Assembly: GCF_010093235.1 (NCBI RefSeq)
Contig: NZ_PDWP01000005.1
Span: forward strand, 62,001 to 126,000
DNA from: Pseudoxanthomonas suwonensis
Lineage (GTDB): Bacteria; Pseudomonadota; Gammaproteobacteria; Xanthomonadales; Xanthomonadaceae
Reading direction: 5' to 3'
DNA length: 64,000 bases
Shown here: one piece after another, positions 1-64,000 of the stretch
Layout of the letters: every line of letters starts with the position of its first letter
How positions within the stretch are numbered: position 1 is the first letter of the stretch
The notes under the pieces: generated by a model
Told to the model about the DNA's origin: nothing
The model's input: the letters and a program-made list of their open reading frames with translations, nothing else
The model's database searches: none
Made by a program: the position numbers and the translations under genes

Positions 1-59
1 GCGCACACGCGCCAGCGGTACCTGCCGACCTTGCCGGCGACCGGTGCCGGAGTCGCCAT
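1..59 (-). CDS. MFS transporter N-terminus, partial (hexuronate-type?)
   Basis: Only the first 19 to 20 codons are inside the window. An ATG on the minus strand at 59-57 opens a frame that runs off the left edge and reads MATPAPVAGKVGRYRWRVCA. The GRYRW-R-VCA stretch resembles the start of hexuronate/ExuT-type major facilitator transporters just before transmembrane helix 1. The gene diverges from the TonB-dependent receptor and would share its upstream regulatory region. Uptake of glucuronate or a related acid would fit the xylan-like context. This is inferred from about 20 residues, so the family is tentative and the substrate unknown. Confidence 0.45.
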   Translation of the reverse strand, partial: MATPAPVAGKVGRYRWRVC

Positions 60-157
60 GTTCACCGGTTACCTCCGCGCGCGGCTGCGCTGCAGCGCAA
101 CATAAATACGCGATTATCGCAGTGCAGCATAAGCTCCCTTCCCGAGGTGCGTTGCTT

Positions 158-171
158 TGATATCGGTATCA
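158..171. promoter_or_regulatory. Candidate LacI-family-type operator
   Basis: TGATATCGGTATCA is one base away from the perfect palindrome TGATACCGGTATCA. It has a central CG, the usual shape of LacI-family operators. It lies between the divergent MFS transporter and TonB receptor genes. The symmetry is seen directly; the regulator is inferred, and no LacI gene is in the window. Confidence 0.35.
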
Positions 172-330
172 TTAACACAGCACGATACTCGCCACCACCT
201 CGAGCGCGAGTAATACCAGCGATGTCAGCGCTGTCATCCGCGAGTGCGGATCCCCCTTGAAATACAGGCTTTTTCATCGTGCAGCGCAACATGCGGCACC
301 GCATTGAAATGCGGGTTGCGCATGCTTTTC

Positions 331-344
331 TGTGAGCGCTACCA
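331..344. promoter_or_regulatory. xyl-box-like operator upstream of the TonB receptor
   Basis: TGTGAGCGCTACCA is the reverse complement of the xanthomonad xyl-box TGGTAGCGCTAACA with one mismatch. The xyl-box is the site described for the XylR repressor of the xylan/xylose regulon in Xanthomonas. It lies about 146 bp upstream of the chosen receptor start. The rest of 60-489 shows no gene I can support. Confidence 0.6.
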
Positions 345-489
345 TCGCCGCCGCTTGTGGGACCGGTGTCGCTCCATGAAAACAGCGATATCGCCCGGCA
401 GCGAAATCACATACCAACAGCCAGAGACACCGGTGGACGTAACGCTCGCACGACGCGGCGCCCTGTCCACCAGAACGGGAGGGAATACG

Positions 490-3369
490 GTGAACAGGAA
501 GCCTTGCAAGACAGAACTGTCGCGCGCATTGGGCCTGCTGTGCCTGGCGATCGCCAGCGGCAGCGCGTTCGCGCAGGAAACGGAGGCCGGGCAGGACGGC
601 GACCAGGCGGTCCAGCTCGATACGGTGACCGTCCGCGGTTTCCGGCAGAGCCTGCAGTACTCGACCGAAGCCAAGCGTGACTCCACCGGCTTCACCGACT
701 CGATCTTCGCCGAGGACATCGGCAAGTTCCCGGACACCAACATCGCCGAGTCGCTGGCGCGCGTGCCGGGCATCCAGCTCAACCGCGACGTCAACGGCGA
801 AGGCCTGAACATCGCCATCCGCGGCCTGCCCAACAGCTTCACCAAGACCACCATCAACGGCGCCTCGGTGGCGACCGCCTCGATCGGCCTGGATGCGACC
901 AACCAGAACCGCGAGGTCGACCTCAACATCTTCCCGACCGAGTTCTTCAACCAGCTGACGGTCTACAAGTCGCCGACCGCCAAGCTGCCGGAAGGCGGCG
1001 CCGCCGGCGTGGTCGACATGCGCAACATGCGCCCGTTCGACATGCCGGGCTCCCACCTGACCTACTCGCTGCAGGCCGACTACAACGACAACAGCGAGAA
1101 GACCAGCCCGCGCGGCACCGTGATCGGGTCCTGGACCAACGCGGACGGCACCTTCGGCGTGCTGGCCGGCGTGACCTCGCAGCGCGGCAAGCTGGGCGTG
1201 GAAGGCTACGAGACCATCGGCTGGACCAACCCGAACCTGACCAACGCCCAGTGCGGCAACGGCGGCGCCCCGGACGGCTGCCCGGCCCTGGGCCAGCCCT
1301 GCAATGTCACCGGTGGCAACGGCTGGCGCATCCCGGACAGCGTTCCGAACAACGGCTCGACCATCGCCGCCGGCCTGACCCCGGGCCAGGCGATCGACGC
1401 CGCGTGGCTGGAGGCCAACAACCCGGGCCTGTCCGCCGCGCAGATCGGCGAAGCGCTGATCCCGCGCCTGGGCCGTCCGGTGCACATGTCCGGCGACCGC
1501 GACCGCGATGCCTTCCTGGCTTCGGTGCAGTGGCGTCCGAACGACAGCGTCGAGGCCTACGTCGACGTGCTGTACACCGACGTACACCGCACCAACCAGC
1601 GCCTGGACATGAACCTGGTGGGCCGCAACGGCGCGATCATCCCGCTGGACATGCAGCTGGACGCGAACAACGTCGTCACCAGCGCCACCTTCACCAACGC
1701 CCAGTTCTTCCTGGAAGCGCGTCCGTACGTGGAGGACGTCAAGTACTGGCACGTGACCCCGGGCGCGACCTTCTGGTTCGGCGCCGACCAGAACATCAAG
1801 CTGGACGTGCAGGCCAACGCCAGCCGCAGCTGGATGTTCCGCGAGTCGCCGACCATCCTGTTCAACTCGCCGTTCACCACCCTGCAGTACACCAACAACG
1901 GTGACGTCCCGAGCTGGACCACCGGCATCGACCTGAACGACCCCAATCTGGGCTGGACCTGGGAAGGCGGCCGCGTGTGGGCGCAGAACGAGAAGCGCGT
2001 CACCGAGACCAGCGGCTTCCGCGCCGACCTGCAGCTGGGCGACGACCGCAACAACCTGACCGTCGGCGTGGCCTGGGACAACAACCAGCGCCGCATCCAG
2101 GGCTTCGGCGACACCGGCAGCGGCTGGCAGCCGTATGCGTTCGACCTGGTCGACGACGCCAGGCTGGCCGACTACATCGTGCCGGGCCCGGCGGGCTTCG
2201 TCTCGGTGGACTACAAGCGCTTCATGCGCGACACCAACTACGCCCAGTACCGCGACGCGGCGGACGAGGCGGGCGGCCCGAACACCGGCGGCTCCACCGG
2301 CGGCTTCGACGAGACCAGCAAGGCCGCCTACATCATGGTCAACGGCGAGTCGGACATCCTGGGCCGCGGCCTGCGCTACAACTTCGGCGTGCGCTACGTG
2401 ACCACCGACCAGGAGGTCAGCGGGCCGGTGACCATCGGCGGCAACCGCGTCTGGCAGACCCTGGAGGGCGACTACTCCGAGTGGCTGCCGTCGTTCAGCG
2501 CGGCGTGGGACGTGACCGACAACGTGGTGCTGCGCACCTCGGCCTCGCGCACCATGACCCGCCCGAACCCGAGCTCGATGCTGCCGGCGACCACCTTCAC
2601 CGACATCTCGGCGCAGGTGGCCAACCAGGGCAACCCGGACCTCACCCCGTACATCTCCACCAACTTCGACATCGGTGGCGAGTGGTACACCGGCGGCGAG
2701 GGCTTCGTCGGCCTGACCCTGTTCAACAAGCGCGTCGAGGGTTACACCTACCAGGGCGTGACCACCCGTCCGTTCCGCAGCCTGGGCATCCCGTTCGAGG
2801 GCCTGGTCGACTCGCAGCAGCGGGCGATCAACTCGCGCGGCGGCCCGGACGTGGCCACGGTCAACGTGCAGCAGCAGGTCAACGCCGACGCCGAGCTGGA
2901 GATCCGCGGCTGGGAGGCGATCTGGGTGCAGCCGCTGAGCGTGGTGCTGGAAGGCCTGGGCTTCATGGCCAACTACACCAAGCTGGACATCAAGACCCTG
3001 GGCCGCGACGCCGAAGCGCTGGCCGGCAACGTCTACGGCGTCGCCCCGTCGCTGTGGAACGCCACCACCTACTGGGAAAACGACGTCGCCTCGGTGCGCC
3101 TGTCCTACACCTGGACGGAGGGCGCCACCGGCACCGGTCCGAACCAGCAGGGCATCCCGTTCGCGCAGATCTACGGCGAGGACCGTGGCCAGCTCGACCT
3201 GTCGGCCAGCTACACGCTGAAGAACATCCGTTCGCAGCCGCAGCTGACCTTCAACGTGCTGAACATCACCGGCGAGGAGCGTCGTTCCTACTTCGCCTAC
3301 CCGAACGCGGTGAACGACCTGTACGACCCGGGCCGGACCGTCACCGTGGGTATCCGCGGCACGTTCTGA
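490..3369 (+). CDS. TonB-dependent receptor (Xanthomonas/Caulobacter type)
   Basis: Outer-membrane active transporter of about 959 residues, energised by TonB-ExbB-ExbD. The chosen start is GTG at 490, with GGGAGGG about 6 bases upstream. It is followed by a classic signal peptide (basic RK, a leucine/alanine core, and an AFA-Q cleavage site near residue 29). A plug domain follows with motifs such as AEDIGKFPDTNIAESLARVPG and IRGL. A long beta-barrel follows and ends in phenylalanine. This is the TonB-Xanth-Caul subtype often used for plant oligosaccharides. An upstream ATG at 376 is in frame but lacks the signal-peptide logic. The xyl-box-like site and the following sugar genes suggest a xylo- or arabino-oligosaccharide ligand. 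Confidence 0.93.
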   Translation: MNRKPCKTELSRALGLLCLAIASGSAFAQETEAGQDGDQAVQLDTVTVRGFRQSLQYSTEAKRDSTGFTDSIFAEDIGKFPDTNIAESLARVPGIQLNRDVNGEGLNIAIRGLPNSFTKTTINGASVATASIGLDATNQNREVDLNIFPTEFFNQLTVYKSPTAKLPEGGAAGVVDMRNMRPFDMPGSHLTYSLQADYNDNSEKTSPRGTVIGSWTNADGTFGVLAGVTSQRGKLGVEGYETIGWTNPNLTNAQCGNGGAPDGCPALGQPCNVTGGNGWRIPDSVPNNGSTIAAGLTPGQAIDAAWLEANNPGLSAAQIGEALIPRLGRPVHMSGDRDRDAFLASVQWRPNDSVEAYVDVLYTDVHRTNQRLDMNLVGRNGAIIPLDMQLDANNVVTSATFTNAQFFLEARPYVEDVKYWHVTPGATFWFGADQNIKLDVQANASRSWMFRESPTILFNSPFTTLQYTNNGDVPSWTTGIDLNDPNLGWTWEGGRVWAQNEKRVTETSGFRADLQLGDDRNNLTVGVAWDNNQRRIQGFGDTGSGWQPYAFDLVDDARLADYIVPGPAGFVSVDYKRFMRDTNYAQYRDAADEAGGPNTGGSTGGFDETSKAAYIMVNGESDILGRGLRYNFGVRYVTTDQEVSGPVTIGGNRVWQTLEGDYSEWLPSFSAAWDVTDNVVLRTSASRTMTRPNPSSMLPATTFTDISAQVANQGNPDLTPYISTNFDIGGEWYTGGEGFVGLTLFNKRVEGYTYQGVTTRPFRSLGIPFEGLVDSQQRAINSRGGPDVATVNVQQQVNADAELEIRGWEAIWVQPLSVVLEGLGFMANYTKLDIKTLGRDAEALAGNVYGVAPSLWNATTYWENDVASVRLSYTWTEGATGTGPNQQGIPFAQIYGEDRGQLDLSASYTLKNIRSQPQLTFNVLNITGEERRSYFAYPNAVNDLYDPGRTVTVGIRGTF

Positions 3370-3391
3370 TTGCTGCACTGCAGTAAGGATT

Positions 3392-3436
3392 GCGGCCCAC
3401 CCGGCGCTTCGGCGTCGGCGTGGGCCGCGTTCTTTT
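3392..3436 (+). terminator. Rho-independent terminator after the TonB receptor
   Basis: A perfect 9-bp stem, GCGGCCCAC with GTGGGCCGC, encloses a GC-rich 19-base loop and is followed by TTCTTTT. It begins 23 bases after the receptor stop codon. Confidence 0.8.
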
Positions 3437-3560
3437 GGGGGCAAAAACCCCTGAAAAACAGCTATTCCGGCACCGCACGCGGCGCGCGCGGATGAATCGC
3501 TCACGCCCGTCCGGTGGCCGCGTATTTCGACGCCGCGCTTGGGGTATGCTTCGGGGCCGA

Positions 3561-3574
3561 TGGTAGCGGTAACC
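3561..3574. promoter_or_regulatory. xyl-box-like operator upstream of the sugar symporter
   Basis: TGGTAGCGGTAACC matches the xyl-box TGGTAGCGCTAACA at 12 of 14 positions. It lies 84 bp upstream of the symporter start and suggests co-regulation with the receptor. Confidence 0.5.
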
Positions 3575-3657
3575 TGCGTCCCGTCCGCGTGGCGGGGCAT
3601 CATCGGACACCGTCCGGGAACGGACTGCCATTCCACCAAGCATCCAGCCGGGGACGC

Positions 3658-5139
3658 ATGAGCAGCAGCAACAGCGAGATCCTTTCCGTACGCGAGAAGG
3701 TCGGTTACAGCCTGGGTGACCTGTCGGCGAACCTGATCTTCCAGACGTTGATGACGTTCCTGGCGTACTTCTACACCGACATCTACCGCATCCCCGCCGC
3801 CACCGCGGCCACCATCATCTTCGTGGTCGGCCTGCTGGGTGCGTTCGTATTCACCCCGCTGGTGGCGGTGCTGGCCGACCGCACCCACTCCCGCTGGGGC
3901 AAGTTCCGGCCGTGGATCCTGTGGACCGCGGTGCCGTTCGGCGTGCTCTCGCTGCTGGCCTTCAGCACCCCGGACCTGGGCCCGCAGGGCAAGGTGATCT
4001 ACGCGGCGACCACCTACACCCTGCTGGTGCTGGTGTACGCGGCCAACAACCTGCCGTACTCGGCGCTCAGCGGCGTGCTCACCGGCAACATGGGCGAGCG
4101 CAACAGCCTGTCGTCCTACCGTTTCGTGGCGGTGATGGTGGCCCAGCTGGTAGTGCAGGCCCTGCTGCTGCCGCTGGTCAACATCCTCGGCGACGGCGAC
4201 CGCGTGCAGGGCTTCCGCAACACGATGCTGCTGTTCGCGGTGGTCGGCACCGTGTTCTTCCTGATCACGTTCTTCACCACCCGCGAGCGCGTGGTGCCGG
4301 CACAGGAGCAGAAGTCCAGCATCGGACGGGACCTCGCCGACCTGGCCGGCAACCGGCCCTGGCTGATCATGCTGCTGGTGACCATCCTGGTGTTCACCAC
4401 CCTGGCGCTGAAGGGCGGTACCTACGTCTACTACTTCGAGAACTATCTGCAGGAGCCGGCGATGGCCCGCTTCCTGGACTCGATCGGCTTCTACAGCATC
4501 CTGGGGGGCATCAACTCGGCCCTGGTCGGCATGGGCCTGGCCGGCTTCGAACTGCCCGAGGATGCCACCACCTCCGCTTTCGGCCTGTTCAATGCCGGCG
4601 GCATCATCCTGATGGTGGTGGGTATCGGCTTCTCGCGGAAGCTGGCCGACCGGTTCGGCAAGCGCGACGTGTTCGGCGTGTTCCTGGTCATCTCGACCCT
4701 GTTCATGCTCGCCTTCTACGTCATCCCGCCGGATCGCATCGGCCTGGTGTTCGGTGCGCAGATCCTGCACGGCTTCTTCTACGGCATCACCATCCCGCTG
4801 CTGTGGGCGATGGTGGCCGACGTGGCCGACTACTCCGAATGGAAGAACCACCGCCGCGCCACCGCCATCATCTTCTCCGCGATCCTGTGCGGCCTGAAGG
4901 TCGGCCTGAGCGTGGGCGGTGCCCTGGTCGCCGGCATCCTCGCCCATTACGGCTACGACGCCGACCTGCAGGCGCAGTCGCCGGACACGATCAACGGCAT
5001 CCGCCTGGCGGTGAGCCTGTACTGCTCGGTGCCGTTCCTGGTCGCCGCGGCCCTGCTGTTCTTCTACAAGATCAACAAGCCGATGGAATCGCAGATCGAG
5101 CGCGACCTGGCCGCGCGCCGCGTCGCCCAGCCGGCCTGA
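3658..5139 (+). CDS. GPH-family sugar:cation symporter (XylP/MelB-like)
   Basis: Inner-membrane glycoside-pentoside-hexuronide:cation symporter of 493 residues with about 12 hydrophobic segments. It begins with the typical REKVGYSLGDLSANLIFQ. The conserved ADRTHSRWGKFRPW loop after the second to third helix is diagnostic of the family. ATG at 3658 is preceded by GGGGA. The gene leads a probable three-gene operon with the GH43 enzyme and aldose-1-epimerase and has a xyl-box-like site upstream. The most likely role is import of a pentose or small oligosaccharide released in the periplasm; the exact sugar cannot be read from sequence. Confidence 0.9.
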   Translation: MSSSNSEILSVREKVGYSLGDLSANLIFQTLMTFLAYFYTDIYRIPAATAATIIFVVGLLGAFVFTPLVAVLADRTHSRWGKFRPWILWTAVPFGVLSLLAFSTPDLGPQGKVIYAATTYTLLVLVYAANNLPYSALSGVLTGNMGERNSLSSYRFVAVMVAQLVVQALLLPLVNILGDGDRVQGFRNTMLLFAVVGTVFFLITFFTTRERVVPAQEQKSSIGRDLADLAGNRPWLIMLLVTILVFTTLALKGGTYVYYFENYLQEPAMARFLDSIGFYSILGGINSALVGMGLAGFELPEDATTSAFGLFNAGGIILMVVGIGFSRKLADRFGKRDVFGVFLVISTLFMLAFYVIPPDRIGLVFGAQILHGFFYGITIPLLWAMVADVADYSEWKNHRRATAIIFSAILCGLKVGLSVGGALVAGILAHYGYDADLQAQSPDTINGIRLAVSLYCSVPFLVAAALLFFYKINKPMESQIERDLAARRVAQPA

Positions 5140-5176
5140 GGCATCAGCAAAGCAATCCCCGAGGAATCCCGATCCC

Positions 5177-6196
5177 ATGGCAGACCGTGAATACACCCAG
5201 GCCGAGCTCGAAGAGATCGCCACCAAGGCCATCTCCAGACCGCTGGTGACCCACATCTACACCGCCGACCCCTCGGCGCACGTGTTCGAGGGCAAGCTGT
5301 ACATCTATCCCTCGCACGACATCGAGACAGGCGCTGCGTTCGACGACGACGGCGGCCACTTCCAGATGGAGGACTACCACGTCTTCCGCCAGGACTCGCC
5401 CGACAGCCCGGCCGAGGACTGCGGCGTGGCCCTGCACGTGAAGGACGTGCCGTGGGCGGCCAGGCAGATGTGGGCCCCGGACGCGGCATGCAAGGACGGC
5501 AGGTACTACTTCTACTTCCCGGCCAAGCGCGCCGACGGCATCTTCCAGATCGGCGTCGCCATCGGCGACCGCCCGGAAGGTCCGTTCAAGGCCGAGCCGG
5601 AGGCGATCGAGGGCAGCTATTCGATCGACCCGGCCGTGTTCGGCGACGACGACGGCGAGCACTACATGTATTTCGGCGGCCTGTGGGGCGGCCAGCTGCA
5701 GAAGTACCGCGACAACCGCTACGACCCGGCCCACGAGGAGCCGGGCGACGACGAGCCGGCGCTGGGCGCCCGCGTGGCGCGCCTGTCGGCGGACATGAAG
5801 CGGTTCGCCGAGGCGCCGCGCGAGGTCGTGATCCTCGACGAGTCCGGGCAGCCGCTGAAGGCCGGCGACCATGCGCGGCGCTATTTCGAGGGCCCCTGGA
5901 TGCACAAGTACCAGGGCACGTACTACCTCTCGTACTCGACCGGCAACACCCACCAGCTGTGCTACGCCACGGCCGACAACCCGTATGGCCCGTTCACCTA
6001 CCGCGGCGTGATCCTCACCCCGGTGGTGGGCTGGACCACCCACCACTCGATCGTCGAGTTCGGCGGCAAGTGGTGGCTGTACTACCACGACTCGGTGCTG
6101 TCCGGCGGGGTGACCCACCTGCGGTCGATCAAGGTCACCGAGCTGCACTACGAAGCCGATGGCAGCATCCGCACCCTGCACCCGTATGGAGCGTGA
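5177..6196 (+). CDS. Glycoside hydrolase family 43 (xylosidase/arabinofuranosidase)
   Basis: A 339-residue GH43 five-bladed beta-propeller enzyme with no signal peptide, hence cytoplasmic. It would split xylo- or arabino-oligosaccharides by inversion. The family pattern is visible: HIYTADPSAHVF near residue 27 carries the first acidic residue, SIDPAVFGDDDGEHY sits mid-protein, and EGPWMHKYQGTYYLSYS supplies the proposed acid glutamate. GAGGAA precedes ATG at 5177. It lies 37 bases after the symporter and overlaps the epimerase by 11 bases. GH43 covers beta-xylosidase and alpha-L-arabinofuranosidase activities, and sequence alone does not decide between them. Confidence 0.9.
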   Translation: MADREYTQAELEEIATKAISRPLVTHIYTADPSAHVFEGKLYIYPSHDIETGAAFDDDGGHFQMEDYHVFRQDSPDSPAEDCGVALHVKDVPWAARQMWAPDAACKDGRYYFYFPAKRADGIFQIGVAIGDRPEGPFKAEPEAIEGSYSIDPAVFGDDDGEHYMYFGGLWGGQLQKYRDNRYDPAHEEPGDDEPALGARVARLSADMKRFAEAPREVVILDESGQPLKAGDHARRYFEGPWMHKYQGTYYLSYSTGNTHQLCYATADNPYGPFTYRGVILTPVVGWTTHHSIVEFGGKWWLYYHDSVLSGGVTHLRSIKVTELHYEADGSIRTLHPYGA

Positions 6197-7016
6197 GGTC
6201 GCGCTGCCGGGCGCGCTCGACGAGCTGCCGCCGGGCCCGCTGCTGACCCTGTCCGAAGGCGCCGTGGCGATCGACGTGGCGCCGGAGGCCGGTGGCCGCA
6301 TCGCCCAGATCCGGGTCGACGGGATCGAGCAGCTCGTGGGCTACGGCGAGTACGGCTCGGATGCGGCCATCGCCTGGGGTTCGTATCCGATGGTGCCGTG
6401 GTGCGGCCGCATCCGCGACGGCCGCTTCGCCTTCGCCGGACAGGCGCACCAGCTGCCACGCAACCTCGGCGGCCACGCGATCCACGGCGTCGGTTTCGTC
6501 CTGCCCTGGCAGGTGGTCGAGCGTTCGCAGCGCGAGCTGGAGCTGGCGCTGGAACTGCCGGAGGACGGCCGCTGGCCGTTCGGCGGACGTGCCCGCCAGC
6601 GCATCGTGCTGGAGCCGCGCGGCCTGCTGCTGGAGCTGGCGGTCACCGCCGGGGAGAGGGCCATGCCGCTGACCTTCGGCTGGCATCCGTGGTTCCGCAA
6701 GCCGGAACGGCTGGAGTTCTCGCCCACCGCGATGTATCCGCGCGACGAGAGCCATGTCGCCACCCTGCCGCTGGTCCCGCCGGGGCCGGGGCCGTGGGAC
6801 GACTGCTTCGTCAACACCGCGCCGGTGGTGCTGCACCGCGCCGGCCAGGTGCTGCGCCTGACCTCCGGATGCGACCACTGGGTGGTTTACGACGGCACCG
6901 CGCACGCGACCTGCGTGGAGCCGCAGACAGGCCCGGCCGATGCCTTCAACCTCGGCTCGCCGGAACTGCAGCCCGGGCAGGAGGCCTCGGCCTGGTACCG
7001 GATGGAGTGGGACTGA
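6186..7016 (+). CDS. Aldose 1-epimerase family protein
   Basis: A 276-residue mutarotase-fold protein that would interconvert alpha and beta anomers of sugars released by the upstream glycosidase. Visible features are the galactose-mutarotase-like GGRIAQIRVDG, the histidine-bearing GGHAIHGVGF, the FGWHPWF segment, and a late CVEPQTGPADAFN with the likely catalytic glutamate. The start at 6186 overlaps the GH43 stop, indicating translational coupling. An earlier in-frame start at 6159 would lie deeper in GH43. The last gene of the sugar operon; it converges with rep. Confidence 0.85.
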   Translation: MEREVALPGALDELPPGPLLTLSEGAVAIDVAPEAGGRIAQIRVDGIEQLVGYGEYGSDAAIAWGSYPMVPWCGRIRDGRFAFAGQAHQLPRNLGGHAIHGVGFVLPWQVVERSQRELELALELPEDGRWPFGGRARQRIVLEPRGLLLELAVTAGERAMPLTFGWHPWFRKPERLEFSPTAMYPRDESHVATLPLVPPGPGPWDDCFVNTAPVVLHRAGQVLRLTSGCDHWVVYDGTAHATCVEPQTGPADAFNLGSPELQPGQEASAWYRMEWD

Positions 7017-7031
7017 GGACCGGACCGGGCC

Positions 7032-9005
7032 TCAGTCGTCCAGCAGCGCCTGGATCGCGGCGAAGCCCGCGCTGGCGCGTTCCTTCTTGCGTTCGGCGTC
7101 GGCCACCGGGTCGGCGCCGTCGCGCTGCAGCTCGGCCGCGGGCAGTTCGTCCAGGAAGCGGCTGGGCTTGAGCCGCACCTTCTCGCGGAAGCGCCGGGTC
7201 TCGCGGCTGTAGCTCAGCCACAGGCGCTGCTTGGCGCGGGTGATGCCCACGTACATCAGCCGGCGCTCTTCCTCCAGCGAGCCTTCCTCCATGGCCGCAT
7301 CGTGCGGCAGGGTGCCGTCCTCGCAGCCGATGATGAAGACATAGCCGAACTCCAGGCCCTTGGCCGCGTGCAGGCTCATCAGCCGCACCTGGTTGCCGCC
7401 GTCGTCCTTGTCGTTGCGCGACAGCAGTGCAAGCTGCGCGGCCAGGTCGCCGGCGGTGGCGCCGCGCGGACCGCCCTCGAACCACTCGGCCAGTTCGTCC
7501 AGGTTGGCCTTGCGGCGCTGGAACGAGGCCTCGTCCTTGCACTGCGCGCGCAGCTCGTTGAGCAGGCCGGACTTCTCGGCCAGGCGCCGCACCAGGTCCG
7601 CGGCGCTCAGCTTCGTGGCGTGCTCGCGCAGGTCGGCGATGGCGTCGTTGAACGCGCCCAGGCCGTTGGCCGCGCGCGGCGGCAGCTGCTGCAGGGCGCC
7701 GATCGACTGCGCCGCGCGCGACAGCGGCATGTGCTTGCTGGCGGCCAGCTCGGCCAGGCGCGCCAGCGAGGTCGCGCCGACCTCGCGCTTGGGCGACTGC
7801 ACCGCGCGCAGGAAGGCCGCGTCGTCGTCCGGGTTGGCGATCACCCGCAGCCAGGAAAGCGCGTCCTTCACTTCCTGGCGTTCCAGGAAGGCGGTGCCGC
7901 CGGTGAGGTGGTAGGGCACGCGCAGCAGCTGCAGCGCCTTCTCCAGCGGCCGCGACTGGTGGTTGCTGCGGAACAGGATGCAGAACTCGCTCCACGGGAC
8001 CTGCTTGGCCTCGTGCAGGAACGCGATCTCGCCGGCGACCTTCTCCGCCTCGTGCTCGTTGTCGCGGCACTCCCACACGCGGATGCGCTCGCCGTCGGCC
8101 TGGTCCGACCACAGGGTCTTGAGGTGCTTGTGCGGGTTGCGCGCGATCAGCGCGTTGGCCGCGCGCAGCACGCGGTTGGAGCAGCGGTAGTTCTGCTCCA
8201 GCTTGATCACCTGCAGGTTCGGGTAGTCCTGGCCCATCTGGTCCAGGTTCTCCGGGTTGGCGCCACGCCAGGCATAGATGCTCTGGTCGTCGTCGCCCAC
8301 GCAGGTGAAGTTGCCGGCCGGGCCGGCGATGGCGCGCAGCAGCCGGTACTGGGCGTCGTTGGTGTCCTGGCACTCGTCGACCAGGAGGTAGCCGATGCGC
8401 TCGCGCCAGGCCCTGACCACGTCCTCGTTGCTCTCCAGTATCTGCAGCGGCAGGCGGATCAGGTCGTCGAAGTCGACCGCATTGAAGGTCTGCAGCCGCG
8501 CCTGGTAGCGCGCGTACAGCCTGGCCGCCTCCATCTCGCGGGTGGAGCGGGCCACGGCCAGGGCCTGCTCCGGCGACAGGCCGGCGTTCTTGGCGCGGGA
8601 GATCAGGTTGCGCGCGTCCTCGACCGAGTCCGGCTTGGCGCCGGGCATCAGGTCCTTGACCTGGGCGGCGGCGTCGTCGGCGTCGAAGATCGAAAAGCCG
8701 CGCTTGAGCCCGGCGGCCTCGTGCTCGATCTGCAGGAACTTCAGGCCCAGGGCGTGGAAGGTGCAGATGGTCAGGCCGTCGGCCGCGTCGCCCCTGATGC
8801 GCTTGGCCACGCGCTCGCGCATTTCCTTCGCCGACTTGTTGGTGAAGGTGATGGCCGCGATGCGCCGCGCCGGGTAGCGCCCGGTGGCGATCAGGTGGGC
8901 GATCTTCTCGACGATGACGCGGGTCTTGCCGCTGCCGGCGCCCGCAAGCACAAGCAGCGGGCCCTGGTCATGCAGTACGGCGGCGCGTTGCTGGGGATTG
9001 AGCAC
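7032..9005 (-). CDS. rep: ATP-dependent DNA helicase Rep
   Basis: A 657-residue UvrD/Rep superfamily 1 helicase, close to the usual 670. It is a 3'-to-5' helicase that helps replication forks pass nucleoprotein blocks. Motif I is LAGAGSGKT near the N-terminus; later come AITFTNKSAKEM, DECQDTN, GDDDQSIYAWRGA, LEQNYRCS and LMYVGITRAK. I place the start at GTG 9005 (VLNPQQ), because Rep proteins begin just before this NPQQ motif. The open frame continues upstream without family similarity. It converges with the sugar operon. Confidence 0.93.
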   Translation of the reverse strand: MLNPQQRAAVLHDQGPLLVLAGAGSGKTRVIVEKIAHLIATGRYPARRIAAITFTNKSAKEMRERVAKRIRGDAADGLTICTFHALGLKFLQIEHEAAGLKRGFSIFDADDAAAQVKDLMPGAKPDSVEDARNLISRAKNAGLSPEQALAVARSTREMEAARLYARYQARLQTFNAVDFDDLIRLPLQILESNEDVVRAWRERIGYLLVDECQDTNDAQYRLLRAIAGPAGNFTCVGDDDQSIYAWRGANPENLDQMGQDYPNLQVIKLEQNYRCSNRVLRAANALIARNPHKHLKTLWSDQADGERIRVWECRDNEHEAEKVAGEIAFLHEAKQVPWSEFCILFRSNHQSRPLEKALQLLRVPYHLTGGTAFLERQEVKDALSWLRVIANPDDDAAFLRAVQSPKREVGATSLARLAELAASKHMPLSRAAQSIGALQQLPPRAANGLGAFNDAIADLREHATKLSAADLVRRLAEKSGLLNELRAQCKDEASFQRRKANLDELAEWFEGGPRGATAGDLAAQLALLSRNDKDDGGNQVRLMSLHAAKGLEFGYVFIIGCEDGTLPHDAAMEEGSLEEERRLMYVGITRAKQRLWLSYSRETRRFREKVRLKPSRFLDELPAAELQRDGADPVADAERKKERASAGFAAIQALLDD

Positions 9006-9137
9006 GGCGGGACGGATGGAACGGGCGGGCCATTCTACCCGCTGCGGCGGGCCTGCCGGCCGGGTCCGGTCCGCCGCGGACGCGCCTGGCGGCCCCGGGC
9101 CTCGGCCCCGGGGGGGGCGCTGCCGTAAAATCCCGCG

Positions 9138-9758
9138 ATGGCCAAGCTCTACTTCTACTACTCGGCGATGAACGCCGGGAAGACCCCCACGCTGCTGCAG
9201 TCGGCGTACAACTACCGCGAACGCGGCATGCGCACGCTGATCCTGACGCCGCGCCTGGACGACCGCGGCGGTCGCGGCGGGGTGGTCGCCTCGCGCATCG
9301 GCCTGCGCGCCGAGGGTACGGCCTTCGACCGGGACACCGACCTGGAGTGGCTGGTGGAGCAGGACATCGCCGCCCACGGGAAACTGGGCTGCGTGCTGGT
9401 CGACGAGGCCCAGTTCCTGTCCCGGGCCCAGGTCTGGCAGCTGAGCGAGGTCGTCGACCGCCTGCGCATCCCGGTGCTGTGCTACGGCCTGCGCACCGAC
9501 TTCCGCGGCGAGCTGTTCGAGGGCAGCCAGTACCTGCTGGCCTGGGCCGACGAGCTTCAGGAGATCAAGACCATCTGCCACAGCGGCAAGAAGGCGACCA
9601 TGAACGTGCGCGTCGACGCCCAGGGCCGCGCCGTGCAGGACGGCCCGCAGGTGGAGATCGGCGGCAACGAGCGCTACGTCTCGGTCAGCCGGCCCGAGTT
9701 CAAGAAGGTCATGCGTGGCGAGGGCCTGATCGAGCCGCTGCAGGCGCCGCTCCTGTAG
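9138..9758 (+). CDS. tdk: Thymidine kinase
   Basis: A 206-residue type II thymidine kinase of the pyrimidine salvage pathway, making dTMP from thymidine and ATP. The P-loop is SAMNAGKT with the MAKLYFYYS start typical of proteobacterial Tdk, a Walker B-like VLVDEAQFL lies near residue 90, and the lasso region includes [15 protein letters not shown]. The length is normal. The 3' end overlaps the end of a convergent small membrane protein gene by 85 bases. Confidence 0.95.
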
Positions 9759-10030
9759 CCGCCCGCTGCGGCGGGTGCACGCCCGCGCCTTCCGTCGTTC
9801 CCGCGATCCTTCGCCCGCAGGGGCAGTCGTCCGGTGAGCGCGTAACAGCCGAACAGGTAGAGCCCGTAAAGCGCGCCGACGGCCACCGCCAGCTGCAGGG
9901 CGTCCACGGTTCCTGCGGAGAGCAGGCGCAGGACAGTGCGGGCGATCGCCCAGACCCCCGCGAGCGCCAGCACGCCGCTGGCGAGGCGGGTAACGATGCG
10001 CGCATCGGCGATCCCGTTCCCGTGCTTCAT
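9674..10030 (-). CDS. Small two-helix membrane protein
   Basis: A 118-residue protein of unknown function. ATG at 10030 is well supported by AGGAG about 8 bases upstream. Two hydrophobic segments, near residues 13-33 and 44-65, are followed by a basic tail rich in arginine and glycine. The tail overlaps tdk on the opposite strand, so its sequence may be constrained by that gene. It lies downstream of the receiver-histidine-kinase gene by 74 bases and could share its transcript. Confidence 0.55.
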
Positions 10031-10104
10031 TGGCCGCTCCTGGCAGGCATCCGTGCCAGCGCAATCTATCGCCGCGCGGCGGCGCCCGCCACCCGGCGGC
10101 GACC

Positions 10105-11232
10105 TCAGCCTCGGCCGGCGACTGAAGGCAGCCAGACCTCGAAATGGACCTGTTCGTCGCGGTTGACGGCGTCCAGCCGCCCGCCATGGGCCAGGACGAA
10201 CTGCTGGGCGATGAACAGGCCCAGGCCCAGGCCATGGCTGGAGCGGAACGAGCCCTTGAACGGCTCGAACAGGCGCGGCATCAACGCATCGTCGATCCGC
10301 CCGGGGTTGGACACCCGCAGCAGCACGCCGTCCGTACCGGCGGCCGCCGCGGCCACCTCCACCTGGCCGCCGCTGCCGTGCAGCACGGCGTTGCCGACCA
10401 GGTTGGCGACCACCTGTGCCAGCCGGTCCGGATCGCCGGTCAGCGGCAGCGGGCCGGACACCTGCAGCCCGATCCGGGCGTCCGGATGGGCGCGCCGCAT
10501 CTCGCCCGCCGCGCCGGCGAGCAGGTCGCCGAGTTCCAGGGGTTGCGGCTGCAGGTGCAGCCCGCCGCTGCGGATGCGCGAGAAGTCCAGCAGCTGCTCG
10601 ACCATCCGCGCCATGCGCCAGCCGCTGTTCTCCAGGTGCGCCAGCGTGCGCTGCACGCGGGCGTCGTCCGGCAGCTGCATCGCCAGCTTCTCCGCGCATA
10701 CCAGCATCGCCGACAGCGGCGTGCGCAGGTCGTGGGTAAGCACGGCCATCATCGTCTCGTTGAGCTGGAGCGCGCGCTCGAGAGTGTCGGCGCGCTCCCG
10801 CAGCAGGCGGCGCTGCTGGAACAGCTCGACGAACACCTTGACCTTGCCGGCGATCACCTGCGGCTCCACCGGCTTGTGCAGGAAATCCACGGCGCCGGCC
10901 TCGTAGCCCTTGAAGGCGCGCCGCGGGTCGCTGGGCGAGGCGGTGAGGAAGATGATCGGCACTTCGCGGCTGCGCGACGCGCCGCGCATGAGCTCGGCCA
11001 GCGAGAATCCGTCCATTTCCGGCATGTGCACGTCCAGCAGCGCCACGGCGACCTCGTTCGCCAGCAGCAGCTCGAGTGCCTCGGTGCCGGACCCGGCGCA
11101 CAGCACCTCCACGTCGTCGCGCTGCAGCAGCGCGCGCATGGCCACCAGGTTCTCGGCCACGTCGTCCACGACCAGGACGTTGGCCTTGCCCGGGGAGGGG
11201 CTGGCCGCGGGGGCGGAAAGACTGACGTTCAT
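10105..11232 (-). CDS. Receiver domain - histidine kinase fusion
   Basis: A 375-residue cytoplasmic signalling protein with the receiver first and the kinase second. Receiver at about residues 17-135: acidic DD, phospho-acceptor D67 in LLDVHMPEMDG, lysine 120 in HKP. A coiled region follows, then a HisKA H-box with H167 (THDLRTPLS) and a HATPase with LVGNAV and GLGLGLFIAQQ. There is no membrane segment, so the input is probably phosphate from a partner kinase. The start overlaps the cheB stop by four bases (ATGA). It is the last gene of a four-gene operon read right to left. Confidence 0.9.
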   Translation of the reverse strand: MNVSLSAPAASPSPGKANVLVVDDVAENLVAMRALLQRDDVEVLCAGSGTEALELLLANEVAVALLDVHMPEMDGFSLAELMRGASRSREVPIIFLTASPSDPRRAFKGYEAGAVDFLHKPVEPQVIAGKVKVFVELFQQRRLLRERADTLERALQLNETMMAVLTHDLRTPLSAMLVCAEKLAMQLPDDARVQRTLAHLENSGWRMARMVEQLLDFSRIRSGGLHLQPQPLELGDLLAGAAGEMRRAHPDARIGLQVSGPLPLTGDPDRLAQVVANLVGNAVLHGSGGQVEVAAAAAGTDGVLLRVSNPGRIDDALMPRLFEPFKGSFRSSHGLGLGLFIAQQFVLAHGGRLDAVNRDEQVHFEVWLPSVAGRG

Positions 11233-11816
11233 GGCTGGAAACCCCGCAATCGTTCGCGAATCTGGCCGAGGGTGAGGACCTCGTCGGCGCCGGCGTGGGC
11301 CAGCGCGGAGGCCGGCATCATCGAGGAGACGGCTTCGTCCGGGCACTGGATCCAGGCCACCCCGCCGGCCTCGCGCACCGCCGCGATGCCCTGGCTGCCG
11401 TCGCTGGAGGCCCCGGTCAGCAGCAGCGCCAGCAGGCGCCGGCCGAAGACCGCGGCGGCGCTCTCGAACAGTGGGTCGATCGCCGGGCGCGAGAACATCA
11501 CCGGCTCGTCCTGCGAAAGCGCGAGCGTCTCCCGGTCCTCGACCAGCAGGTGGTAGTCGGGCGGGGCGACCCAGACCGTGCCCGGGCGCAGCCGCGCCTT
11601 GTCCTCCGCCTCGGCCACCGGCAGCGGGCAGCCGTGGCCGAACAGCTCCGCAAGCTGGCTGGGCCGGTCCCGCGGCAGGTGCTGCACCACCAGCACCGGC
11701 CCCGGAAGCCCGGCAGGCAGCGCGTCCAGCAGCATCCGCAACGCGGACACGCCGCCGGAGGAGGCGCCCACCACGATGGCGTCGAAGCGGCGGGACAGGG
11801 ACGTCGCCTTGCTCAT
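11229..11816 (-). CDS. CheB-type protein-glutamate methylesterase, catalytic domain only
   Basis: A 195-residue stand-alone CheB catalytic domain lacking the usual N-terminal receiver. The Rossmann-like start VVGASSGGVSAL contains the nucleophile serine (residue 19 or 20), VVQHLPRD carries the histidine, and LLLTGASSDGSQG carries the aspartate. It is coupled by ATGA overlaps to cheR upstream and to the receiver-kinase downstream. No methyl-accepting chemoreceptor, CheA or CheW is nearby, so it probably serves a non-motility pathway. CheB and CheR acting with kinases lacking a chemoreceptor are known in other bacteria, but targets are rarely defined. Confidence 0.9.
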   Translation of the reverse strand: MSKATSLSRRFDAIVVGASSGGVSALRMLLDALPAGLPGPVLVVQHLPRDRPSQLAELFGHGCPLPVAEAEDKARLRPGTVWVAPPDYHLLVEDRETLALSQDEPVMFSRPAIDPLFESAAAVFGRRLLALLLTGASSDGSQGIAAVREAGGVAWIQCPDEAVSSMMPASALAHAGADEVLTLGQIRERLRGFQP

Positions 11817-12633
11817 GCGACCTTCCGGTACAGCCGGTGTTCGCGCGAGCAGGCCTCGAACCGGTCCGCGTGCGCGCCGAACTGCAGCGATTCCTTGCTG
11901 CCCAGGCCGAGGAAGCCGCGGTGCACCAGGGCGTCGTGGAACAGGCCCACCGCACGGTCCTGCAGGGCACGCCTGAAGTAGATCAGCACGTTGCGGCACG
12001 ACACCAGGTGGACTTCGGAGAACACCTCGTCCGTGGCCAGGCTGTGGTCGGCGAATACCACGTTGCGCCTGAGGCGGCGGTCGAACAGCGCGCCGTCGTA
12101 GCCGGTGGTGTAGTAGTCCGACAGCGAGGCGCGGCCGCCGGCGGCCAGGTAGTTGCGGCTGAAGCCGGCCATGCGGTCGATCGGGAACACGCCGGCCTCG
12201 GCCGCCTCCAGCGCCTCGGGATTGATGTCGGTGGCGTAGAGCAGGGTCCGGTCGAGCAGGCCTTCCTCGTGCAGCAGGATGGCCAGCGACCACACCTCCT
12301 CGCCCGTGCTGCAGCCGGCCACCCAGACCTTGCACGAGGGATAGGTCTGCAGCACCGGCACGACCTGCTCGCGCAGGGTGCGGAAATAGCCGGGGTCGCG
12401 GAACATCTCCGAGACCTGCACGGTGAAGTACTGCATCGCCTCGGTGAACAGGGCCGGTTCGTGCAGCAGGCGGTGCTGGAACGCGGCCACCGAGTCGCAG
12501 CCGAAGCGTTCCATCGCCTGGCGCACGCGCCGGCGCAGCGACGAGGCCGCGTAGTCACGGAAGTCGTAGTGGTAGCGCCGGTAGACCGCTTCCAGCAGCA
12601 CGCCCAGCTCCAGGTCGAACAGCTCGGCCGCGT

Positions 12634-12637
<4 letters not shown>
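11813..12637 (-). CDS. CheR-type protein-glutamate methyltransferase
   Basis: A 274-residue SAM-dependent methyltransferase of the CheR family. An N-terminal helical domain (YRRYHYDFRDYAASSLRRR) is followed by the SAM fold with VWVAGCSTGEEVWSLA, the ATDINPEAL acidic loop, and LVSCRNVLIYF. It would methylate glutamates on a partner, opposing the CheB gene immediately downstream. The four-base ATGA overlaps on both sides indicate tight translational coupling with the large hybrid kinase and cheB. Confidence 0.92.
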
Positions 12638-15756
<3,119 letters not shown>

Positions 15757-15931
15757 CCCCCTGCCCGGCTCCGTTCAGTGAAAGCGCGAGATGGTAACGA
15801 CCGCGTTGTCGACGCCGTCTTCACGCGCCATTCCCAACCTGTGCAGGTTTTGTGCAGCCCACAGGGGGAAGGATGGAAGTCGGAATGGAGCGCGCGTCGC
15901 CCGCGCGCGGGACCGTGCCCGGAGGCACGGC

Positions 15932-16300
15932 ATGAGCGCGGCGCCGAAGGTGCTGCTGGTGGAGGACCAGTTCGAGCTGAGGGACCTGCTGTGCGACGTG
16001 CTGCAGGACATGGGCATGGACGTGCGCACCGCGGACGACGGCCAGGCCGCGATGCGGATCCTGGAGACCTGGTCCTGCGACGTGCTTTTCAGCGACATCC
16101 ACATGCCGGGACCGGTCGACGGCATCGGACTGGCCGCGCACCTGCTGGCCGCGCGTCCGCTGGCGCGGGTGATCCTGGCCTCGGGGCATCCCCGCACCCA
16201 GCTGCCGGCCCTGCCGGCCGGAGTCCGTTTCCTGCAGAAGCCGTTCCGCCTGGTGCAGTTCACCGAGCTGATCCGGGAGGCGCAGCTGGCGTCGGCCTGA
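15932..16300 (+). CDS. Single-domain response regulator
   Basis: A 122-residue CheY-like receiver without output domain. The acidic pair lies in LLVEDQFEL, the phospho-acceptor aspartate in LFSDIHMPG, and the lysine in LQKPFR. ATG at 15932 follows GGAGG. It is divergent from the four-gene kinase/CheR/CheB operon, so a role as a phosphate acceptor for the hybrid kinase is likely but inferred. It converges with opgD across a strong hairpin. Confidence 0.88.
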
Positions 16301-16324
16301 GCCGGTTCCGCGCGGGAACCGGCT
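16300..16324. terminator. Hairpin between convergent genes
   Basis: AGCCGGTTCC and GGAACCGGCT form a perfect 10-bp stem with a five-base loop, exactly between the convergent response regulator and opgD. There is no T-run on either side, so it is a possible bidirectional stop or mRNA-end stabiliser rather than a canonical terminator. Confidence 0.5.
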
Positions 16325-16337
16325 GCGGGCGGATGCG

Positions 16338-17927
16338 TCAGTACACCACCCGCTGCGCCGGCGGGGGCGGATTCCACTGGTACAGCCAGGTCTCGGTCAG
16401 GGGCCGGCCCTTGTGGCGCAGGTACAGGCGGATGTCGATCTGGGTGGTGGAGTCGTCCGGCGGCACCACGTCGAACATCGCTCGATAGCCCTTGATCGGG
16501 TGCAGCGGGCGGGCGGAGACCGTCTCCAGCCGGCCGCGGCTGGTTTCCACCACCGCCTCGACCTCGGCGTTGGCCGCGGCCAGCGCCGCCAGTTCGCCGC
16601 CGGCGAAGTCCACCGCGAAGCGCCAGGAAAAGTACTCGCGCTTCCTGCCGACCACGCCGCCCAGGCCGGTGCGGGTGGCCACGCACTCGGCCAGCTGCGG
16701 GCGCGCCGGGGCATGCTCGCCCCAGAACAGGCGGTAGCCGAACAGCAGTTCCTGGCCCGGCTGCGGCTTCGCTTCCGGGTTCCAGAACGCGACGATGTTG
16801 TCGAAGGTCTCGTCGACGGTGGGGATCTCCACCAGCTGCACCGAGCCTTTGCCCCAGCCGTGCTTGGGCTCGACCCACAGGCTCGGGCGCTTCTCGTAGA
16901 AGACGCCGTCGTCCTGGTAGTGGTCGAAGTCGCGGTCGCGCTGCAGCAGGCCGAAGCCGCGCGGGTTGTCGTCGGCGAAGGCGTTGAAGCGCAGGTGCTC
17001 GGGATTGCCCAGCGGCCGCCAGATCCACTCGCCGTTGCCGGTGTGCATGGCCAGGCCGTCGGTGTCGTGGATCTCCGGGCGCCAGTCCCAGGCCATGCGG
17101 CGGTCGTTCTCGCCGACCTGGTACATGCTGGTGGCCGGGGCGATGCCCAGGCGCTCGATCTGCTTGCGCGGGTACAGCGCGGCGTCCACGTCCATCACCA
17201 GCGGCTCGCCCCTGGTGATCGCGAAGCGGTAGGCGCCGGCGACGCTGGGCGAATCCAGCAGGGCGTAGACCACCAGGGTCTCCGAGCCCGGCTGCGGGCG
17301 CTCCAGCCAGAACGCGGTGAAGTCCGGGAATTCCTCCGGGCGCGGCATGCCGGTGTCGATCGCCAGGCCGCGCGCGGACAGGCCGTACTGCATGCTCGAG
17401 CCGACCGCGCGGAAATAGCTGGCGCCCAGGAACGCCGCCCAGTCGCGGCGCACGTCGTCCGGGGAGTTCAGGCGGAAGCCGGCAAAGCCCAGGTCCTTCG
17501 GCAGGCGCTTGCCGTTGATGCCGCTGCGCCCGTAGTCGAACATGCCCGGGTCGTAGGCCAGCTCCTGCGCCTGCCCGCCGGCGACCTCGAACATGCGCAC
17601 GGCGCGCTTGAAGTACAGGCCCAGGTGGAAGAACTTGGCCTGGAACCTCGAGCCGGGCAGGTCGCCCCACAGCGCGTGGTCCTGGCGGAAGCCGATCGAC
17701 TGGTACTGGTCCCAGTCCAGCGACGCGACCGATGGCGGCAGCGACTCGCTGCGCGGCTGGTACGGACGTCCGGCCATGGCACGGGCGTGGCCCTTGAGCC
17801 AGGCATAGTCGAAGGGATGGCGGTTGCCCAGCGGGACAGGGGCTGCGGCGGCGGTGAACAGCGGAAGCGGCAGGCCCGCGGCGGCGAGAGCGGCGGCCGT
17901 GCGGGCCAGGAACTGGCGTCGGTGCAT
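16338..17927 (-). CDS. opgD: Periplasmic glucan biosynthesis protein D
   Basis: A 529-residue protein of the MdoG/OpgD family that shapes osmoregulated periplasmic glucans. The N-terminus has a twin-arginine signal, [18 protein letters not shown], as is usual for OpgD and unlike Sec-exported Opg[19 protein letters not shown] and the later [20 protein letters not shown] are family hallmarks. The length is normal. The start region lies inside the unusual long 3' extension of the mutM frame, which runs on the same strand in another frame. Confidence 0.92.
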
Positions 17928-18922
17928 GGGCGCGATCGGATAGGGGAGGGGCGCGTCATCTTAAGCACCCCGCGCACGGCACGCGCGCCGGGGAGCCCGG
18001 GGACATCTCCCTGTTCAGCAAACGGAACGGTGGAGCCGGGGGCTCCCCGCCGCCGCGGGCACGGCCGCTGCCGTCGTCCGGGGCCGGCTGCCGGCTCCGT
18101 CCCGCCCTGCCGTTGGCAGCGCGGGCACCAGGTGCGGGTGCGCTGGCCGATGCTGGCCTCGCGCAACGGGGTCCCGCAGGCCGGGCAGGGCAGGCCGCCG
18201 CGGCCGTAGACCGCCAGTTCCTGCTCGAAGTAGCCGGGCGCACCGTCGGGGTTGAGGAAGTCGCGCAGGGTGGTGCCGCCGCGGGTGATGGCGTAACCGA
18301 GGATCTCCTTCACCGCCTCGGCCAGGGCGATGTAGCGGGCGCGGGAGACCTTGCCGGCCGCGCGCAGCGGCGAGATGCCGGCGCGAAACAGGCTTTCAGC
18401 GGCGTAGATGTTGCCCACGCCGACCACGATCCGCTGGTCCATCAGGAACGCCTTCACCGGCGCGCTGCGGCCGCGGCTGCGGGCGAACAGCCAGTGGCCG
18501 TCGAAGTCGTCCGACAACGGCTCCGGGCCCAGGTCCTGCAGCAGCTCGTGGATGGTGCCGGCCGGCTGCCACAGCAGGCAGCCAAAGCGCCGCGGATCGG
18601 TGAAGCGCAGCACCCGTCCCGAGTCCAGGGCAATGTCGACGTGATCGTGGGCGTTCACCGGCGTTTGCGGCGGCAGGACACGCAGCATCCCGGACATGCC
18701 CAGGTGCAGCAGGGCGCTGTCGCCCGCTTCGGTGTCCAGCAGCAGGTACTTGGCGCGGCGGCGGACCGCCGCGATGCGGCGCCCGGGCAGCTTGCGGGCG
18801 ACCTCAGGCGGGATGGGCCAGCGCAGGTCGGGCCGGCGCAGGATCACGGCGGTGACCCGTCGCCCCTCCACGTGCGGCGCCAGGCCGCGCCGGGTGGTCT
18901 CGACCTCGGGCAGCTCGGGCAT
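17468..18922 (-). CDS. mutM: Formamidopyrimidine-DNA glycosylase with overlong C-terminus
   Basis: Base-excision repair glycosylase/AP-lyase for 8-oxoguanine. The start [14 protein letters not shown] includes the catalytic proline 2 and glutamate 3. [25 protein letters not shown] is the helix-two-turn-helix, and a zinc finger has C-x2-C in CPACGTP and a second pair in CPRCQR. These family features end by about residue 270. The frame then stays open for about 215 more codons, to 484, and overlaps opgD by 460 bases. The extension is basic, low in complexity and not family-like. Either the natural stop was lost or there is a frameshift near 18.1 kb. Confidence 0.85.
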
Positions 18923-18925
18923 GCC

Positions 18926-19765
18926 TCAGCCCGCCGCGGCGAGGTAACGGATCCCGCCGTCCAGCGGTTCCTGCCAGACCCGCACCGGGCCGCCGAAGGT
19001 CTGCGACAGCCGCTCGCCGGTGAGCATGTCCGCCGGGGTGCCGTCGCCGAGGACGCGCCCGCCCTGCATCAGCACCACGCGGCCGATCTCCGGGACGATC
19101 TCCTCCACATGGTGGGTGACCAGGACCAGGGTCACGCCCCCGCGGGCCAGGGCGCGCAGGCGCTCCAGCAGGTGGCCGCGGGCGACCACGTCCAGCGCGG
19201 TGCTGGGTTCGTCCAGCAGCAGGGCCTGCGGGCGGTTCACCAGGGCGCGGGCGATCAACACCCGGCGCTGCTCGCCGGCCGACAGCTGGGCGTAGTAACG
19301 GTGGCGCAGGGGCAGGGCGCCGGCGCGCTCCAAGGCCTCGGCGGCGCGCTCGCGCTGGCTGTCGTCGATTTCCCTGAACGGCGGCAGGGCGAAACTGGCA
19401 AACAGGCCGCCCAGCACCGCGTCCTCCGCGGTGAGGCCCTCCAGCCCGGCCAGGGTGGCGCCGAAGTCGCCGGTGACGATGCCCAGCTGCGAGCGCAGCC
19501 GGTCCACCTGCCAGCGGGCCTGGCCCAGCACCCGCACCGGGGCCTCGCCGGCCCGGGCCAGCGGGTAGAGCTCGCGGGTAATGAGCTTGATCAGGGTCGA
19601 CTTGCCGCAGCCGTTGGGGCCGAGGATGGCCGTGTGCTGGCCCTGGTCGATGCGCAGGCAAAGCTCGTCCAGGACCCGGACCTGGCCGCGCACAACGCTG
19701 GCGCGATCCAGTTCGATCAGGGGCGGCGGGGTGGCCGGTTCGGCCAGGGGGGAGGGTGACGACAT
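18926..19765 (-). CDS. ABC transporter ATP-binding protein
   Basis: A 279-residue single nucleotide-binding subunit. Walker A is GPNGCGKST, the signature is LSAGEQRR, Walker B is ALLLDEPS, and the H-loop is LVTHHVEEI. ATG at 19765 follows CAGGAAAC. The layout resembles ModF-like or metal/iron-complex ATPases, but no permease or binding protein gene is adjacent, so substrate and direction are unknown. It lies three bases upstream of mutM and may be co-transcribed with it. Confidence 0.85.
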   Translation of the reverse strand: MSSPSPLAEPATPPPLIELDRASVVRGQVRVLDELCLRIDQGQHTAILGPNGCGKSTLIKLITRELYPLARAGEAPVRVLGQARWQVDRLRSQLGIVTGDFGATLAGLEGLTAEDAVLGGLFASFALPPFREIDDSQRERAAEALERAGALPLRHRYYAQLSAGEQRRVLIARALVNRPQALLLDEPSTALDVVARGHLLERLRALARGGVTLVLVTHHVEEIVPEIGRVVLMQGGRVLGDGTPADMLTGERLSQTFGGPVRVWQEPLDGGIRYLAAAG

Positions 19766-19901
19766 GGGAAAGTTTCCTGAACGGCGGCAGCCGCCAGGAT
19801 CCATACCGTGCGGTGCAGGATGAAGTTTGCCGGAGCAGGGCCCATCATGTCCTTACCCGGACCCCGGTCCGGACCGTTCCGCTACCGAGCCTGTTCCGGC
19901 A

Positions 19902-21101
19902 ATGTCCGATTCCGTTATCCAGTTCCTCACCTCCGGCGTTGCCGGCCTCGGCTGGCTTGGCCTGCTGGCCGTGCTGCTGGTCTTCACCCAGCTGACGATC
20001 TTCTCCGTCACCCTCTACCTGCACCGCAGCCAGGCCCACCGCGGCGTGGACTTCCACCCCGTGGTCTCGCACTTCTTCCGCTTCTGGACCTGGCTGACCA
20101 CCTCGATGATCACCCGCGAGTGGGTGGCCATCCACCGCAAGCACCACGCCAAGGTCGAGACCGAGGAAGACCCGCACAGCCCGCAGACCCGCGGCATCGG
20201 CAAGGTCTTCTGGCAGGGCGTGGAGCTGTACCGCGAGGCCCGCGCCGACCGCGCCAGCATCGAGCAGTACGGCAAGGGCGCGCCGGACGACTGGCTCGAG
20301 CGCCACGTCTACACCCCGCACGCCAACCTCGGCCCGACCCTGCTGCTGCTGGTGAACTTCACCCTGTTCGGCCTGCCGGGCGTGGCCATGTGGGCGATCC
20401 AGATGGCGTGGATCCCGTTCTGGGCCGCCGGCGTGGTCAACGGCCTCGGCCACTGGTGGGGCTACCGCAACTTCGAATCCTCCGACACCTCGACCAACCT
20501 CACCCCGTGGGCGTTCTGGATCGGCGGCGAGGAGCTGCACAACAACCACCACGCCTTCCCGTCCTCGGCACGCTTCTCGATGCGCCGCTGGGAGTTCGAC
20601 ATCGGCTGGGTGGCGATCAAGGCGATGGAGAAGGTCGGCCTGGCCAAGGTGCTGCGCGTCGCGCCGAGCCTGGACATCCGCCCGAACATCGCCGCGCCGG
20701 ACACCGAGACCCTGCGCGCGCTGCTGTCGCACCGCTTCCAGGCCATGACCGACTACCGCCGCAACGTGCTGATGCCGGCCCTGCGCGAGGAAGCCGCCGC
20801 CGCCGGCGCGCGCATGCGCGAGCTGCTGCCGCGGCGCATGCGCCGTGGCCTGGTCGACGACGGCCGCTGGCTCAAGCCCGATGCCCGCGAGCAGCTGCAG
20901 CAGTGGGTGCAGCAGCGGCCCCGGATCAAGGCCCTGGTCGAGCACCGCGCGCGCCTTGCCGCGCTGCTGGAGGCGCGCAGCAACGATGCCCAGGAGCGCC
21001 TGCGACAGCTGCAGGCCTGGTGCCAGGAGGCCGAGGCTTCCGGCATCCGCGCGCTGCAGGAGTACTCGATGCGCCTGAAGGGCTACGCGCTGGCGCACTG
21101 A
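19902..21101 (+). CDS. Membrane fatty-acid desaturase (DesA/acyl-CoA type)
   Basis: A 399-residue di-iron membrane desaturase that adds a double bond to acyl chains and so tunes membrane fluidity. Three histidine clusters are seen: HRSQAHR, HRKHH and HNNHH, between hydrophobic segments. The C-terminal 100 residues are a charged, partly helical extension. Start at 19902 (MSDSVIQF) immediately before the first membrane segment. The stop overlaps the following EF-hand gene start (TGATG), so the two are coupled. Confidence 0.88.
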   Translation: MSDSVIQFLTSGVAGLGWLGLLAVLLVFTQLTIFSVTLYLHRSQAHRGVDFHPVVSHFFRFWTWLTTSMITREWVAIHRKHHAKVETEEDPHSPQTRGIGKVFWQGVELYREARADRASIEQYGKGAPDDWLERHVYTPHANLGPTLLLLVNFTLFGLPGVAMWAIQMAWIPFWAAGVVNGLGHWWGYRNFESSDTSTNLTPWAFWIGGEELHNNHHAFPSSARFSMRRWEFDIGWVAIKAMEKVGLAKVLRVAPSLDIRPNIAAPDTETLRALLSHRFQAMTDYRRNVLMPALREEAAAAGARMRELLPRRMRRGLVDDGRWLKPDAREQLQQWVQQRPRIKALVEHRARLAALLEARSNDAQERLRQLQAWCQEAEASGIRALQEYSMRLKGYALAH

Positions 21102-21478
21102 TGCAACGCCAGTCCCCTTGCCGTATCCCGCACGGGCCCGGACGCTTGCGTCCGGGCCTGCTGCTGTTGGCCCTGCTGGCCTGCGCCGGCAGCGCCGCCG
21201 CACAGGTCGAGCACACCTCCGACTACCTGGCGCGCATGGACACCGATGGCGACGGCCGGGTCTCGCAGGAGGAGTACGTGGCCTGGATGGGCTACGCCTT
21301 CGAGCGCATGGACCGTGATGGCGATGGGGTGCTCTCGCCGGACGAGCAGCCCGGCGGCAAGGGGCGTCCGCTCAGCCTCCAGGAGCATCGCCGCCGCCTG
21401 GCCGAGCGCTTCGTGCGCCAGGACGCCAACGGCGACGGCTACCTCGACGCGCGCGAGCTGGCGGCCCCGCCGCGCTGA
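21101..21478 (+). CDS. Exported EF-hand calcium-binding protein
   Basis: A 125-residue protein with a basic N-terminus, a leucine/alanine-rich signal segment and AAAQ cleavage site. Three EF-hand-like loops are visible: DTDGDGRVSQEE, DRDGDGVLSPDE and DANGDGYLDARE, each with the acidic residue at loop position 12. It probably acts as a periplasmic calcium binder. The start overlaps the desaturase stop by one base, implying coupled translation, although a joint function is not obvious. Confidence 0.8.
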   Translation: MQRQSPCRIPHGPGRLRPGLLLLALLACAGSAAAQVEHTSDYLARMDTDGDGRVSQEEYVAWMGYAFERMDRDGDGVLSPDEQPGGKGRPLSLQEHRRRLAERFVRQDANGDGYLDARELAAPPR

Positions 21479-21488
21479 CGATCATGCC

Positions 21489-22319
21489 TCAGGGCGAGCG
21501 CCGCGGCGGATCCACCAGTGGCTGCCCGTGCTGCAGCAGCCACAGCATGATGGTCTTCTGGCGGACGTAGTTGGCGCTGACGAAGGATTCGATCAGCCCG
21601 GGCCAGCCGTCCAGGAAGCCGGCCTTCAGCACGTAGCCGCGGAGGAAACGCCACGCCGGCGCCAGCAGCAGCTTGCCCAGGGTGGCGCGCTTGCCGCGCG
21701 CGAAGTCGTGCTCGGCCATCATCCGGGCATAGCGCTGCTTCTTGTCCAGCAGCTGCATGAACGAGCGGTACGGGAAGTGGAGCAGGTCGCCCGGCAGCAG
21801 CGCGACCTCGCCGTCCACCGACACCGCCTCGTGGATCTCGCGGCCGCCCCGCCAGCCGCCGCGGCGGCGGTCGAACAGGCGCAGCACCCGGTCCGGGTAC
21901 GCCGTGCCGTGGCGCAGGAAGCGGCCGTAGTACTCGGACATGCGCGCGAACCGGTAGCCGGCGGCGCGGACGAAGCCGGCGTCACGCTCGGCCTCGATCG
22001 CCGCGCGCAGGCGCGCGTCCACGCGTTCGTCCGCGTCCAGGCACAGGACCCAGTCGTGCGCGCACTGCTCCACGGCGAACTGCTTCTGGCTGCGGAAACC
22101 GTCGAACGGGCGCTCCAGGACGCGGGCGCCGGCGGCGCGTGCCACCTCGCGGGTGCCGTCGGTCGAGCCGGAGTCCACCACCACGATCTCGTCGCAGAAG
22201 GCGAGCGAGGCCAGGCAGTCGCCGATCCGGTCGGCCTCGTTGAAGGCGATGATGCAGGCCGACAGCGGCACCCGGCCGGTGCCGGAGGTATCGGGATCGG
22301 ACAATGTGCTGGCGGGCAT
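21489..22319 (-). CDS. Family 2 glycosyltransferase (LPS core type, WaaE/KdtX-like)
   Basis: About 276 residues with a GT-A fold. LSACIIAFNEADRIGDCL opens the catalytic domain, VVDSGSTDGT binds the nucleotide, and CLDADERV contains the DxD metal site. It resembles WaaE/KdtX enzymes that add glucose to the lipopolysaccharide inner core. The start is unsettled: ATG 22319 gives the usual family length, while ATG 22361 and GTG 22394 lie further upstream without a convincing ribosome site. It is divergent from a CDP-glycerol-transferase-like gene that may act in the same surface pathway. Confidence 0.85.
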   Translation of the reverse strand: MPASTLSDPDTSGTGRVPLSACIIAFNEADRIGDCLASLAFCDEIVVVDSGSTDGTREVARAAGARVLERPFDGFRSQKQFAVEQCAHDWVLCLDADERVDARLRAAIEAERDAGFVRAAGYRFARMSEYYGRFLRHGTAYPDRVLRLFDRRRGGWRGGREIHEAVSVDGEVALLPGDLLHFPYRSFMQLLDKKQRYARMMAEHDFARGKRATLGKLLLAPAWRFLRGYVLKAGFLDGWPGLIESFVSANYVRQKTIMLWLLQHGQPLVDPPRRSP

Positions 22320-22416
22320 CGGGGCGTCGCGGACCGTTCGGAAGGGGGGGCGGGGAGGCATCGCGCCGCGGGCCGCGGTGCGATAATCGCGCACCCTACC
22401 AACGCCCGGAGGCGAC

Positions 22417-23448
22417 GTGCCGAAACATTACCTGCTGTACGGATCGGAGCGCTATGCCCTGGCCATCCTGCGTCCCATCCAGGAAGCCATCCGTGCGCGC
22501 GGCGATGAGACCGCATGGTTCTTCGACGGCCCCGGCGCCGCCGACCTGCGTCCGGACGAGAAGCTGCTGACGGTGGAGGAAGTCCGCGCCTGGAAGCCCT
22601 ACGCCGTCATCACCTCCAGCAACGCGGTGCCGCATTTCTTCCCCGGGGTGAAGGTCGAGACCTTCCATGGCTTCGATGCCGGCAAGCCGCGCCACATCTA
22701 CATCCGCGGCTTCTTCGACCTGTACTGCACCACCGGGCCGCGCGACACGGCCGCCTTCGGCGCCCTGGCCGCGAAGCTGGGCCACTTCTCGGTGGCCGAG
22801 ACCGGCTTCCCCAAGATCGACCCGTTCATGGCCTCGCTCGGGGACGAGCCGGAGCCGGTGCGCAACCCACCGGTGGTCCTCTACCACTCCACGTTCTCGC
22901 CGTCCTGGAGCGCCGCCCCGGTGCTGTACGACGAGATCGCCCGCCTGTCGCGCACCGGCGAGTGGCGCTGGATCGTCACCTTCCATCCGAAGATGGATCC
23001 GGCGATGGTCGCCAAGTACAAGGCGCTGCAGAACGAGTACCTGACCTTCGCCGAGAACGACAACATCCTCGAGCTGTTCCCGCAGGCCGACGTGATGTGC
23101 TCGGACACCTCCTCGGCACTCAACGAGTTCCTGCTGACCTACAAGCCGGTGGTGACCTTCAAGAACCGTCGCCCCGGGCCGCAGCTGATCGACATCGACG
23201 ACCCGGCGCAGTTCGAGCCGGCGATCCGGCGCGCGCTGTCGCGGCCGCCGGAGCTGATGGCGGCGATCCGCCAGTTCGCCGACCAGCTGCACCCCTACCG
23301 CGACGGCCGCTCCAGCGAACGCGTGCTCGATGCGATCGATGCCTTCGTGGCCCAGGGCGGGCGCAACCGCAAGCCCAAGCCGATGAACCTGTGGCGCAAG
23401 CTCAAGATCCGCAAGCGGATCGGCTACTGGGGTCCGGCGGCCTGGTAA
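22417..23448 (+). CDS. CDP-glycerol glycerophosphotransferase-like protein
   Basis: A 343-residue protein of the CDP-glycerol:poly(glycerophosphate) glycerophosphotransferase-like family with a GT-B-type C-terminal half. VVLYHSTFSPSWS, TFHPKMDP and the DVMCSDTSSALNEFLLTYKPVVTF stretch are typical. The GTG start at 22417 has GGAGG five bases upstream. It has no membrane segment. The divergent neighbour is an LPS-core glycosyltransferase, so addition of a phosphate-linked group to the cell envelope is plausible; the substrate is unknown. Confidence 0.8.
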   Translation: MPKHYLLYGSERYALAILRPIQEAIRARGDETAWFFDGPGAADLRPDEKLLTVEEVRAWKPYAVITSSNAVPHFFPGVKVETFHGFDAGKPRHIYIRGFFDLYCTTGPRDTAAFGALAAKLGHFSVAETGFPKIDPFMASLGDEPEPVRNPPVVLYHSTFSPSWSAAPVLYDEIARLSRTGEWRWIVTFHPKMDPAMVAKYKALQNEYLTFAENDNILELFPQADVMCSDTSSALNEFLLTYKPVVTFKNRRPGPQLIDIDDPAQFEPAIRRALSRPPELMAAIRQFADQLHPYRDGRSSERVLDAIDAFVAQGGRNRKPKPMNLWRKLKIRKRIGYWGPAAW

Positions 23449-23460
23449 CGGCCGCCATCC

Positions 23461-24963
23461 TCACCAGCGCAGCTGGCGCGTGGCCAGCATCCGTCCCAGG
23501 CGCGCGTGCAGTTCGCGCGCCTCGGCCTCGGGCAGGAAGCGGATCCGCAGCGGCGGCGACATCGCGCCGGCGCCGGCGGTGTCCATCAGCAGGCTGGCCG
23601 TGCCCAGCCAGCGGTCCAGCGGCGAGCGCTGCAGGCGCAGGGCCTGGATCTTGTCGACCTCGGCAAGTCGCCACCAGCGCGACCACCAGCCGCCGCGCAC
23701 GGCGACCTGGCGCGAACTGACCGCGTAACCCATCCAGCCGGCCTGGCGCCGCGCCGCGTAAGCCGACCACGGCAGCCACAGCAGGGCCAGCAGGCCCCAG
23801 GGCCCGAAGTGCCAGCACAGCACCGCGGCCACCAGCACGTTCCACGGCACGCTGGCGGCGAACAGGCGCCACCAGCTGCGTCGCGGCAGCGGCCGCCACT
23901 GCGGTGGCCATTCCAGCTGCGGGACCAGGTGCCGCAGCAGCCCGTCGCACGCCTCCGGCGTGGCGATGGGCGCCAGCTCGCGCAGCCTGCGCGGATCGTT
24001 CTCCTGGCCGCCCACCGCGGTGTCGATGCGCAGTGCGCGGCGGCCGAACCAGCGGTGCAGCAGGGTCTCCTCCAGGTGCCAGGCCTGGATGCGGCGCGGC
24101 GCCACGCTGGTGCGCACGCGCGCCAGCAGGCCGCGCTCGACGGTCAGCCGGCGCTGGTCCTCGACCAGGCGGAAGCCGTGGTACTGGACCAGGGCCAGGG
24201 CCACCGACAGCAGCCGCAGCACGGACACGAACACGGCAGCCAGCGCCAGCGCCCCCGTGGCCACCGCCAGCCAACCCAGGTGCATCCCGCCGGCATAGCC
24301 CACCGCGCTGCGGAACCATTCCTGCAGCAGGCCGGCCACCGCCTTTTCCGGGAACACCTGCCACACCAGGCCAAAGCCGGCGGCGAACACGATCATGCCG
24401 CGGTTGGAGACCAGGCCCAGGCGCACCACTTCCGCGGTCGACAGGGACAGCAGCGGTGGGTTGGCGGGGGCGGCCTCCGCACCGGTGGCCGGCGCCGCGC
24501 CGCGGTCGCGCACCAGGCGCTCAAGTTCCAGCGCCTGCGACAGGCCCAGCACGCGCATCTGCGCTTCCGGCTTCCGCCCGCCGGCCGCTTCCAGGCGCAC
24601 CTCGGCCACGCCGAAGATCCGGTGCAGCAGGCTCTGGTGCAGCACCACGTTGTGGATGCGCGCGAACGGGATCTGGCGCAGGTTCCGCTGCAGCAGGCCG
24701 CTGCGCACGCTGATGCCGTCGGCGCCGACGCTGTAGCGGTAGGTGAAGTACTGCAGGACCGAGATCGCGACCAGGACGACGATGCCGAGCAGCGGGGCGT
24801 ACTCGGCGTATTCCCACGGGCCGCTCTCGCGCCGCCCGGCCACCAGCAGCGCCAGCAGCGGCACCACGAACTGGCGCAGCTGCTGCAGCAGCACGAACAG
24901 CCAGGACCAGGGATGCAGCCGCTGGTCGGGCACGGTCCCGGCGACGGCCTCGTGGCTGCTCAC
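23461..24963 (-). CDS. Membrane protein with repeated bacterial PH domains (YdbT-like)
   Basis: A 500-residue protein with several hydrophobic segments (about 22-42, 56-73, 190-240 and 360-390) alternating with bacterial pleckstrin-homology (bPH2/DUF304) modules. RYSVGADGISVRSGLLQRNLRQIPFARIHNV is the first. The start is GTG at 24963, sharing GTGA with the stop of the smaller PH protein upstream. Such pairs (YdbS/YdbT) are conserved in many bacteria. Their function is unclear, with links to antimicrobial resistance reported in Bacillus. Confidence 0.83.
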   Translation of the reverse strand: MSSHEAVAGTVPDQRLHPWSWLFVLLQQLRQFVVPLLALLVAGRRESGPWEYAEYAPLLGIVVLVAISVLQYFTYRYSVGADGISVRSGLLQRNLRQIPFARIHNVVLHQSLLHRIFGVAEVRLEAAGGRKPEAQMRVLGLSQALELERLVRDRGAAPATGAEAAPANPPLLSLSTAEVVRLGLVSNRGMIVFAAGFGLVWQVFPEKAVAGLLQEWFRSAVGYAGGMHLGWLAVATGALALAAVFVSVLRLLSVALALVQYHGFRLVEDQRRLTVERGLLARVRTSVAPRRIQAWHLEETLLHRWFGRRALRIDTAVGGQENDPRRLRELAPIATPEACDGLLRHLVPQLEWPPQWRPLPRRSWWRLFAASVPWNVLVAAVLCWHFGPWGLLALLWLPWSAYAARRQAGWMGYAVSSRQVAVRGGWWSRWWRLAEVDKIQALRLQRSPLDRWLGTASLLMDTAGAGAMSPPLRIRFLPEAEARELHARLGRMLATRQLRW

Positions 24964-25481
24964 AGCGCGTCGCCGGCTTCGACCTGCCGCGCCAGCCGGT
25001 CGCGCAGCACCTCGGCGTCCTCCAGCGCCAGCAGCGGCAGCCTCACCGCGGCCATGCGCGTGCCGGCGGTATGCACCACCAGCGTGGCCAGGCCCAGCCG
25101 GCGCTCCAGCGGGCCGCGTTCCAGGTCCAGGTGCTGCACGCGCGAGACCGGCACCAGGGTTTCCATCCGCCAGAGGCCGCCGCGACGGGTGGCGAACCCG
25201 TCATCGTCCAGCCTCCAGCCGATGCGACGGTGGCGCAGCAGGCCGATCGATCCGCCCAGCAGCACGCCCAGCACGGCGGCGGCCGCGGCGGGGAGCCAGC
25301 GCGGGACGTCGAGCAGGACGGGACCGATCATCGCCGCGGCGACCGTCCCCGGCAGCGCCACCGATACCGCGGCGCTACCCGCATACAGCACCGCGCCCCG
25401 GCGTGGCAGGGGCTGCCACCTCCCCGTCGCCGGGACGGCGGGCGGGGTGGGCGGCTCGAACTCGGTCACGGACTCGGTCAC
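24960..25481 (-). CDS. Small PH-domain membrane protein (YdbS-like)
   Basis: A 173-residue protein with two membrane segments near residues 35-80 followed by one bacterial PH domain with GWRLDDDGFATRRGGLWRMETLVPVSRVQHLDL. Two closely spaced GTG codons, at 25481 and 25469, are candidate starts in a VTESVTEF repeat. I chose the first. It is coupled by a four-base overlap to the large PH protein, and the two most likely form one complex. Confidence 0.75.
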   Translation of the reverse strand: MTESVTEFEPPTPPAVPATGRWQPLPRRGAVLYAGSAAVSVALPGTVAAAMIGPVLLDVPRWLPAAAAAVLGVLLGGSIGLLRHRRIGWRLDDDGFATRRGGLWRMETLVPVSRVQHLDLERGPLERRLGLATLVVHTAGTRMAAVRLPLLALEDAEVLRDRLARQVEAGDAL

Positions 25482-25558
25482 GGCGGTTCTTCGCGGTCGC
25501 GGGAAGCCGATCGTAAGCGTTCGCCATGGCGGATGGGTCGGGGCGGACCCTGGAACGG

Positions 25559-26458
25559 CTACCCGTAGGGGTTCGGCTCGCCGCTGCCCGGCGGGCGCAG
25601 GGTGTATCGCTTGTACGTCCACTGGTACTGGGCGAGCGAGCGCCGGGCGATGCGCTCGACCTCGGCGTTGAGGCAGGCCACCGCCTTCTGCGGATCCGGA
25701 TCGCCGATCGCCGCCGGCGCCGGCTCCACGTGCAGCTCGAACTGCGGCCCCTCGCCCACGCGCTCGCACCAGGCGAACAGCACCGGCGCGCCGTTGCGCT
25801 CGGCCAGCCGCGACAGCAGGGTCATGGTCAGCGCCTGCTTGCCGAAGAACGGGGCGAACTCGCCGTCGCCGGCCTTGGGCTGCTGGTCGGGCAGGATGCC
25901 GACCGCGCCGCCTTCCTTGAGCACCTTCCACAGCTGGCGCACGGCCGGGCCTTCGGCACGCACCTGGCGTACGTTGTCCACGCCGCGCACGATCTGCAGG
26001 AAGGCGTCGCCGGTGGGCCACTCCGGCGGCCGGTACACGACGGCGATCTGTCCGCGCGAGGCCAGCCACTGGTTCAGCAGCTCCCAGTTGCCGAAATGCG
26101 GCGCGGCCACGATCACGCCCTTGCCGGCGGCCAGGGCGGCGTCGTACAGCGCCTCGCCATGCCGGGCGCGCAGCAGCCGGAGGTTCTCCGCGGGCGGGCG
26201 CGTCCACAGCTTGATGGTTTCCAGGGCCTGGCGCGCGGTGGTGCGCAGGATCCGCCGGTGCAGCGCAGCGCGTTCCGGTGCGTCCAGCTCCGGGAAGGCC
26301 AGTTCCAGGTTGCGCCGGGCCACCCGGCTCTCGCGCACGTCGCGCCAGCGCCACAGCGCGGCCACGCCGTCGCCGAGGCGGTACAGCAGCGGCCAGGGGA
26401 GCCAGCCCACGAGCGAGGCGAGGGCGTAGAGGAAGCGGGCACGGCGTTGCGCGGACAT
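25559..26458 (-). CDS. lpxL: Lipid A biosynthesis acyltransferase (LpxL/HtrB family)
   Basis: A 299-residue membrane-bound acyltransferase that adds a secondary acyl chain to Kdo-lipid IVA or a related precursor. It has an N-terminal hydrophobic helix, the HX4D/E-type catalytic motif HFGNWE at about residue 120, then YRPPEWP and LPDQQPKAGDGEFAPFFGK. The start ATG 26458 fits family length. Whether the acyl donor preference is LpxL- or LpxM-like cannot be decided from this sequence. Confidence 0.88.
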   Translation of the reverse strand: MSAQRRARFLYALASLVGWLPWPLLYRLGDGVAALWRWRDVRESRVARRNLELAFPELDAPERAALHRRILRTTARQALETIKLWTRPPAENLRLLRARHGEALYDAALAAGKGVIVAAPHFGNWELLNQWLASRGQIAVVYRPPEWPTGDAFLQIVRGVDNVRQVRAEGPAVRQLWKVLKEGGAVGILPDQQPKAGDGEFAPFFGKQALTMTLLSRLAERNGAPVLFAWCERVGEGPQFELHVEPAPAAIGDPDPQKAVACLNAEVERIARRSLAQYQWTYKRYTLRPPGSGEPNPYG

Positions 26459-26561
26459 CCGCCAAGTCTAGCCGGTCGCCGGTGCCGGCCGTCCGGCGGG
26501 TGACAGCGGATCGCTCAGGGTCGATGCTTGCGCTGCCAGTCCCAATGGAGAACCGCACCGC

Positions 26562-27002
26562 ATGCTTGCCCTGATCCAGCGCGTCACCCGTGCCTCGGTC
26601 GAGGTCGAGGGGGAAGTGGTCGGCCAGACCGGCCCGGGCCTGCTGGCCCTGGTGGGAGTGCAGCCGGGGGATGGCGATGCGACGGTGGCGCGGATGGCGC
26701 AGCGGCTGCTCGGTTATCGCGTTTTCGCCGACGATGCCGGCAGGATGAACCGCTCCCTGCTCGACTCCGGTGGCGGCCTGCTGCTGGTGAGCCAGTTCAC
26801 GCTGGCTGCCGATACCGATTCGGGGATGCGGCCCAGCTTCAGCACCGCGGCCCCGCCGGCGGAGGCTGAACGCGTGTTCAACCAGCTGGTCGAAGCCTGT
26901 GGCCGGCAGCTCCCCGGCAGGGTGGAAACCGGCCGCTTCGGGGCCCATATGGTGGTGAGCCTGGTCAACGACGGGCCGGTCACCTTCCTCCTGAAGGCCT
27001 GA
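26562..27002 (+). CDS. dtd: D-aminoacyl-tRNA deacylase
   Basis: A 146-residue homodimeric proofreading enzyme that removes D-amino acids (and glycine from tRNA-Ala) from tRNA. The SQFTL catalytic motif is visible as LLVSQFTLAAD, and the cross-subunit Gly-cisPro region appears as VNDGPVTFLL near the C-terminus. The length matches the family. It stands immediately upstream of rpoD in the same direction, with the rpoD promoter in between. Confidence 0.96.
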   Translation: MLALIQRVTRASVEVEGEVVGQTGPGLLALVGVQPGDGDATVARMAQRLLGYRVFADDAGRMNRSLLDSGGGLLLVSQFTLAADTDSGMRPSFSTAAPPAEAERVFNQLVEACGRQLPGRVETGRFGAHMVVSLVNDGPVTFLLKA

Positions 27003-27074
27003 AAACGGCTGAACGGAAGCGGTCGCAAGTCGTTGATGTGAAAGGCCGGGAGGGTCACGGACCCCTCGGCCTGT

Positions 27075-27080
27075 TATAAT
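27075..27080 (+). promoter_or_regulatory. Consensus -10 element upstream of rpoD
   Basis: A perfect TATAAT (context GTTATAATGCTAGG) lies 44 bases upstream of the rpoD start. The region 17 bp upstream has no good -35 hexamer, so the promoter may rely on an activator or an extended element. Confidence 0.55.
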
Positions 27081-27124
27081 GCTAGGTTCACTTCACCCCC
27101 TTCCAGAGACCGGTGGCGCCGCAC

Positions 27125-28984
<1,860 letters not shown>

Positions 28985-29009
28985 CGGGCGCGCGGTCTCA
29001 CCGGCACGA

Positions 29010-29041
29010 CGAAGGCCCCCCTGGCGGGGCCTTCGTTTTTT
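29010..29041 (+). terminator. Rho-independent terminator of rpoD
   Basis: CGAAGGCCCC and GGGGCCTTCG form a perfect 10-bp stem with a six-base loop, followed by TTTTTT, 25 bases after the rpoD stop codon. Confidence 0.93.
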
Positions 29042-29105
29042 CCGTCCGGCAGATCCGGCGACTGGCCGCGCGCCGCGGCCCTCCTCTACACTCCGCAGGC
29101 TTCGG

Positions 29106-29146
29106 GGGCCTATAGCTCAACGGTTAGAGCAGGGGACTCATAATCC
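29106..29146 (+). repeat. tRNA 5' fragment and left attachment core (attL of element 1)
   Basis: These 41 bases match exactly the first 41 bases of the intact tRNA at 39703. Identity stops right after the core CTCATAATCC (29137-29146), and the tRNA 3' half is missing. This is the original chromosomal 5' half, split by integration at the anticodon loop. The upstream TCTACACT may be the old tRNA promoter -10. Confidence 0.9.
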
Positions 29147-29273
29147 GATCGCGGCGGGTTTCCGGTGGTTTCCGGGAATAGCCAGAAGCCGCTAAAACAA
29201 AGGGTTTGCGGCCATTCCGTGGCCTTGAACGTGTCCCTTCGTACCCCCCTGTTTCCGGGTTTTTCCGGCACGC

Positions 29274-29288
29274 TTACACCGGAATTAC
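29274..29288. repeat. Left copy of the 15-bp repeat, candidate integrase arm site
   Basis: TTACACCGGAATTAC occurs here and again at 39652, each close to an end of element 1 and in the same orientation. Several GTTTCCGG motifs lie just to the left, at about 29158-29265. Terminal direct repeats of this kind can be integrase arm-binding sites. Confidence 0.5.
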
Positions 29289-29294
29289 ACCCGC

Positions 29295-32200
29295 TCAACC
29301 GGTCGGAACGCCCCTCGGGCGCAGGCCGAACCGCCCCTGCATTACCCCATCCAGCTCGCCACTCGCTGCCAGACCGCGCACCGTGTCGCGGATCATGATC
29401 TTCAGGTTCAGGCCGCCGCCCGGGGCCTGGCTCGACTCGACTCGATCCTCGTTCGCGCCCTTGACGATCTGCACGTTGATCTTGGGCTGCTGCGCGCCGA
29501 CAGCGCCGGTGCCCCCACCCTTGGCGTTCATCAGCGGCGAAACCATGCCGCCCTGGGCGCCCATGATCAGGACGTTGCGGCCGCCGTAGGACAGGATCTC
29601 CGGCTGGCCGTGCTCGGCGATGTCGTACGCCTTGAACGCCTCCACCCGCCCGCCGCCGGCGCGACCGCCGCTGGTCTGCATGGCGCCGCCGATGCCCCGG
29701 ATCAGGTTGCCCCACGTGCCAGTGCCGCCGTAGCCGGCCAGCGCCCCGCCGAGCGCGCTCAGCACCTGCGAAGCCGCAAGCTCCGCAGCCATGCGCTTGA
29801 GCATGTTGGCGAAGCTGTCGCCGATGTCGTCGAAGCGGCCGTCCAGGATGCTGTAGAGCGTGTCGCCCAGAGCGCTCTGGATGTTTCGCCCCGCCTGCTC
29901 CGCGTACACCGTCATGCGGTCCACCTGCTCCGTGACGGCCTTCGCGTGGTCCGCGCGGATCTGGGCCACCGCTTCCTCGTGCGCCGCGATCTCGTCCAGC
30001 TGGTCCAGCCAGGCGGCCTGCTCTAGGAGGACGGCCTTCTGGGTCTCGCTGAACTGCTGCAGGGCGCCGTGCGCCAGGTCATAGGCGAGCTGCGCCGCGC
30101 GGCCGGTCTGGCCGTACAGCTCGATCTCGCGCCGCTGGGATGCCTCGAGGTCCGCGTAGCGCTCGGCGAGCTGGTCCGCTGCTCGCTTGGTTTCGTCCAT
30201 CCGGCGCTTCGCCTCAGCCTCCGCGGCGGAAGCCGCCTTGGTGGAGCGCTCGTATGCTTCCTGCGCGGCGACCAGCTTCTGGGTCCACTCCACGTTCTGG
30301 CGGGCCTCGTCCATGATCTGGCGCAGCGCCTCGTTCGGCCGGCCTGCCCGGGTGTACGCGCCGCGGCCGGAGGCAATGGCCGCCTCCACCATCTCGTTGC
30401 CGTCCATGCGCGCGATCTCCACCGGCGACTTGCCGATGCGGGCGATCTGGCCCGGCATGCTCGCCAAGGCCTGCTGGATCCGCTTCCTGGCCTCGTCAGC
30501 CGCGCTGCCGGCGTCGCGCAGGGCAGAGGCCTGGCCGCGCACCGAGGCCGCGGAGCTGTCCGCAGCGGCCGCCAGCCGGTCATTCTGGCCGGTCAGGGCG
30601 CCCATCTTGGCGTTGTTCTCGTCCAGCCGGCGGGAGGTGTCGCCGATGGTCTCTGCGTATCGGATGAGGCCGCGGCGCTGCACCTCCTCGATCTGGCCCG
30701 TAGCGGCGAGCTCGTCGGCCATCTTGGCGACCGCGTTGGAGAACTCGTCTGCACCCATCCGGCCGGCCATGAAAGCCCGCTCCAGCTGCTGCAGGCCGGG
30801 GCCGAACGTGCCAGCCAGGTCGGTGAAGTCGGCCTCGTTCGCCATCAGCCGCAGGGTCTCGCTGATCTTCCGGCGGTCCTCCTCGATCTTGTCGCTCAGG
30901 GTCAGCATGGCGCCGGCCTGCTGAGCCCGGTTGAGCGTCACGTACTTGGCGATCGTCTCGTCCAGCGTGGCGTTGAGGTCGATCAGCGCCTCGCGGGTCT
31001 CGTCGGTATTGTCGCGGAACAGGAGCCAGCCAGCCGCCACGGTGCCGATCGTCAGCGCCAGGCCACCCGGGCCGCCCACCAGCGCCAGCAGGCCCCGGCC
31101 AGCAGCTGCCAGGCGATTGGTGGCGGCGGTCGCCGCGAGCTCGGCATTGCGCAGCTGGTCGACGGTGAGTTGATGGGCCTTTGTGGCGGCGGCGGCGCGT
31201 TCTGCGGCGCGCTCGTACCGGGTCGTGGCGTAGGTCAGTTCCTGCTTCGTGGCTGCCGTCGCCATCATGCTGGCGTAGAGCCGGCGCTGGTTGATCAGCG
31301 TCTGCTTCTGGATGGCGGCTTCGACCACCGCCTCGCGCGCATCCCGGACTCGGGCCTCAGTCAGCGCGACCTGCGCACGCTGGGCCTGCATGAAGCCCTG
31401 GGCGGCCTCCACAGCGCCCTTGCCAGCCATGACCATCTTGCTGCCCAGGACGCCGAGGCCGGCGCTGATCGCCAGCGTGGCTACCTCATCGATGTGCCGC
31501 GTCAGCAGGTCCAGGCCCCGCACCAGCAGACCGGTGGCGCCGGTGGCCTCGTTCGTGCCGCCGGCCCAGCGCTGCAGGCCGTCCAGGAGCCGGTTGGTGG
31601 CGTCCTGCACGGTGGTGGGCATGCGGTCCACCTCCTCGCGCAGGGTGCCCATCTGCGAGGTCAGCGCAGGCAGAACGCGGGAGATGAGCAGCTCGCCGTC
31701 CGTCGCCATCTGCTGCAGCTCGGCCGTGGACTTCCCGAGGCCATCGGACAACGCCTGCACCACCCGGGGGGTCTGCAGCAGTAGGGTCTGGAACTGGTCC
31801 GTGGCGATCTTCCCCTGGACCACGCTCTTGGCCCAGGCATCTTGCGCCGCGGCGCCGCGCTGGGCATTGCTTCCACCGGCCACCAGGGCCAGGCCGAGCG
31901 CCTCTGCGGCGTCCAGCGTGTCGCGCGTGGCGAAGCCCAGCTCCCGCATGGGGCGTGCGGTGGCCGCGAACTGGTCCGCCGCCTCGCTGTACCGCCGGAA
32001 GGTCCGGTTGGCGATCTCCTCCAGCCGGCTCTGCACCTCCCCGAAGTCCTCGCCCGCGCCGGCCGCCTGCCGGATCCGCGCGTTGAGCTGGCCCCAGTCG
32101 TCGGCCATGCCGATCAACTCCCTGACTCCGAGGGCGCCCGCCACCGCCGTCGCGTACCGGCCCAGGGCCTGCGTGCTGGCCTCCATGGCGGTCGCGTGGC

Positions 32201-32369
32201 TGCGTACCGCGGCGCTCTGCATGTCCCATGCCCGGACCGCCTGGGGCGCGGTCTGCTGGACCGTGCGGCCGAAGTCCGTGGCCATCCGCCCCGCGCGCTG
32301 CATCTCGCTCTGGTAGCGGGTGGTGTCGGCCGTCACCGAGACGACGAGTTCACGTAGGGACGATGCCAT
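29295..32369 (-). CDS. Phage tail tape-measure protein
   Basis: A 1024-residue protein, intact. It starts MASSLRELVVSVTADTTRY with a helical N-terminal region of the tape-measure type, long alanine/glutamine-rich coiled segments, a hydrophobic stretch near residues 430-455 (LLALVGGPGGLALTIGTVAA), and a glycine-rich C-terminus with FKAYDIAEHGQPEILSYGG and VLIMGAQGGMVSP, all typical of siphophage tape measures. Such proteins set tail length and help DNA pass the host membrane. It is the last gene of the leftward operon, two bases after the 190-residue gene, and ends 149 bases from attL. Confidence 0.9.
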   Translation of the reverse strand: MASSLRELVVSVTADTTRYQSEMQRAGRMATDFGRTVQQTAPQAVRAWDMQSAAVRSHATAMEASTQALGRYATAVAGALGVRELIGMADDWGQLNARIRQAAGAGEDFGEVQSRLEEIANRTFRRYSEAADQFAATARPMRELGFATRDTLDAAEALGLALVAGGSNAQRGAAAQDAWAKSVVQGKIATDQFQTLLLQTPRVVQALSDGLGKSTAELQQMATDGELLISRVLPALTSQMGTLREEVDRMPTTVQDATNRLLDGLQRWAGGTNEATGATGLLVRGLDLLTRHIDEVATLAISAGLGVLGSKMVMAGKGAVEAAQGFMQAQRAQVALTEARVRDAREAVVEAAIQKQTLINQRRLYASMMATAATKQELTYATTRYERAAERAAAATKAHQLTVDQLRNAELAATAATNRLAAAGRGLLALVGGPGGLALTIGTVAAGWLLFRDNTDETREALIDLNATLDETIAKYVTLNRAQQAGAMLTLSDKIEEDRRKISETLRLMANEADFTDLAGTFGPGLQQLERAFMAGRMGADEFSNAVAKMADELAATGQIEEVQRRGLIRYAETIGDTSRRLDENNAKMGALTGQNDRLAAAADSSAASVRGQASALRDAGSAADEARKRIQQALASMPGQIARIGKSPVEIARMDGNEMVEAAIASGRGAYTRAGRPNEALRQIMDEARQNVEWTQKLVAAQEAYERSTKAASAAEAEAKRRMDETKRAADQLAERYADLEASQRREIELYGQTGRAAQLAYDLAHGALQQFSETQKAVLLEQAAWLDQLDEIAAHEEAVAQIRADHAKAVTEQVDRMTVYAEQAGRNIQSALGDTLYSILDGRFDDIGDSFANMLKRMAAELAASQVLSALGGALAGYGGTGTWGNLIRGIGGAMQTSGGRAGGGRVEAFKAYDIAEHGQPEILSYGGRNVLIMGAQGGMVSPLMNAKGGGTGAVGAQQPKINVQIVKGANEDRVESSQAPGGGLNLKIMIRDTVRGLAASGELDGVMQGRFGLRPRGVPTG

Positions 32370-32371
32370 GG

Positions 32372-32944
32372 CTACTCCTCCAGAGATCCGTAATCACGGA
32401 TCGTCAGTTCGCGAGGGCGGATGTCGGCGATCCAGAAGCTCCCGCCGATCGGTTCGCCAGGGTGCGACAGGCGTTGGCGCCGGACCTGCTCACGCGCGCA
32501 GGCCAGCATCTTTGAGGGGTGGTCGATCACCGGCGCGGTTTCAGCATCCCAGCCGGTGTTCGGGCCGATGGCGGTGCCGATCGGGCGCATGACATCGCCG
32601 CCGTCCCACTGGGCGCCGACCATGCGCCGCTTTGCGGCAGACCAGCCAACCACGGTCAGCTCAGTGGGCGTGCCCCTGGCCGCTTCTCGTCCCAGGCCCG
32701 GCAGTACCTCGATGATCAGGTCAACGGTCAGTGTTTGGGTGCCGCGGTGCAGGCGATGAACCACGTGGGTAAGGGCGTGTCCTTCCCCGCGGACCGCGAT
32801 CACCGTCATGGCGTGAATGAAGGGAAACAGCTTGCTTGCCCTGACCGGCATGGGCCGCCCGTTGGGTTCCGCGATGACATGGGCCGCGGTGTCGACGCCA
32901 ACGATTGCGTGCAGGTCCGACAGGTGGACGTTGACGATGCTCAT
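32372..32944 (-). CDS. Phage tail-region protein, unknown
   Basis: A 190-residue protein whose family I do not recognise. It starts MSIVNVHLSDLHAIVGVDTAAHVIAEPNGR and ends with a charged tail RELTIRDYGSLEE. It has no clear membrane segment and no signal peptide. Its ATG shares four bases (ATGA) with the stop of the gene upstream, and tape measure follows two bases downstream. A tail assembly or baseplate accessory role is inferred only from position. Confidence 0.7.
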   Translation of the reverse strand: MSIVNVHLSDLHAIVGVDTAAHVIAEPNGRPMPVRASKLFPFIHAMTVIAVRGEGHALTHVVHRLHRGTQTLTVDLIIEVLPGLGREAARGTPTELTVVGWSAAKRRMVGAQWDGGDVMRPIGTAIGPNTGWDAETAPVIDHPSKMLACAREQVRRQRLSHPGEPIGGSFWIADIRPRELTIRDYGSLEE

Positions 32945-33387
32945 ACCCCCGGCTCCAGGACCAGCGAAGGGAGTGCGCGCGACCCCAGCATCTGCACGCC
33001 GGCGATTGCCGCGTAGGCGGCAGAACCCGACAGGCCGAACACGGTTCCGCCAGTGCCCACGGCTGCCAGCGCAGCGCCCGCCCACCACGCAACCGCGAGC
33101 ATCACGACCGCGCCGACGATCCGCTTGACGCTGCCGCCCTGCAGCGCGCCGACGCAGTAGGCGTGCACCCTTTTGCCGGCGCGCGGGCGCACTTGTGCCC
33201 ACAACCTGCGCGGGACCGCGCGCCCCTCGATCTCGACGATCACATCGTCGGCGATGTCGCACCCGCCGAGCCCGCCCAGCTCCAGCACGGCGCGCAGCAT
33301 CTGCTCGATGGTCTGGCCGGCGCGCACGGGGACCGTCAGCGGCCGGGTGAACTCGTGCGGAGTGACGGCTAGGTTGATCGTGGTCAT
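32941..33387 (-). CDS. Short protein like the N-terminus of tail-tip protein J (TipJ)
   Basis: 148 residues. The first 90 (VTPHEFTRPLTVPVRAGQTI, then IEGRAVPRRLWAQVRPRAGK) resemble the N-terminal domain of TipJ/host-specificity proteins, followed by two hydrophobic segments (about 92-140) as in those proteins. A full TipJ is roughly 1000 residues; here a stop follows directly. So this is either a truncated gene or a stand-alone module. It begins a three-gene coupled unit with the 190-residue protein and tape measure. The position before the tape measure is unusual for TipJ. Confidence 0.6.
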   Translation of the reverse strand: MTTINLAVTPHEFTRPLTVPVRAGQTIEQMLRAVLELGGLGGCDIADDVIVEIEGRAVPRRLWAQVRPRAGKRVHAYCVGALQGGSVKRIVGAVVMLAVAWWAGAALAAVGTGGTVFGLSGSAAYAAIAGVQMLGSRALPSLVLEPGV

Positions 33388-33531
33388 GGGGGGGGCTCCT
33401 AGCTGAAATTCGGATTTCTGCTCATAAATTCGGGGCGGGCCACGAAACAGGGCTATTCAAAAAGGCCGGAATCCCTTGTGGGACAGGCGATTCGGGCTGA
33501 AATCGCTGCCAATTTGAATTCCGTGGGACAG

Positions 33532-33553
33532 AAAAAAACCCCTGCGTGAGGGG
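33532..33553 (-). terminator. Rho-independent terminator after the capsid gene
   Basis: Read on the minus strand, CCCCT and AGGGG form a short stem with loop CACGC, followed by TTTTTTT. It is placed downstream of the capsid gene and upstream of the tail genes, so the tail genes probably need their own promoter or antitermination. The rest of the 335-base gap 33388-33722 contains no gene I can support. Confidence 0.65.
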
Positions 33554-33596
33554 GCGGGCGGTTTCCGGTCCGGGCGCCCCTGAGGTTTCGACCCAC

Positions 33597-33617
33597 CCCC
33601 CGGCCGTGAGGCCGGGG
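33597..33617. repeat. Perfect 8-bp hairpin downstream of the capsid gene
   Basis: CCCCGGCC and GGCCGGGG around a four-base loop GTGA. There is no T-run on either strand, so a simple terminator is unlikely. It could be an RNA processing or protein-binding site, or a deletion scar. Confidence 0.5.
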
Positions 33618-33722
33618 ATGGGGCCAGGTCATGTCCCGAGGTTCTCCACGAGGTCGGTCCACCCTGGCTGCCGCGGTTGTTTCGACGATCGCCGGACACT
33701 CACGGCTTGTCCGGTCTGCGCG

Positions 33723-35048
33723 TTACTCCGAGGACGACGGGGGCACCGGCGCGTCGTCTTCGACCAGGTCGAACGAGCGGACCGCCTTGACGTCCAGGAT
33801 CTCCAGGCCGGCGCGCAGCTCACCGAGGATGGCGACCAGGTTCCGGGTGAAGTAGTCCTTGTGGGTGTTCGTGGCCAGCACGCTCATCTGCTCGCGGTCC
33901 AGCACGGTCACGAAGCTGGTGTCGATCACCAGCGCGGTGCCGGCGGCGAGGCTCGAGGGCGTCACGATGCGGGTGTTCCACAGCGACGGCGGGACCGGCA
34001 TGGTCGGCGAGCCGAAGACGTACTCGTCGTCCTCCTCGTTCTTCCGGGTCAGCTGGATGCTGAACCAGTCCAGCGGGTTCAGCAGCACCAGGTTGGGCGA
34101 GTAGCCCTCGTTGGCCATGGTGACGAGGGCCTCGCCGATGCGGTCCGCCGGGGTGGTGCCGATCAGCGGGGTGAAGGCGGTCGCCTGGTTCAGGAGGCCA
34201 TTGATCTTCCCGTCGCCGCCGGGGCCGTTGATGATCTGGTTCTCCAGGCGTGCGAACACCTTCTGGCGGATCACGCCGTCGATCTGCTGGCGCAGCGCGG
34301 AGACGTCGGCCAGGACCTGCTTCGATGCCGTGGTGTGGCCGGCGATGGTGATGATGTTGGCGGTCTTCAGGACGCCGCTGAACTCCAGCTCCGCCTTCTC
34401 GTCGCCTTCGAGGATCTGCTCCTCGGCATCGCCGGTGGCGTTGAGCTGCACGAACTCCACCGAGTTGCTGTTGGTCTGACGATGCGGCAGGACGCTGAGC
34501 AGGCGCAGGGGCGCCAGTACGGGCCCGACGATGCCGCGGCGGTCCGGGGTGCTGGGCACGGAGGTGTCGCCTTCCTGGCCCAGGCCTTCGTTGGACAGCG
34601 CCGCGCGGATCGAGGTGTCCACGTTGATGCGCGCCGAGAACTGGCTCGGCTTCATGCCGCGGCCGGCGCTCTCCGCCGCAGCTGCGAAGGACGGATCCTC
34701 TTGGAACTTGGCCGCCGCGCTCTCGCCCACACCCGGCCCCGGGCCGTAGGTGTGCCCACCTGCGGCGCTCATGGCCACGTGCTGCTCCAGGTTCTGGAGT
34801 TGCGCCTGCATGCCGTCGAGGCGCTGGTCGGTGGAATCGCGGTAGGACTTGATCTTCTCGCTCACCTTGTCGAGCGAGGCGTTGATCTGGGAAACAGCGT
34901 CGGTGCCGCTCATGCTTTGGGTCTCCGTGTCGGCGTTGTCTTTGGCTTGCAGGCGTGCTCGGGCGGCGAGGATCTGCTGGATCGTGTCGTCGTCGACCCC
35001 TTGGGCGCGCATGTTTCGCGCGAGGGCGGCGTTGGTGATCGTGATCAT
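33723..35048 (-). CDS. HK97-fold phage major capsid protein
   Basis: 441 residues. The N-terminal 110 residues are charged and coiled-coil (SLDKVSEKIKSYRDSTDQRLDGMQAQLQNLEQHV), like the scaffold delta domain of HK97-type capsids. The core contains NSVEFVQLNATGDAEE, a long helix KQVLADVSALRQQIDGVIRQKVFARLENQIINGPG, and the C-terminal VLDREQMSVLATNTHKDYFTRNLVAILGELRAGLEI typical of the fold. The gene is intact. There is no protease, portal or terminase gene beside it, which is odd for a capsid module. The start is ATG 35048; a second ATG at about residue 46 is possible. Confidence 0.88.
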   Translation of the reverse strand: MITITNAALARNMRAQGVDDDTIQQILAARARLQAKDNADTETQSMSGTDAVSQINASLDKVSEKIKSYRDSTDQRLDGMQAQLQNLEQHVAMSAAGGHTYGPGPGVGESAAAKFQEDPSFAAAAESAGRGMKPSQFSARINVDTSIRAALSNEGLGQEGDTSVPSTPDRRGIVGPVLAPLRLLSVLPHRQTNSNSVEFVQLNATGDAEEQILEGDEKAELEFSGVLKTANIITIAGHTTASKQVLADVSALRQQIDGVIRQKVFARLENQIINGPGGDGKINGLLNQATAFTPLIGTTPADRIGEALVTMANEGYSPNLVLLNPLDWFSIQLTRKNEEDDEYVFGSPTMPVPPSLWNTRIVTPSSLAAGTALVIDTSFVTVLDREQMSVLATNTHKDYFTRNLVAILGELRAGLEILDVKAVRSFDLVEDDAPVPPSSSE

Positions 35049-35139
35049 CGTCGTGGGCTTCCCAGGAACCTGAGGCCCGTTGTACGCCGCGCGCGGACGC
35101 GGAGAAATGCCGTGGCGTTACGAAAGCGGGGGTTTCGTA

Positions 35140-35367
35140 TCACGCCACTCTGTGGTCTTCGTCGGACCAGTCGATCGCCGGCGCCAGCTGCATGTTGAGC
35201 AGCTCAAGGCGCGTCAGCGCACCTACCAAGATCTGCCTGATGCGCGCGGCCTTCTGCCGGCACCGGTTGCTGCAGTACAGCCGGGGGCGCCCCACCGGCG
35301 AGATGGCCACGGGCGCCTGGCAGACCGCGCAGCGCTGGGAGATCGGCTCGATCTTCAGGGCGCCCAT
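35140..35367 (-). CDS. Small zinc-ribbon-like protein
   Basis: 75 residues with C-x2-C (CAVC) and C-x3-C (CSNRC) pairs about 20 residues apart, in a context (GRPRLYCSNRCRQKA) that resembles small phage zinc-ribbon proteins. A nucleic-acid-binding or recruiting role is possible but not shown. It is in line with the leftward gene row, 91 bases before the capsid gene. Confidence 0.65.
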   Translation of the reverse strand: MGALKIEPISQRCAVCQAPVAISPVGRPRLYCSNRCRQKAARIRQILVGALTRLELLNMQLAPAIDWSDEDHRVA

Positions 35368-35376
35368 GGCCGGCCC

Positions 35377-35643
35377 TCAGTTGGGTGCGCCGCAGGGGAT
35401 CGTCATGATCCGGCGGAACTTCTCGTAGTCATCGACCGAGGCCCACCAGATGCTCGGCCTGGCCGGGTCCATCTCCAGGGCCACCACCATGCGCTCCCCG
35501 CGCTCCAGCGCCTGCGCCACCTTCGCCGCCAGCTCCGGCTCGTCCTTCTCCAGCTTGCCCAGCATGGCCAGCGCCAGCTCGCTCGCTGCCTCGTTGAAGG
35601 CCCGCGCCGCGCGGTCAATGCGGGCCGTGATCTCGTCGCTCAT
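35377..35643 (-). CDS. Small hypothetical phage protein
   Basis: 88 residues, not recognised. A helical, alanine-rich first half (ARIDRAARAFNEAASELALAML) is followed by a shorter acidic region and WWASVDDYEKFRRIM. The ATG shares four bases with the stop of the upstream gene, so translation is coupled. Confidence 0.65.
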   Translation of the reverse strand: MSDEITARIDRAARAFNEAASELALAMLGKLEKDEPELAAKVAQALERGERMVVALEMDPARPSIWWASVDDYEKFRRIMTIPCGAPN

Positions 35644-35939
35644 CGTGCGTTCTCCGGTTGGGTTGCCACCTTCCAGGCGATCTCCGCCCGGTTCTTCTCG
35701 CTCAGGCGCTGCCAGCGCTGCTTCTGGGTCAGGCGGGCGACCTCCGTCTCGGCGGTCTTCCGCGTCAGGCCGGCACGCATGAACTGCTTCTCCAGCGCGC
35801 GCTTCGTCAGGGCAGCGCGCAGGCTCTCGTGCCTCGTCTTCCGAATTGTGGATGCGGGTGCTCTCGGTGGCGGCCGGTGTCCGGCTCCGGGGTCGGGAGC
35901 TTTGGCCCTCTCCCCCCGGGGGTGTGGTTGCGTGGTCAT
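35640..35939 (-). CDS. Small basic hypothetical phage protein
   Basis: 99 residues, rich in arginine and lysine, with a proline-rich start and a helical C-terminal two thirds (KRALEKQFMRAGLTRKTAETEVARLTQ). DNA binding is possible from charge alone. It is coupled by ATGA overlaps on both sides to the HTH protein upstream and the 88-residue protein downstream. Confidence 0.6.
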   Translation of the reverse strand: MTTQPHPRGERAKAPDPGAGHRPPPRAPASTIRKTRHESLRAALTKRALEKQFMRAGLTRKTAETEVARLTQKQRWQRLSEKNRAEIAWKVATQPENAR

Positions 35940-36787
35940 GCGACAAGCCTCGGCAGTCGGTTGGGATCGCGCGTCGAGCTGATGTTGGTCTCGTGGAGGC
36001 GGTCGGCCTGCTTCCCCTGCGTGGTGAGCTGGTACTGCCCGCTGTCATCGATCCACCACAGGCGATACCAGTTGTCCTCTGCAGCTCGGCGGAAGGTCGC
36101 CAGCCAGTCCGCCTGCCGCTTGCTGTCGGTCTCGTGCTTCGCCTGGAAGACGCACCAGCAGAGGTGGAGGAACTCGATCGGCAATCCCACCCGCTGGGCA
36201 TAGCGGAAGACGTGGTGACCCTCGGGGACCGCCTGTTGGTCATCAGGGATGGTCTGCATCCATTCAGCGAAGGTCAGCTTCTGGCTCCTGATCCTGGTGA
36301 CCTTCCTCTTCGGAGACGGGCTCTCTTCTTTTCCTAGGTCTTGGATAGGTAAAGCTAGGTCAGTGGACACTGTGCCCGGTGCATCTGTCGCCAATGTCCG
36401 GTGCAAGTGCTCTGAATGTCCGGTAGAAGCTGGATCACTACCGGGCAAGGTGTCCGGTACATCAGTGGTTCTACAGGGCACTGTGTCCGCTGCATCTGGG
36501 ATGGTGAGGGTGTAGCCAAACTGCTTCCATCCCTTCTGGGAGCGCCGGTGGCTTCTGGTGAACCAGCCGAGTTCGTCGAGTTCCTCCATGCATCGGCGTA
36601 CCGTCCGCTCGTTGACGGATGCCTTCTCGGCGATGCTCGCCATGGCGGGCCAGCAGTTCCCGCCATCGGCATCCGCCCACTCAGCTAGCACCAGCAGGCA
36701 CAGCTTCTGGGTCGCTGTCAGGGGGGCATTGAGCACGGCCGACCGCCATCGCAGGACGAACGGTCGGTCGCGCGCTTCAGGCGGCAT
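35936..36787 (-). CDS. Helix-turn-helix replication-type phage protein
   Basis: 283 residues. The N-terminal 80 residues form a winged helix (LTATQKLCLLVLAEWADADGGNCWPAMASIAE, then ERTVRRCMEELDELGWFTR) as found in phage replication-initiation O-like and satellite Rep proteins. The middle is a linker rich in proline, threonine and serine, and the C-terminal 100 residues contain FAEWMQTIPDDQQAVPEGHHVFRYAQRVGLP, a helical domain often paired with it. No helicase-loader or primase domain is seen. A plausible initiator for element 1. Confidence 0.75.
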   Translation of the reverse strand: MPPEARDRPFVLRWRSAVLNAPLTATQKLCLLVLAEWADADGGNCWPAMASIAEKASVNERTVRRCMEELDELGWFTRSHRRSQKGWKQFGYTLTIPDAADTVPCRTTDVPDTLPGSDPASTGHSEHLHRTLATDAPGTVSTDLALPIQDLGKEESPSPKRKVTRIRSQKLTFAEWMQTIPDDQQAVPEGHHVFRYAQRVGLPIEFLHLCWCVFQAKHETDSKRQADWLATFRRAAEDNWYRLWWIDDSGQYQLTTQGKQADRLHETNISSTRDPNRLPRLVA

Positions 36788-36977
36788 CCTGGGCCTCCTG
36801 GATGAGCGCCTGGCGCAGCTGGAGGGCCAGCGTGCGGGCGCCCTCCAGCTCGATCGCCATGCGCTCTGCGCGCTCCGGGGTAGGGCACCGGTGAAGCTCC
36901 AGCAGCTGGGCCGCGGTCCTCTCGCTGATGTCCGGCAGGAGGCGCCGGAGCGCCTCTGCGTGCATGGTGGCCGTCAT
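36777..36977 (-). CDS. Small hypothetical phage protein
   Basis: 66 residues, mostly helical and charged (RLLPDISERTAAQLLELHRCPTPERAERM). Two starts are possible, ATG 36977 and ATG 36965; the first gives the tightest packing with its neighbour. It overlaps the HTH gene start by 11 bases. No function recognised. Confidence 0.55.
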   Translation of the reverse strand: MTATMHAEALRRLLPDISERTAAQLLELHRCPTPERAERMAIELEGARTLALQLRQALIQEAQDAA

Positions 36978-37279
36978 GCGCGGAGCCTCCATGGCTTGCG
37001 CAGCGCGCGGACCATCATCCGGTCGGCGTCTGCCAGCTCGCGCACGCCGGTGGCCAGGAGCTGGCGCCACTCGGATACCTGCTGCTGCAGCTCCACGACG
37101 TGCTGCCGGCCTTCGGGCGTGGCCACGTAGGCGTTGAGGGTGGTCTGCCCCATGCTGCGCACCACGTCCACGGCGCGCTTCATCACGTTGAGCTGGGCGC
37201 GCATCGCCGCGCGCGCTTCGGGGCCTGCGGGGTCGGTCATCTGTTCGGTCCTCGGATTCTTAGGTTCGCGGTCGATCAT
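36974..37279 (-). CDS. Small helical phage protein
   Basis: 101 residues, not recognised. Helical with many alanine, arginine and valine residues (AQLNVMKRAVDVVRSMGQTTLNAYV), suggesting a coiled coil. It is coupled to its downstream neighbour by a four-base overlap and to the 76-residue gene upstream by ATGA. Confidence 0.6.
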   Translation of the reverse strand: MIDREPKNPRTEQMTDPAGPEARAAMRAQLNVMKRAVDVVRSMGQTTLNAYVATPEGRQHVVELQQQVSEWRQLLATGVRELADADRMMVRALRKPWRLRA

Positions 37280-37506
37280 TTTTTCCGGCCCCTCCAGGCC
37301 TCGATGGCCTCGCGGTTGATGTCGTCCAGCATCAGGGTCATGCCGAAGGTCCAGGCGCTGAGGCTCGCGTGCGTGGTTCCGCCTGTCTGCTCGAAGGACT
37401 CAGGCGCCATCGCCAGCACTTCCTGCAGGAAGCGAATCCGCGTCTGCAGGCGCTCGATGGGCGCCTCATCGTTGTGGGTGTACGGGGGCAGGGGTTGAGC
37501 GCTCAT
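37276..37506 (-). CDS. Small hypothetical phage protein
   Basis: 76 residues, starting MSAQPLPPYTHNDEAPIERL and continuing as an amphipathic helix. No family recognised. The chosen ATG 37506 shares four bases with the stop of the gene upstream; an earlier in-frame codon at 37542 would overlap that gene much more. Confidence 0.6.
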   Translation of the reverse strand: MSAQPLPPYTHNDEAPIERLQTRIRFLQEVLAMAPESFEQTGGTTHASLSAWTFGMTLMLDDINREAIEAWRGRKK

Positions 37507-37721
37507 GCCAGCCCCCTCGCGTCGCGGTAGGCGCGCACCCACCGGTACGCCGTGGCCCGGGCCAGGCCGAAACGGGCGATTGCCTTCTCCGCTGTCAGCT
37601 GGCGCTGGGAGTCCGCCCAGTCGATGAAGCGGATCGCCGCCTCAAATCCGGTGGCGGCGTGCATCGCCTCCATGGTGTCGCAGCGGGCGCTATCGCCCTG
37701 GTGTAGCATCTCGGTTGCCAT
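37503..37721 (-). CDS. Small HTH-like phage protein
   Basis: 72 residues. The last half (TAEKAIARFGLARATAYRWVRAYRD) looks like a helix-turn-helix of the transposase/excisionase kind. It is the first gene of the long coupled row running left, placed 69 bases downstream of the excisionase-like gene. A regulatory role is inferred. Confidence 0.6.
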   Translation of the reverse strand: MATEMLHQGDSARCDTMEAMHAATGFEAAIRFIDWADSQRQLTAEKAIARFGLARATAYRWVRAYRDARGLA

Positions 37722-37790
37722 TACTCGTTCTCCAGACGGGGTTGGTCACTACGGCTCGTCCAGTTCGCACCTGGGCGGGCCGTTTCTTTT

Positions 37791-37997
37791 TCAGGCGGCA
37801 CGGCTGTCGGCGGTCTCCACCACCGAGCGCTCGAGGTAAGCGTCCAGGTCGCTGAGCCGGTAGAAGACCCGGCCGCCGACCTTCATGTAGCGCGGTCCCC
37901 GGCCTTCGTGCCTCATCTTTTCGAGCGTGCTTATGCTGATCCCCAGGTACCTTGCGGCCTCGGGCCCGTTGACCCGGGCGTTGGCAGTTGCGGACAT
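37791..37997 (-). CDS. AlpA/excisionase-like DNA-binding protein
   Basis: 68 residues of the MerR/AlpA-type winged helix (GPEAARYLGISISTLEKMRHEGRGPRYMKVGGRVFYRLSDLDAYLERS). Such proteins act as recombination directionality factors or activate element excision genes. The ATG at 37997 faces the tandem-Arc gene across about 106 bases of shared regulatory DNA. Confidence 0.8.
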   Translation of the reverse strand: MSATANARVNGPEAARYLGISISTLEKMRHEGRGPRYMKVGGRVFYRLSDLDAYLERSVVETADSRAA

Positions 37998-38011
37998 CCT
38001 CTTTTCTCCTT

Positions 38012-38090
38012 TGGGCCATTGATGACCATCAGTGGGCCATCGGCGGGCACTGTTTCACACCTGATTCTTGCCGTCAAGGCCCAAATTGGG
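38012..38090. promoter_or_regulatory. Operator-like repeats between the excisionase and Arc genes
   Basis: TGGGCC is repeated at 38012 and 38033, 21 bp apart (two helical turns), and reversed as GGCCCA at 38078. There is also a CCCAAATTGGG palindrome at 38080-38090 and TGATGACCATCA at 38020-38031. This fits a repressor site controlling both divergent genes; the Arc-type protein is the obvious candidate. Confidence 0.5.
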
Positions 38091-38103
38091 TCATGCTTCG
38101 CCA

Positions 38104-38532
38104 ATGAACGCAGATATCCCGCATTTCAAGATTCGGCTACCCAGAGACCTGAAGGCCAAGCTCGAGGAGGCCGCGAAGTCCCATGGGCGCTCACTCACTG
38201 CCGAGATCGTTCGGCGGTTGGAAGCGAGCTTCAGTTTCGAGATACCGAGCGGCCTGATGGTGTTGTTGCAGGCGGAGGCGAGAGCTGCGGGTCGATCTCT
38301 TAACGCTGAGATCATTCAGCGCCTAATGGGAGCTGGTGCGCCGCTGCCTGCACAGGTGAAGCAGAAGGCGGTCCTGGACGCGCTGGTGGATGCGGCAGGC
38401 GAGGTTGTCCGGTGGCATGACGCGCTGAGCGACCACCCTGATGCGACGGAGTACAAGGAGGCTTTCGATAGCGCGATGGATGACCTCGCCGCGTGGCATA
38501 CCCGGCTAGGGCGCCTGAACCGCGGCAAATGA
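38104..38532 (+). CDS. Tandem Arc-type ribbon-helix-helix repressor
   Basis: 142 residues containing two ribbon-helix-helix units in one chain. The first is near residues 6-40 (FKIRLPRDLKAKLEEAAKSHGRSLTAEIVRRL). The second is near residues 45-75 (IPSGLMVLLQAEARAAGRSLNAEIIQRL). Both share the GRSL-AEI-RL ending. Natural Arc works as a dimer, so this resembles a single-chain dimer. The second unit lacks the clear basic beta strand of the first. The stop overlaps the integrase start (ATGA). It probably controls the divergent excisionase promoter and lysogeny. Confidence 0.75.
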   Translation: MNADIPHFKIRLPRDLKAKLEEAAKSHGRSLTAEIVRRLEASFSFEIPSGLMVLLQAEARAAGRSLNAEIIQRLMGAGAPLPAQVKQKAVLDALVDAAGEVVRWHDALSDHPDATEYKEAFDSAMDDLAAWHTRLGRLNRGK

Positions 38533-39692
38533 GCGCCTTCTTGAAACTGGTTCGGCCACGCATGCGCGCGCTGGCCGCTGGTGAGTCGCTGAGCGAGCGC
38601 GGCATCACGTACACGCGCCTGGCCAACGGCGACGGCCGGTGGTCGGTCAACGTCATGGTCAACCGGCGCCGGCACCACCAGGTTGTGGGTCTCGAGTCGG
38701 AGGGCTATACCCGCACCCAGGCCGAGGCGCTCGTGGCGTCCCTCAGGGCGACGAAGCGGGCATCCGCGCATGGGGTGGCAGGCAGTCGCCACAACGCCGC
38801 CCAGACGGTTTCTCAGGCTGCGGATGAGTACCTGCAGTACCTGGCCGGCCATGACGGCCGGGACCTGGACACAAAGGCGCGCCGCTTCCGTGACCACCTG
38901 AAGCCCCACCTCGGGCAGAAGCAGGTCGCCCGCCTGACGGACGACGACTGGCTGGCCTACGTGGCGAAGCGGAAGGCGGAAGGGGCGAGCCCGGCCACGA
39001 TCAACCGGGAGCGGTCTGCGCTGTTGCACATGCTCAACACCATGCGCCGCCGGAAGCTGCTGGCCGCGGTGCCGGTGCTGGCACGCCAGGCCGAGCCGGA
39101 GGGGAAGCTGGTGTACCTGACGCCGGAGGAGTCCCAGCGTCTCCTGGACGCGGCCCTCGTCGACCAGTCCCCGCTGGCGCACCCGTTCGTGATGGTCACG
39201 CTGTTCACCGGGCTGCGGCACTCTGCCGCGCTGAACCTGCGCGCCGGCGACGTCGACGCCGATCGGCGCATCCTATGGATCCGGGAGGACAAGGCCGGCC
39301 GCCGCGAGCAGCCCATGCCCCAGATCCTGGCCGACTACCTGGCCGAGCTGGTCAGCGGGATGGAGCCGGAGGCCTTCATCTTCGCGTCGCCGCGGGCGAA
39401 GTCGGGCAGGGCCTACCAGATGAACGCCATCTTCGCCCGCTGCGTGAAGCGCGCCGGCATCGCCAAGCACTGCACCCCGCACACCATGCGGCACACCGCG
39501 GCCACCAACGCCGCGCACGCCGGCCTGGACGCGGCGACGATCCAGACCATGGGCGGATGGAAGACGCGGGCGATGGCCGAACGGTACACTCACGCCGCCT
39601 CGATGCGGGACGCCATGGATGCACTCCAAGGCCGCCTGACCAGCCGCCCGGTTACACCGGAATTACCACGACCGGTCTCCAAACCCGCCTGA
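38529..39692 (+). CDS. int: Tyrosine-type integrase of element 1
   Basis: 387 residues with an N-terminal arm-binding region, a SAM-like core-binding domain (SQAADEYLQYLAGH, ATINRERSALLHML), and a catalytic domain showing the Arg in TGLRHSAALNL, HTMRHTAATNAA (H-x-x-R), GGWKTRAMAERYTHAA (trp and nucleophile tyrosine). The ATG shares ATGA with the Arc-type gene. It ends ten bases before the reconstituted tRNA, as expected for a phage integrase beside its att site. It also covers the right copy of the 15-bp repeat. Confidence 0.93.
   Translation: MSAFLKLVRPRMRALAAGESLSERGITYTRLANGDGRWSVNVMVNRRRHHQVVGLESEGYTRTQAEALVASLRATKRASAHGVAGSRHNAAQTVSQAADEYLQYLAGHDGRDLDTKARRFRDHLKPHLGQKQVARLTDDDWLAYVAKRKAEGASPATINRERSALLHMLNTMRRRKLLAAVPVLARQAEPEGKLVYLTPEESQRLLDAALVDQSPLAHPFVMVTLFTGLRHSAALNLRAGDVDADRRILWIREDKAGRREQPMPQILADYLAELVSGMEPEAFIFASPRAKSGRAYQMNAIFARCVKRAGIAKHCTPHTMRHTAATNAAHAGLDAATIQTMGGWKTRAMAERYTHAASMRDAMDALQGRLTSRPVTPELPRPVSKPA
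39652..39666. repeat. Right copy of the 15-bp repeat, candidate integrase arm site
   Basis: TTACACCGGAATTAC, identical to 29274-29288 and inside the 3' end of the integrase gene. Confidence 0.5.
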
Positions 39693-39702
39693 AACCCTTA
39701 CA

Positions 39703-40133
<431 letters not shown>

Positions 40134-40621
40134 GGCAGGGGGTCTCCATCGCCCATAAGCAAACGCGCCCACCCCCCCAGGGGGGTAAGCGCGCGCTGTG
40201 GGCATATCGAGGGTGGCTGACAGTTTTTTGCAGAAATCCTGGGAGCTCCTTGGGGAGCTCTCAGGTCGACTATGGGTGCTGCTTTGCCTCGCCTGGGTGG
40301 AGAGGCCTGGGGGTGGGCCTCACGTAGGCGTAGGGCTCTTCTGGTTGTTGCCTGAGGGTCGTTGTTGCCGGTGGGCGGTCTTGCTTGCGTTCGCCCTGTC
40401 TGCCTGGTCCCTTGGACGTTGGTGGCCGGGCTTGTCTAGTAGTGGCTTTGTTTTGTGTGATCGGAAGCAGTGGCTTGCTCCTCGTAAAGGCTGCCTCTCA
40501 GGCCGCCCCATATTGGGGGCTTTACACCCTAGCCACCCCCGGGAGGGATCGGCCTCTGGAGCGCTTCTGCGGGGCTTCTGGAGGCCTTCCTTGGGCTGGC
40601 CAACCGTTGCCCTCCAGGTCG

Positions 40622-40657
40622 AAAAAAACCGGAAAGCCCCCTTGCGGGACTCTCCGG
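40622..40657 (-). terminator. Rho-independent terminator, leftward
   Basis: On the minus strand CCGGAGAG and CTTTCCGG pair (one G-T wobble), followed by TTTTTTT. It probably ends the arsH transcript. Confidence 0.75.
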
Positions 40658-40786
40658 TAGACGGTCGGGGATAGTCCCCACGGGTGACGCTTGAGTGGGT
40701 CTGCTGCAGGTGGCTAACTAGACCGTAAGGTTGAGTGCCCCTTACTGGACTCTCCTCTGCGGTTGCAGGCCTGGTACAAACAGCCA

Positions 40787-40839
40787 GTTGGACGCCGCCA
40801 CCAGATGAACTGGAAACGGTCTCCAGCGAGTTGGACACC
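40787..40839. repeat. Left IS21-like end with two GTTGGAC motifs
   Basis: GTTGGACGCC at 40787 and GTTGGACACC at 40830, the inverse of the right-hand motifs GGTGTCTAAC and GGTGTCCAAC. Multiple short terminal repeats are typical of IS21-family ends. Confidence 0.5.
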
Positions 40840-40860
40840 TGGGAGGGATTGATTCTGGGC

Positions 40861-41592
40861 CTACTCAGCCACGCTTGCAGCGGCTGAGACTCGGCGTGCC
40901 TCTTCGGCGCCTCGCCGCTCGCTGTAGCGGTCTACCAAGTAGTCGCTGCGCCCGCGCACCAGCAGGGTGAACTTCATCAGCTCCTCCATCACGTCCACCA
41001 CGCGGTCGTAGTAGGACGAGGGCTTCATGCGGCCGTTGTCGTCGAACTCCTGCCAGGCCTTGGCGACCGACGACTGGTTCGGGATGGTGACCATGCGCAT
41101 CCAGCGGCCCAGCACCCGCAGGGTGTTGACCACGTTGAAGGACTGCGAGCCGCCGTTGACCTGCATCACCGCCAAGGTCTTACCCTGGGTCGGTCGCACG
41201 CTGCCATCTTCCAGCGGCAGCCAGTCGATCTGGTTCTTGAACACGCCGGTGATCGTGCCGTGGCGCTCGGGCGACACCCAGACCTGGCCCTCCGACCACT
41301 GCGACCACTCGCGCAGCTGCTGCACCTTCGGGTGGCTTTTGTCGACGCTGTCCAATACCGGCAGGTCATGCGGGTCGAACACCCGGGTCTCGGCGCCGAG
41401 GTGCTGCAGGATGCGCTCGGCTTCCAGCGCTAGCTTTCGACTGAAGGACTGCGGCCGCAACGAGCCGTACAGCAGCAGGATGCGAGGTGGATGCATGTCG
41501 CCGTCGCCCAGCACCTCGTGCGCGGGCGTAGGGAGCAGGCCCACGTCCAAGTGGGTGGGAAGGCTGAAGGGGGATTGTTCTGGCTTATTCAT
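40861..41592 (-). CDS. arsH: Arsenical-resistance flavoprotein ArsH
   Basis: 243 residues of the NADPH-dependent FMN reductase/ArsH family that oxidises trivalent organoarsenicals. [22 protein letters not shown] binds the FMN phosphate. [50 protein letters not shown] is the conserved ArsH core. The N-terminal extension of about 33 residues is normal. The gene diverges from arsR with only 17 bases between them, and the start has no clear ribosome site, so the transcript may be leaderless. Confidence 0.95.
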
Positions 41593-41628
41593 TCCACTAT
41601 TCTAGAAAAATGGAAACGAAAGATGCAA
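41575..41628. promoter_or_regulatory. Overlapping divergent arsH/arsR promoters with a central palindrome
   Basis: For arsR: -35-like TTGTTC (41575-41580), 17-bp spacer, -10-like TATTCT (41598-41603), seven bases before the ATG. For arsH on the other strand: TTGCAT (41628-41623), 18-bp spacer, TAGAAT (41604-41599), seven bases before its ATG. TTCCA (41592) and TGGAA (41611) are symmetric around TTCTAGAA (41600-41607), a probable ArsR operator covering both -10 elements and both starts. Neither gene has a ribosome site. Confidence 0.6.
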
Positions 41629-41942
41629 TCGCCTCCCTGACCGCCTTGGGCCATGCGACCCGCCTAGCTGCTTACCGTCTGCTGGTCGAAGCCGGCCCTG
41701 CAGGCCGCATGGCTGGTGACATCGGTGAGGCGCTGGGCGTTCCCGGCGCGACGCTGTCCTTCCATCTGAAGGAGTTGGTGCATGCCGGTCTGGTGGAGGG
41801 TGAGAGCCAAGGTCGCTACGTCTGCTATCGCGCCAACTTCCAGGCAATGAACGGCTTGATCGAGTACCTCACCCACAACTGCTGCTCCGGTTCGAGCAAC
41901 GCCGAATGTACGCAGGTGAACGATCCCGCCTGCGGCTGCTGA
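41610..41942 (+). CDS. arsR: ArsR/SmtB-family arsenic-sensing repressor
   Basis: 110 residues with a winged helix (ALGHATRLAAYRLLVEAGPAGRMAGDIGEALGVPGATLSFHLKELVHAGLV). The C-terminus has a cysteine cluster, NCCSGSS, then C and CGC, which would bind arsenite in place of the usual helix-4 pair. C-terminal cysteines of this sort occur in Acidithiobacillus-type ArsR. No Shine-Dalgarno precedes the ATG. It probably represses itself, arsH, arsC and acr3. Confidence 0.93.
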   Translation: METKDAIASLTALGHATRLAAYRLLVEAGPAGRMAGDIGEALGVPGATLSFHLKELVHAGLVEGESQGRYVCYRANFQAMNGLIEYLTHNCCSGSSNAECTQVNDPACGC

Positions 41943-41996
41943 TCCGGCGCCGTTCTCCTGCAAGCGCCCCGCTTTCCTCCACATGACAACCTCGCC

Positions 41997-42509
41997 ATGA
42001 CCCACAACGTTCTTTTCCTCTGCACCGGCAACAGTGCCCGTAGCGTCCTGGCCGAGGCCACACTACGTGCGTGGGCCGGCAACCGCTTCAAAGTGTTTAG
42101 CGCTGGCAGCCAGCCCACCGGCACCGTGAACCCGTTCGCCCTGGCCCAGCTGCAGGCCGAGGGGATTTCCACCGCCGGGTTGCGCAGCAAGTCCTGGGAC
42201 GAATTCACCACGCCGGAGGCCCCGCGCATGGACCTGGTCGTGACCGTGTGCGACTCGGCGGCAGCAGAGACTTGCCCGGTGGTGTTCGGGGATTTCCTAC
42301 GCACCCATTGGGGTTTGCCTGACCCCGCAGCAGCAGCCGGCAGCGATGACGACAAGCGTGCGGCGTTCAGGCAGGCCCATCGTGTCATCCAGGCCCGACT
42401 GATGGCCTTCCTGGCACTTCCCTCGTCGGCCTGGGAAGACCGTGCGCAGCTCAAGACCGCCCTGGACAAGATTGGCTTTGTCGAGGCCGAGGAGGAAACC
42501 GGTGAGTGA
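41997..42509 (+). CDS. arsC: Arsenate reductase, LMW phosphatase type
   Basis: 170 residues of the low-molecular-weight tyrosine phosphatase family. The anion loop is FLCTGNSARSVLAEA, and the later VTVCDSAAAETCPVVFG carries the other cysteines of the thioredoxin- or mycothiol-coupled family. It converts arsenate to arsenite for export. It is 54 bases after arsR, probably in one transcript, and overlaps acr3 by eight bases. Confidence 0.93.
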   Translation: MTHNVLFLCTGNSARSVLAEATLRAWAGNRFKVFSAGSQPTGTVNPFALAQLQAEGISTAGLRSKSWDEFTTPEAPRMDLVVTVCDSAAAETCPVVFGDFLRTHWGLPDPAAAAGSDDDKRAAFRQAHRVIQARLMAFLALPSSAWEDRAQLKTALDKIGFVEAEEETGE

Positions 42510-43560
42510 TGCAGCACCACGCATGGGTTTCTTCGAGCGCTATCTGACCCTTTGGGTAGCACTGTGCATCGTGGTGGGAACGCTGGTGGGCCACCGATGG
42601 CCGGCCGCCTTCGAGCGCCTTGGAAGCATCGAGTGGGCGCAGGTAAACCTGCCCGTGGCCGTGCTTATCTGGGTGATGATCGTGCCGATGCTGATGAAGA
42701 TCGACTTCGGCGCGCTGCGTCAGGTCGGTCAGCACTGGCGCGGCATCGGTACCACGCTGTTCATCAACTGGGCGGTGAAGCCATTTTCGATGGCTTTGCT
42801 GGGATGGTTCTTCCTACGCCACGTCTTCGGGCCTTGGCTGCCGGCTGATCAGGTGGACTCCTACATCGCCGGCCTCATCCTGCTGGCGGCCGCGCCGTGC
42901 ACCGCGATGGTGTTCGTGTGGAGCAACCTGTGCCGTGGGGATGCGGCTTTTACGCTCAGCCAGGTGGCCTTGAACGACGCCATCATGGTGGTGGCGTTCG
43001 CCCCTCTGGTCGCGCTGCTGCTCGGCATCTCCTCCATCACCGTCCCCTGGGCCACGCTGGTCATCTCCGTAGGGCTCTACATCGTGGTGCCTGTGATCAT
43101 CGCTACGGGCGTGCGCGCCTGGGTGATGCGAAATGGTGGACAGGCCAGGCTCGACGGCTGGCTGGCCCGGCTCGGCCCGCTTTCTCTGGCGGCTTTGCTG
43201 CTGATGCTGGTGCTGCTGTTCGGCTTCCAGGGCCAGCAGATCCTGGCGCAGCCACTGGTCATCGCCATGCTGGCCGTGCCCATCCTCATCCAGGTCTATT
43301 TCAACTCCGGACTGGCCTACCTACTGAACCGCAAACTGGGCGTGGCTCACTGCGTTGCCGGTCCCTCGGCCTTAATTGGCGCCAGCAACTTCTTCGAACT
43401 CGCCGTAGCCACGGCGGTAAGTGTTTTTGGTGTCCACTCAGGAGCTGCACTTGCGACGGTTGTCGGCGTGCTGATCGAGGTGCCGGTGATGCTATCGGTG
43501 GTTCGCATCGTCAACCGAAGCCGCAGCTGGTACGAGCGACCTCAAGCCGGCGGCATCTGA
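42502..43560 (+). CDS. Arsenite efflux permease Acr3
   Basis: 352 residues with about ten membrane helices, of the BASS-type Acr3 family rather than the ArsB family. The conserved region LLAAAPCTAMVFVWSNLCRGDAAFTLSQVALND contains the essential cysteine. The start is GTG 42502, with AGGAGG about nine bases upstream; ATG 42523 is a second option. Coupled to arsC by overlap; it removes the arsenite made by ArsC. Confidence 0.95.
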   Translation: MSDAAPRMGFFERYLTLWVALCIVVGTLVGHRWPAAFERLGSIEWAQVNLPVAVLIWVMIVPMLMKIDFGALRQVGQHWRGIGTTLFINWAVKPFSMALLGWFFLRHVFGPWLPADQVDSYIAGLILLAAAPCTAMVFVWSNLCRGDAAFTLSQVALNDAIMVVAFAPLVALLLGISSITVPWATLVISVGLYIVVPVIIATGVRAWVMRNGGQARLDGWLARLGPLSLAALLLMLVLLFGFQGQQILAQPLVIAMLAVPILIQVYFNSGLAYLLNRKLGVAHCVAGPSALIGASNFFELAVATAVSVFGVHSGAALATVVGVLIEVPVMLSVVRIVNRSRSWYERPQAGGI

Positions 43561-43654
43561 CACTCCTCCTGCTGCCTAGTAGATGCCTGAGCATCGAGCA
43601 CATGATCCGGGATCAGGCGCTCACGCCTATGGCTACTCAGCACGCTGCCCCCAT

Positions 43655-43777
43655 TTCCATGCCTTCATCCATGATCCCGCGCTGGTAGATGCGATCTTGG
43701 ATCGCTTGATCTACAGCAGCCATAAGCTGGAACTGAAAGGCGAGTCGATGCGGAAAAGAAAGATTCGGACAGCCTAG
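43655..43777 (+). pseudogene. IstB (IS21-family helper ATPase) C-terminal remnant
   Basis: The reading [13 protein letters not shown] and [10 protein letters not shown] matches the conserved end of IstB, and the stop lies at 43775. The rest of istB and all of istA are missing. It sits seven bases before the right IS21-like end, the natural position. Confidence 0.6.
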
Positions 43778-43783
43778 TCTCGG

Positions 43784-43815
43784 GGTGTCTAACAACGCTG
43801 TCGGCGGTGTCCAAC
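43784..43815. repeat. Right IS21-like end with two GGTGTC motifs
   Basis: GGTGTCTAAC at 43784 and GGTGTCCAAC at 43806, inverted relative to 40787-40839. Confidence 0.5.
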
Positions 43816-43847
43816 TACTTGGCGTTTAATACCTGGCTCGCTGGAGC

Positions 43848-43985
43848 TCATGGGCTCGACAGCGGGGTGCCGAGGGCTGGTGCTTTGAGTCTCCCCGGAG
43901 GCGATAGATGGAGGCGGGCTCCCCCGTCGCTGCACTCTTGGTTGAGCTTCATGCCCTTGAGTTGGGCGTAGGTCAGCCTTGCCAT
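43848..43985 (-). pseudogene. Probable integrase N-terminal remnant (DUF4102-like)
   Basis: A 45-codon frame starting MARLTYAQLKGMKLNQECSDGG. The pattern (LT--Q-KG-K---- SDGG--LHL) resembles the DUF4102 arm-binding start of P4-type integrases before it turns into unrelated sequence and stops. Its position at the right end of element 2, reading inward, suits an integrase. The similarity covers only about 27 residues. Confidence 0.4.
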
Positions 43986-44059
43986 CTTCGGCTTCCTGGA
44001 AAAGAAAAAGACAGATGGCTGCAAGTGTAGAAGTGGTACGAGCTGCCTGTAAAACTCTC

Positions 44060-44081
44060 GTGGCCGTTTGGTGGCCGTTTG
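44060..44081. repeat. Two tandem 11-bp iterons near the right end of element 2
   Basis: GTGGCCGTTTG twice, at 44060 and 44071, matching the left-hand GTGGCCGTTCT iterons at 9 of 11 positions, same orientation. The upstream CTCTC is also shared. Confidence 0.6.
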
Positions 44082-44200
44082 TCGTTTTGATAGGGGGACT
44101 TTGCTATTTCTGGATTAATCCCTTTTCTATCAATTATTTAGCATCTATTGCCGCTCTTCTTGAGACGAGCTAAAACCCTTTGAAACCCACTTTTAAGGGC

Positions 44201-44245
44201 CTCATAATCCCTTGGTTCCAGGTTCGAATCCTGGTGGGCCCACCA
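44201..44245 (+). repeat. tRNA 3' fragment and right attachment core (attR of element 2)
   Basis: 45 bases identical to the last 45 of the intact tRNA, from CTCATAATCC to the CCA end. The upstream tRNA half is absent. This is the original chromosomal 3' half. Confidence 0.9.
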
Positions 44246-44821
44246 CGTCCGTCGCACGCACGGCCCTGGAGCCTGGCCGGCCTGGCGTCCGTGCTGCGCC
44301 TCACTGGTCTGTCGGTCTGCTGGCGCCGGACAGGACTGCGCAGTCGCGGCGTGCCGGCGGGACCGCGATGGCCGCCAGCGCTGCGCCCGGGCTCCACGGC
44401 CAGACAGCCGCGCCCGTATGCCTGCGACCAGACTCTGGCCCCCCGCGCGGCGTCCGTCACATGGAACAGTCCATCGTGAGGCGATGTCAGGTTTTTCCTT
44501 ACAGAAGTGCGGAGTAGCCCGACAGCGCCGGGCCGGCCCGTTCAGGATAATGTACGGACCAGCGTGCACGGCGTCCGGCCATACCCTCCGGCGCCGAATC
44601 CCCTGCACTCCCAGGCGACCCCCTTCGCCGGGAAAGCTGGTCCCGGACCAAGACGGACCGGGGATGGAGATATGCGCGGCATCCCCAGCTGCGCACACCG
44701 GACGCCACCACCGGGTGCATCGCACCGGAAGTGGCGTGGACGCCCGCAAGGCTCGTCGTGACCGGTTTTGTTTTCTCCTCTCTACTCCACACGCACGTCG
44801 CCGGCCCGCCTGGCCGGACGC
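44246..44821. other. 576-bp stretch without a supported gene
   Basis: Chromosomal DNA right of attR. Short frames exist on both strands but are low in complexity and lack ribosome sites. I see no RNA gene. Part could belong to the old tRNA operon 3' region. Confidence 0.5.
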
Positions 44822-45487
44822 CTACTTGCGCTTGCCTGCGCCTGGCTTCGCATTGCCATCGGCGTCCGCGTCGGGCTTGCCGTCGCCGTGGTGCTCGTAG
44901 GTGCGCCACGCTTCGCCGGTAGCACCCTCCGGACCCGGGCCGTAGTCGCGCAGCTCGCGCGAGCGGTCCTCGTAGCCGCCCGGGCCGCGGCCGTGTTCCA
45001 CCTGGCCGTGCCGCTTGGCATTGCCGTTCGCGTCCCAGTCGCGCGGCGGCCAGGTGCCGCCGTCGGCATCGGTGTCGCTCCTGCGTGATTCCTCCATTCC
45101 GGCGCCGTACTCGGACTGGCGGTCATCCGTCGTCGCCCGTTCCTCGCCGCGTCGCCCGCCGGCGCGCCCCGGTCCATGCCTGTCGCCGGTGTCGGCAGCA
45201 TGGTGGGTGCCGCTTGCCGGGCCTTGGCCCTCGTGGCCACGATCGGCCGCCGCCGGCAGCGAGTCCGCTCCGCCGGCGCGTGCGCGCGCCGTGTCGTGGT
45301 CGCCGGCAACCGGGTTCTTCCCGCCTGCGGGCTGTGGGCCGCTGGTCTGCCTGTCGCGATTGGCCATTGCATTGCTCCCTGCGTCGTCTGTGCGTCGCGT
45401 GTCGTGTGGGTTGCGGGTCGCCGGGTGCAGCAGGTCGATGACCACCGCCTTCAGTTCGGCGACGCCGGTAGCGGTTTCGTCCGCCAT
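44822..45487 (-). CDS. Hydrophilic low-complexity protein
   Basis: 221 residues, very rich in glycine, aspartate, arginine and alanine and almost free of hydrophobic segments after residue 20, so probably disordered. The start ATG 45487 has GGAGG six bases upstream, and a second ATG at 45367 also has a good GGGAG. Two translation products are possible. A desiccation or stress-protection role would suit both its composition and the neighbouring catalase and kinase genes, but is speculation. Confidence 0.6.
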   Translation of the reverse strand: MADETATGVAELKAVVIDLLHPATRNPHDTRRTDDAGSNAMANRDRQTSGPQPAGGKNPVAGDHDTARARAGGADSLPAAADRGHEGQGPASGTHHAADTGDRHGPGRAGGRRGEERATTDDRQSEYGAGMEESRRSDTDADGGTWPPRDWDANGNAKRHGQVEHGRGPGGYEDRSRELRDYGPGPEGATGEAWRTYEHHGDGKPDADADGNAKPGAGKRK

Positions 45488-45701
45488 GGGATACCTCCGG
45501 GCGCGTGGGCGCCGTTTGCGGCGACGTGGACATGGTGGGCGGTGCGGACGTCGTGCGCCGTGAATTCCGGCGGCCGCGTCGATGCGCGGTCAGCCCGGGA
45601 ACAGGAAGCGATGCCGAATGCGCCGATTGCAGGACCGGTGCAGGCATTGCACGACCAGGCAGGCGATGGCCGGCCGCGACGGCACGGCAGGCCGGCCACG
45701 A

Positions 45702-46082
45702 TCAGCGCGTGGCCATGCGCTGTCCGCACAGCATGGCCAGTGCCCGTGCCAGGTCGTCGCGCCCGAAGGGCTTGCCGAGCACCGGCAGCGCGGCGAAGCG
45801 CGGCGGCAGGCTGCCGCTGCCATACCCGGTAATGAACAGCGTGGGGATGCCGGCGGCGAGCAGCTCGTCCACCGCTTCGTAGGAGCGCTCCCCGCCCAGG
45901 TTCACGTCGACCAGGGCCACGTCGAAATTCGCGGGCGATTTCGCGGCGGCGAGCGCGCCCTCGAGCGAACGCGCACGCGCGGTCACCTCGACTCCAAGGT
46001 CGGGCAGGAGGTCCTCGAGCAGGGCCAGGAGCAGGAATTCGTCCTCGACCACCAGGGCGCGCACGGGGCTCTCGTCGCTCAT
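45702..46082 (-). CDS. Single-domain response regulator
   Basis: 126-residue receiver. VVEDEFLLLALLEDLL is the acidic start, DVALVDVNLGG has the phospho-acceptor aspartate, and LGKPF carries the lysine. FATITGY-like segments (LFITGYGSG) recall receivers that pair with HWE/HisKA_2 kinases. It overlaps the kinase gene stop by ATGA and so is its likely partner. Confidence 0.9.
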   Translation of the reverse strand: MSDESPVRALVVEDEFLLLALLEDLLPDLGVEVTARARSLEGALAAAKSPANFDVALVDVNLGGERSYEAVDELLAAGIPTLFITGYGSGSLPPRFAALPVLGKPFGRDDLARALAMLCGQRMATR

Positions 46083-47455
46083 CGTCCAGCCTCCTCGGCC
46101 AGCGGCACATCGATGAGACAGCTTACGCCAGCAGGCTCGAATGCAAGTTCCACCTCGCCATCGAGGTCATGGCTGAGGCCGCGCTCCACCAGCCGAGTGC
46201 CGAAACCACGGCGCGTCGGCGCGACCACGCGGGGGCCGCCGGTTTCCCGCCATTCCAGGCGCAGGCGACCCTGGCCGGTGCGCCAGCGGATCGCGATCTC
46301 CCCTTCCGGCACCGAAAGCGAGCCGTACTTGAGCGCGTTGGTGCACAGCTCGTGCAGCGCCATCGAGAGCGCGAGCGACGGCCGCGGGCCAAGCCGCACC
46401 GGCGGGCCGTCGATCCGGAAGCGCTCCAGCCCATGGCCCATGCCGGGGCTGATCGCGGTTTCCACCACGTCGCGCAGCCAGGTGCCGCTCCAGCTGGAGG
46501 CCGTGAGCAGGTCGTGCGCCTTGGCCAGCGCCAGCAGCCGCGCCTGGAAGCGTTCGACACCCGCCGGGCCGCCGTCGGCGCCGCCGAGGGTCTGCACCGC
46601 GATGGACTGAACGACGGCCAGCGTGTTCTTGACCCGGTGGTTCAGCTCGTCGATCAGGAGCCGGCGATGCGCTTCCTCCTGGCGACGGTCGTCCACGTCG
46701 GTGGTGGCGCCGACCCATTCCTGCACGACGCCGTCGTCGCCGCGTACCGGCACCACGCGCGATGCCAGCCAGTGGTAGCTTCCGTCGCCGCGCAGCCAGC
46801 GGTACTCGGCCTCGAATACCGTTGTTTCCTCGCGGGCCCTGTCCACCGCGCGCGCGACCCGGACCTGGTCGTCCGGATGCAGGCGTGCGTGCCGCAGCTC
46901 CGCCAGCGACAGCGGCGGGGGGTTCTCCACGCCGGGACCGACCAGGATCTGCACCCGCGACCATTCCGGGTCCAGGCGGTAGATCACGCTGGAACTGGCG
47001 CTGGCGATCGCGCGCAGGCGGCGCTCGTTGCGGCGTGCCATGTCCTCGTGCGCGGTGCGCTCGGTGACGTCGCGGATGGTGGCGGCCACCGCTTCCACGC
47101 TGCCGTCGGCGGCCCGCACCGGCGCGAGGATGTAGTCGAGGATGCGTTCCCCGCATGGCCCCTTGACCGGGACATCGCCGCGGACGGGCTTGCCGGTGGC
47201 GAATACCCGGTCGACCGCCGAACCGTGCAGCGTCACCAGCAGCGCCGCGCAATCCAGTTCGGCCAGGTTCCGTCCCAGCACCTCCCCCGCAGGCCGGCCA
47301 ACGGCCTCGAGCATCGCGCGGTTGGCGTAGACGCAGCGATGGCTCCGGTCGACCAGGCAGGCGAGGTCGGGGGTCGAGTCCAGCACCGCCTCGCAGAACA
47401 GCCGTTCCGCGACGGGCGCGGGCGCGTTGTACAGGATCGAACCTTCCATTGGCAT
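46079..47455 (-). CDS. PAS-HWE-type sensor histidine kinase
   Basis: 458 residues, cytoplasmic. Two PAS domains (about 15-140 and 150-265) each end in a PAC-like segment (DVTERT and TDVDDR). The kinase is of the HWE type, with H-box DELNHRVKNTLAVVQSIA, followed by LHELCTNALKYGSLSVPEGEIAIRW and the RGFGTRLVERGL end. HWE kinases with PAS often sense light, redox or general stress. The start MPMEGS has GGAG about 10 bases upstream. It is coupled to the downstream receiver; divergent from the stress genes to the right. Confidence 0.9.
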   Translation of the reverse strand: MPMEGSILYNAPAPVAERLFCEAVLDSTPDLACLVDRSHRCVYANRAMLEAVGRPAGEVLGRNLAELDCAALLVTLHGSAVDRVFATGKPVRGDVPVKGPCGERILDYILAPVRAADGSVEAVAATIRDVTERTAHEDMARRNERRLRAIASASSSVIYRLDPEWSRVQILVGPGVENPPPLSLAELRHARLHPDDQVRVARAVDRAREETTVFEAEYRWLRGDGSYHWLASRVVPVRGDDGVVQEWVGATTDVDDRRQEEAHRRLLIDELNHRVKNTLAVVQSIAVQTLGGADGGPAGVERFQARLLALAKAHDLLTASSWSGTWLRDVVETAISPGMGHGLERFRIDGPPVRLGPRPSLALSMALHELCTNALKYGSLSVPEGEIAIRWRTGQGRLRLEWRETGGPRVVAPTRRGFGTRLVERGLSHDLDGEVELAFEPAGVSCLIDVPLAEEAGR

Positions 47456-47668
47456 CGACGCGACTCCGTGTGAGCGATGCGTGAAGTCCCGCGCCCACGA
47501 TAGCCAAGCCGGCGTTCTGGTGGATGCAGTCAGCCTCGACTTCTTGCACTTCGTCACAAAGTCCATGCACTGAAAAGCCTGCACGCACGGACCACGAACC
47601 CTGCACCCCCGCGGGCGCAGGGTCGAATGCCGCGGCCGGTACGCCGCACGACGCGAAGGGAAACAGGA

Positions 47669-48187
47669 ATGGCAAGCACACGATCGACCACCGAGCGGCT
47701 CCTCATGTGGCTGCAGGACGCCTACGCGATGGAACAGGAAGCCGAGACCATGCTCAAGGCGATGGCCGGTCGGCTCGAGCATTACCCGGAGCTGCGCGCC
47801 CGCATCCAGGCGCACGTGGAGGAAACGCGGCAGCAGTCATCGCAGCTGGAGACCTGCATCGCCCGGCTGGACGGCTCGGTGCCGGCCGCGCGCGGCATGC
47901 TCGCCGACGCCATGGCCGCCATGCACGCGGCAGGCAACTCGATGATGAGCGACGAGGTCGCCAAGGGCGTGGGCATCAGCTATGCGTTCGAGCACATGGA
48001 GATCGCGTCGTACCGCGCGCTGGTGATCGCCGCGCGCGAGGCCGGCCACGAAGACATCGCCGCGGTCTGCAGCCGGCTCCTCGCCGAGGGGGAGGCGATG
48101 GCTCAGTGGCTGCTGGAGCACCACGAGTCCGTGATCCTCGCGTTCCTCGCCCGCGAGACCACCGAAGGCGTCACCGCGAAGCGCTGA
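47669..48187 (+). CDS. DUF892/YciF-type ferritin-like protein
   Basis: 172 residues in a four-helix ferritin-like fold with metal-binding glutamates and histidines: DAYAMEQEAETML near residue 16, HVEETRQQSSQLETCI, FEHMEIASYRALVIAA, and a final helix ending in LLEHHESVILAFL. Proteins of this group are induced by osmotic or oxidative stress. It lies upstream of manganese catalase by 38 bases, probably in one transcript. Confidence 0.85.
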   Translation: MASTRSTTERLLMWLQDAYAMEQEAETMLKAMAGRLEHYPELRARIQAHVEETRQQSSQLETCIARLDGSVPAARGMLADAMAAMHAAGNSMMSDEVAKGVGISYAFEHMEIASYRALVIAAREAGHEDIAAVCSRLLAEGEAMAQWLLEHHESVILAFLARETTEGVTAKR

Positions 48188-48225
48188 CCCGCCGCACCCC
48201 CAGCCAGGCTCCCACGGAGATCCCC

Positions 48226-49122
48226 ATGTTCATCCACAACAAGCGCCTGATGTACACCGTACGCGTCGCCCGTCCCGATCCGGACCTGGCCACGCTCATG
48301 CTCGAGCAGTTTGGCGGTCCGCAGGGCGAGCTGGCCGCCGCCATGCGCTACTTCACCCAGGCACTGGGCGACAACGATCCCGGGCGCAAGGACATGCTTT
48401 ACGACATCGCCACCGAGGAGCTGAGCCACCTGGAGATCATCGGCTCGATCATCGCGATGCTCAACAGCGGCCCGAAGGCCGTGCTGTCGGAAGGGATGGA
48501 GGAGGCGATGGAGATGCGCACCCTCACCCAGAACAGCCCCAGCCACACCCAGCAGATCCTCTACGGCGGCGGACCGGCGCTGGTGAACTCCAGCGGCGTG
48601 CCGTGGACCGCGGCCTACGTCGACACGATCGGCGAACCGATGGCCGACATGCGATCGAACATCGCCGCCGAGGCGCGCGCCAAGATCGTGTACGAGCGGC
48701 TGATCAACGTCACCGACGACCCGGGCATCAAGGACGCGCTCACCTTCCTGATGACCCGGGAGATCGCGCACCAGAAGTCCTTCGAGAAGGCGCTGTACTC
48801 GATCCAGGACAACTTCCCGGCGGGCAAGCTGCCGGGCGATCCGCGCTTCACCGATATCTACTTCGACATGTCGCAGGGCGCAGGCGACGCCCAGGGGCCG
48901 TGGAACAGCGGCCCGCAGTGGGAGGTGGTGTCCGATCGCGAGCAACAGGCGGCGGTGGATGGTGGCGACGGCGAGGCCACGGTCAAGCTGACGGCCACGC
49001 AGAAGGCGGCGATGAAAGCGCTGGTGGAGCGCACCGCGTCGCATCCGGATTCCGATCCGGTGACCGGCGCCGACCTTGGCGCAGGTCCCGGTGCCGGCAC
49101 CACCACGCCGGTGGCGAAGTAG
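48226..49122 (+). CDS. Manganese catalase
   Basis: 298 residues of the di-manganese catalase family, degrading hydrogen peroxide without haem. MFIHNKRLMYTVRV is the family start. The ligands lie in GELAAAMRYFTQALG, DIATEELSHLEIIGSII, RSNIAAEARAKIVYERL and TREIAHQKSFEKALY (E and H pairs). The last 50 residues are a low-complexity tail. Downstream of the DUF892 protein, as often seen in stress gene clusters. Confidence 0.95.
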   Translation: MFIHNKRLMYTVRVARPDPDLATLMLEQFGGPQGELAAAMRYFTQALGDNDPGRKDMLYDIATEELSHLEIIGSIIAMLNSGPKAVLSEGMEEAMEMRTLTQNSPSHTQQILYGGGPALVNSSGVPWTAAYVDTIGEPMADMRSNIAAEARAKIVYERLINVTDDPGIKDALTFLMTREIAHQKSFEKALYSIQDNFPAGKLPGDPRFTDIYFDMSQGAGDAQGPWNSGPQWEVVSDREQQAAVDGGDGEATVKLTATQKAAMKALVERTASHPDSDPVTGADLGAGPGAGTTTPVAK

Positions 49123-49152
49123 CCGGGAACTGGAACGGGAAAGGGAACGGGA

Positions 49153-49176
49153 ACGGCCGCGCGACGCGTCCGTTTT
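49153..49176 (+). terminator. Rho-independent terminator-like hairpin after the catalase
   Basis: ACGG-c-CGCG and CGCG-t-CCGT pair around a three-base loop with one mismatch, followed by TTTTCTCTT. Short GGGAACGG repeats precede it. Confidence 0.6.
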
Positions 49177-49188
49177 CTCTTGGGGGGG

Positions 49189-49767
49189 CTAGGCGGGGAA
49201 CAGCCCATGCACGCGGCGGCTGGCCTGCGTCCGCGCGTTGAGCGAGCGCCCCAGCAGCGACAGCGCCTCGCGCTTGCGCTGCGTCTGGCGCGAGGCCACG
49301 CAGTCGCTGGGCACCCAGGTCTCGTATTCGGCCATGTTGGCATCCTGGGCGGTGGCCAGCACGCAGGAATCGGCGGCGATGCCGGTGATCACCAGGCGGC
49401 GCACGCCGAGCTTGGCCAGCAGCACGGGCAGTGCGCTGCTGGCGAAGGCCGAATGCTTGGGCTTGAGCACGTGGTAGTGATGCGGTTGCGGAGCCAGGCG
49501 CGTGGCGATCTCGGCGGGAATGCCGCCGGCGTCGATGCACGACGCGACCAGCTCGCGGAACTCGCCGCGCCACTGCGCGAAGTTGTCGTTGACGTGGATG
49601 ACCGGTGCACCGGCACGGTCGAAGCGGTCGCGCAGGCGTACCAGGGCCGGCGTGATCCGGCGCGCGGCGGTGGCCATCTGCGATCGGCCGGGGAAGTCGA
49701 ACAGGTTGATCATGTCCACCAGCAGCAGGGCAGGGGACTTCCGCCGCCTATCCTTCGCCAGGTCCAC
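49189..49767 (-). CDS. Isochorismatase-family cysteine hydrolase
   Basis: 192 residues. SPALLLVDMINLFDF gives the catalytic aspartate, LKPKHSAFASSAL the lysine, and VITGIAADSCVLATAQDANM the catalytic cysteine in the GxxADxCV pattern. The family includes nicotinamidases and related hydrolases; the substrate is unknown. The start is a GTG at 49767, placed 20 bases inside the gene upstream. Third gene of a three-gene minus-strand operon with two tiny proteins. Confidence 0.85.
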   Translation of the reverse strand: MDLAKDRRRKSPALLLVDMINLFDFPGRSQMATAARRITPALVRLRDRFDRAGAPVIHVNDNFAQWRGEFRELVASCIDAGGIPAEIATRLAPQPHHYHVLKPKHSAFASSALPVLLAKLGVRRLVITGIAADSCVLATAQDANMAEYETWVPSDCVASRQTQRKREALSLLGRSLNARTQASRRVHGLFPA

Positions 49768-49921
49768 GCGGAGGCTCCGGATTCACGTAGGGAGGCTCCT
49801 TGCGGCCGGTGCGCGCGCCCGGCTGCACTTCCGGATCGTTGCGGTCGCGGCTCTCGTGCTTGCCGGGCTGCTCGCCACGGTGTGCCTCGTCGTCGCGGTC
49901 GGCGGACTTGTCGTGGCTCAT
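49748..49921 (-). CDS. Tiny hydrophilic protein
   Basis: 57 residues, charged and without hydrophobic segments (MSHDKSADRDDEAHRGEQPG start, PPYVNPEPPRGPGEG end). Coupled by ATGA with the 55-residue gene upstream and overlapping the isochorismatase gene by 20 bases. No function recognised. Confidence 0.6.
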   Translation of the reverse strand: MSHDKSADRDDEAHRGEQPGKHESRDRNDPEVQPGARTGRKEPPYVNPEPPRGPGEG

Positions 49922-50085
49922 CGCGCGCCCTCCGTGCCGAGGCGTTCGGGAATGTCGGGCCCCGTGGGACGAGCGGGCTGCGGCGAAGGATCCGGGACGA
50001 AGTGCTGCAACAGCTCGGGCAGGTGGCGGCGCAGCCGGGCCAGGTCGGGCGTGCCGGGGCGGGCGTGCGGATGCTGGTTTGGCAT
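49918..50085 (-). CDS. Tiny hypothetical protein
   Basis: 55 residues, starting MPNQHPHARPGTPDLARLRR and ending ERLGTEGAR. The ATG is at 50085 and the stop shares four bases (ATGA) with the 57-residue gene. Leucine/proline-rich, with a short amphipathic helix (LARLRRHLPELLQHF). No clear ribosome site. The gene-tight spacing is the main reason to call it. Confidence 0.45.
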   Translation of the reverse strand: MPNQHPHARPGTPDLARLRRHLPELLQHFVPDPSPQPARPTGPDIPERLGTEGAR

Positions 50086-50264
50086 GGTCGATCAACGGTA
50101 CGCGGCGTCGGTGCCGGAGCGGGCACTTTCGGCCGCGCCTCGTGCACGCCACGTAAAGCGCAACCCCTGCGTTCATCCCCGATGCAGCGGGACGTTCACG
50201 CCGGCCAAAGCCCCGTGGGGTTTTCATGCACCTGCCGCACGTGCGGCCTCCGTGGAGGAATGCC

Positions 50265-50567
50265 ATGCGAATCCCCCTGCTTTGCGCTGTGCTCGTACTG
50301 GGCGTCGCCGCCTGTGATCGCCGCGATGAACCGGCCGTCGATCCGGCGACCACCGGTACGGTGCAGCCTGCCGACACCACCGTTCCCGCCGATACCACGA
50401 CGGCGCCCGATCCGACGATGACCGATCCGTCGATGCCGCCCGCTTCGCCGGTGGATCCGAACTCGCCAGCGGTTCCGTGCGCGGACAACGATCCCAACTG
50501 CGTGCAGCCCACGACCGAGCCTGCGCCCGATCCGACCGCCCCACCGCCGACCCAGCCGACCGAGTAA
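50265..50567 (+). CDS. Small proline/threonine-rich lipoprotein
   Basis: 100 residues. MRIPLLCAVLVLGVAAC is a lipoprotein signal with lipobox LGVAAC. The rest is a flexible Pro/Thr/Asp-rich tail with only two further cysteines. GGAGGAA precedes the ATG. It is probably anchored in the cell envelope; the function is unknown. Confidence 0.8.
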   Translation: MRIPLLCAVLVLGVAACDRRDEPAVDPATTGTVQPADTTVPADTTTAPDPTMTDPSMPPASPVDPNSPAVPCADNDPNCVQPTTEPAPDPTAPPPTQPTE

Positions 50568-50676
50568 CGGCCCGGGCGCGGCGCGCGGCGTCACGTTTTG
50601 ACGTGGCCGTGCGATCGCGCCCACCTGCGCTTAACCGGTGGGGGTCGATGCTGCCTTCATTCCCCCGAGGTAGCAG

Positions 50677-51993
50677 ATGACCCCCACCGTCCTGATCGTC
50701 GACGACGACACCGGCTTTGCGCGTGCCGCGGGCAAGCTCGCGGCCGACGAGGGCTGCGGCGTGCAGCTGGCGGGCACGCTCGCCGAGGCGCGGGCCTTCG
50801 TGCGCGAGCACGCCACCGACCTGATCCTGCTCGACCTGACCCTTCCGGACGGCAACGGCATGGACCTGCTCGACGGACTGGACCTTGCCCGCCATGGCCA
50901 GATCGTCGTCGCCACCGGCCGGCCCAGCGTGGATACGGCGGTGCGTGCGATCGCGTCGCCGGTGGTGGAGTACCTGGTCAAGCCTTTTCGCCCCGAGCAG
51001 CTGCAGGCCGTGCTCAGGCGCATCGCCCGGTGCAGCTGGCCCGGCATCGGCGATGGGCCAGGCGCGGTCGAACTCGCCGGCGCCTCGGGCGCCATGCGCA
51101 GGCTTTCGCACATGGCGATGCGGGTGGCTGCCTGCGATGCTCCCGTGCTGGTTGCCGGCGAGCCTGGCAGCGGGCGCACGGCGGTGGCGCGCGCCATACA
51201 CGCGGCCAGCGGCCGCGGCGGCGCCTTCGTCGTGGTCGATTGCGACACGCTGCCTGCGGCACGCATCGAGTCGGCGCTGTTCGGCGACGACGGGGATCCG
51301 GCGGCGTCGGCCTTCGCGCGCGCCGCCGGGGGAACGCTCTTGGTCAACGGCATCGAACGCCTGCCCCACCATGTGCAGGCCAGGCTGCTGGCGATCGTAG
51401 AGGGACGCGCATCCAGCGCCGGTCCCGCCGACGCGGGGGCGCCGCGCCTGCTGTTCTGCATCGCCGGGGATCCGCTGCGCAGCGTGGCCGACGGCCAGCT
51501 CCGGCAGGACTTCCATTACGGGATCTCCGCGCTGGCACTGCGCGTCCCGCCGCTGCGCGAGCGCGGCGAGGACGTGGTCGCACTGGCCGACCTGCTGATC
51601 CACCACCTCAATGGCCAGTACGGCCAGGAGAAACGGCTCGCGCCCGGCGCCGACCGCGCGCTGTTACGCCATGCATGGCCCGGCAACGTGCGCGAGCTGC
51701 GTGCAGCCGTGCAATCCACCTACCTGCTGCAGCGCTCGCCCCTGCTGCACGTGGAGCCGGCAGGTACCGCGCCGGTTCCCGCGCACGGCGATGGTGCACG
51801 CCTGGTCTTCGAGATCGGGACGATGACCCTGGCCGAACTCGAGACGCGCGCCGTGGACGCCGCCCTGGCCCATTTCGGCAACGACAAGGCCGCCGCCGCG
51901 CGTGCACTCGGCATCAGCGTGCGCACCATCTACAACCACCTTGCGCGCCGCGACGACGAACGGAGCGGTGCCAGCCACGCGACAGGCCACTGA
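50677..51993 (+). CDS. NtrC-like response regulator with degenerate ATPase
   Basis: 438 residues. The receiver at 1-115 is normal (D53 in LLDLTLPDG, K102). The AAA+ region at 128-355 has lost key residues. The Walker A is GEPGSGRT, with arginine 167 in place of lysine. Walker B reads GGTLLVNGI instead of the usual GGTLFLDEI (D and E become N224 and G225). The GAFTGA loop needed to touch sigma-54 is absent. The Fis-type HTH at 384-424 (AAAARALGISVRTIYNHL) is intact. It may bind DNA and answer phosphorylation without ATP-driven sigma-54 activation. Confidence 0.85.
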   Translation: MTPTVLIVDDDTGFARAAGKLAADEGCGVQLAGTLAEARAFVREHATDLILLDLTLPDGNGMDLLDGLDLARHGQIVVATGRPSVDTAVRAIASPVVEYLVKPFRPEQLQAVLRRIARCSWPGIGDGPGAVELAGASGAMRRLSHMAMRVAACDAPVLVAGEPGSGRTAVARAIHAASGRGGAFVVVDCDTLPAARIESALFGDDGDPAASAFARAAGGTLLVNGIERLPHHVQARLLAIVEGRASSAGPADAGAPRLLFCIAGDPLRSVADGQLRQDFHYGISALALRVPPLRERGEDVVALADLLIHHLNGQYGQEKRLAPGADRALLRHAWPGNVRELRAAVQSTYLLQRSPLLHVEPAGTAPVPAHGDGARLVFEIGTMTLAELETRAVDAALAHFGNDKAAAARALGISVRTIYNHLARRDDERSGASHATGH

Positions 51994-52082
51994 CCAGGCG
52001 TGGTTCCGGCGGCGTGCCGCCTTGAAGCCTGGAGACAACGGTTTCACGCCTGCTGCCGGAAGGTGCGGTCGACGGCCACAAG

Positions 52083-52103
52083 CCCCGCGCCGGCGGCGCG
52101 GGG
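52083..52103. repeat. Perfect 9-bp GC-rich hairpin
   Basis: CCCCGCGCC and GGCGCGGGG around a three-base loop, 24 bases before the FAD/Rieske gene start. No T-run follows. A terminator without U-tract, or a leader structure close to the AAAGGAG ribosome site. Confidence 0.5.
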
Positions 52104-52126
52104 CGATTCATGCAAAAGGAGCCCGC

Positions 52127-53653
52127 ATGTCCACTGCACTCACCATTCCCGTCTGGGCACCGATCGGCGACGCCACGGCCGGCTGGTTCGAAACCCAGGC
52201 GCCCGCCGGCGCGCAGGACGTGGTGGTGGTGGGTGCGGGCATCGCGGGGCTGACCACCGCCGCCTGCCTGCTGCGCGAGGGCAGGCAGGTGCTGGTCATC
52301 GACCGGGAAGGCGTGGGCGCGGGCGAGACCCTGCGCACCACCGCGCACCTGGCCTCCGCCCTGGACGACCGTTTCACCCTGCTGCAGCGCCATCATGGCA
52401 AGGACGGTGCGCGACTTGCCGCGGCCAGCCATGCGGTGGCGATCGACTGGATCGAGGACCTCGCGGCGGGCGCGCCGGACTGCGGCTTCCGGCGGGTGCC
52501 GGGCTACCTCTATTCGCACAAGGGCGACACGGAGGGCCTGCGCCAGGAAATGGAGGCCGCGCGCGAATCGGGGCTTGAAGTCCGCTGGTGCGAGGCCGGC
52601 GAGGAGCTGCCGGCGCGGTTCGGTCCGGCGATCCGTTTCGCCGGCCAGGCGCGCCTGGATGCGGGCGGCTACCTGCTCGCGCTCGCACGCGAAGTGCGGG
52701 ACGCCGGTGGCCGCTTCCTGCGCGCGAACGTGGAACGCGTCACCGGTGGCGACGAACCAGCGCTGCACCTGGACGACAATGGCGTGCTGCGCGCACGCGC
52801 CGTGGTGGTCGCGGCCAACGTCCCGTTCCATGGCACTACCGCCACGTTCCCCAAGCAGGCGCCGTACCGCACCTACGTGGTCGCCGGGCGCGTGCCGGCC
52901 GGCACCGTTCCCGACGCGCTGGTCTGGGACGACGCCGATCCCTACCACTACGTGCGCCTGCGCGAGACCGCCGATCCGGCGTGGATGGAGCTGCTGGTCG
53001 GCGGCGAGGACCACAAGACCGGGCAGGACGATGATCCGGAGGCCTATGCGCGGCTGCAGGCATGGACGCGCGAGCGCTTCCCCCAGGTCGAATCCTTCCA
53101 CGCCGCCTGGTCGGGCCAGGTGCTGGAGCCGGCCGACGGCCTGGCCTTCATCGGCGCCGATCCGCACCACGACAACGTGTGGCTGATCACCGGCGATTCC
53201 GGCAATGGCATGACCCATGGCACGCTCGGCGGCCTGCTGGTCACCGACCTGGTGCAGGGTCGCGACAACCCCTGGCGCGGGCTCTACGACCCCGGCCGCC
53301 AGCCGCTGCGGGCCGGTGGCGAGTGGCTGCGCGAGAACGTCAATGCCGTGCTCCAGTACCGCGACTGGGTGAGGCCGGCACAGGTATCGAAGGTCGAGGA
53401 CATCAGTCCCGGCAGCGGGGCGGTGCTGCGCCGTGGCCTGCATCGCGTGGCCGTCTACCGCGCCGGGGACGGTGCCGTGCATGCCTACAGCGCCCGCTGC
53501 ACCCACATGGGTTGCGTGGTGCGCTGGAGCAGCGAGGAGAAGTCGTGGGACTGCCCGTGCCACGGCTCGCGCTTCGACGCGCGCAGCGGCGTGGTGCTCA
53601 ACGGGCCGGCCAATGCACCGCTGGAGCCGTACCCGCTGGAGGACGGTGACTGA
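52127..53653 (+). CDS. FAD-dependent oxidoreductase fused to a Rieske domain
   Basis: 508 residues. A DAO-type FAD domain begins with VVVVGAGIAGLTTAACLLREG (about 32-52) and ends near GDSGNGMTHGTLGG. The C-terminal 80 residues are a Rieske [2Fe-2S] domain with CTHMGC and CPCHGSRFDARSG. This architecture matches bacterial oxidases of the glycine/D-amino-acid group with Rieske C-terminus; the substrate is unknown. AAAGGAG precedes the ATG. The stop overlaps the following membrane protein start (TGATG). Confidence 0.9.
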   Translation: MSTALTIPVWAPIGDATAGWFETQAPAGAQDVVVVGAGIAGLTTAACLLREGRQVLVIDREGVGAGETLRTTAHLASALDDRFTLLQRHHGKDGARLAAASHAVAIDWIEDLAAGAPDCGFRRVPGYLYSHKGDTEGLRQEMEAARESGLEVRWCEAGEELPARFGPAIRFAGQARLDAGGYLLALAREVRDAGGRFLRANVERVTGGDEPALHLDDNGVLRARAVVVAANVPFHGTTATFPKQAPYRTYVVAGRVPAGTVPDALVWDDADPYHYVRLRETADPAWMELLVGGEDHKTGQDDDPEAYARLQAWTRERFPQVESFHAAWSGQVLEPADGLAFIGADPHHDNVWLITGDSGNGMTHGTLGGLLVTDLVQGRDNPWRGLYDPGRQPLRAGGEWLRENVNAVLQYRDWVRPAQVSKVEDISPGSGAVLRRGLHRVAVYRAGDGAVHAYSARCTHMGCVVRWSSEEKSWDCPCHGSRFDARSGVVLNGPANAPLEPYPLEDGD

Positions 53654-54159
53654 TGTCCGCCGGCGGATGGGCCTATGCCGGATACCTGGGCTGGCTCGCC
53701 GCCGGTTTCCTCGATTTCGCCCAGCACCGCCGCACCGACCTGCCGCATACCTCCGGGCTGCGCGAATCGACCATGCACGCGGTGCAGCTCGGCCTGCTGG
53801 GCGCCGGCGTGCTGGCCTGGCTGGCCTTCGCGCCGGGGCTTGGACTGCTGCTGTCGCTCGCCCTGCTGGCCCTGGTCCACGCCGTGGCCGGATATGTCGA
53901 TACCTTGGCTGCGTTCGGACGGCGCACGATCACGCCCCTGGAGCAGCACCTGCACAGCGTGCTGGACATGGCGCCGTGGATCGCACTGGGCACGGTCGTG
54001 CTCGCGCAGGGTGGGGATGCCCGCGCGGCCGGCTGGGCGCTGCGCCTGGCTCCCGCGTCGCCAGGCCTATGGTTGGCCCTGCTGCTGCCGCCGCTCCTGC
54101 TGTGCGTGCTGCCCTGGCTGCACGAGTTCCGCGCCGCGCTGCGGGCGAGGGGCGCCTGA
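53653..54159 (+). CDS. Membrane protein, unknown
   Basis: 168 residues with about four hydrophobic segments (near 5-20, 45-65, 66-82, 138-156). Not recognised. The start overlaps the FAD/Rieske gene stop by one base, so the two are coupled; it may anchor that enzyme or carry electrons for it. The 3' end overlaps a convergent gene by 93 bases. Confidence 0.75.
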   Translation: MSAGGWAYAGYLGWLAAGFLDFAQHRRTDLPHTSGLRESTMHAVQLGLLGAGVLAWLAFAPGLGLLLSLALLALVHAVAGYVDTLAAFGRRTITPLEQHLHSVLDMAPWIALGTVVLAQGGDARAAGWALRLAPASPGLWLALLLPPLLLCVLPWLHEFRAALRARGA

Positions 54160-54570
54160 GCGATGCCGGCGCGCCTTGGCCAGGTCGCACAGGGCGAGCC
54201 CCAGCGCGAAGCCGGCGTAGGCAGCCGCCACGCCCGCGGCGCCGATGCGGTTCTCGAAGCCCGGGCTGAGCCGGCGCGGCACGACGTGGTAATCGACCAC
54301 GTAGGCCAGCGTGGCCACGCCGGCGGCGCGCAGCAGCGGCGGATCGGCCGGGCGCCGGCGTCCCCACGCCTCGTACCCGGTGGCCCACATCAGCGAACTG
54401 GCATGGTGGATGGCATAACCCAGCAGCGTGTGGCGCGCCGACCATCCGCCGGCGTGGCGTGCGGGCCAGTCCCATACCCACTGGCTGGCGGCGTTGGTGC
54501 CGGCGGGGACCGATCGGCTGCGGCGCCAGCTGCGGACGGAGACCACCAGGGTGGAGACGATGCTGGCCAT
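54067..54570 (-). CDS. Hypothetical membrane protein
   Basis: 167 residues. It starts MASIVSTLVVSVRSW, with hydrophobic segments around residues 48-63 and 78-92 and further C-terminal ones; the tail overlaps the end of the convergent gene. AVSQWVWDWPARHAGGW-like aromatic stretches and HTLLGYAIHHASSLMWATGYEAWG are protein-like. Unknown function. It is antisense to the open frame upstream of the next gene. Confidence 0.6.
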   Translation of the reverse strand: MASIVSTLVVSVRSWRRSRSVPAGTNAASQWVWDWPARHAGGWSARHTLLGYAIHHASSLMWATGYEAWGRRRPADPPLLRAAGVATLAYVVDYHVVPRRLSPGFENRIGAAGVAAAYAGFALGLALCDLAKARRHRSGAPRPQRGAELVQPGQHAQQERRQQQGQP

Positions 54571-54618
54571 CGAACCCGATCCGAGCGCGCGTACCAGGAC
54601 GGTGCGCCACCCCGGCGC

Positions 54619-55887
54619 CTGAGGATCCTGGTTGCCGGCGGACGGGGAATGATCGGAAGCGCGGTCGCGCAGAGATTGCGGCAGGCGGGTCATGAGGTGG
54701 TCCTCGCGGGACGCGGGCAGGGAGCCGGTCTGTTCCTGGACTTCAATGCCCTGCCGCCGCGCGACGAACTGGTGCGCCTGCTGCAGGGCCACGATGTGCT
54801 GCTGAACGCGGTGGGCATCTTCCAGGCGCAAGCTGAGCAGAGCTTCGATGCGGTACACGTGAAGGCGGTGGCCGCCCTGTTTGGCGCCGCGGTACAGGCC
54901 GGCATCGGACGGCTGGTGCACCTGTCCGCCCTTGGCGCGGCGCTTGGTGGCGCCACCGCGTACTTCGATTCCAAGGGGCGCGCCGAGGTCCTGCTGCGCC
55001 AGCTTCCGGCGCCGGTGGTGATCGTCAGGCCTTCGCTGGTGTTCTCGCCGGAGGGGGCCAGCAGCCGCTTCTTCCTCCGGCTGGCGACGCTGCCGGTGCT
55101 GCCGTTGCCTGGGGGCGGCCCGCAGCTGGTGCAGCCCCTGCACGTGGACGACCTGGTGGAGGCGCTGGTGCGGGTCATGACCTGCACCGATGATCCTCCC
55201 GCCTCCCTGGACGCGGTGGGACCGCGCCCGCTTCCCATGCACGGATACCTGCGCCTGCTGGGCGCGGCGCTCGGCAGGAACCCGCGGGTGCTGGCAGTTC
55301 CCATGCAGCCTCTGCGGCCCTTCCTGCCGCTGGCCGCACGCCTGACCGGCGGGCTGGTCGGCCCGGATGCGCTACGCATGCTGGAGGCTGGCAACACCGG
55401 TGATCCTGCGGGCATCAGCGCGGTGCTCGGCCGCCCGCCGCGCGATCCGTCGAGGTTCATCGACGCGCAGGAGGCGTCTCGGTTGCGGGACGTCCTGCGC
55501 ACCCGGCGCGCGGTGCTTGCCCTGCGCCTGTCGCTGGCTGCGATGTGGCTCGGCACGGCCTGGGTGTCCCTGTGGGGCTATCCGCGCCAGGCCAGCCACG
55601 CGCTGTTGGCGCGCGTCGGACTCCAGGGGGGGCTGGCGGATGTGGCCCTGTGGTCCGGCGCGCTGCTTGACGCGTTGCTCGGCATCGCCATGCTGGTGCT
55701 GCCAGGACGCCGTCCTGTGTATCACGCGCAGCTGCTGCTGATGGCCGGCTACACCGTGCTGATCAGCCTCTGGCTACCGGAGTTCTGGCTGCATCCGTTC
55801 GGCCCCCTGCTGAAGAACATCCCCATCGCCGGGGCGATCCTGGCCCTGATCCTCCTGGACCGAGCGCATGGACCTGGTGACCGTTAA
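54619..55887 (+). CDS. SDR-type NAD(P)-binding protein with DoxX-like membrane tail
   Basis: About 422 residues. The Rossmann start LRILVAGGRGMIGSAVAQRL has the GxxGxxG of atypical SDRs (NDUFA9/NmrA-like). A four-helix C-terminal half (about 300-420) resembles DoxX membrane proteins. No ATG, GTG or TTG lies in frame between 54456 and the motif; the coordinate marks a CTG at 54619 as the best guess. ATG 54649 would cut the dinucleotide motif, and ATG 54163 would include antisense of the neighbour. Overlaps the next gene by 20 bases. Confidence 0.7.
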   Translation: MRILVAGGRGMIGSAVAQRLRQAGHEVVLAGRGQGAGLFLDFNALPPRDELVRLLQGHDVLLNAVGIFQAQAEQSFDAVHVKAVAALFGAAVQAGIGRLVHLSALGAALGGATAYFDSKGRAEVLLRQLPAPVVIVRPSLVFSPEGASSRFFLRLATLPVLPLPGGGPQLVQPLHVDDLVEALVRVMTCTDDPPASLDAVGPRPLPMHGYLRLLGAALGRNPRVLAVPMQPLRPFLPLAARLTGGLVGPDALRMLEAGNTGDPAGISAVLGRPPRDPSRFIDAQEASRLRDVLRTRRAVLALRLSLAAMWLGTAWVSLWGYPRQASHALLARVGLQGGLADVALWSGALLDALLGIAMLVLPGRRPVYHAQLLLMAGYTVLISLWLPEFWLHPFGPLLKNIPIAGAILALILLDRAHGPGDR

Positions 55888-56341
55888 GTTCCTCCATGTG
55901 CTCTCGTCGACGTTCCTGTTCGGCACGGGCGTGGGCACGGCGTTCTACCTGCTCTTCATCAGCCGTACCCGCGACCCTGCGGTGATTGCGCCGGTCGCAA
56001 GGCTGGTGGTGGTGGCCGACTGGATGTTCACCGCCACCACCATCGTGTTCCAGCCGCTGAGCGGGCTCTACCTCGCCCGTGGGCGCGATATCCCCCTGTC
56101 CACGCCATGGCTGTACTGGTCAATCGTGCTGTTCGTGATCGCGGCGGCGTGCTGGCTGCCGGTGGTCTGGCTGCAGATGCGGTTGCGCGACATCGCGGTG
56201 GCCGCGGCCGCGCGCGGCCGGGAATTGCCGGTGCAGTACGCCCGTGTCCTGGGCGCCTGGACCGCGCTTGGCTTCCCGGCGCTGTTCTCGTTTCTTGCGA
56301 TCTTCTACATGATGGTGGCGCGGAAGGTCCCGTTCGCCTGA
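55868..56341 (+). CDS. DUF2269-type membrane protein
   Basis: 157 residues with four membrane helices and the start MDLVTVKFLHVLSSTFLFGTG, typical of the DUF2269 family. Its function is not established. It overlaps the SDR/DoxX gene by 20 bases and so is coupled with it. Confidence 0.8.
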   Translation: MDLVTVKFLHVLSSTFLFGTGVGTAFYLLFISRTRDPAVIAPVARLVVVADWMFTATTIVFQPLSGLYLARGRDIPLSTPWLYWSIVLFVIAAACWLPVVWLQMRLRDIAVAAAARGRELPVQYARVLGAWTALGFPALFSFLAIFYMMVARKVPFA

Positions 56342-56448
56342 TCCGCTGCAACCATGCAAGGTCTGCATCGCCGGGTGCCGCTGTTTCACGCCGGCTGGGC
56401 GCCGCGCAGGGCCCAATGGCGGCCCCCCGCCGCTCCGGGAGCCTTCCA

Positions 56449-57333
56449 ATGGCCCAGCACAAGCCTCTCGACCAGCAGGTCATCGTCATCACCGGCGCCT
56501 CCAGTGGCATCGGCCTCTGCACCGCGCTGTCGGCGGCCGAACAGGGCGCACGCGTGGTGCTGGCTGCACGCAGCCTGGACGTGCTGGAGGAAGCAGTCGC
56601 GACCATCACTTCGGCCGGTGGCCAGGCGCTGGCCGCGCAATGCGACGTGTCGCGGCGCGCGGATGTGGACGCCGTGGCACGCCTCGCGCACCAGCGTTTC
56701 GGTGGCATCGACACGTGGGTCAACAACGCCGGCGTTTCGATCTACGGCCGCCTGGAGGAGGTCTCGGAGGCGGACAGCCGTCGCCTGTTCGACGTGAACT
56801 TCTGGGGCGTGGTCAATGGTTCGCTGGCTGGATTGCCGTTCCTGCGCGCAAGCGGTGGCGTGCTGGTCAACGTGGGCAGCGAGGTGTCCGACGCGGTCAT
56901 CCCGTTGCAGGGGATGTATTCGGCGTCCAAGCACGCGGTGAAGGGCTTCACCGACGCGCTCCGCGTGGAGGAGGAACATGTCGCAGGCAGCCCGGTTTCG
57001 ATCGTCCTGGTGCAGCCGACCGCCACCGACACCCCCTTCCCGCAACACGCGCGCAACTACATGGACCAGGAGCCGAAGCTGCCGACGCCGCTGATCGATC
57101 CGTCCGACGTGGCCGCGGCCATCCTGCGCGCGGCCAGCCAGGGCGGCCGCGCCACCCAGGTCGGCGCGATGTCCAGGTTCAACTCGCTGGCCAGTCGCCT
57201 GGCGCCTGCGTTGGCCGACCGCATGGCGGCGCGCCAGGCCGACCGGCAGCAGCGGGAAGTGCCGCCGCGTGATCCCCGCGGCACCCTGGACCGGCCCGGC
57301 CATGGCGGCCGCATCCACGGGGGTGCGGCATGA
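56449..57333 (+). CDS. Short-chain dehydrogenase/reductase
   Basis: 294 residues. TGASSGIG is the cofactor loop, NNAG follows, and the catalytic SYK set is Ser in NVGSEVSD with YSASKHAVKG. Substrate not deducible. The start MAQHKPLDQQVIVITGAS has CGGGAG upstream. The stop overlaps the next gene by ATGA. Confidence 0.9.
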   Translation: MAQHKPLDQQVIVITGASSGIGLCTALSAAEQGARVVLAARSLDVLEEAVATITSAGGQALAAQCDVSRRADVDAVARLAHQRFGGIDTWVNNAGVSIYGRLEEVSEADSRRLFDVNFWGVVNGSLAGLPFLRASGGVLVNVGSEVSDAVIPLQGMYSASKHAVKGFTDALRVEEEHVAGSPVSIVLVQPTATDTPFPQHARNYMDQEPKLPTPLIDPSDVAAAILRAASQGGRATQVGAMSRFNSLASRLAPALADRMAARQADRQQREVPPRDPRGTLDRPGHGGRIHGGAA

Positions 57334-57707
57334 GCGCCCGCATGCCGGACGGCTTCGGCAGCCGCCCTTCCGGAGACTGCCCCTGCTGCCGCAGCGCGGA
57401 CGTGGTACCGCCGTTGCGTGCGCCGCTGGCGATCCGCGCGCGTGGCGAGGACGGCTACAGCACCTGGTTCGCGGGCACCTTCGATGGCCGTTGCTGGTGG
57501 TCGCCGGAACTGCCGGCCGACGAGGGACAGTGGGCTGTGGTCGGGTGGCGTGCGATCGAGGACTACGTGCCGGAGCGCATGCCGCCGTGCCAGCGCAGCC
57601 GGCGGAACGGTCCGCGGCTGTTCCGCGGCAATGGGGGCACCCCTGTGCCGTCGCATGGGATGGGCGTCCAGGCGCAGCGGGAAACCACCGCGCCTGGACC
57701 CGCCTGA
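57330..57707 (+). CDS. Hypothetical small protein with paired cysteines
   Basis: 125 residues. CPCC near residue 17 could bind metal, and the middle FAGTFDGRCWWSPELPADEGQWAVVGWRAIEDYVP is a compact, aromatic domain. Not recognised. Coupled by ATGA with the SDR gene upstream. Confidence 0.6.
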   Translation: MSARMPDGFGSRPSGDCPCCRSADVVPPLRAPLAIRARGEDGYSTWFAGTFDGRCWWSPELPADEGQWAVVGWRAIEDYVPERMPPCQRSRRNGPRLFRGNGGTPVPSHGMGVQAQRETTAPGPA

Positions 57708-57718
57708 GGTCGCGGCCT

Positions 57719-58585
57719 TTACATCACCACCGCGCCGCCGGAGATCGTCAGCAGCGCGCCGGAGGTGTAGCTGGCCTTGTCGCTGGCCAGCATCACGTAG
57801 GCGGAGGCAAGCTCGGCCGGCTGGCCGGGCCGTCCGAATGGCGTCTGGTCGCCGAAGGTCTCCACTTCCTCCTCCGACATGCCGGCCGGAATGAAGGGCG
57901 TCCAGATCGGGCCGGGCAGCACCGCGTTCACGCGTACGCCGCGGTCGGCCAGCAGTCCGGCCAGGCCGATGGTCAGGTTGGCCACGGCGCCCTTGGTGGC
58001 CGCATAGGGCAGGATGTTGGGCTTGGGCTTCTTCGAGTTCACCGAGGCGGTGTTGATCACGCAGCCGCCGTTCTCCAGCATCGGCAGGGCCAGCCGCACC
58101 AGGTTGAATACCGCGTGCACGTTCGTCTCGAAAGTACGCCGCCATTCGTCCAGCGTGATCTCGTCGAAGCTCTCGAAGTAGCGCTGGTAGGCGGCGTTGT
58201 TGACCAGGATGTCGAGGCCGCCGAATTCCTTGCGGACCCTTTCGATGAGGTCGGCCGCCTGGTGCGCGTCGCTGATGTCGCATTCCACCAGCAGGGCGCG
58301 GTGGCCCGCGGCCTCGATGTGCTCCTGCACGTGCTGCGCATCGTCGCGCTCGCCGGGGAGGAAGGCGATGGCCACGTCCGCGCCCTCGCGCGCGTAGGCG
58401 ATCGCCACCGCGGCGCCGATGCCGCTGTCGCCCCCGGTGACCAGGGCGCGCTTGCCCTCCAGCTGGCCGCTGCCCACGTAGCTGTCCTCGCCATGGTCCG
58501 GGCGCGGTTCCATGCGCGAGGTCTTGCCGGGGAAGGACTGCTGCTGGCGCTTGAACGGCGGCTTCGGGTAATCGGGCAGGGCCAT
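57719..58585 (-). CDS. SDR-family oxidoreductase (YghA/YhxC-like)
   Basis: 288 residues. The N-terminal 40-residue extension (PPFKRQQQSFPGKTSRMEPRPDHGE) is typical of the YghA/YhxC group. TGGDSGIGAAV binds the cofactor, NNAAYQ follows, and YAATKGAVANL has the catalytic tyrosine and lysine. Common in stress-response clusters; substrate unknown. It converges with the plus-strand SDR operon. Confidence 0.9.
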   Translation of the reverse strand: MALPDYPKPPFKRQQQSFPGKTSRMEPRPDHGEDSYVGSGQLEGKRALVTGGDSGIGAAVAIAYAREGADVAIAFLPGERDDAQHVQEHIEAAGHRALLVECDISDAHQAADLIERVRKEFGGLDILVNNAAYQRYFESFDEITLDEWRRTFETNVHAVFNLVRLALPMLENGGCVINTASVNSKKPKPNILPYAATKGAVANLTIGLAGLLADRGVRVNAVLPGPIWTPFIPAGMSEEEVETFGDQTPFGRPGQPAELASAYVMLASDKASYTSGALLTISGGAVVM

Positions 58586-58673
58586 GGCGGTGCTCCGTGG
58601 TCGGGGGGAACCGCCAGTGTGTGTGGAGACCGGTAAAGGCGATGCGCGCCTCGCGTTGCGGTGGCGTGATGCG

Positions 58674-59687
58674 TCAGTGGTAGCCCGCGTCGGCACTGAC
58701 CTTGCCGCGGAAGACACGGTAGGACCAGGCGGTATAGCCAAGCACCAGCGGCAGCAGCACGACCAGACCGACCAGGGCGAAGACCTGCGAGGACGCCGGC
58801 GCGGCCGCCTGCCACAAGGTATAGGTGGGCGGCACCAGGTAGGGCCACATGCCCAGCACCAGGCCGACGAAGGCCAGCGCAAACAGCAGCAGCGACAGCA
58901 GGAACGGCCGCGAGTCGGGCCCGCCGCGTCCGGTCGTGCGCCACAGCAGCACCGACACGACCAGGGCGCACAGCGGCACCGGCGACAGCCACCAGAAGTT
59001 GCCACTCTCGAACCAGCGCGCCATCACCCGCGAGCTGAGGAAGGGCAGCCAGGCGCTGACCAGGCCCAGCGCCGCGATGACCACGCCGGCCAGCATGCGG
59101 GTCAGGCTGCAGGCGAGCGTGCGCACCGGACCTTCGGTCTTGAGGATCAGCCAGCTGCCGCCCAGCAGCGCATAGCCGGCGGCCAGCGCCAGCCCGGTAA
59201 GCATGGTGAAGGGACTGAACCAGCCGAACGCGCCGCCCACGTAGCGACCGTCCTCCACCGCCAGGCCCTGGACGATGGCGCCCAGGATCACGCCCTGTGC
59301 CACCGCCGTCAGCAGCGATCCGGCGAAGAACGCCCCGCCCCAGACCCAGCGCGAGCGCCGCGCCTTGAAGCGGAACTCGAAGGCCACGCCACGGAACACC
59401 AGCGCCATCACCATCACCAGCACCGGCAGGTACAGCGAAGACAGGACCAGCGCGTACACCGCCGGGAACGCGGCCAGCAGGCCGACGCCGCCCAGCACCA
59501 GCCATGTTTCGTTGCCGTCCCAGATGGGCGCGGCGGTGTTCATCATCAGGTCCAGTTCCTGCGGGTTGCGCGCGAACGGCGCGAGGATCCCCAGGCCCAG
59601 GACGAAACCGTCCAGCACCACGTACATCAGGACCCCGAAGCAGATCACCACGAACCAGGCGACCGGCAACCATTGCTCGATGTTCAT
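58674..59687 (-). CDS. cydB: Cytochrome bd-type quinol oxidase subunit II
   Basis: 337 residues with about nine membrane helices; starts MNIEQWLPVAWFVVICFGVLMYVVLDGFDLG-like (here DGFVLG). WDGNETWLVLGG and the long helical rest are family marks. It pairs with CydA to reduce oxygen with quinol. ATGA overlap with cydA. No cydX-like micro-gene is evident downstream in 58586-58673. Confidence 0.93.
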   Translation of the reverse strand: MNIEQWLPVAWFVVICFGVLMYVVLDGFVLGLGILAPFARNPQELDLMMNTAAPIWDGNETWLVLGGVGLLAAFPAVYALVLSSLYLPVLVMVMALVFRGVAFEFRFKARRSRWVWGGAFFAGSLLTAVAQGVILGAIVQGLAVEDGRYVGGAFGWFSPFTMLTGLALAAGYALLGGSWLILKTEGPVRTLACSLTRMLAGVVIAALGLVSAWLPFLSSRVMARWFESGNFWWLSPVPLCALVVSVLLWRTTGRGGPDSRPFLLSLLLFALAFVGLVLGMWPYLVPPTYTLWQAAAPASSQVFALVGLVVLLPLVLGYTAWSYRVFRGKVSADAGYH

Positions 59688-61081
59688 TGGTCTTCTCCGG
59701 GAATGCCGGCCGCGGAGATCGGCCGTGCCGGGGTGCGCTCGCCGCCTTCCAGGTCCGGTCCATCGCGGTCGGGCACCGGGCCGTGGCGCACCAGCCGGGC
59801 GAGGTACCAGACCCCGAAGCCGAACACGAAGGCGTAGCCGACGACGTAGGTGGCAAGCGACGCCAGGACCATGCCGACGCTCTGCTCGCCAACCGCGTCG
59901 GCGGTGCGCATCAGCCCATGCACCACCCAGGGCTGGCGCCCGATCTCGGTGACGAACCAGCCGGCGACCAGGGCGATGAAGCCCGCTGGCAGCATCAGGT
60001 TCCAGGCGCCCAGCAGCAGCCGGCTGCGCAGCAGCGTGCCGCGCCACCAGGCGAAGGCGGAGGCCCAGGCCAGCAGCAGCATCAGCACGCCGATGCCGAC
60101 CATGATCCGGAAGGCATAGAACACCGGCGCCACCGGCGGCCGCTCCTCCGGCGGCACCGAGGTCAGCGGCGGGATGTCGCCGTCCCATTCATGGGTCAGG
60201 ATCAGGCTGCCCAGGCGCGGGATCGCGAACGCGTGGCGGTTGGTCTCCGCCTCCTGGTCGGGCACGGCGAACACGGTCAGCGGCACCCCGGCGCCGGGTT
60301 CGGCCGGATGCCAGTGGCCCTCCATCGCCGCGACCTTGATTGGCTGGTGCTCCAGGGTGTTGAGGCCGTGCATGTCGCCGGCCAGGATCTGCAGCGGCAC
60401 CGTGATCGCGGCGAAGGCCACCGCCGCGTGCAGCATGCGCCGCGCCTCGTCGACCTGGATGCCGCGGCGCAGGAGCCAGGCCGACACGCCGCCGATCACG
60501 AAACAGCTGGTGATGAACGCCGCCAGCGTCATATGCACCAAGCGGTAGGGGAAGGAGGGATTGAAGATGATCGCCAGCCAGTCCGCCGGCTCGACGATGC
60601 CGTCGGCCAGCGCGTAACCGGCCGGCGTATGCATCCAGCTGTTGGCGCTGAGGATCCAGAAAGCCGAGAACAGCGTGCCCACCGCGACCATGCAGGTGGC
60701 CAGGAAGTGCAGCTTCTCCGACACCCGGCCCCAGCCGAACAGCATCACGCCCAGGAAGCTGGCCTCCAGGAAGAAGGCGGTCATCACCTCGTAGCTCAGC
60801 AGCGGGCCCAGGATGCCGCCGCCGACACGGCTCAGCTCCGGCCAGTTGGCGCCGAACTGGAAGGTCATGACGATGCCGCTGACCACGCCCATGCCGAAGG
60901 AGATGGCGAAGATCCGCATCCAGAAGAAGTAGATCCGCCGCCAGGCCGCATCGTGGGTACGCAGCCAGCGCCACTCCACGAAGGAAAGCCACCACGCCAG
61001 GCCGATGGTGAAGGCCGGGAACAGCACGTGGAAGGAGATGACGAACGCGAACTGGATGCGCGAAAGCAGCAGGGCGTCCAT
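59684..61081 (-). CDS. cydA: Cytochrome bd-type quinol oxidase subunit I (CIO type)
   Basis: 465 residues, shorter than the 522 of E. coli CydA because the Q-loop insertion is missing, as in cyanide-insensitive oxidases. LLLSRIQFAFVISFHVLFPAFTIGLAWWL starts helix 1 with the haem histidine. GWFVTEIGRQPWVVHGLMRT is the signature near the C-terminus. It gives respiration resistant to cyanide and oxidative conditions. A promoter is expected in the 280-base gap to the right, where I see no other gene. Confidence 0.95.
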   Translation of the reverse strand: MDALLLSRIQFAFVISFHVLFPAFTIGLAWWLSFVEWRWLRTHDAAWRRIYFFWMRIFAISFGMGVVSGIVMTFQFGANWPELSRVGGGILGPLLSYEVMTAFFLEASFLGVMLFGWGRVSEKLHFLATCMVAVGTLFSAFWILSANSWMHTPAGYALADGIVEPADWLAIIFNPSFPYRLVHMTLAAFITSCFVIGGVSAWLLRRGIQVDEARRMLHAAVAFAAITVPLQILAGDMHGLNTLEHQPIKVAAMEGHWHPAEPGAGVPLTVFAVPDQEAETNRHAFAIPRLGSLILTHEWDGDIPPLTSVPPEERPPVAPVFYAFRIMVGIGVLMLLLAWASAFAWWRGTLLRSRLLLGAWNLMLPAGFIALVAGWFVTEIGRQPWVVHGLMRTADAVGEQSVGMVLASLATYVVGYAFVFGFGVWYLARLVRHGPVPDRDGPDLEGGERTPARPISAAGIPGEDQ

Positions 61082-61361
61082 GGTCAATCCGTCCTGCACG
61101 CGGCGGATCGCCGGCGGGGGATGCCCACGGCATTGGGGAGGCTCGCGGCGTTCATCGATGCTCCGGGAGGCGCATGCGCACGGCGGTGGACGCGAGTGTG
61201 GGCAGCGGGCCGTGGACGGCATGTCAGCGTGGCGTGGAGGCATGCAGGCCGTCCGGGGGATTGGCGGGGCCATCACGGCGGCCGCCGCATCATTCCGGGG
61301 CCGGCCGCCGCCACGCCCGCGGGCTGTCGTCGGCCCACTACCCGATCGAGGCGCAACCGCC

Positions 61362-61577
61362 ATGAGCCAGCCCGAGGGAGATGAGCTGCTGCTGCATGAA
61401 CTGCGCAACCGGCTCAACCTGCTGGGATTCGCGCTGCACGCATACCGCCGCGATGGCGACCGGACGCATTTGGAAGACATGGCACAGGCGTACGAGGCCG
61501 CAGTCGAACTGGTCGGGCGCCTCGACGCCTCGCGCCGCGCCGGCGTCGGCGAAGAACCCGGGCAGGGCCTCCCCTAG
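61362..61577 (+). CDS. Small protein resembling a histidine-kinase H-box helix
   Basis: 71 residues. LLLHELRNRLNLLGFALHAYRRD reads like the H-box and first helix of a dimerisation domain (HELRN-L), with a second helix (LEDMAQAYEAAVELVGRLDAS), but no ATPase domain follows. It might be a phosphotransfer or decoy module. The upstream 280 bases carry no gene. Converges with copB across a strong hairpin. Confidence 0.6.
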   Translation: MSQPEGDELLLHELRNRLNLLGFALHAYRRDGDRTHLEDMAQAYEAAVELVGRLDASRRAGVGEEPGQGLP

Positions 61578-61590
61578 GGGGCCCTGCCCG
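61561..61590. terminator. Bidirectional terminator-like hairpin
   Basis: GGGCAGGGCC and GGCCCTGCCC form a perfect 10-bp stem with a ten-base loop between the convergent small gene and copB. There is no T-run. Confidence 0.55.
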
Positions 61591-61602
61591 GGGCTGCGTC
61601 GC

Positions 61603-62790
61603 TCAGAACCACCAGCGCAGGCCGGCGACCCAGTGGGTGTCGCGCGCCTGGCCATGCTCCGCGGCCCGGTAGCGGCGGGTATCGCCGAAGCTGCGCTCGT
61701 GGACCACGCCGAAGTAGGGCGCGAACCGCGGCGTGGCCGCCCAGCGCAGCCGCACCCCGGCCTCGGCGGTGGACAGGCCGGCACCGATGCCACGGCGGAC
61801 ATCGTCCCGGCCGTGCAGCTCAAGTCCCAGCTTGGGTTCCAGCAGCAGCCGGCGGGTCAGTGGCAGCTCGTATTCGACCTCGGCACGCAGCGCGGTGCGG
61901 CCCCCGCTGCCGAGGTAGGCAGTGGCCGCCACCTCGAACTTGTACGGGGCCATGCCCTGCACCCCCAGTGCAGCCCAGGTGCGGCTGTCGCCCGGGGCGA
62001 AGTCGTGGCGCACGCCGGCCAGCAGGTCCCACCAGGGACTGATGCCGCGGCCGTAGAACACCTCCAGGTCCGCGGCAAGGGTACGCCCGTCCTCGCGCTC
62101 GCCTTCGCTGCGCAGCCACAGGCGCTGCACGTCGCCGCCGACCCAGGCCTTGGCTTCCCAGGCCTGGCCGGTGCCCGGATCCGCATCCCAGCCCTCCAGC
62201 CTGTCGAAGCGGACCAGGCTGTTGATACCGCCGCCGTGGGCGTGGCCATGCCGCAACGGGGGAAAGGCCGCGGCGCGGTCGGCGTCGGTCGGGTGCGGGA
62301 TCGGCTCGCGGGGTGCCGGCTGTGCCGAAGTTGCGCCATGTGCCTGAGCCATGGCATGTGCGGCGTGGTCATGCGGCGGGGTCGCGGCGGGGGCCAGGTC
62401 GTCATGGGTGACATGGGCATGGGACGCGCGCTGCGCATGCGTGCCATGCGGGGCCTGTGCAGGCGCAGGCGCAGGCGCGTGGTCGTGGGCTCCGTGCGAC
62501 GTCGTCGCATGGTTGGCATGGCCGTCGTGTCCGTGCCCGTGCCCGTGTCCGGGGGCATCAGGCGCCGCGGACGTGGCCCCTGCGTGGCCGGCATCCGGGT
62601 CGTGCGCGGACGGGCGCGGCGCGGCCCCGGAATGCCCGGCGTGGTGGTCATGACCCGCGGACGCTGGCTGGGCGGACACAGGCCGGCGATGGTCGCCGTG
62701 GCCGCCCTCCCGGGCTGCCGCCGGAACAACACCCGGAGGCAGCACGAGCAGGATCGCGGGAAGGATGCGCATCGGGAGCAGGCGCTTCAT
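61603..62790 (-). CDS. copB: Outer-membrane copper resistance protein CopB
   Basis: 395 residues. A signal peptide (MKRLLPMRILPAILLVLPPG) is followed by a very histidine-rich region at about 30-165 (HGHGHGHDGHANH, HDHAPAPAPAQAPHGTH) that would bind copper. The last 230 residues form a beta-barrel starting near INSLVRFDRLEGWD and ending in a terminal phenylalanine (GLRWWF). It overlaps the copA stop by ATGA. Works with CopA in copper sequestration. Confidence 0.92.
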   Translation of the reverse strand: MKRLLPMRILPAILLVLPPGVVPAAAREGGHGDHRRPVSAQPASAGHDHHAGHSGAAPRPSAHDPDAGHAGATSAAPDAPGHGHGHGHDGHANHATTSHGAHDHAPAPAPAQAPHGTHAQRASHAHVTHDDLAPAATPPHDHAAHAMAQAHGATSAQPAPREPIPHPTDADRAAAFPPLRHGHAHGGGINSLVRFDRLEGWDADPGTGQAWEAKAWVGGDVQRLWLRSEGEREDGRTLAADLEVFYGRGISPWWDLLAGVRHDFAPGDSRTWAALGVQGMAPYKFEVAATAYLGSGGRTALRAEVEYELPLTRRLLLEPKLGLELHGRDDVRRGIGAGLSTAEAGVRLRWAATPRFAPYFGVVHERSFGDTRRYRAAEHGQARDTHWVAGLRWWF

Positions 62791-64000
62791 GCGGATTCCT
62801 CCACGCGCACCTCGCGCATCATCCCGGCCTCCATGTGGTAGAGCAGGTGGCAGTGGAAGGCCCAGCGGCCCAGCGCGTCGGCGCGCACGCGGTAGCTGCG
62901 GCGCGTGCCGGGCGGCATGTCGACGGTGTGCTTGCGCACCTGGAATTCGCCCCGGGCGTCCTCGACGTCGCTCCACAGTCCATGCAGGTGGATGGGGTGC
63001 TGCATCATGGTGTCGTTGACCAGCACGATGCGCAGGCGCTCGCCGTAGTTCAGGCGCAGCGGCTCGGCGGAGGCGAAGGGCACGCCATTGAACGACCAGG
63101 CGAACTTCTCCATGTGCCCGGTCAGGTGCAGCTCGACCTCGCGTCCCGGCTCGCGTCCGTCGGGGTCGTCGAACAGGCTGCGGAGGTCGGCATAGGCGAG
63201 CACGCGGCGGCCGTTGCCGCGCAGCCCGATGCCGGGATCGTCCAGGCGCGGGCCGCTGGGCGAGGACTGCATGTCCACCAGCGGGTTGCTTGACTCGCTG
63301 GCCGGATGGACGACGTCCGGCGCGTGCGCCGCATGTGCTTCGTGGCCGCCATGCATCCCGGCGCCGCAGCTGCCCTCGGCCATCATCGCCGCGCCGCAGC
63401 CACCCTCCATGGCTTGGCCGCCGCCGTGGCCGCCGTGGCCCATGTCTTCCATGGTCAGCAGCGGCCGCGGATCGGGCACGGGCACCGGTGCGGCCAGGCC
63501 GTGGCGGACGGCCAGGGTGCCGCGGGCGAAGCCGGTGCGGCCCATGTCCTGGGCGAAGATGGTGTACGCATCCTGGCCCGAAGGCTCGACGATGACGTCG
63601 TAGGTTTCCGCGGCGGCGATGCGCAGCTCGTCCACCGTCACCGGATGCACGTACTGGCCGTCGGCGGCGACCACGGTCATCTTCAGTCCGGGGATGCGCA
63701 CGTCGAAGTAGGTCATCGCGCCGGCATTGATCAGGCGCAGCAGCACCTTCTCGCCCGGGCGGAACAACCCGGTCCAGTTGGCGGCCGGCGGCTGGCCGTT
63801 GAGCAGGTACGTATAGGTGTTGCCATTGACGTCCGACAGGTCGGTCGGCGTCATCCGCATGCGTCCCCACATGCCGCGGTCGGCGAGGGTGGCGCGTAGG
63901 CCGTCGCGTCGCGCGTCGCGCAGGAAGTCGGCGGCGGTGCGCTTGTACAGGTTGTCGTACGAGGGCGCCTTCTTCAGCCGTCGGAACAGCGCATCCGGCG
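62787..64000 (-). CDS. copA: Multicopper oxidase CopA, partial
   Basis: The C-terminal 404 codons of a periplasmic multicopper oxidase; the N-terminus is beyond the right edge. MWGRMRMTPTDLSDVNG and TYTYLLNGQPPAANWTGLF lie in domain 2. A methionine/histidine/glycine-rich segment (GHGGHGGGQAM, AMMAEGSCGAGMHGGHEAH) would hold copper. The type 1/2/3 ligands are at HPIHLHGLW and HCHLLYHMEAGMM. It oxidises Cu(I) and confers copper resistance together with CopB. Confidence 0.95.
   Translation of the reverse strand, partial: PDALFRRLKKAPSYDNLYKRTAADFLRDARRDGLRATLADRGMWGRMRMTPTDLSDVNGNTYTYLLNGQPPAANWTGLFRPGEKVLLRLINAGAMTYFDVRIPGLKMTVVAADGQYVHPVTVDELRIAAAETYDVIVEPSGQDAYTIFAQDMGRTGFARGTLAVRHGLAAPVPVPDPRPLLTMEDMGHGGHGGGQAMEGGCGAAMMAEGSCGAGMHGGHEAHAAHAPDVVHPASESSNPLVDMQSSPSGPRLDDPGIGLRGNGRRVLAYADLRSLFDDPDGREPGREVELHLTGHMEKFAWSFNGVPFASAEPLRLNYGERLRIVLVNDTMMQHPIHLHGLWSDVEDARGEFQVRKHTVDMPPGTRRSYRVRADALGRWAFHCHLLYHMEAGMMREVRVEESA

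Follow-up and report, generated by a model that had tools for sequence, protein, structure and literature searches.

The 54 bp between positions 41575 and 41628, from which arsH (minus strand) and arsR (plus strand) diverge, quite probably constitute one bidirectional promoter of the sigma-70 type, which would give rise to two leaderless mRNAs and be repressed in both directions by ArsR. The window analysed here is a stretch of 64,000 nucleotides from Pseudoxanthomonas suwonensis, to which all coordinates refer. We infer the transcription starts, the leaderless translation, the binding of ArsR and the joint repression from the observed anatomy of this region, its conservation, the 18 bp geometry and the fact that ribosome sites are lacking.

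The arsH gene (40861 to 41592, minus strand, 243 amino acids, predicted to be leaderless) begins with the ATG at 41592-41590. Its product reaches 379 bits against the equivalog model TIGR02690, which is above the cut-off of 292.25, and matches PF03358 in the profile search. Four codons before this ATG the frame contains a TAG, the same one that forms part of the TAGAAT element described below, and upstream of the ATG no in-frame ATG, GTG or TTG is found before this TAG. The arsR gene (41610 to 41942, plus strand, 110 amino acids, ATG at 41610-41612), likewise predicted to be leaderless, has no further ATG, GTG or TTG in its frame back to the upstream stop. The winged-helix domain of ArsR is recognized by PF12840 (47.4 bits, cut-off 27) and PF01022 (23.2 bits, cut-off 22), and the score against NF033788 is 54.9 bits, 0.1 below the cut-off of 55. 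The nearest solved structure is the ArsR of PDB entry 6j05 (E=2.2e-23), which we take to be that of Acidithiobacillus ferrooxidans; common to both proteins is a C-terminal NCC motif, in which the adjacent cysteines of the window protein align with those of 6j05. This cysteine pair has a role in As(III) binding. By analogy with its family, ArsR would be a repressor that binds its own promoter and is released by As(III).

Downstream of arsR, on the same plus strand, come an arsC-like gene of the thioredoxin type (41997 to 42509, 170 amino acids; 86.4 bits against TIGR02691, below the cut-off of 174.3), which probably belongs to the arsR operon, and then acr3, coding for the arsenite exporter (42502 to 43560; 372.7 bits against TIGR00832, cut-off 282.8). 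The latter starts with a GTG at 42502 and has an AGGAGG upstream of it, with a ribosome-site duplex of -11.8 kcal/mol.

A letter-by-letter check confirmed that 17 bp (41593-41609) separate the start codons of arsH and arsR, both of which are ATG, and that the promoter-like elements are where the initial annotation had placed them, namely a -10-like element before each ATG and a -35-like element 17 or 18 bp further up. In detail, arsR shows TTGTTC (41575-41580, plus strand), a spacer of 17 bp, TATTCT (41598-41603), 6 nt and the ATG, both elements being assigned by sequence and conservation. On the minus strand, arsH shows TTGCAT (41628-41623), a spacer of 18 bp, TAGAAT (41604-41599), 6 nt and the ATG. 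The -35-like element of arsH lies within codons 5-7 of arsR and was assigned by the conservation of GCAA, which is phylogeny-dependent, and its -10-like element, which overlaps that of arsR, by sequence and by the reciprocal -7T/-11A which the two boxes form. The positions of the -10-like elements predict the A of either ATG as the transcription start, i.e. 41610 on the plus strand for arsR and 41592 on the minus strand for arsH, 18 bp apart.

Both predicted promoters match the sigma-70 hexamers weakly (arsR 3+4 of 12, 7 in all; arsH 3+5 of 12, 8 in all), and no promoter was found between 41300 and 42000 in a strict sigma-70 scan, so that a single locus cannot establish promoters here and the case is carried by conservation. 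The earlier statement that neither start has a ribosome site was borne out in that no Shine-Dalgarno match of at least 4 nt precedes arsH or arsR in the window. As Shine-Dalgarno sequences are used only modestly in this DNA (of 26 genes called in the window as controls, 8 have such a match), their absence alone says little. Leaderless mRNAs prefer AUG as their start codon.

For the comparison, ArsR loci were collected from named genomes as well as from genomes of the family, the phylum and the class, and were aligned without gaps on the arsR ATG. The alignment comprises 190 rows. From these, 174 distinct proteobacterial loci were obtained, 95 from Xanthomonadaceae (xanthomonad loci) and 79 from elsewhere, and 124 non-redundant rows, 52 from Xanthomonadaceae and 72 from others. 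One survey gave an ArsR match in 192 of 247 genomes, the best 79 places of which were used, weaker xanthomonad relatives lying outside the set; from a further survey 24 new places were included and 6 were left out. Three loci were dropped, one without an ArsR hit (L035) and two with no ATG near the homologous start (L145 and L153), and L118, which comes from the window's genus, was grouped with the xanthomonad loci. Because the survey rows were selected for an ATG start, the frequency of ATG at arsR is preset. A divergent ArsH match was found at 61 of the 95 distinct xanthomonad loci (with L007 to be discounted, its match being of 35% only), and the 34 loci counted as lacking ArsH include L056, in which the match is broken across frames.

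The position of the arsR start is conserved across the relatives, and so are the promoter-like letters before it (positions with a minus sign are counted from the arsR start). Both A-11 and T-7 are present in 94 of the 95 xanthomonad and in 50 of the 79 other distinct loci. A TTG starting at -37 to -34 was found in 88 and 50 of them, respectively, whereas nine control windows of 4 bases contained it in 4-19 of the 95 and 1-11 of the 79 loci. T-18, T-17, A-11, T-10, T-7 and A-4 are invariant in the 52 non-redundant Xanthomonadaceae loci, and among the 72 non-redundant loci outside the family T-18 is kept in 56, A-11 in 53 and T-7 in 59; these sets are little conserved further upstream than -38. 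A Shine-Dalgarno match of 4 nt precedes arsR in none of the 95 xanthomonad and in 5 of the 79 other loci. As far as the alignment can tell, the conserved positions are those expected of a sigma-70 promoter with its +1 at the A of the ATG. The leaderless reading of arsR is well supported by this fixed geometry of -35, -10 and ATG in the relatives, and also by a related case, as PMC7563307 lists the arsR mRNA of Cupriavidus metallidurans CH34 as leaderless, which it defines by a 5' end under 5 nt from the start codon. Two plasmid-borne arsR relatives from Cupriavidus show the same layout as the window.

The initial annotation overlooked that bidirectional promoters have this as their standard layout, with overlapping -10 boxes and 18 bp from one start to the other. 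In the parts of PMC10268837 available, the divergent starts of such promoters are described as 7-25 bp and most often 18 bp apart, the commonest layout having 18 bp, a reciprocal -7T/-11A and -18T opposite +1A. In the window, 18 bp separate the predicted start on one strand from that on the other, the reciprocal -7T/-11A is present on both strands (A at 41599, T at 41603) and +1A is opposite -18T in both directions (T at 41592, A at 41610). T-18, A-11 and T-7 occur together in 93 of the 95 xanthomonad and in 45 of the 79 other loci. T-18 and the letters of the -10 box could, however, be kept by ArsR instead of polymerase, and because ArsR could preserve the same letters, the step to a bidirectional promoter is one that we infer.

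On the arsH side, 32 of the 61 loci with divergent arsH have its start at -18, which is the antisense start (31 with ATG and 1 with GTG), and no 4-nt Shine-Dalgarno match precedes any of the 31 ATG starts. The other 29 start elsewhere, in most cases at a distance of 24 or 39-47 nt to the start of arsR, and none of them has an ATG at -18. The sequence GCAA, i.e. the TTGC of the reverse -35 element, is found in 57 of the 61 loci with ArsH as compared to 15 of the 34 without it (Fisher P=1.6e-7, the loci being related). This association is weakened by the relatedness of the loci and by the poorly resolved ArsR tree (7 of 91 inner branches starred), which yields one supported independent pair of arsH and GCAA; since the association is not independent of phylogeny, no conclusion to that effect is drawn from these sequences. 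The same TTGC corresponds to codon 6 of arsR, GCA, and the A that follows it. This codon, at 41625-41627 in the window, is GCA in most relatives. GCA accounts for 74 of 94 alanine codons at this position and for 122 of 1447 other alanine codons in the same genes, a bias which is a sign of selection on the DNA within the coding region. Judged from these sequences, the claim that arsH is leaderless is fairly well supported for the class that starts at -18, to which the window belongs.

A candidate operator overlaps the -10 boxes. The element TTC-N10-GAA (TTCCACTATTCTAGAA, 41592-41607, dyad centre 41599.5) is conserved in register in 76 of the 95 xanthomonad and 39 of the 79 other distinct loci, and this conservation makes it the probable core of the ArsR operator. 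Together with an overlapping inverted copy, which has one mismatch, it forms the palindrome TTCCA-N14-TGGAA (41592-41615), whose arms (TTCCA at 41592-41596, TGGAA at 41611-41615) proved, letter by letter, to be centred exactly on TTCTAGAA (41600-41607, centre 41603.5), as had been noted before. It is self-complementary at 20 of 24 positions and its pattern occurs once in the window (shuffled sequences: mean 0.05, with a match in 5 of 100). Taken alone, however, the palindrome is only moderately unusual, because 11 of the window's 63,977 24-mers are self-complementary at 20 or more of their 24 positions. An exact match to TTCNANTATTCTNGAA was found at one place in the genome (3.42 Mb assembly). 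With two mismatches the operator pattern was found at three places in the genome, two of which are the same locus, and the backward control gave four; these numbers give no ground for claiming a wider ArsR regulon in this genome.

According to the initial annotation, a single bound ArsR would occupy TTCCA-N14-TGGAA around TTCTAGAA, covering both starts. That one dimer on this 24 bp palindrome constitutes the operator is possible but rather doubtful. Within Xanthomonadaceae, the mean dyad match is highest at the palindrome centre (0.644 at -6.5 vs 0.531 at -10.5), the relaxed pattern TTCNA...TNGAA is present in 81 of 95 loci (27 of 79 elsewhere), and the genome search recovers the element again as its overlapping inverted copy; the exact arms, however, are found in only 17 of the 95 xanthomonad and 11 of the 79 other loci. 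The right arm consists of arsR codons 1-2, ATG GAA, and is at least partly fixed by coding. Where codon 2 specifies glutamate it is GAA in 89 of 89 cases, compared with 196 of 542 glutamate codons elsewhere in the genes, and this bias may reflect either the operator or merely early codons that are A-rich throughout. In the loci from outside the family, it is TTC-N10-GAA that scores best as a dyad (0.54 vs 0.436 at -6.5); its centre, -10.5, falls on the -10 box of arsR. Partner coupling among the 37 in-register loci from outside is modest at -10.5 (P=0.029) as against P=0.51 at -6.5; among all 72 other loci it is seen at both centres, which was treated as an effect of the register, i.e. of the element being present or absent, and in Xanthomonadaceae it is uninformative because most columns are invariable. 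These alignments favour -10.5 as the core site, and the inverted copy perhaps holds a second dimer.

It is also conceivable, though unlikely, that only arsR is leaderless here, with arsH made from another start or an internal codon and the ATG at 41592 being incidental to the TTCATTC of the operator. The 29 of 61 loci in which arsH starts away from -18 would agree with this, as would the ATG at -18 in 9 of the 34 xanthomonad loci that lack arsH and the weak constraint on the first 31 arsH codons (4 synonymous to 7 nonsynonymous and 3 to 13 changes in two comparisons of relatives). All 31 ATGs at -18 in the arsH loci are, however, in frame with arsH, and in the window the ATG at 41592 is the first candidate start behind the TAG. 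We consider it very improbable that the conserved block is an ArsR operator only and that arsH and arsR are driven by unseen promoters at a greater distance upstream, their mRNAs then having leaders and binding ribosomes in the ordinary way. The weak hexamers and the empty strict scan would allow for this, and the ars promoters of Pseudomonas putida do have ribosome binding sites (PMC7994332, in the text available), but the conserved TTG near -35 falls outside either dyad, Shine-Dalgarno matches are missing before arsR in the 95 xanthomonad loci and little is conserved upstream of -38 in the non-redundant sets.

With one bidirectional promoter under the control of ArsR as the preferred reading, the overlapping and reciprocally symmetrical -10 boxes would share one melted stretch, and RNA polymerase would be able to bind either way round with the help of TTG-type -35 elements inside both coding regions, the two orientations presumably being mutually exclusive at any moment. 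Each transcript would have the A of its AUG as the first base, the two starts being 18 bp apart, so that both the arsR(-arsC-acr3) and the arsH mRNA would be leaderless. Without arsenite, ArsR would sit on an operator that overlaps the shared -10 region, i.e. on TTC-N10-GAA and possibly also on the overlapping inverted copy that completes the palindrome, and would switch off both directions; upon binding of As(III) it would leave, and either arsR-arsC-acr3 or arsH mRNA would be made. In P. putida, ArsR footprints from -39 to +14 and from -36 to +23 are reported, and ArsR1 and ArsR2 block transcription in vitro with footprints overlapping the -10 box (PMC7994332, available text). Because a footprint of that size would span both promoters with either dyad as its centre, the earlier idea of a joint block of both transcripts survives by analogy, whereas its assignment to one ArsR on the whole palindrome is uncertain.

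The proposed unit resembles several known systems in part. With the bidirectional promoters of E. coli and Salmonella described by the Grainger group it shares the 18 bp distance, the reciprocal -7T/-11A and the -18T opposite +1A, and with acrA/acrR of E. coli, where the repressor blocks both RNAs, the divergence of functionally linked genes of which one encodes the repressor; unlike in those promoters, as far as the accessible portions of PMC10268837 and PMC12825309 describe them, both starts in the window are predicted from the sequence to be the A of an AUG. With arsR of C. metallidurans CH34, which may belong to the same subfamily, the likeness lies in the reported leaderless mRNA, and the account of it in PMC7563307, in the part available, mentions no divergent leaderless partner. 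In Pars1 and Pars2 of P. putida KT2440, an operator over the -10 box blocks transcription and arsenite releases it, as is predicted for the window; the operator sequences differ, however, the P. putida promoters have ribosome binding sites and arsH of KT2440 belongs to the same operon as arsR, arsB and arsC (PMC7994332, as far as its text is available) instead of being divergent. A literature search on this subject, judged mostly from listings and with subscription literature outside its scope, found no description of a divergent leaderless pair at one bidirectional promoter.

If the reading is true, it unites promoters that work both ways from a symmetrical -10 box with leaderless mRNAs, two subjects that are usually studied apart. 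A divergent regulatory unit could then hardly be more compact than this locus, where 24 bp would hold the promoter, the operator and the two start codons, and the -35 elements would both lie inside coding regions. We give even chances to a wider suggestion, namely that this proteobacterial arsR subfamily has an intrinsically bidirectional, leaderless and self-repressed promoter, in which the operator consists of the shared -10 bases and a gene is captured when its AUG falls on the antisense start 18 bp away. On that same suggestion xanthomonad arsH would be such a captured gene, resulting in a divergent leaderless pair without intergenic space beyond the promoter core. The relatives, in which the distance of arsH from the predicted start is 0, about 6 or about 21-29 nt, would provide a clear test of gene recruitment to an antisense start, and the subfamily would obtain a candidate operator and a model of its start point across Proteobacteria.

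Some loci in the set deviate from the window. The closest relative, Pseudoxanthomonas taiwanensis (L002), has an ArsR that is 99% identical to that of the window; upstream of position 2501 of this locus an ACG stands at the place of the arsH ATG and the first ATG to open the arsH frame lies at a distance of 81 nt, so that ArsH may be lost or internally started there. In L005, again upstream of 2501, an arsH of the -18 class has GTG for ATG, which would be unusual for a leaderless gene. The plasmid pLMG930.1 of Xanthomonas euvesicatoria (L202, 1459-1501) exemplifies those loci for which an arsH leader is predicted; it has the same arsR core, and 41 bp separate its annotated arsH and arsR starts. 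In L065, L084 and L087 the divergent gene resembles an arsenate reductase and not arsH, as judged by eye from the translations, and other ars genes may share such promoters.

The surroundings of the ars genes in the window suggest that they lie on a small island of 4.47 kb inserted at a tRNA gene, because a repeat of the tRNA-Met gene brackets them, with an AlpA-type regulator gene in the interior and an integrase gene immediately beyond the border. In detail, the 3' part of the tRNA-Met gene (39703-39778) is repeated directly over 52 nt with 96% identity (39730-39781 and 44197-44248), the second copy lying 4467 bp further on. The AlpA-type gene (39735-40205, minus strand) is located within the presumed island, and the phage-type integrase gene (38493-39692, plus strand) ends just before the tRNA gene, outside the island as the repeats draw it.
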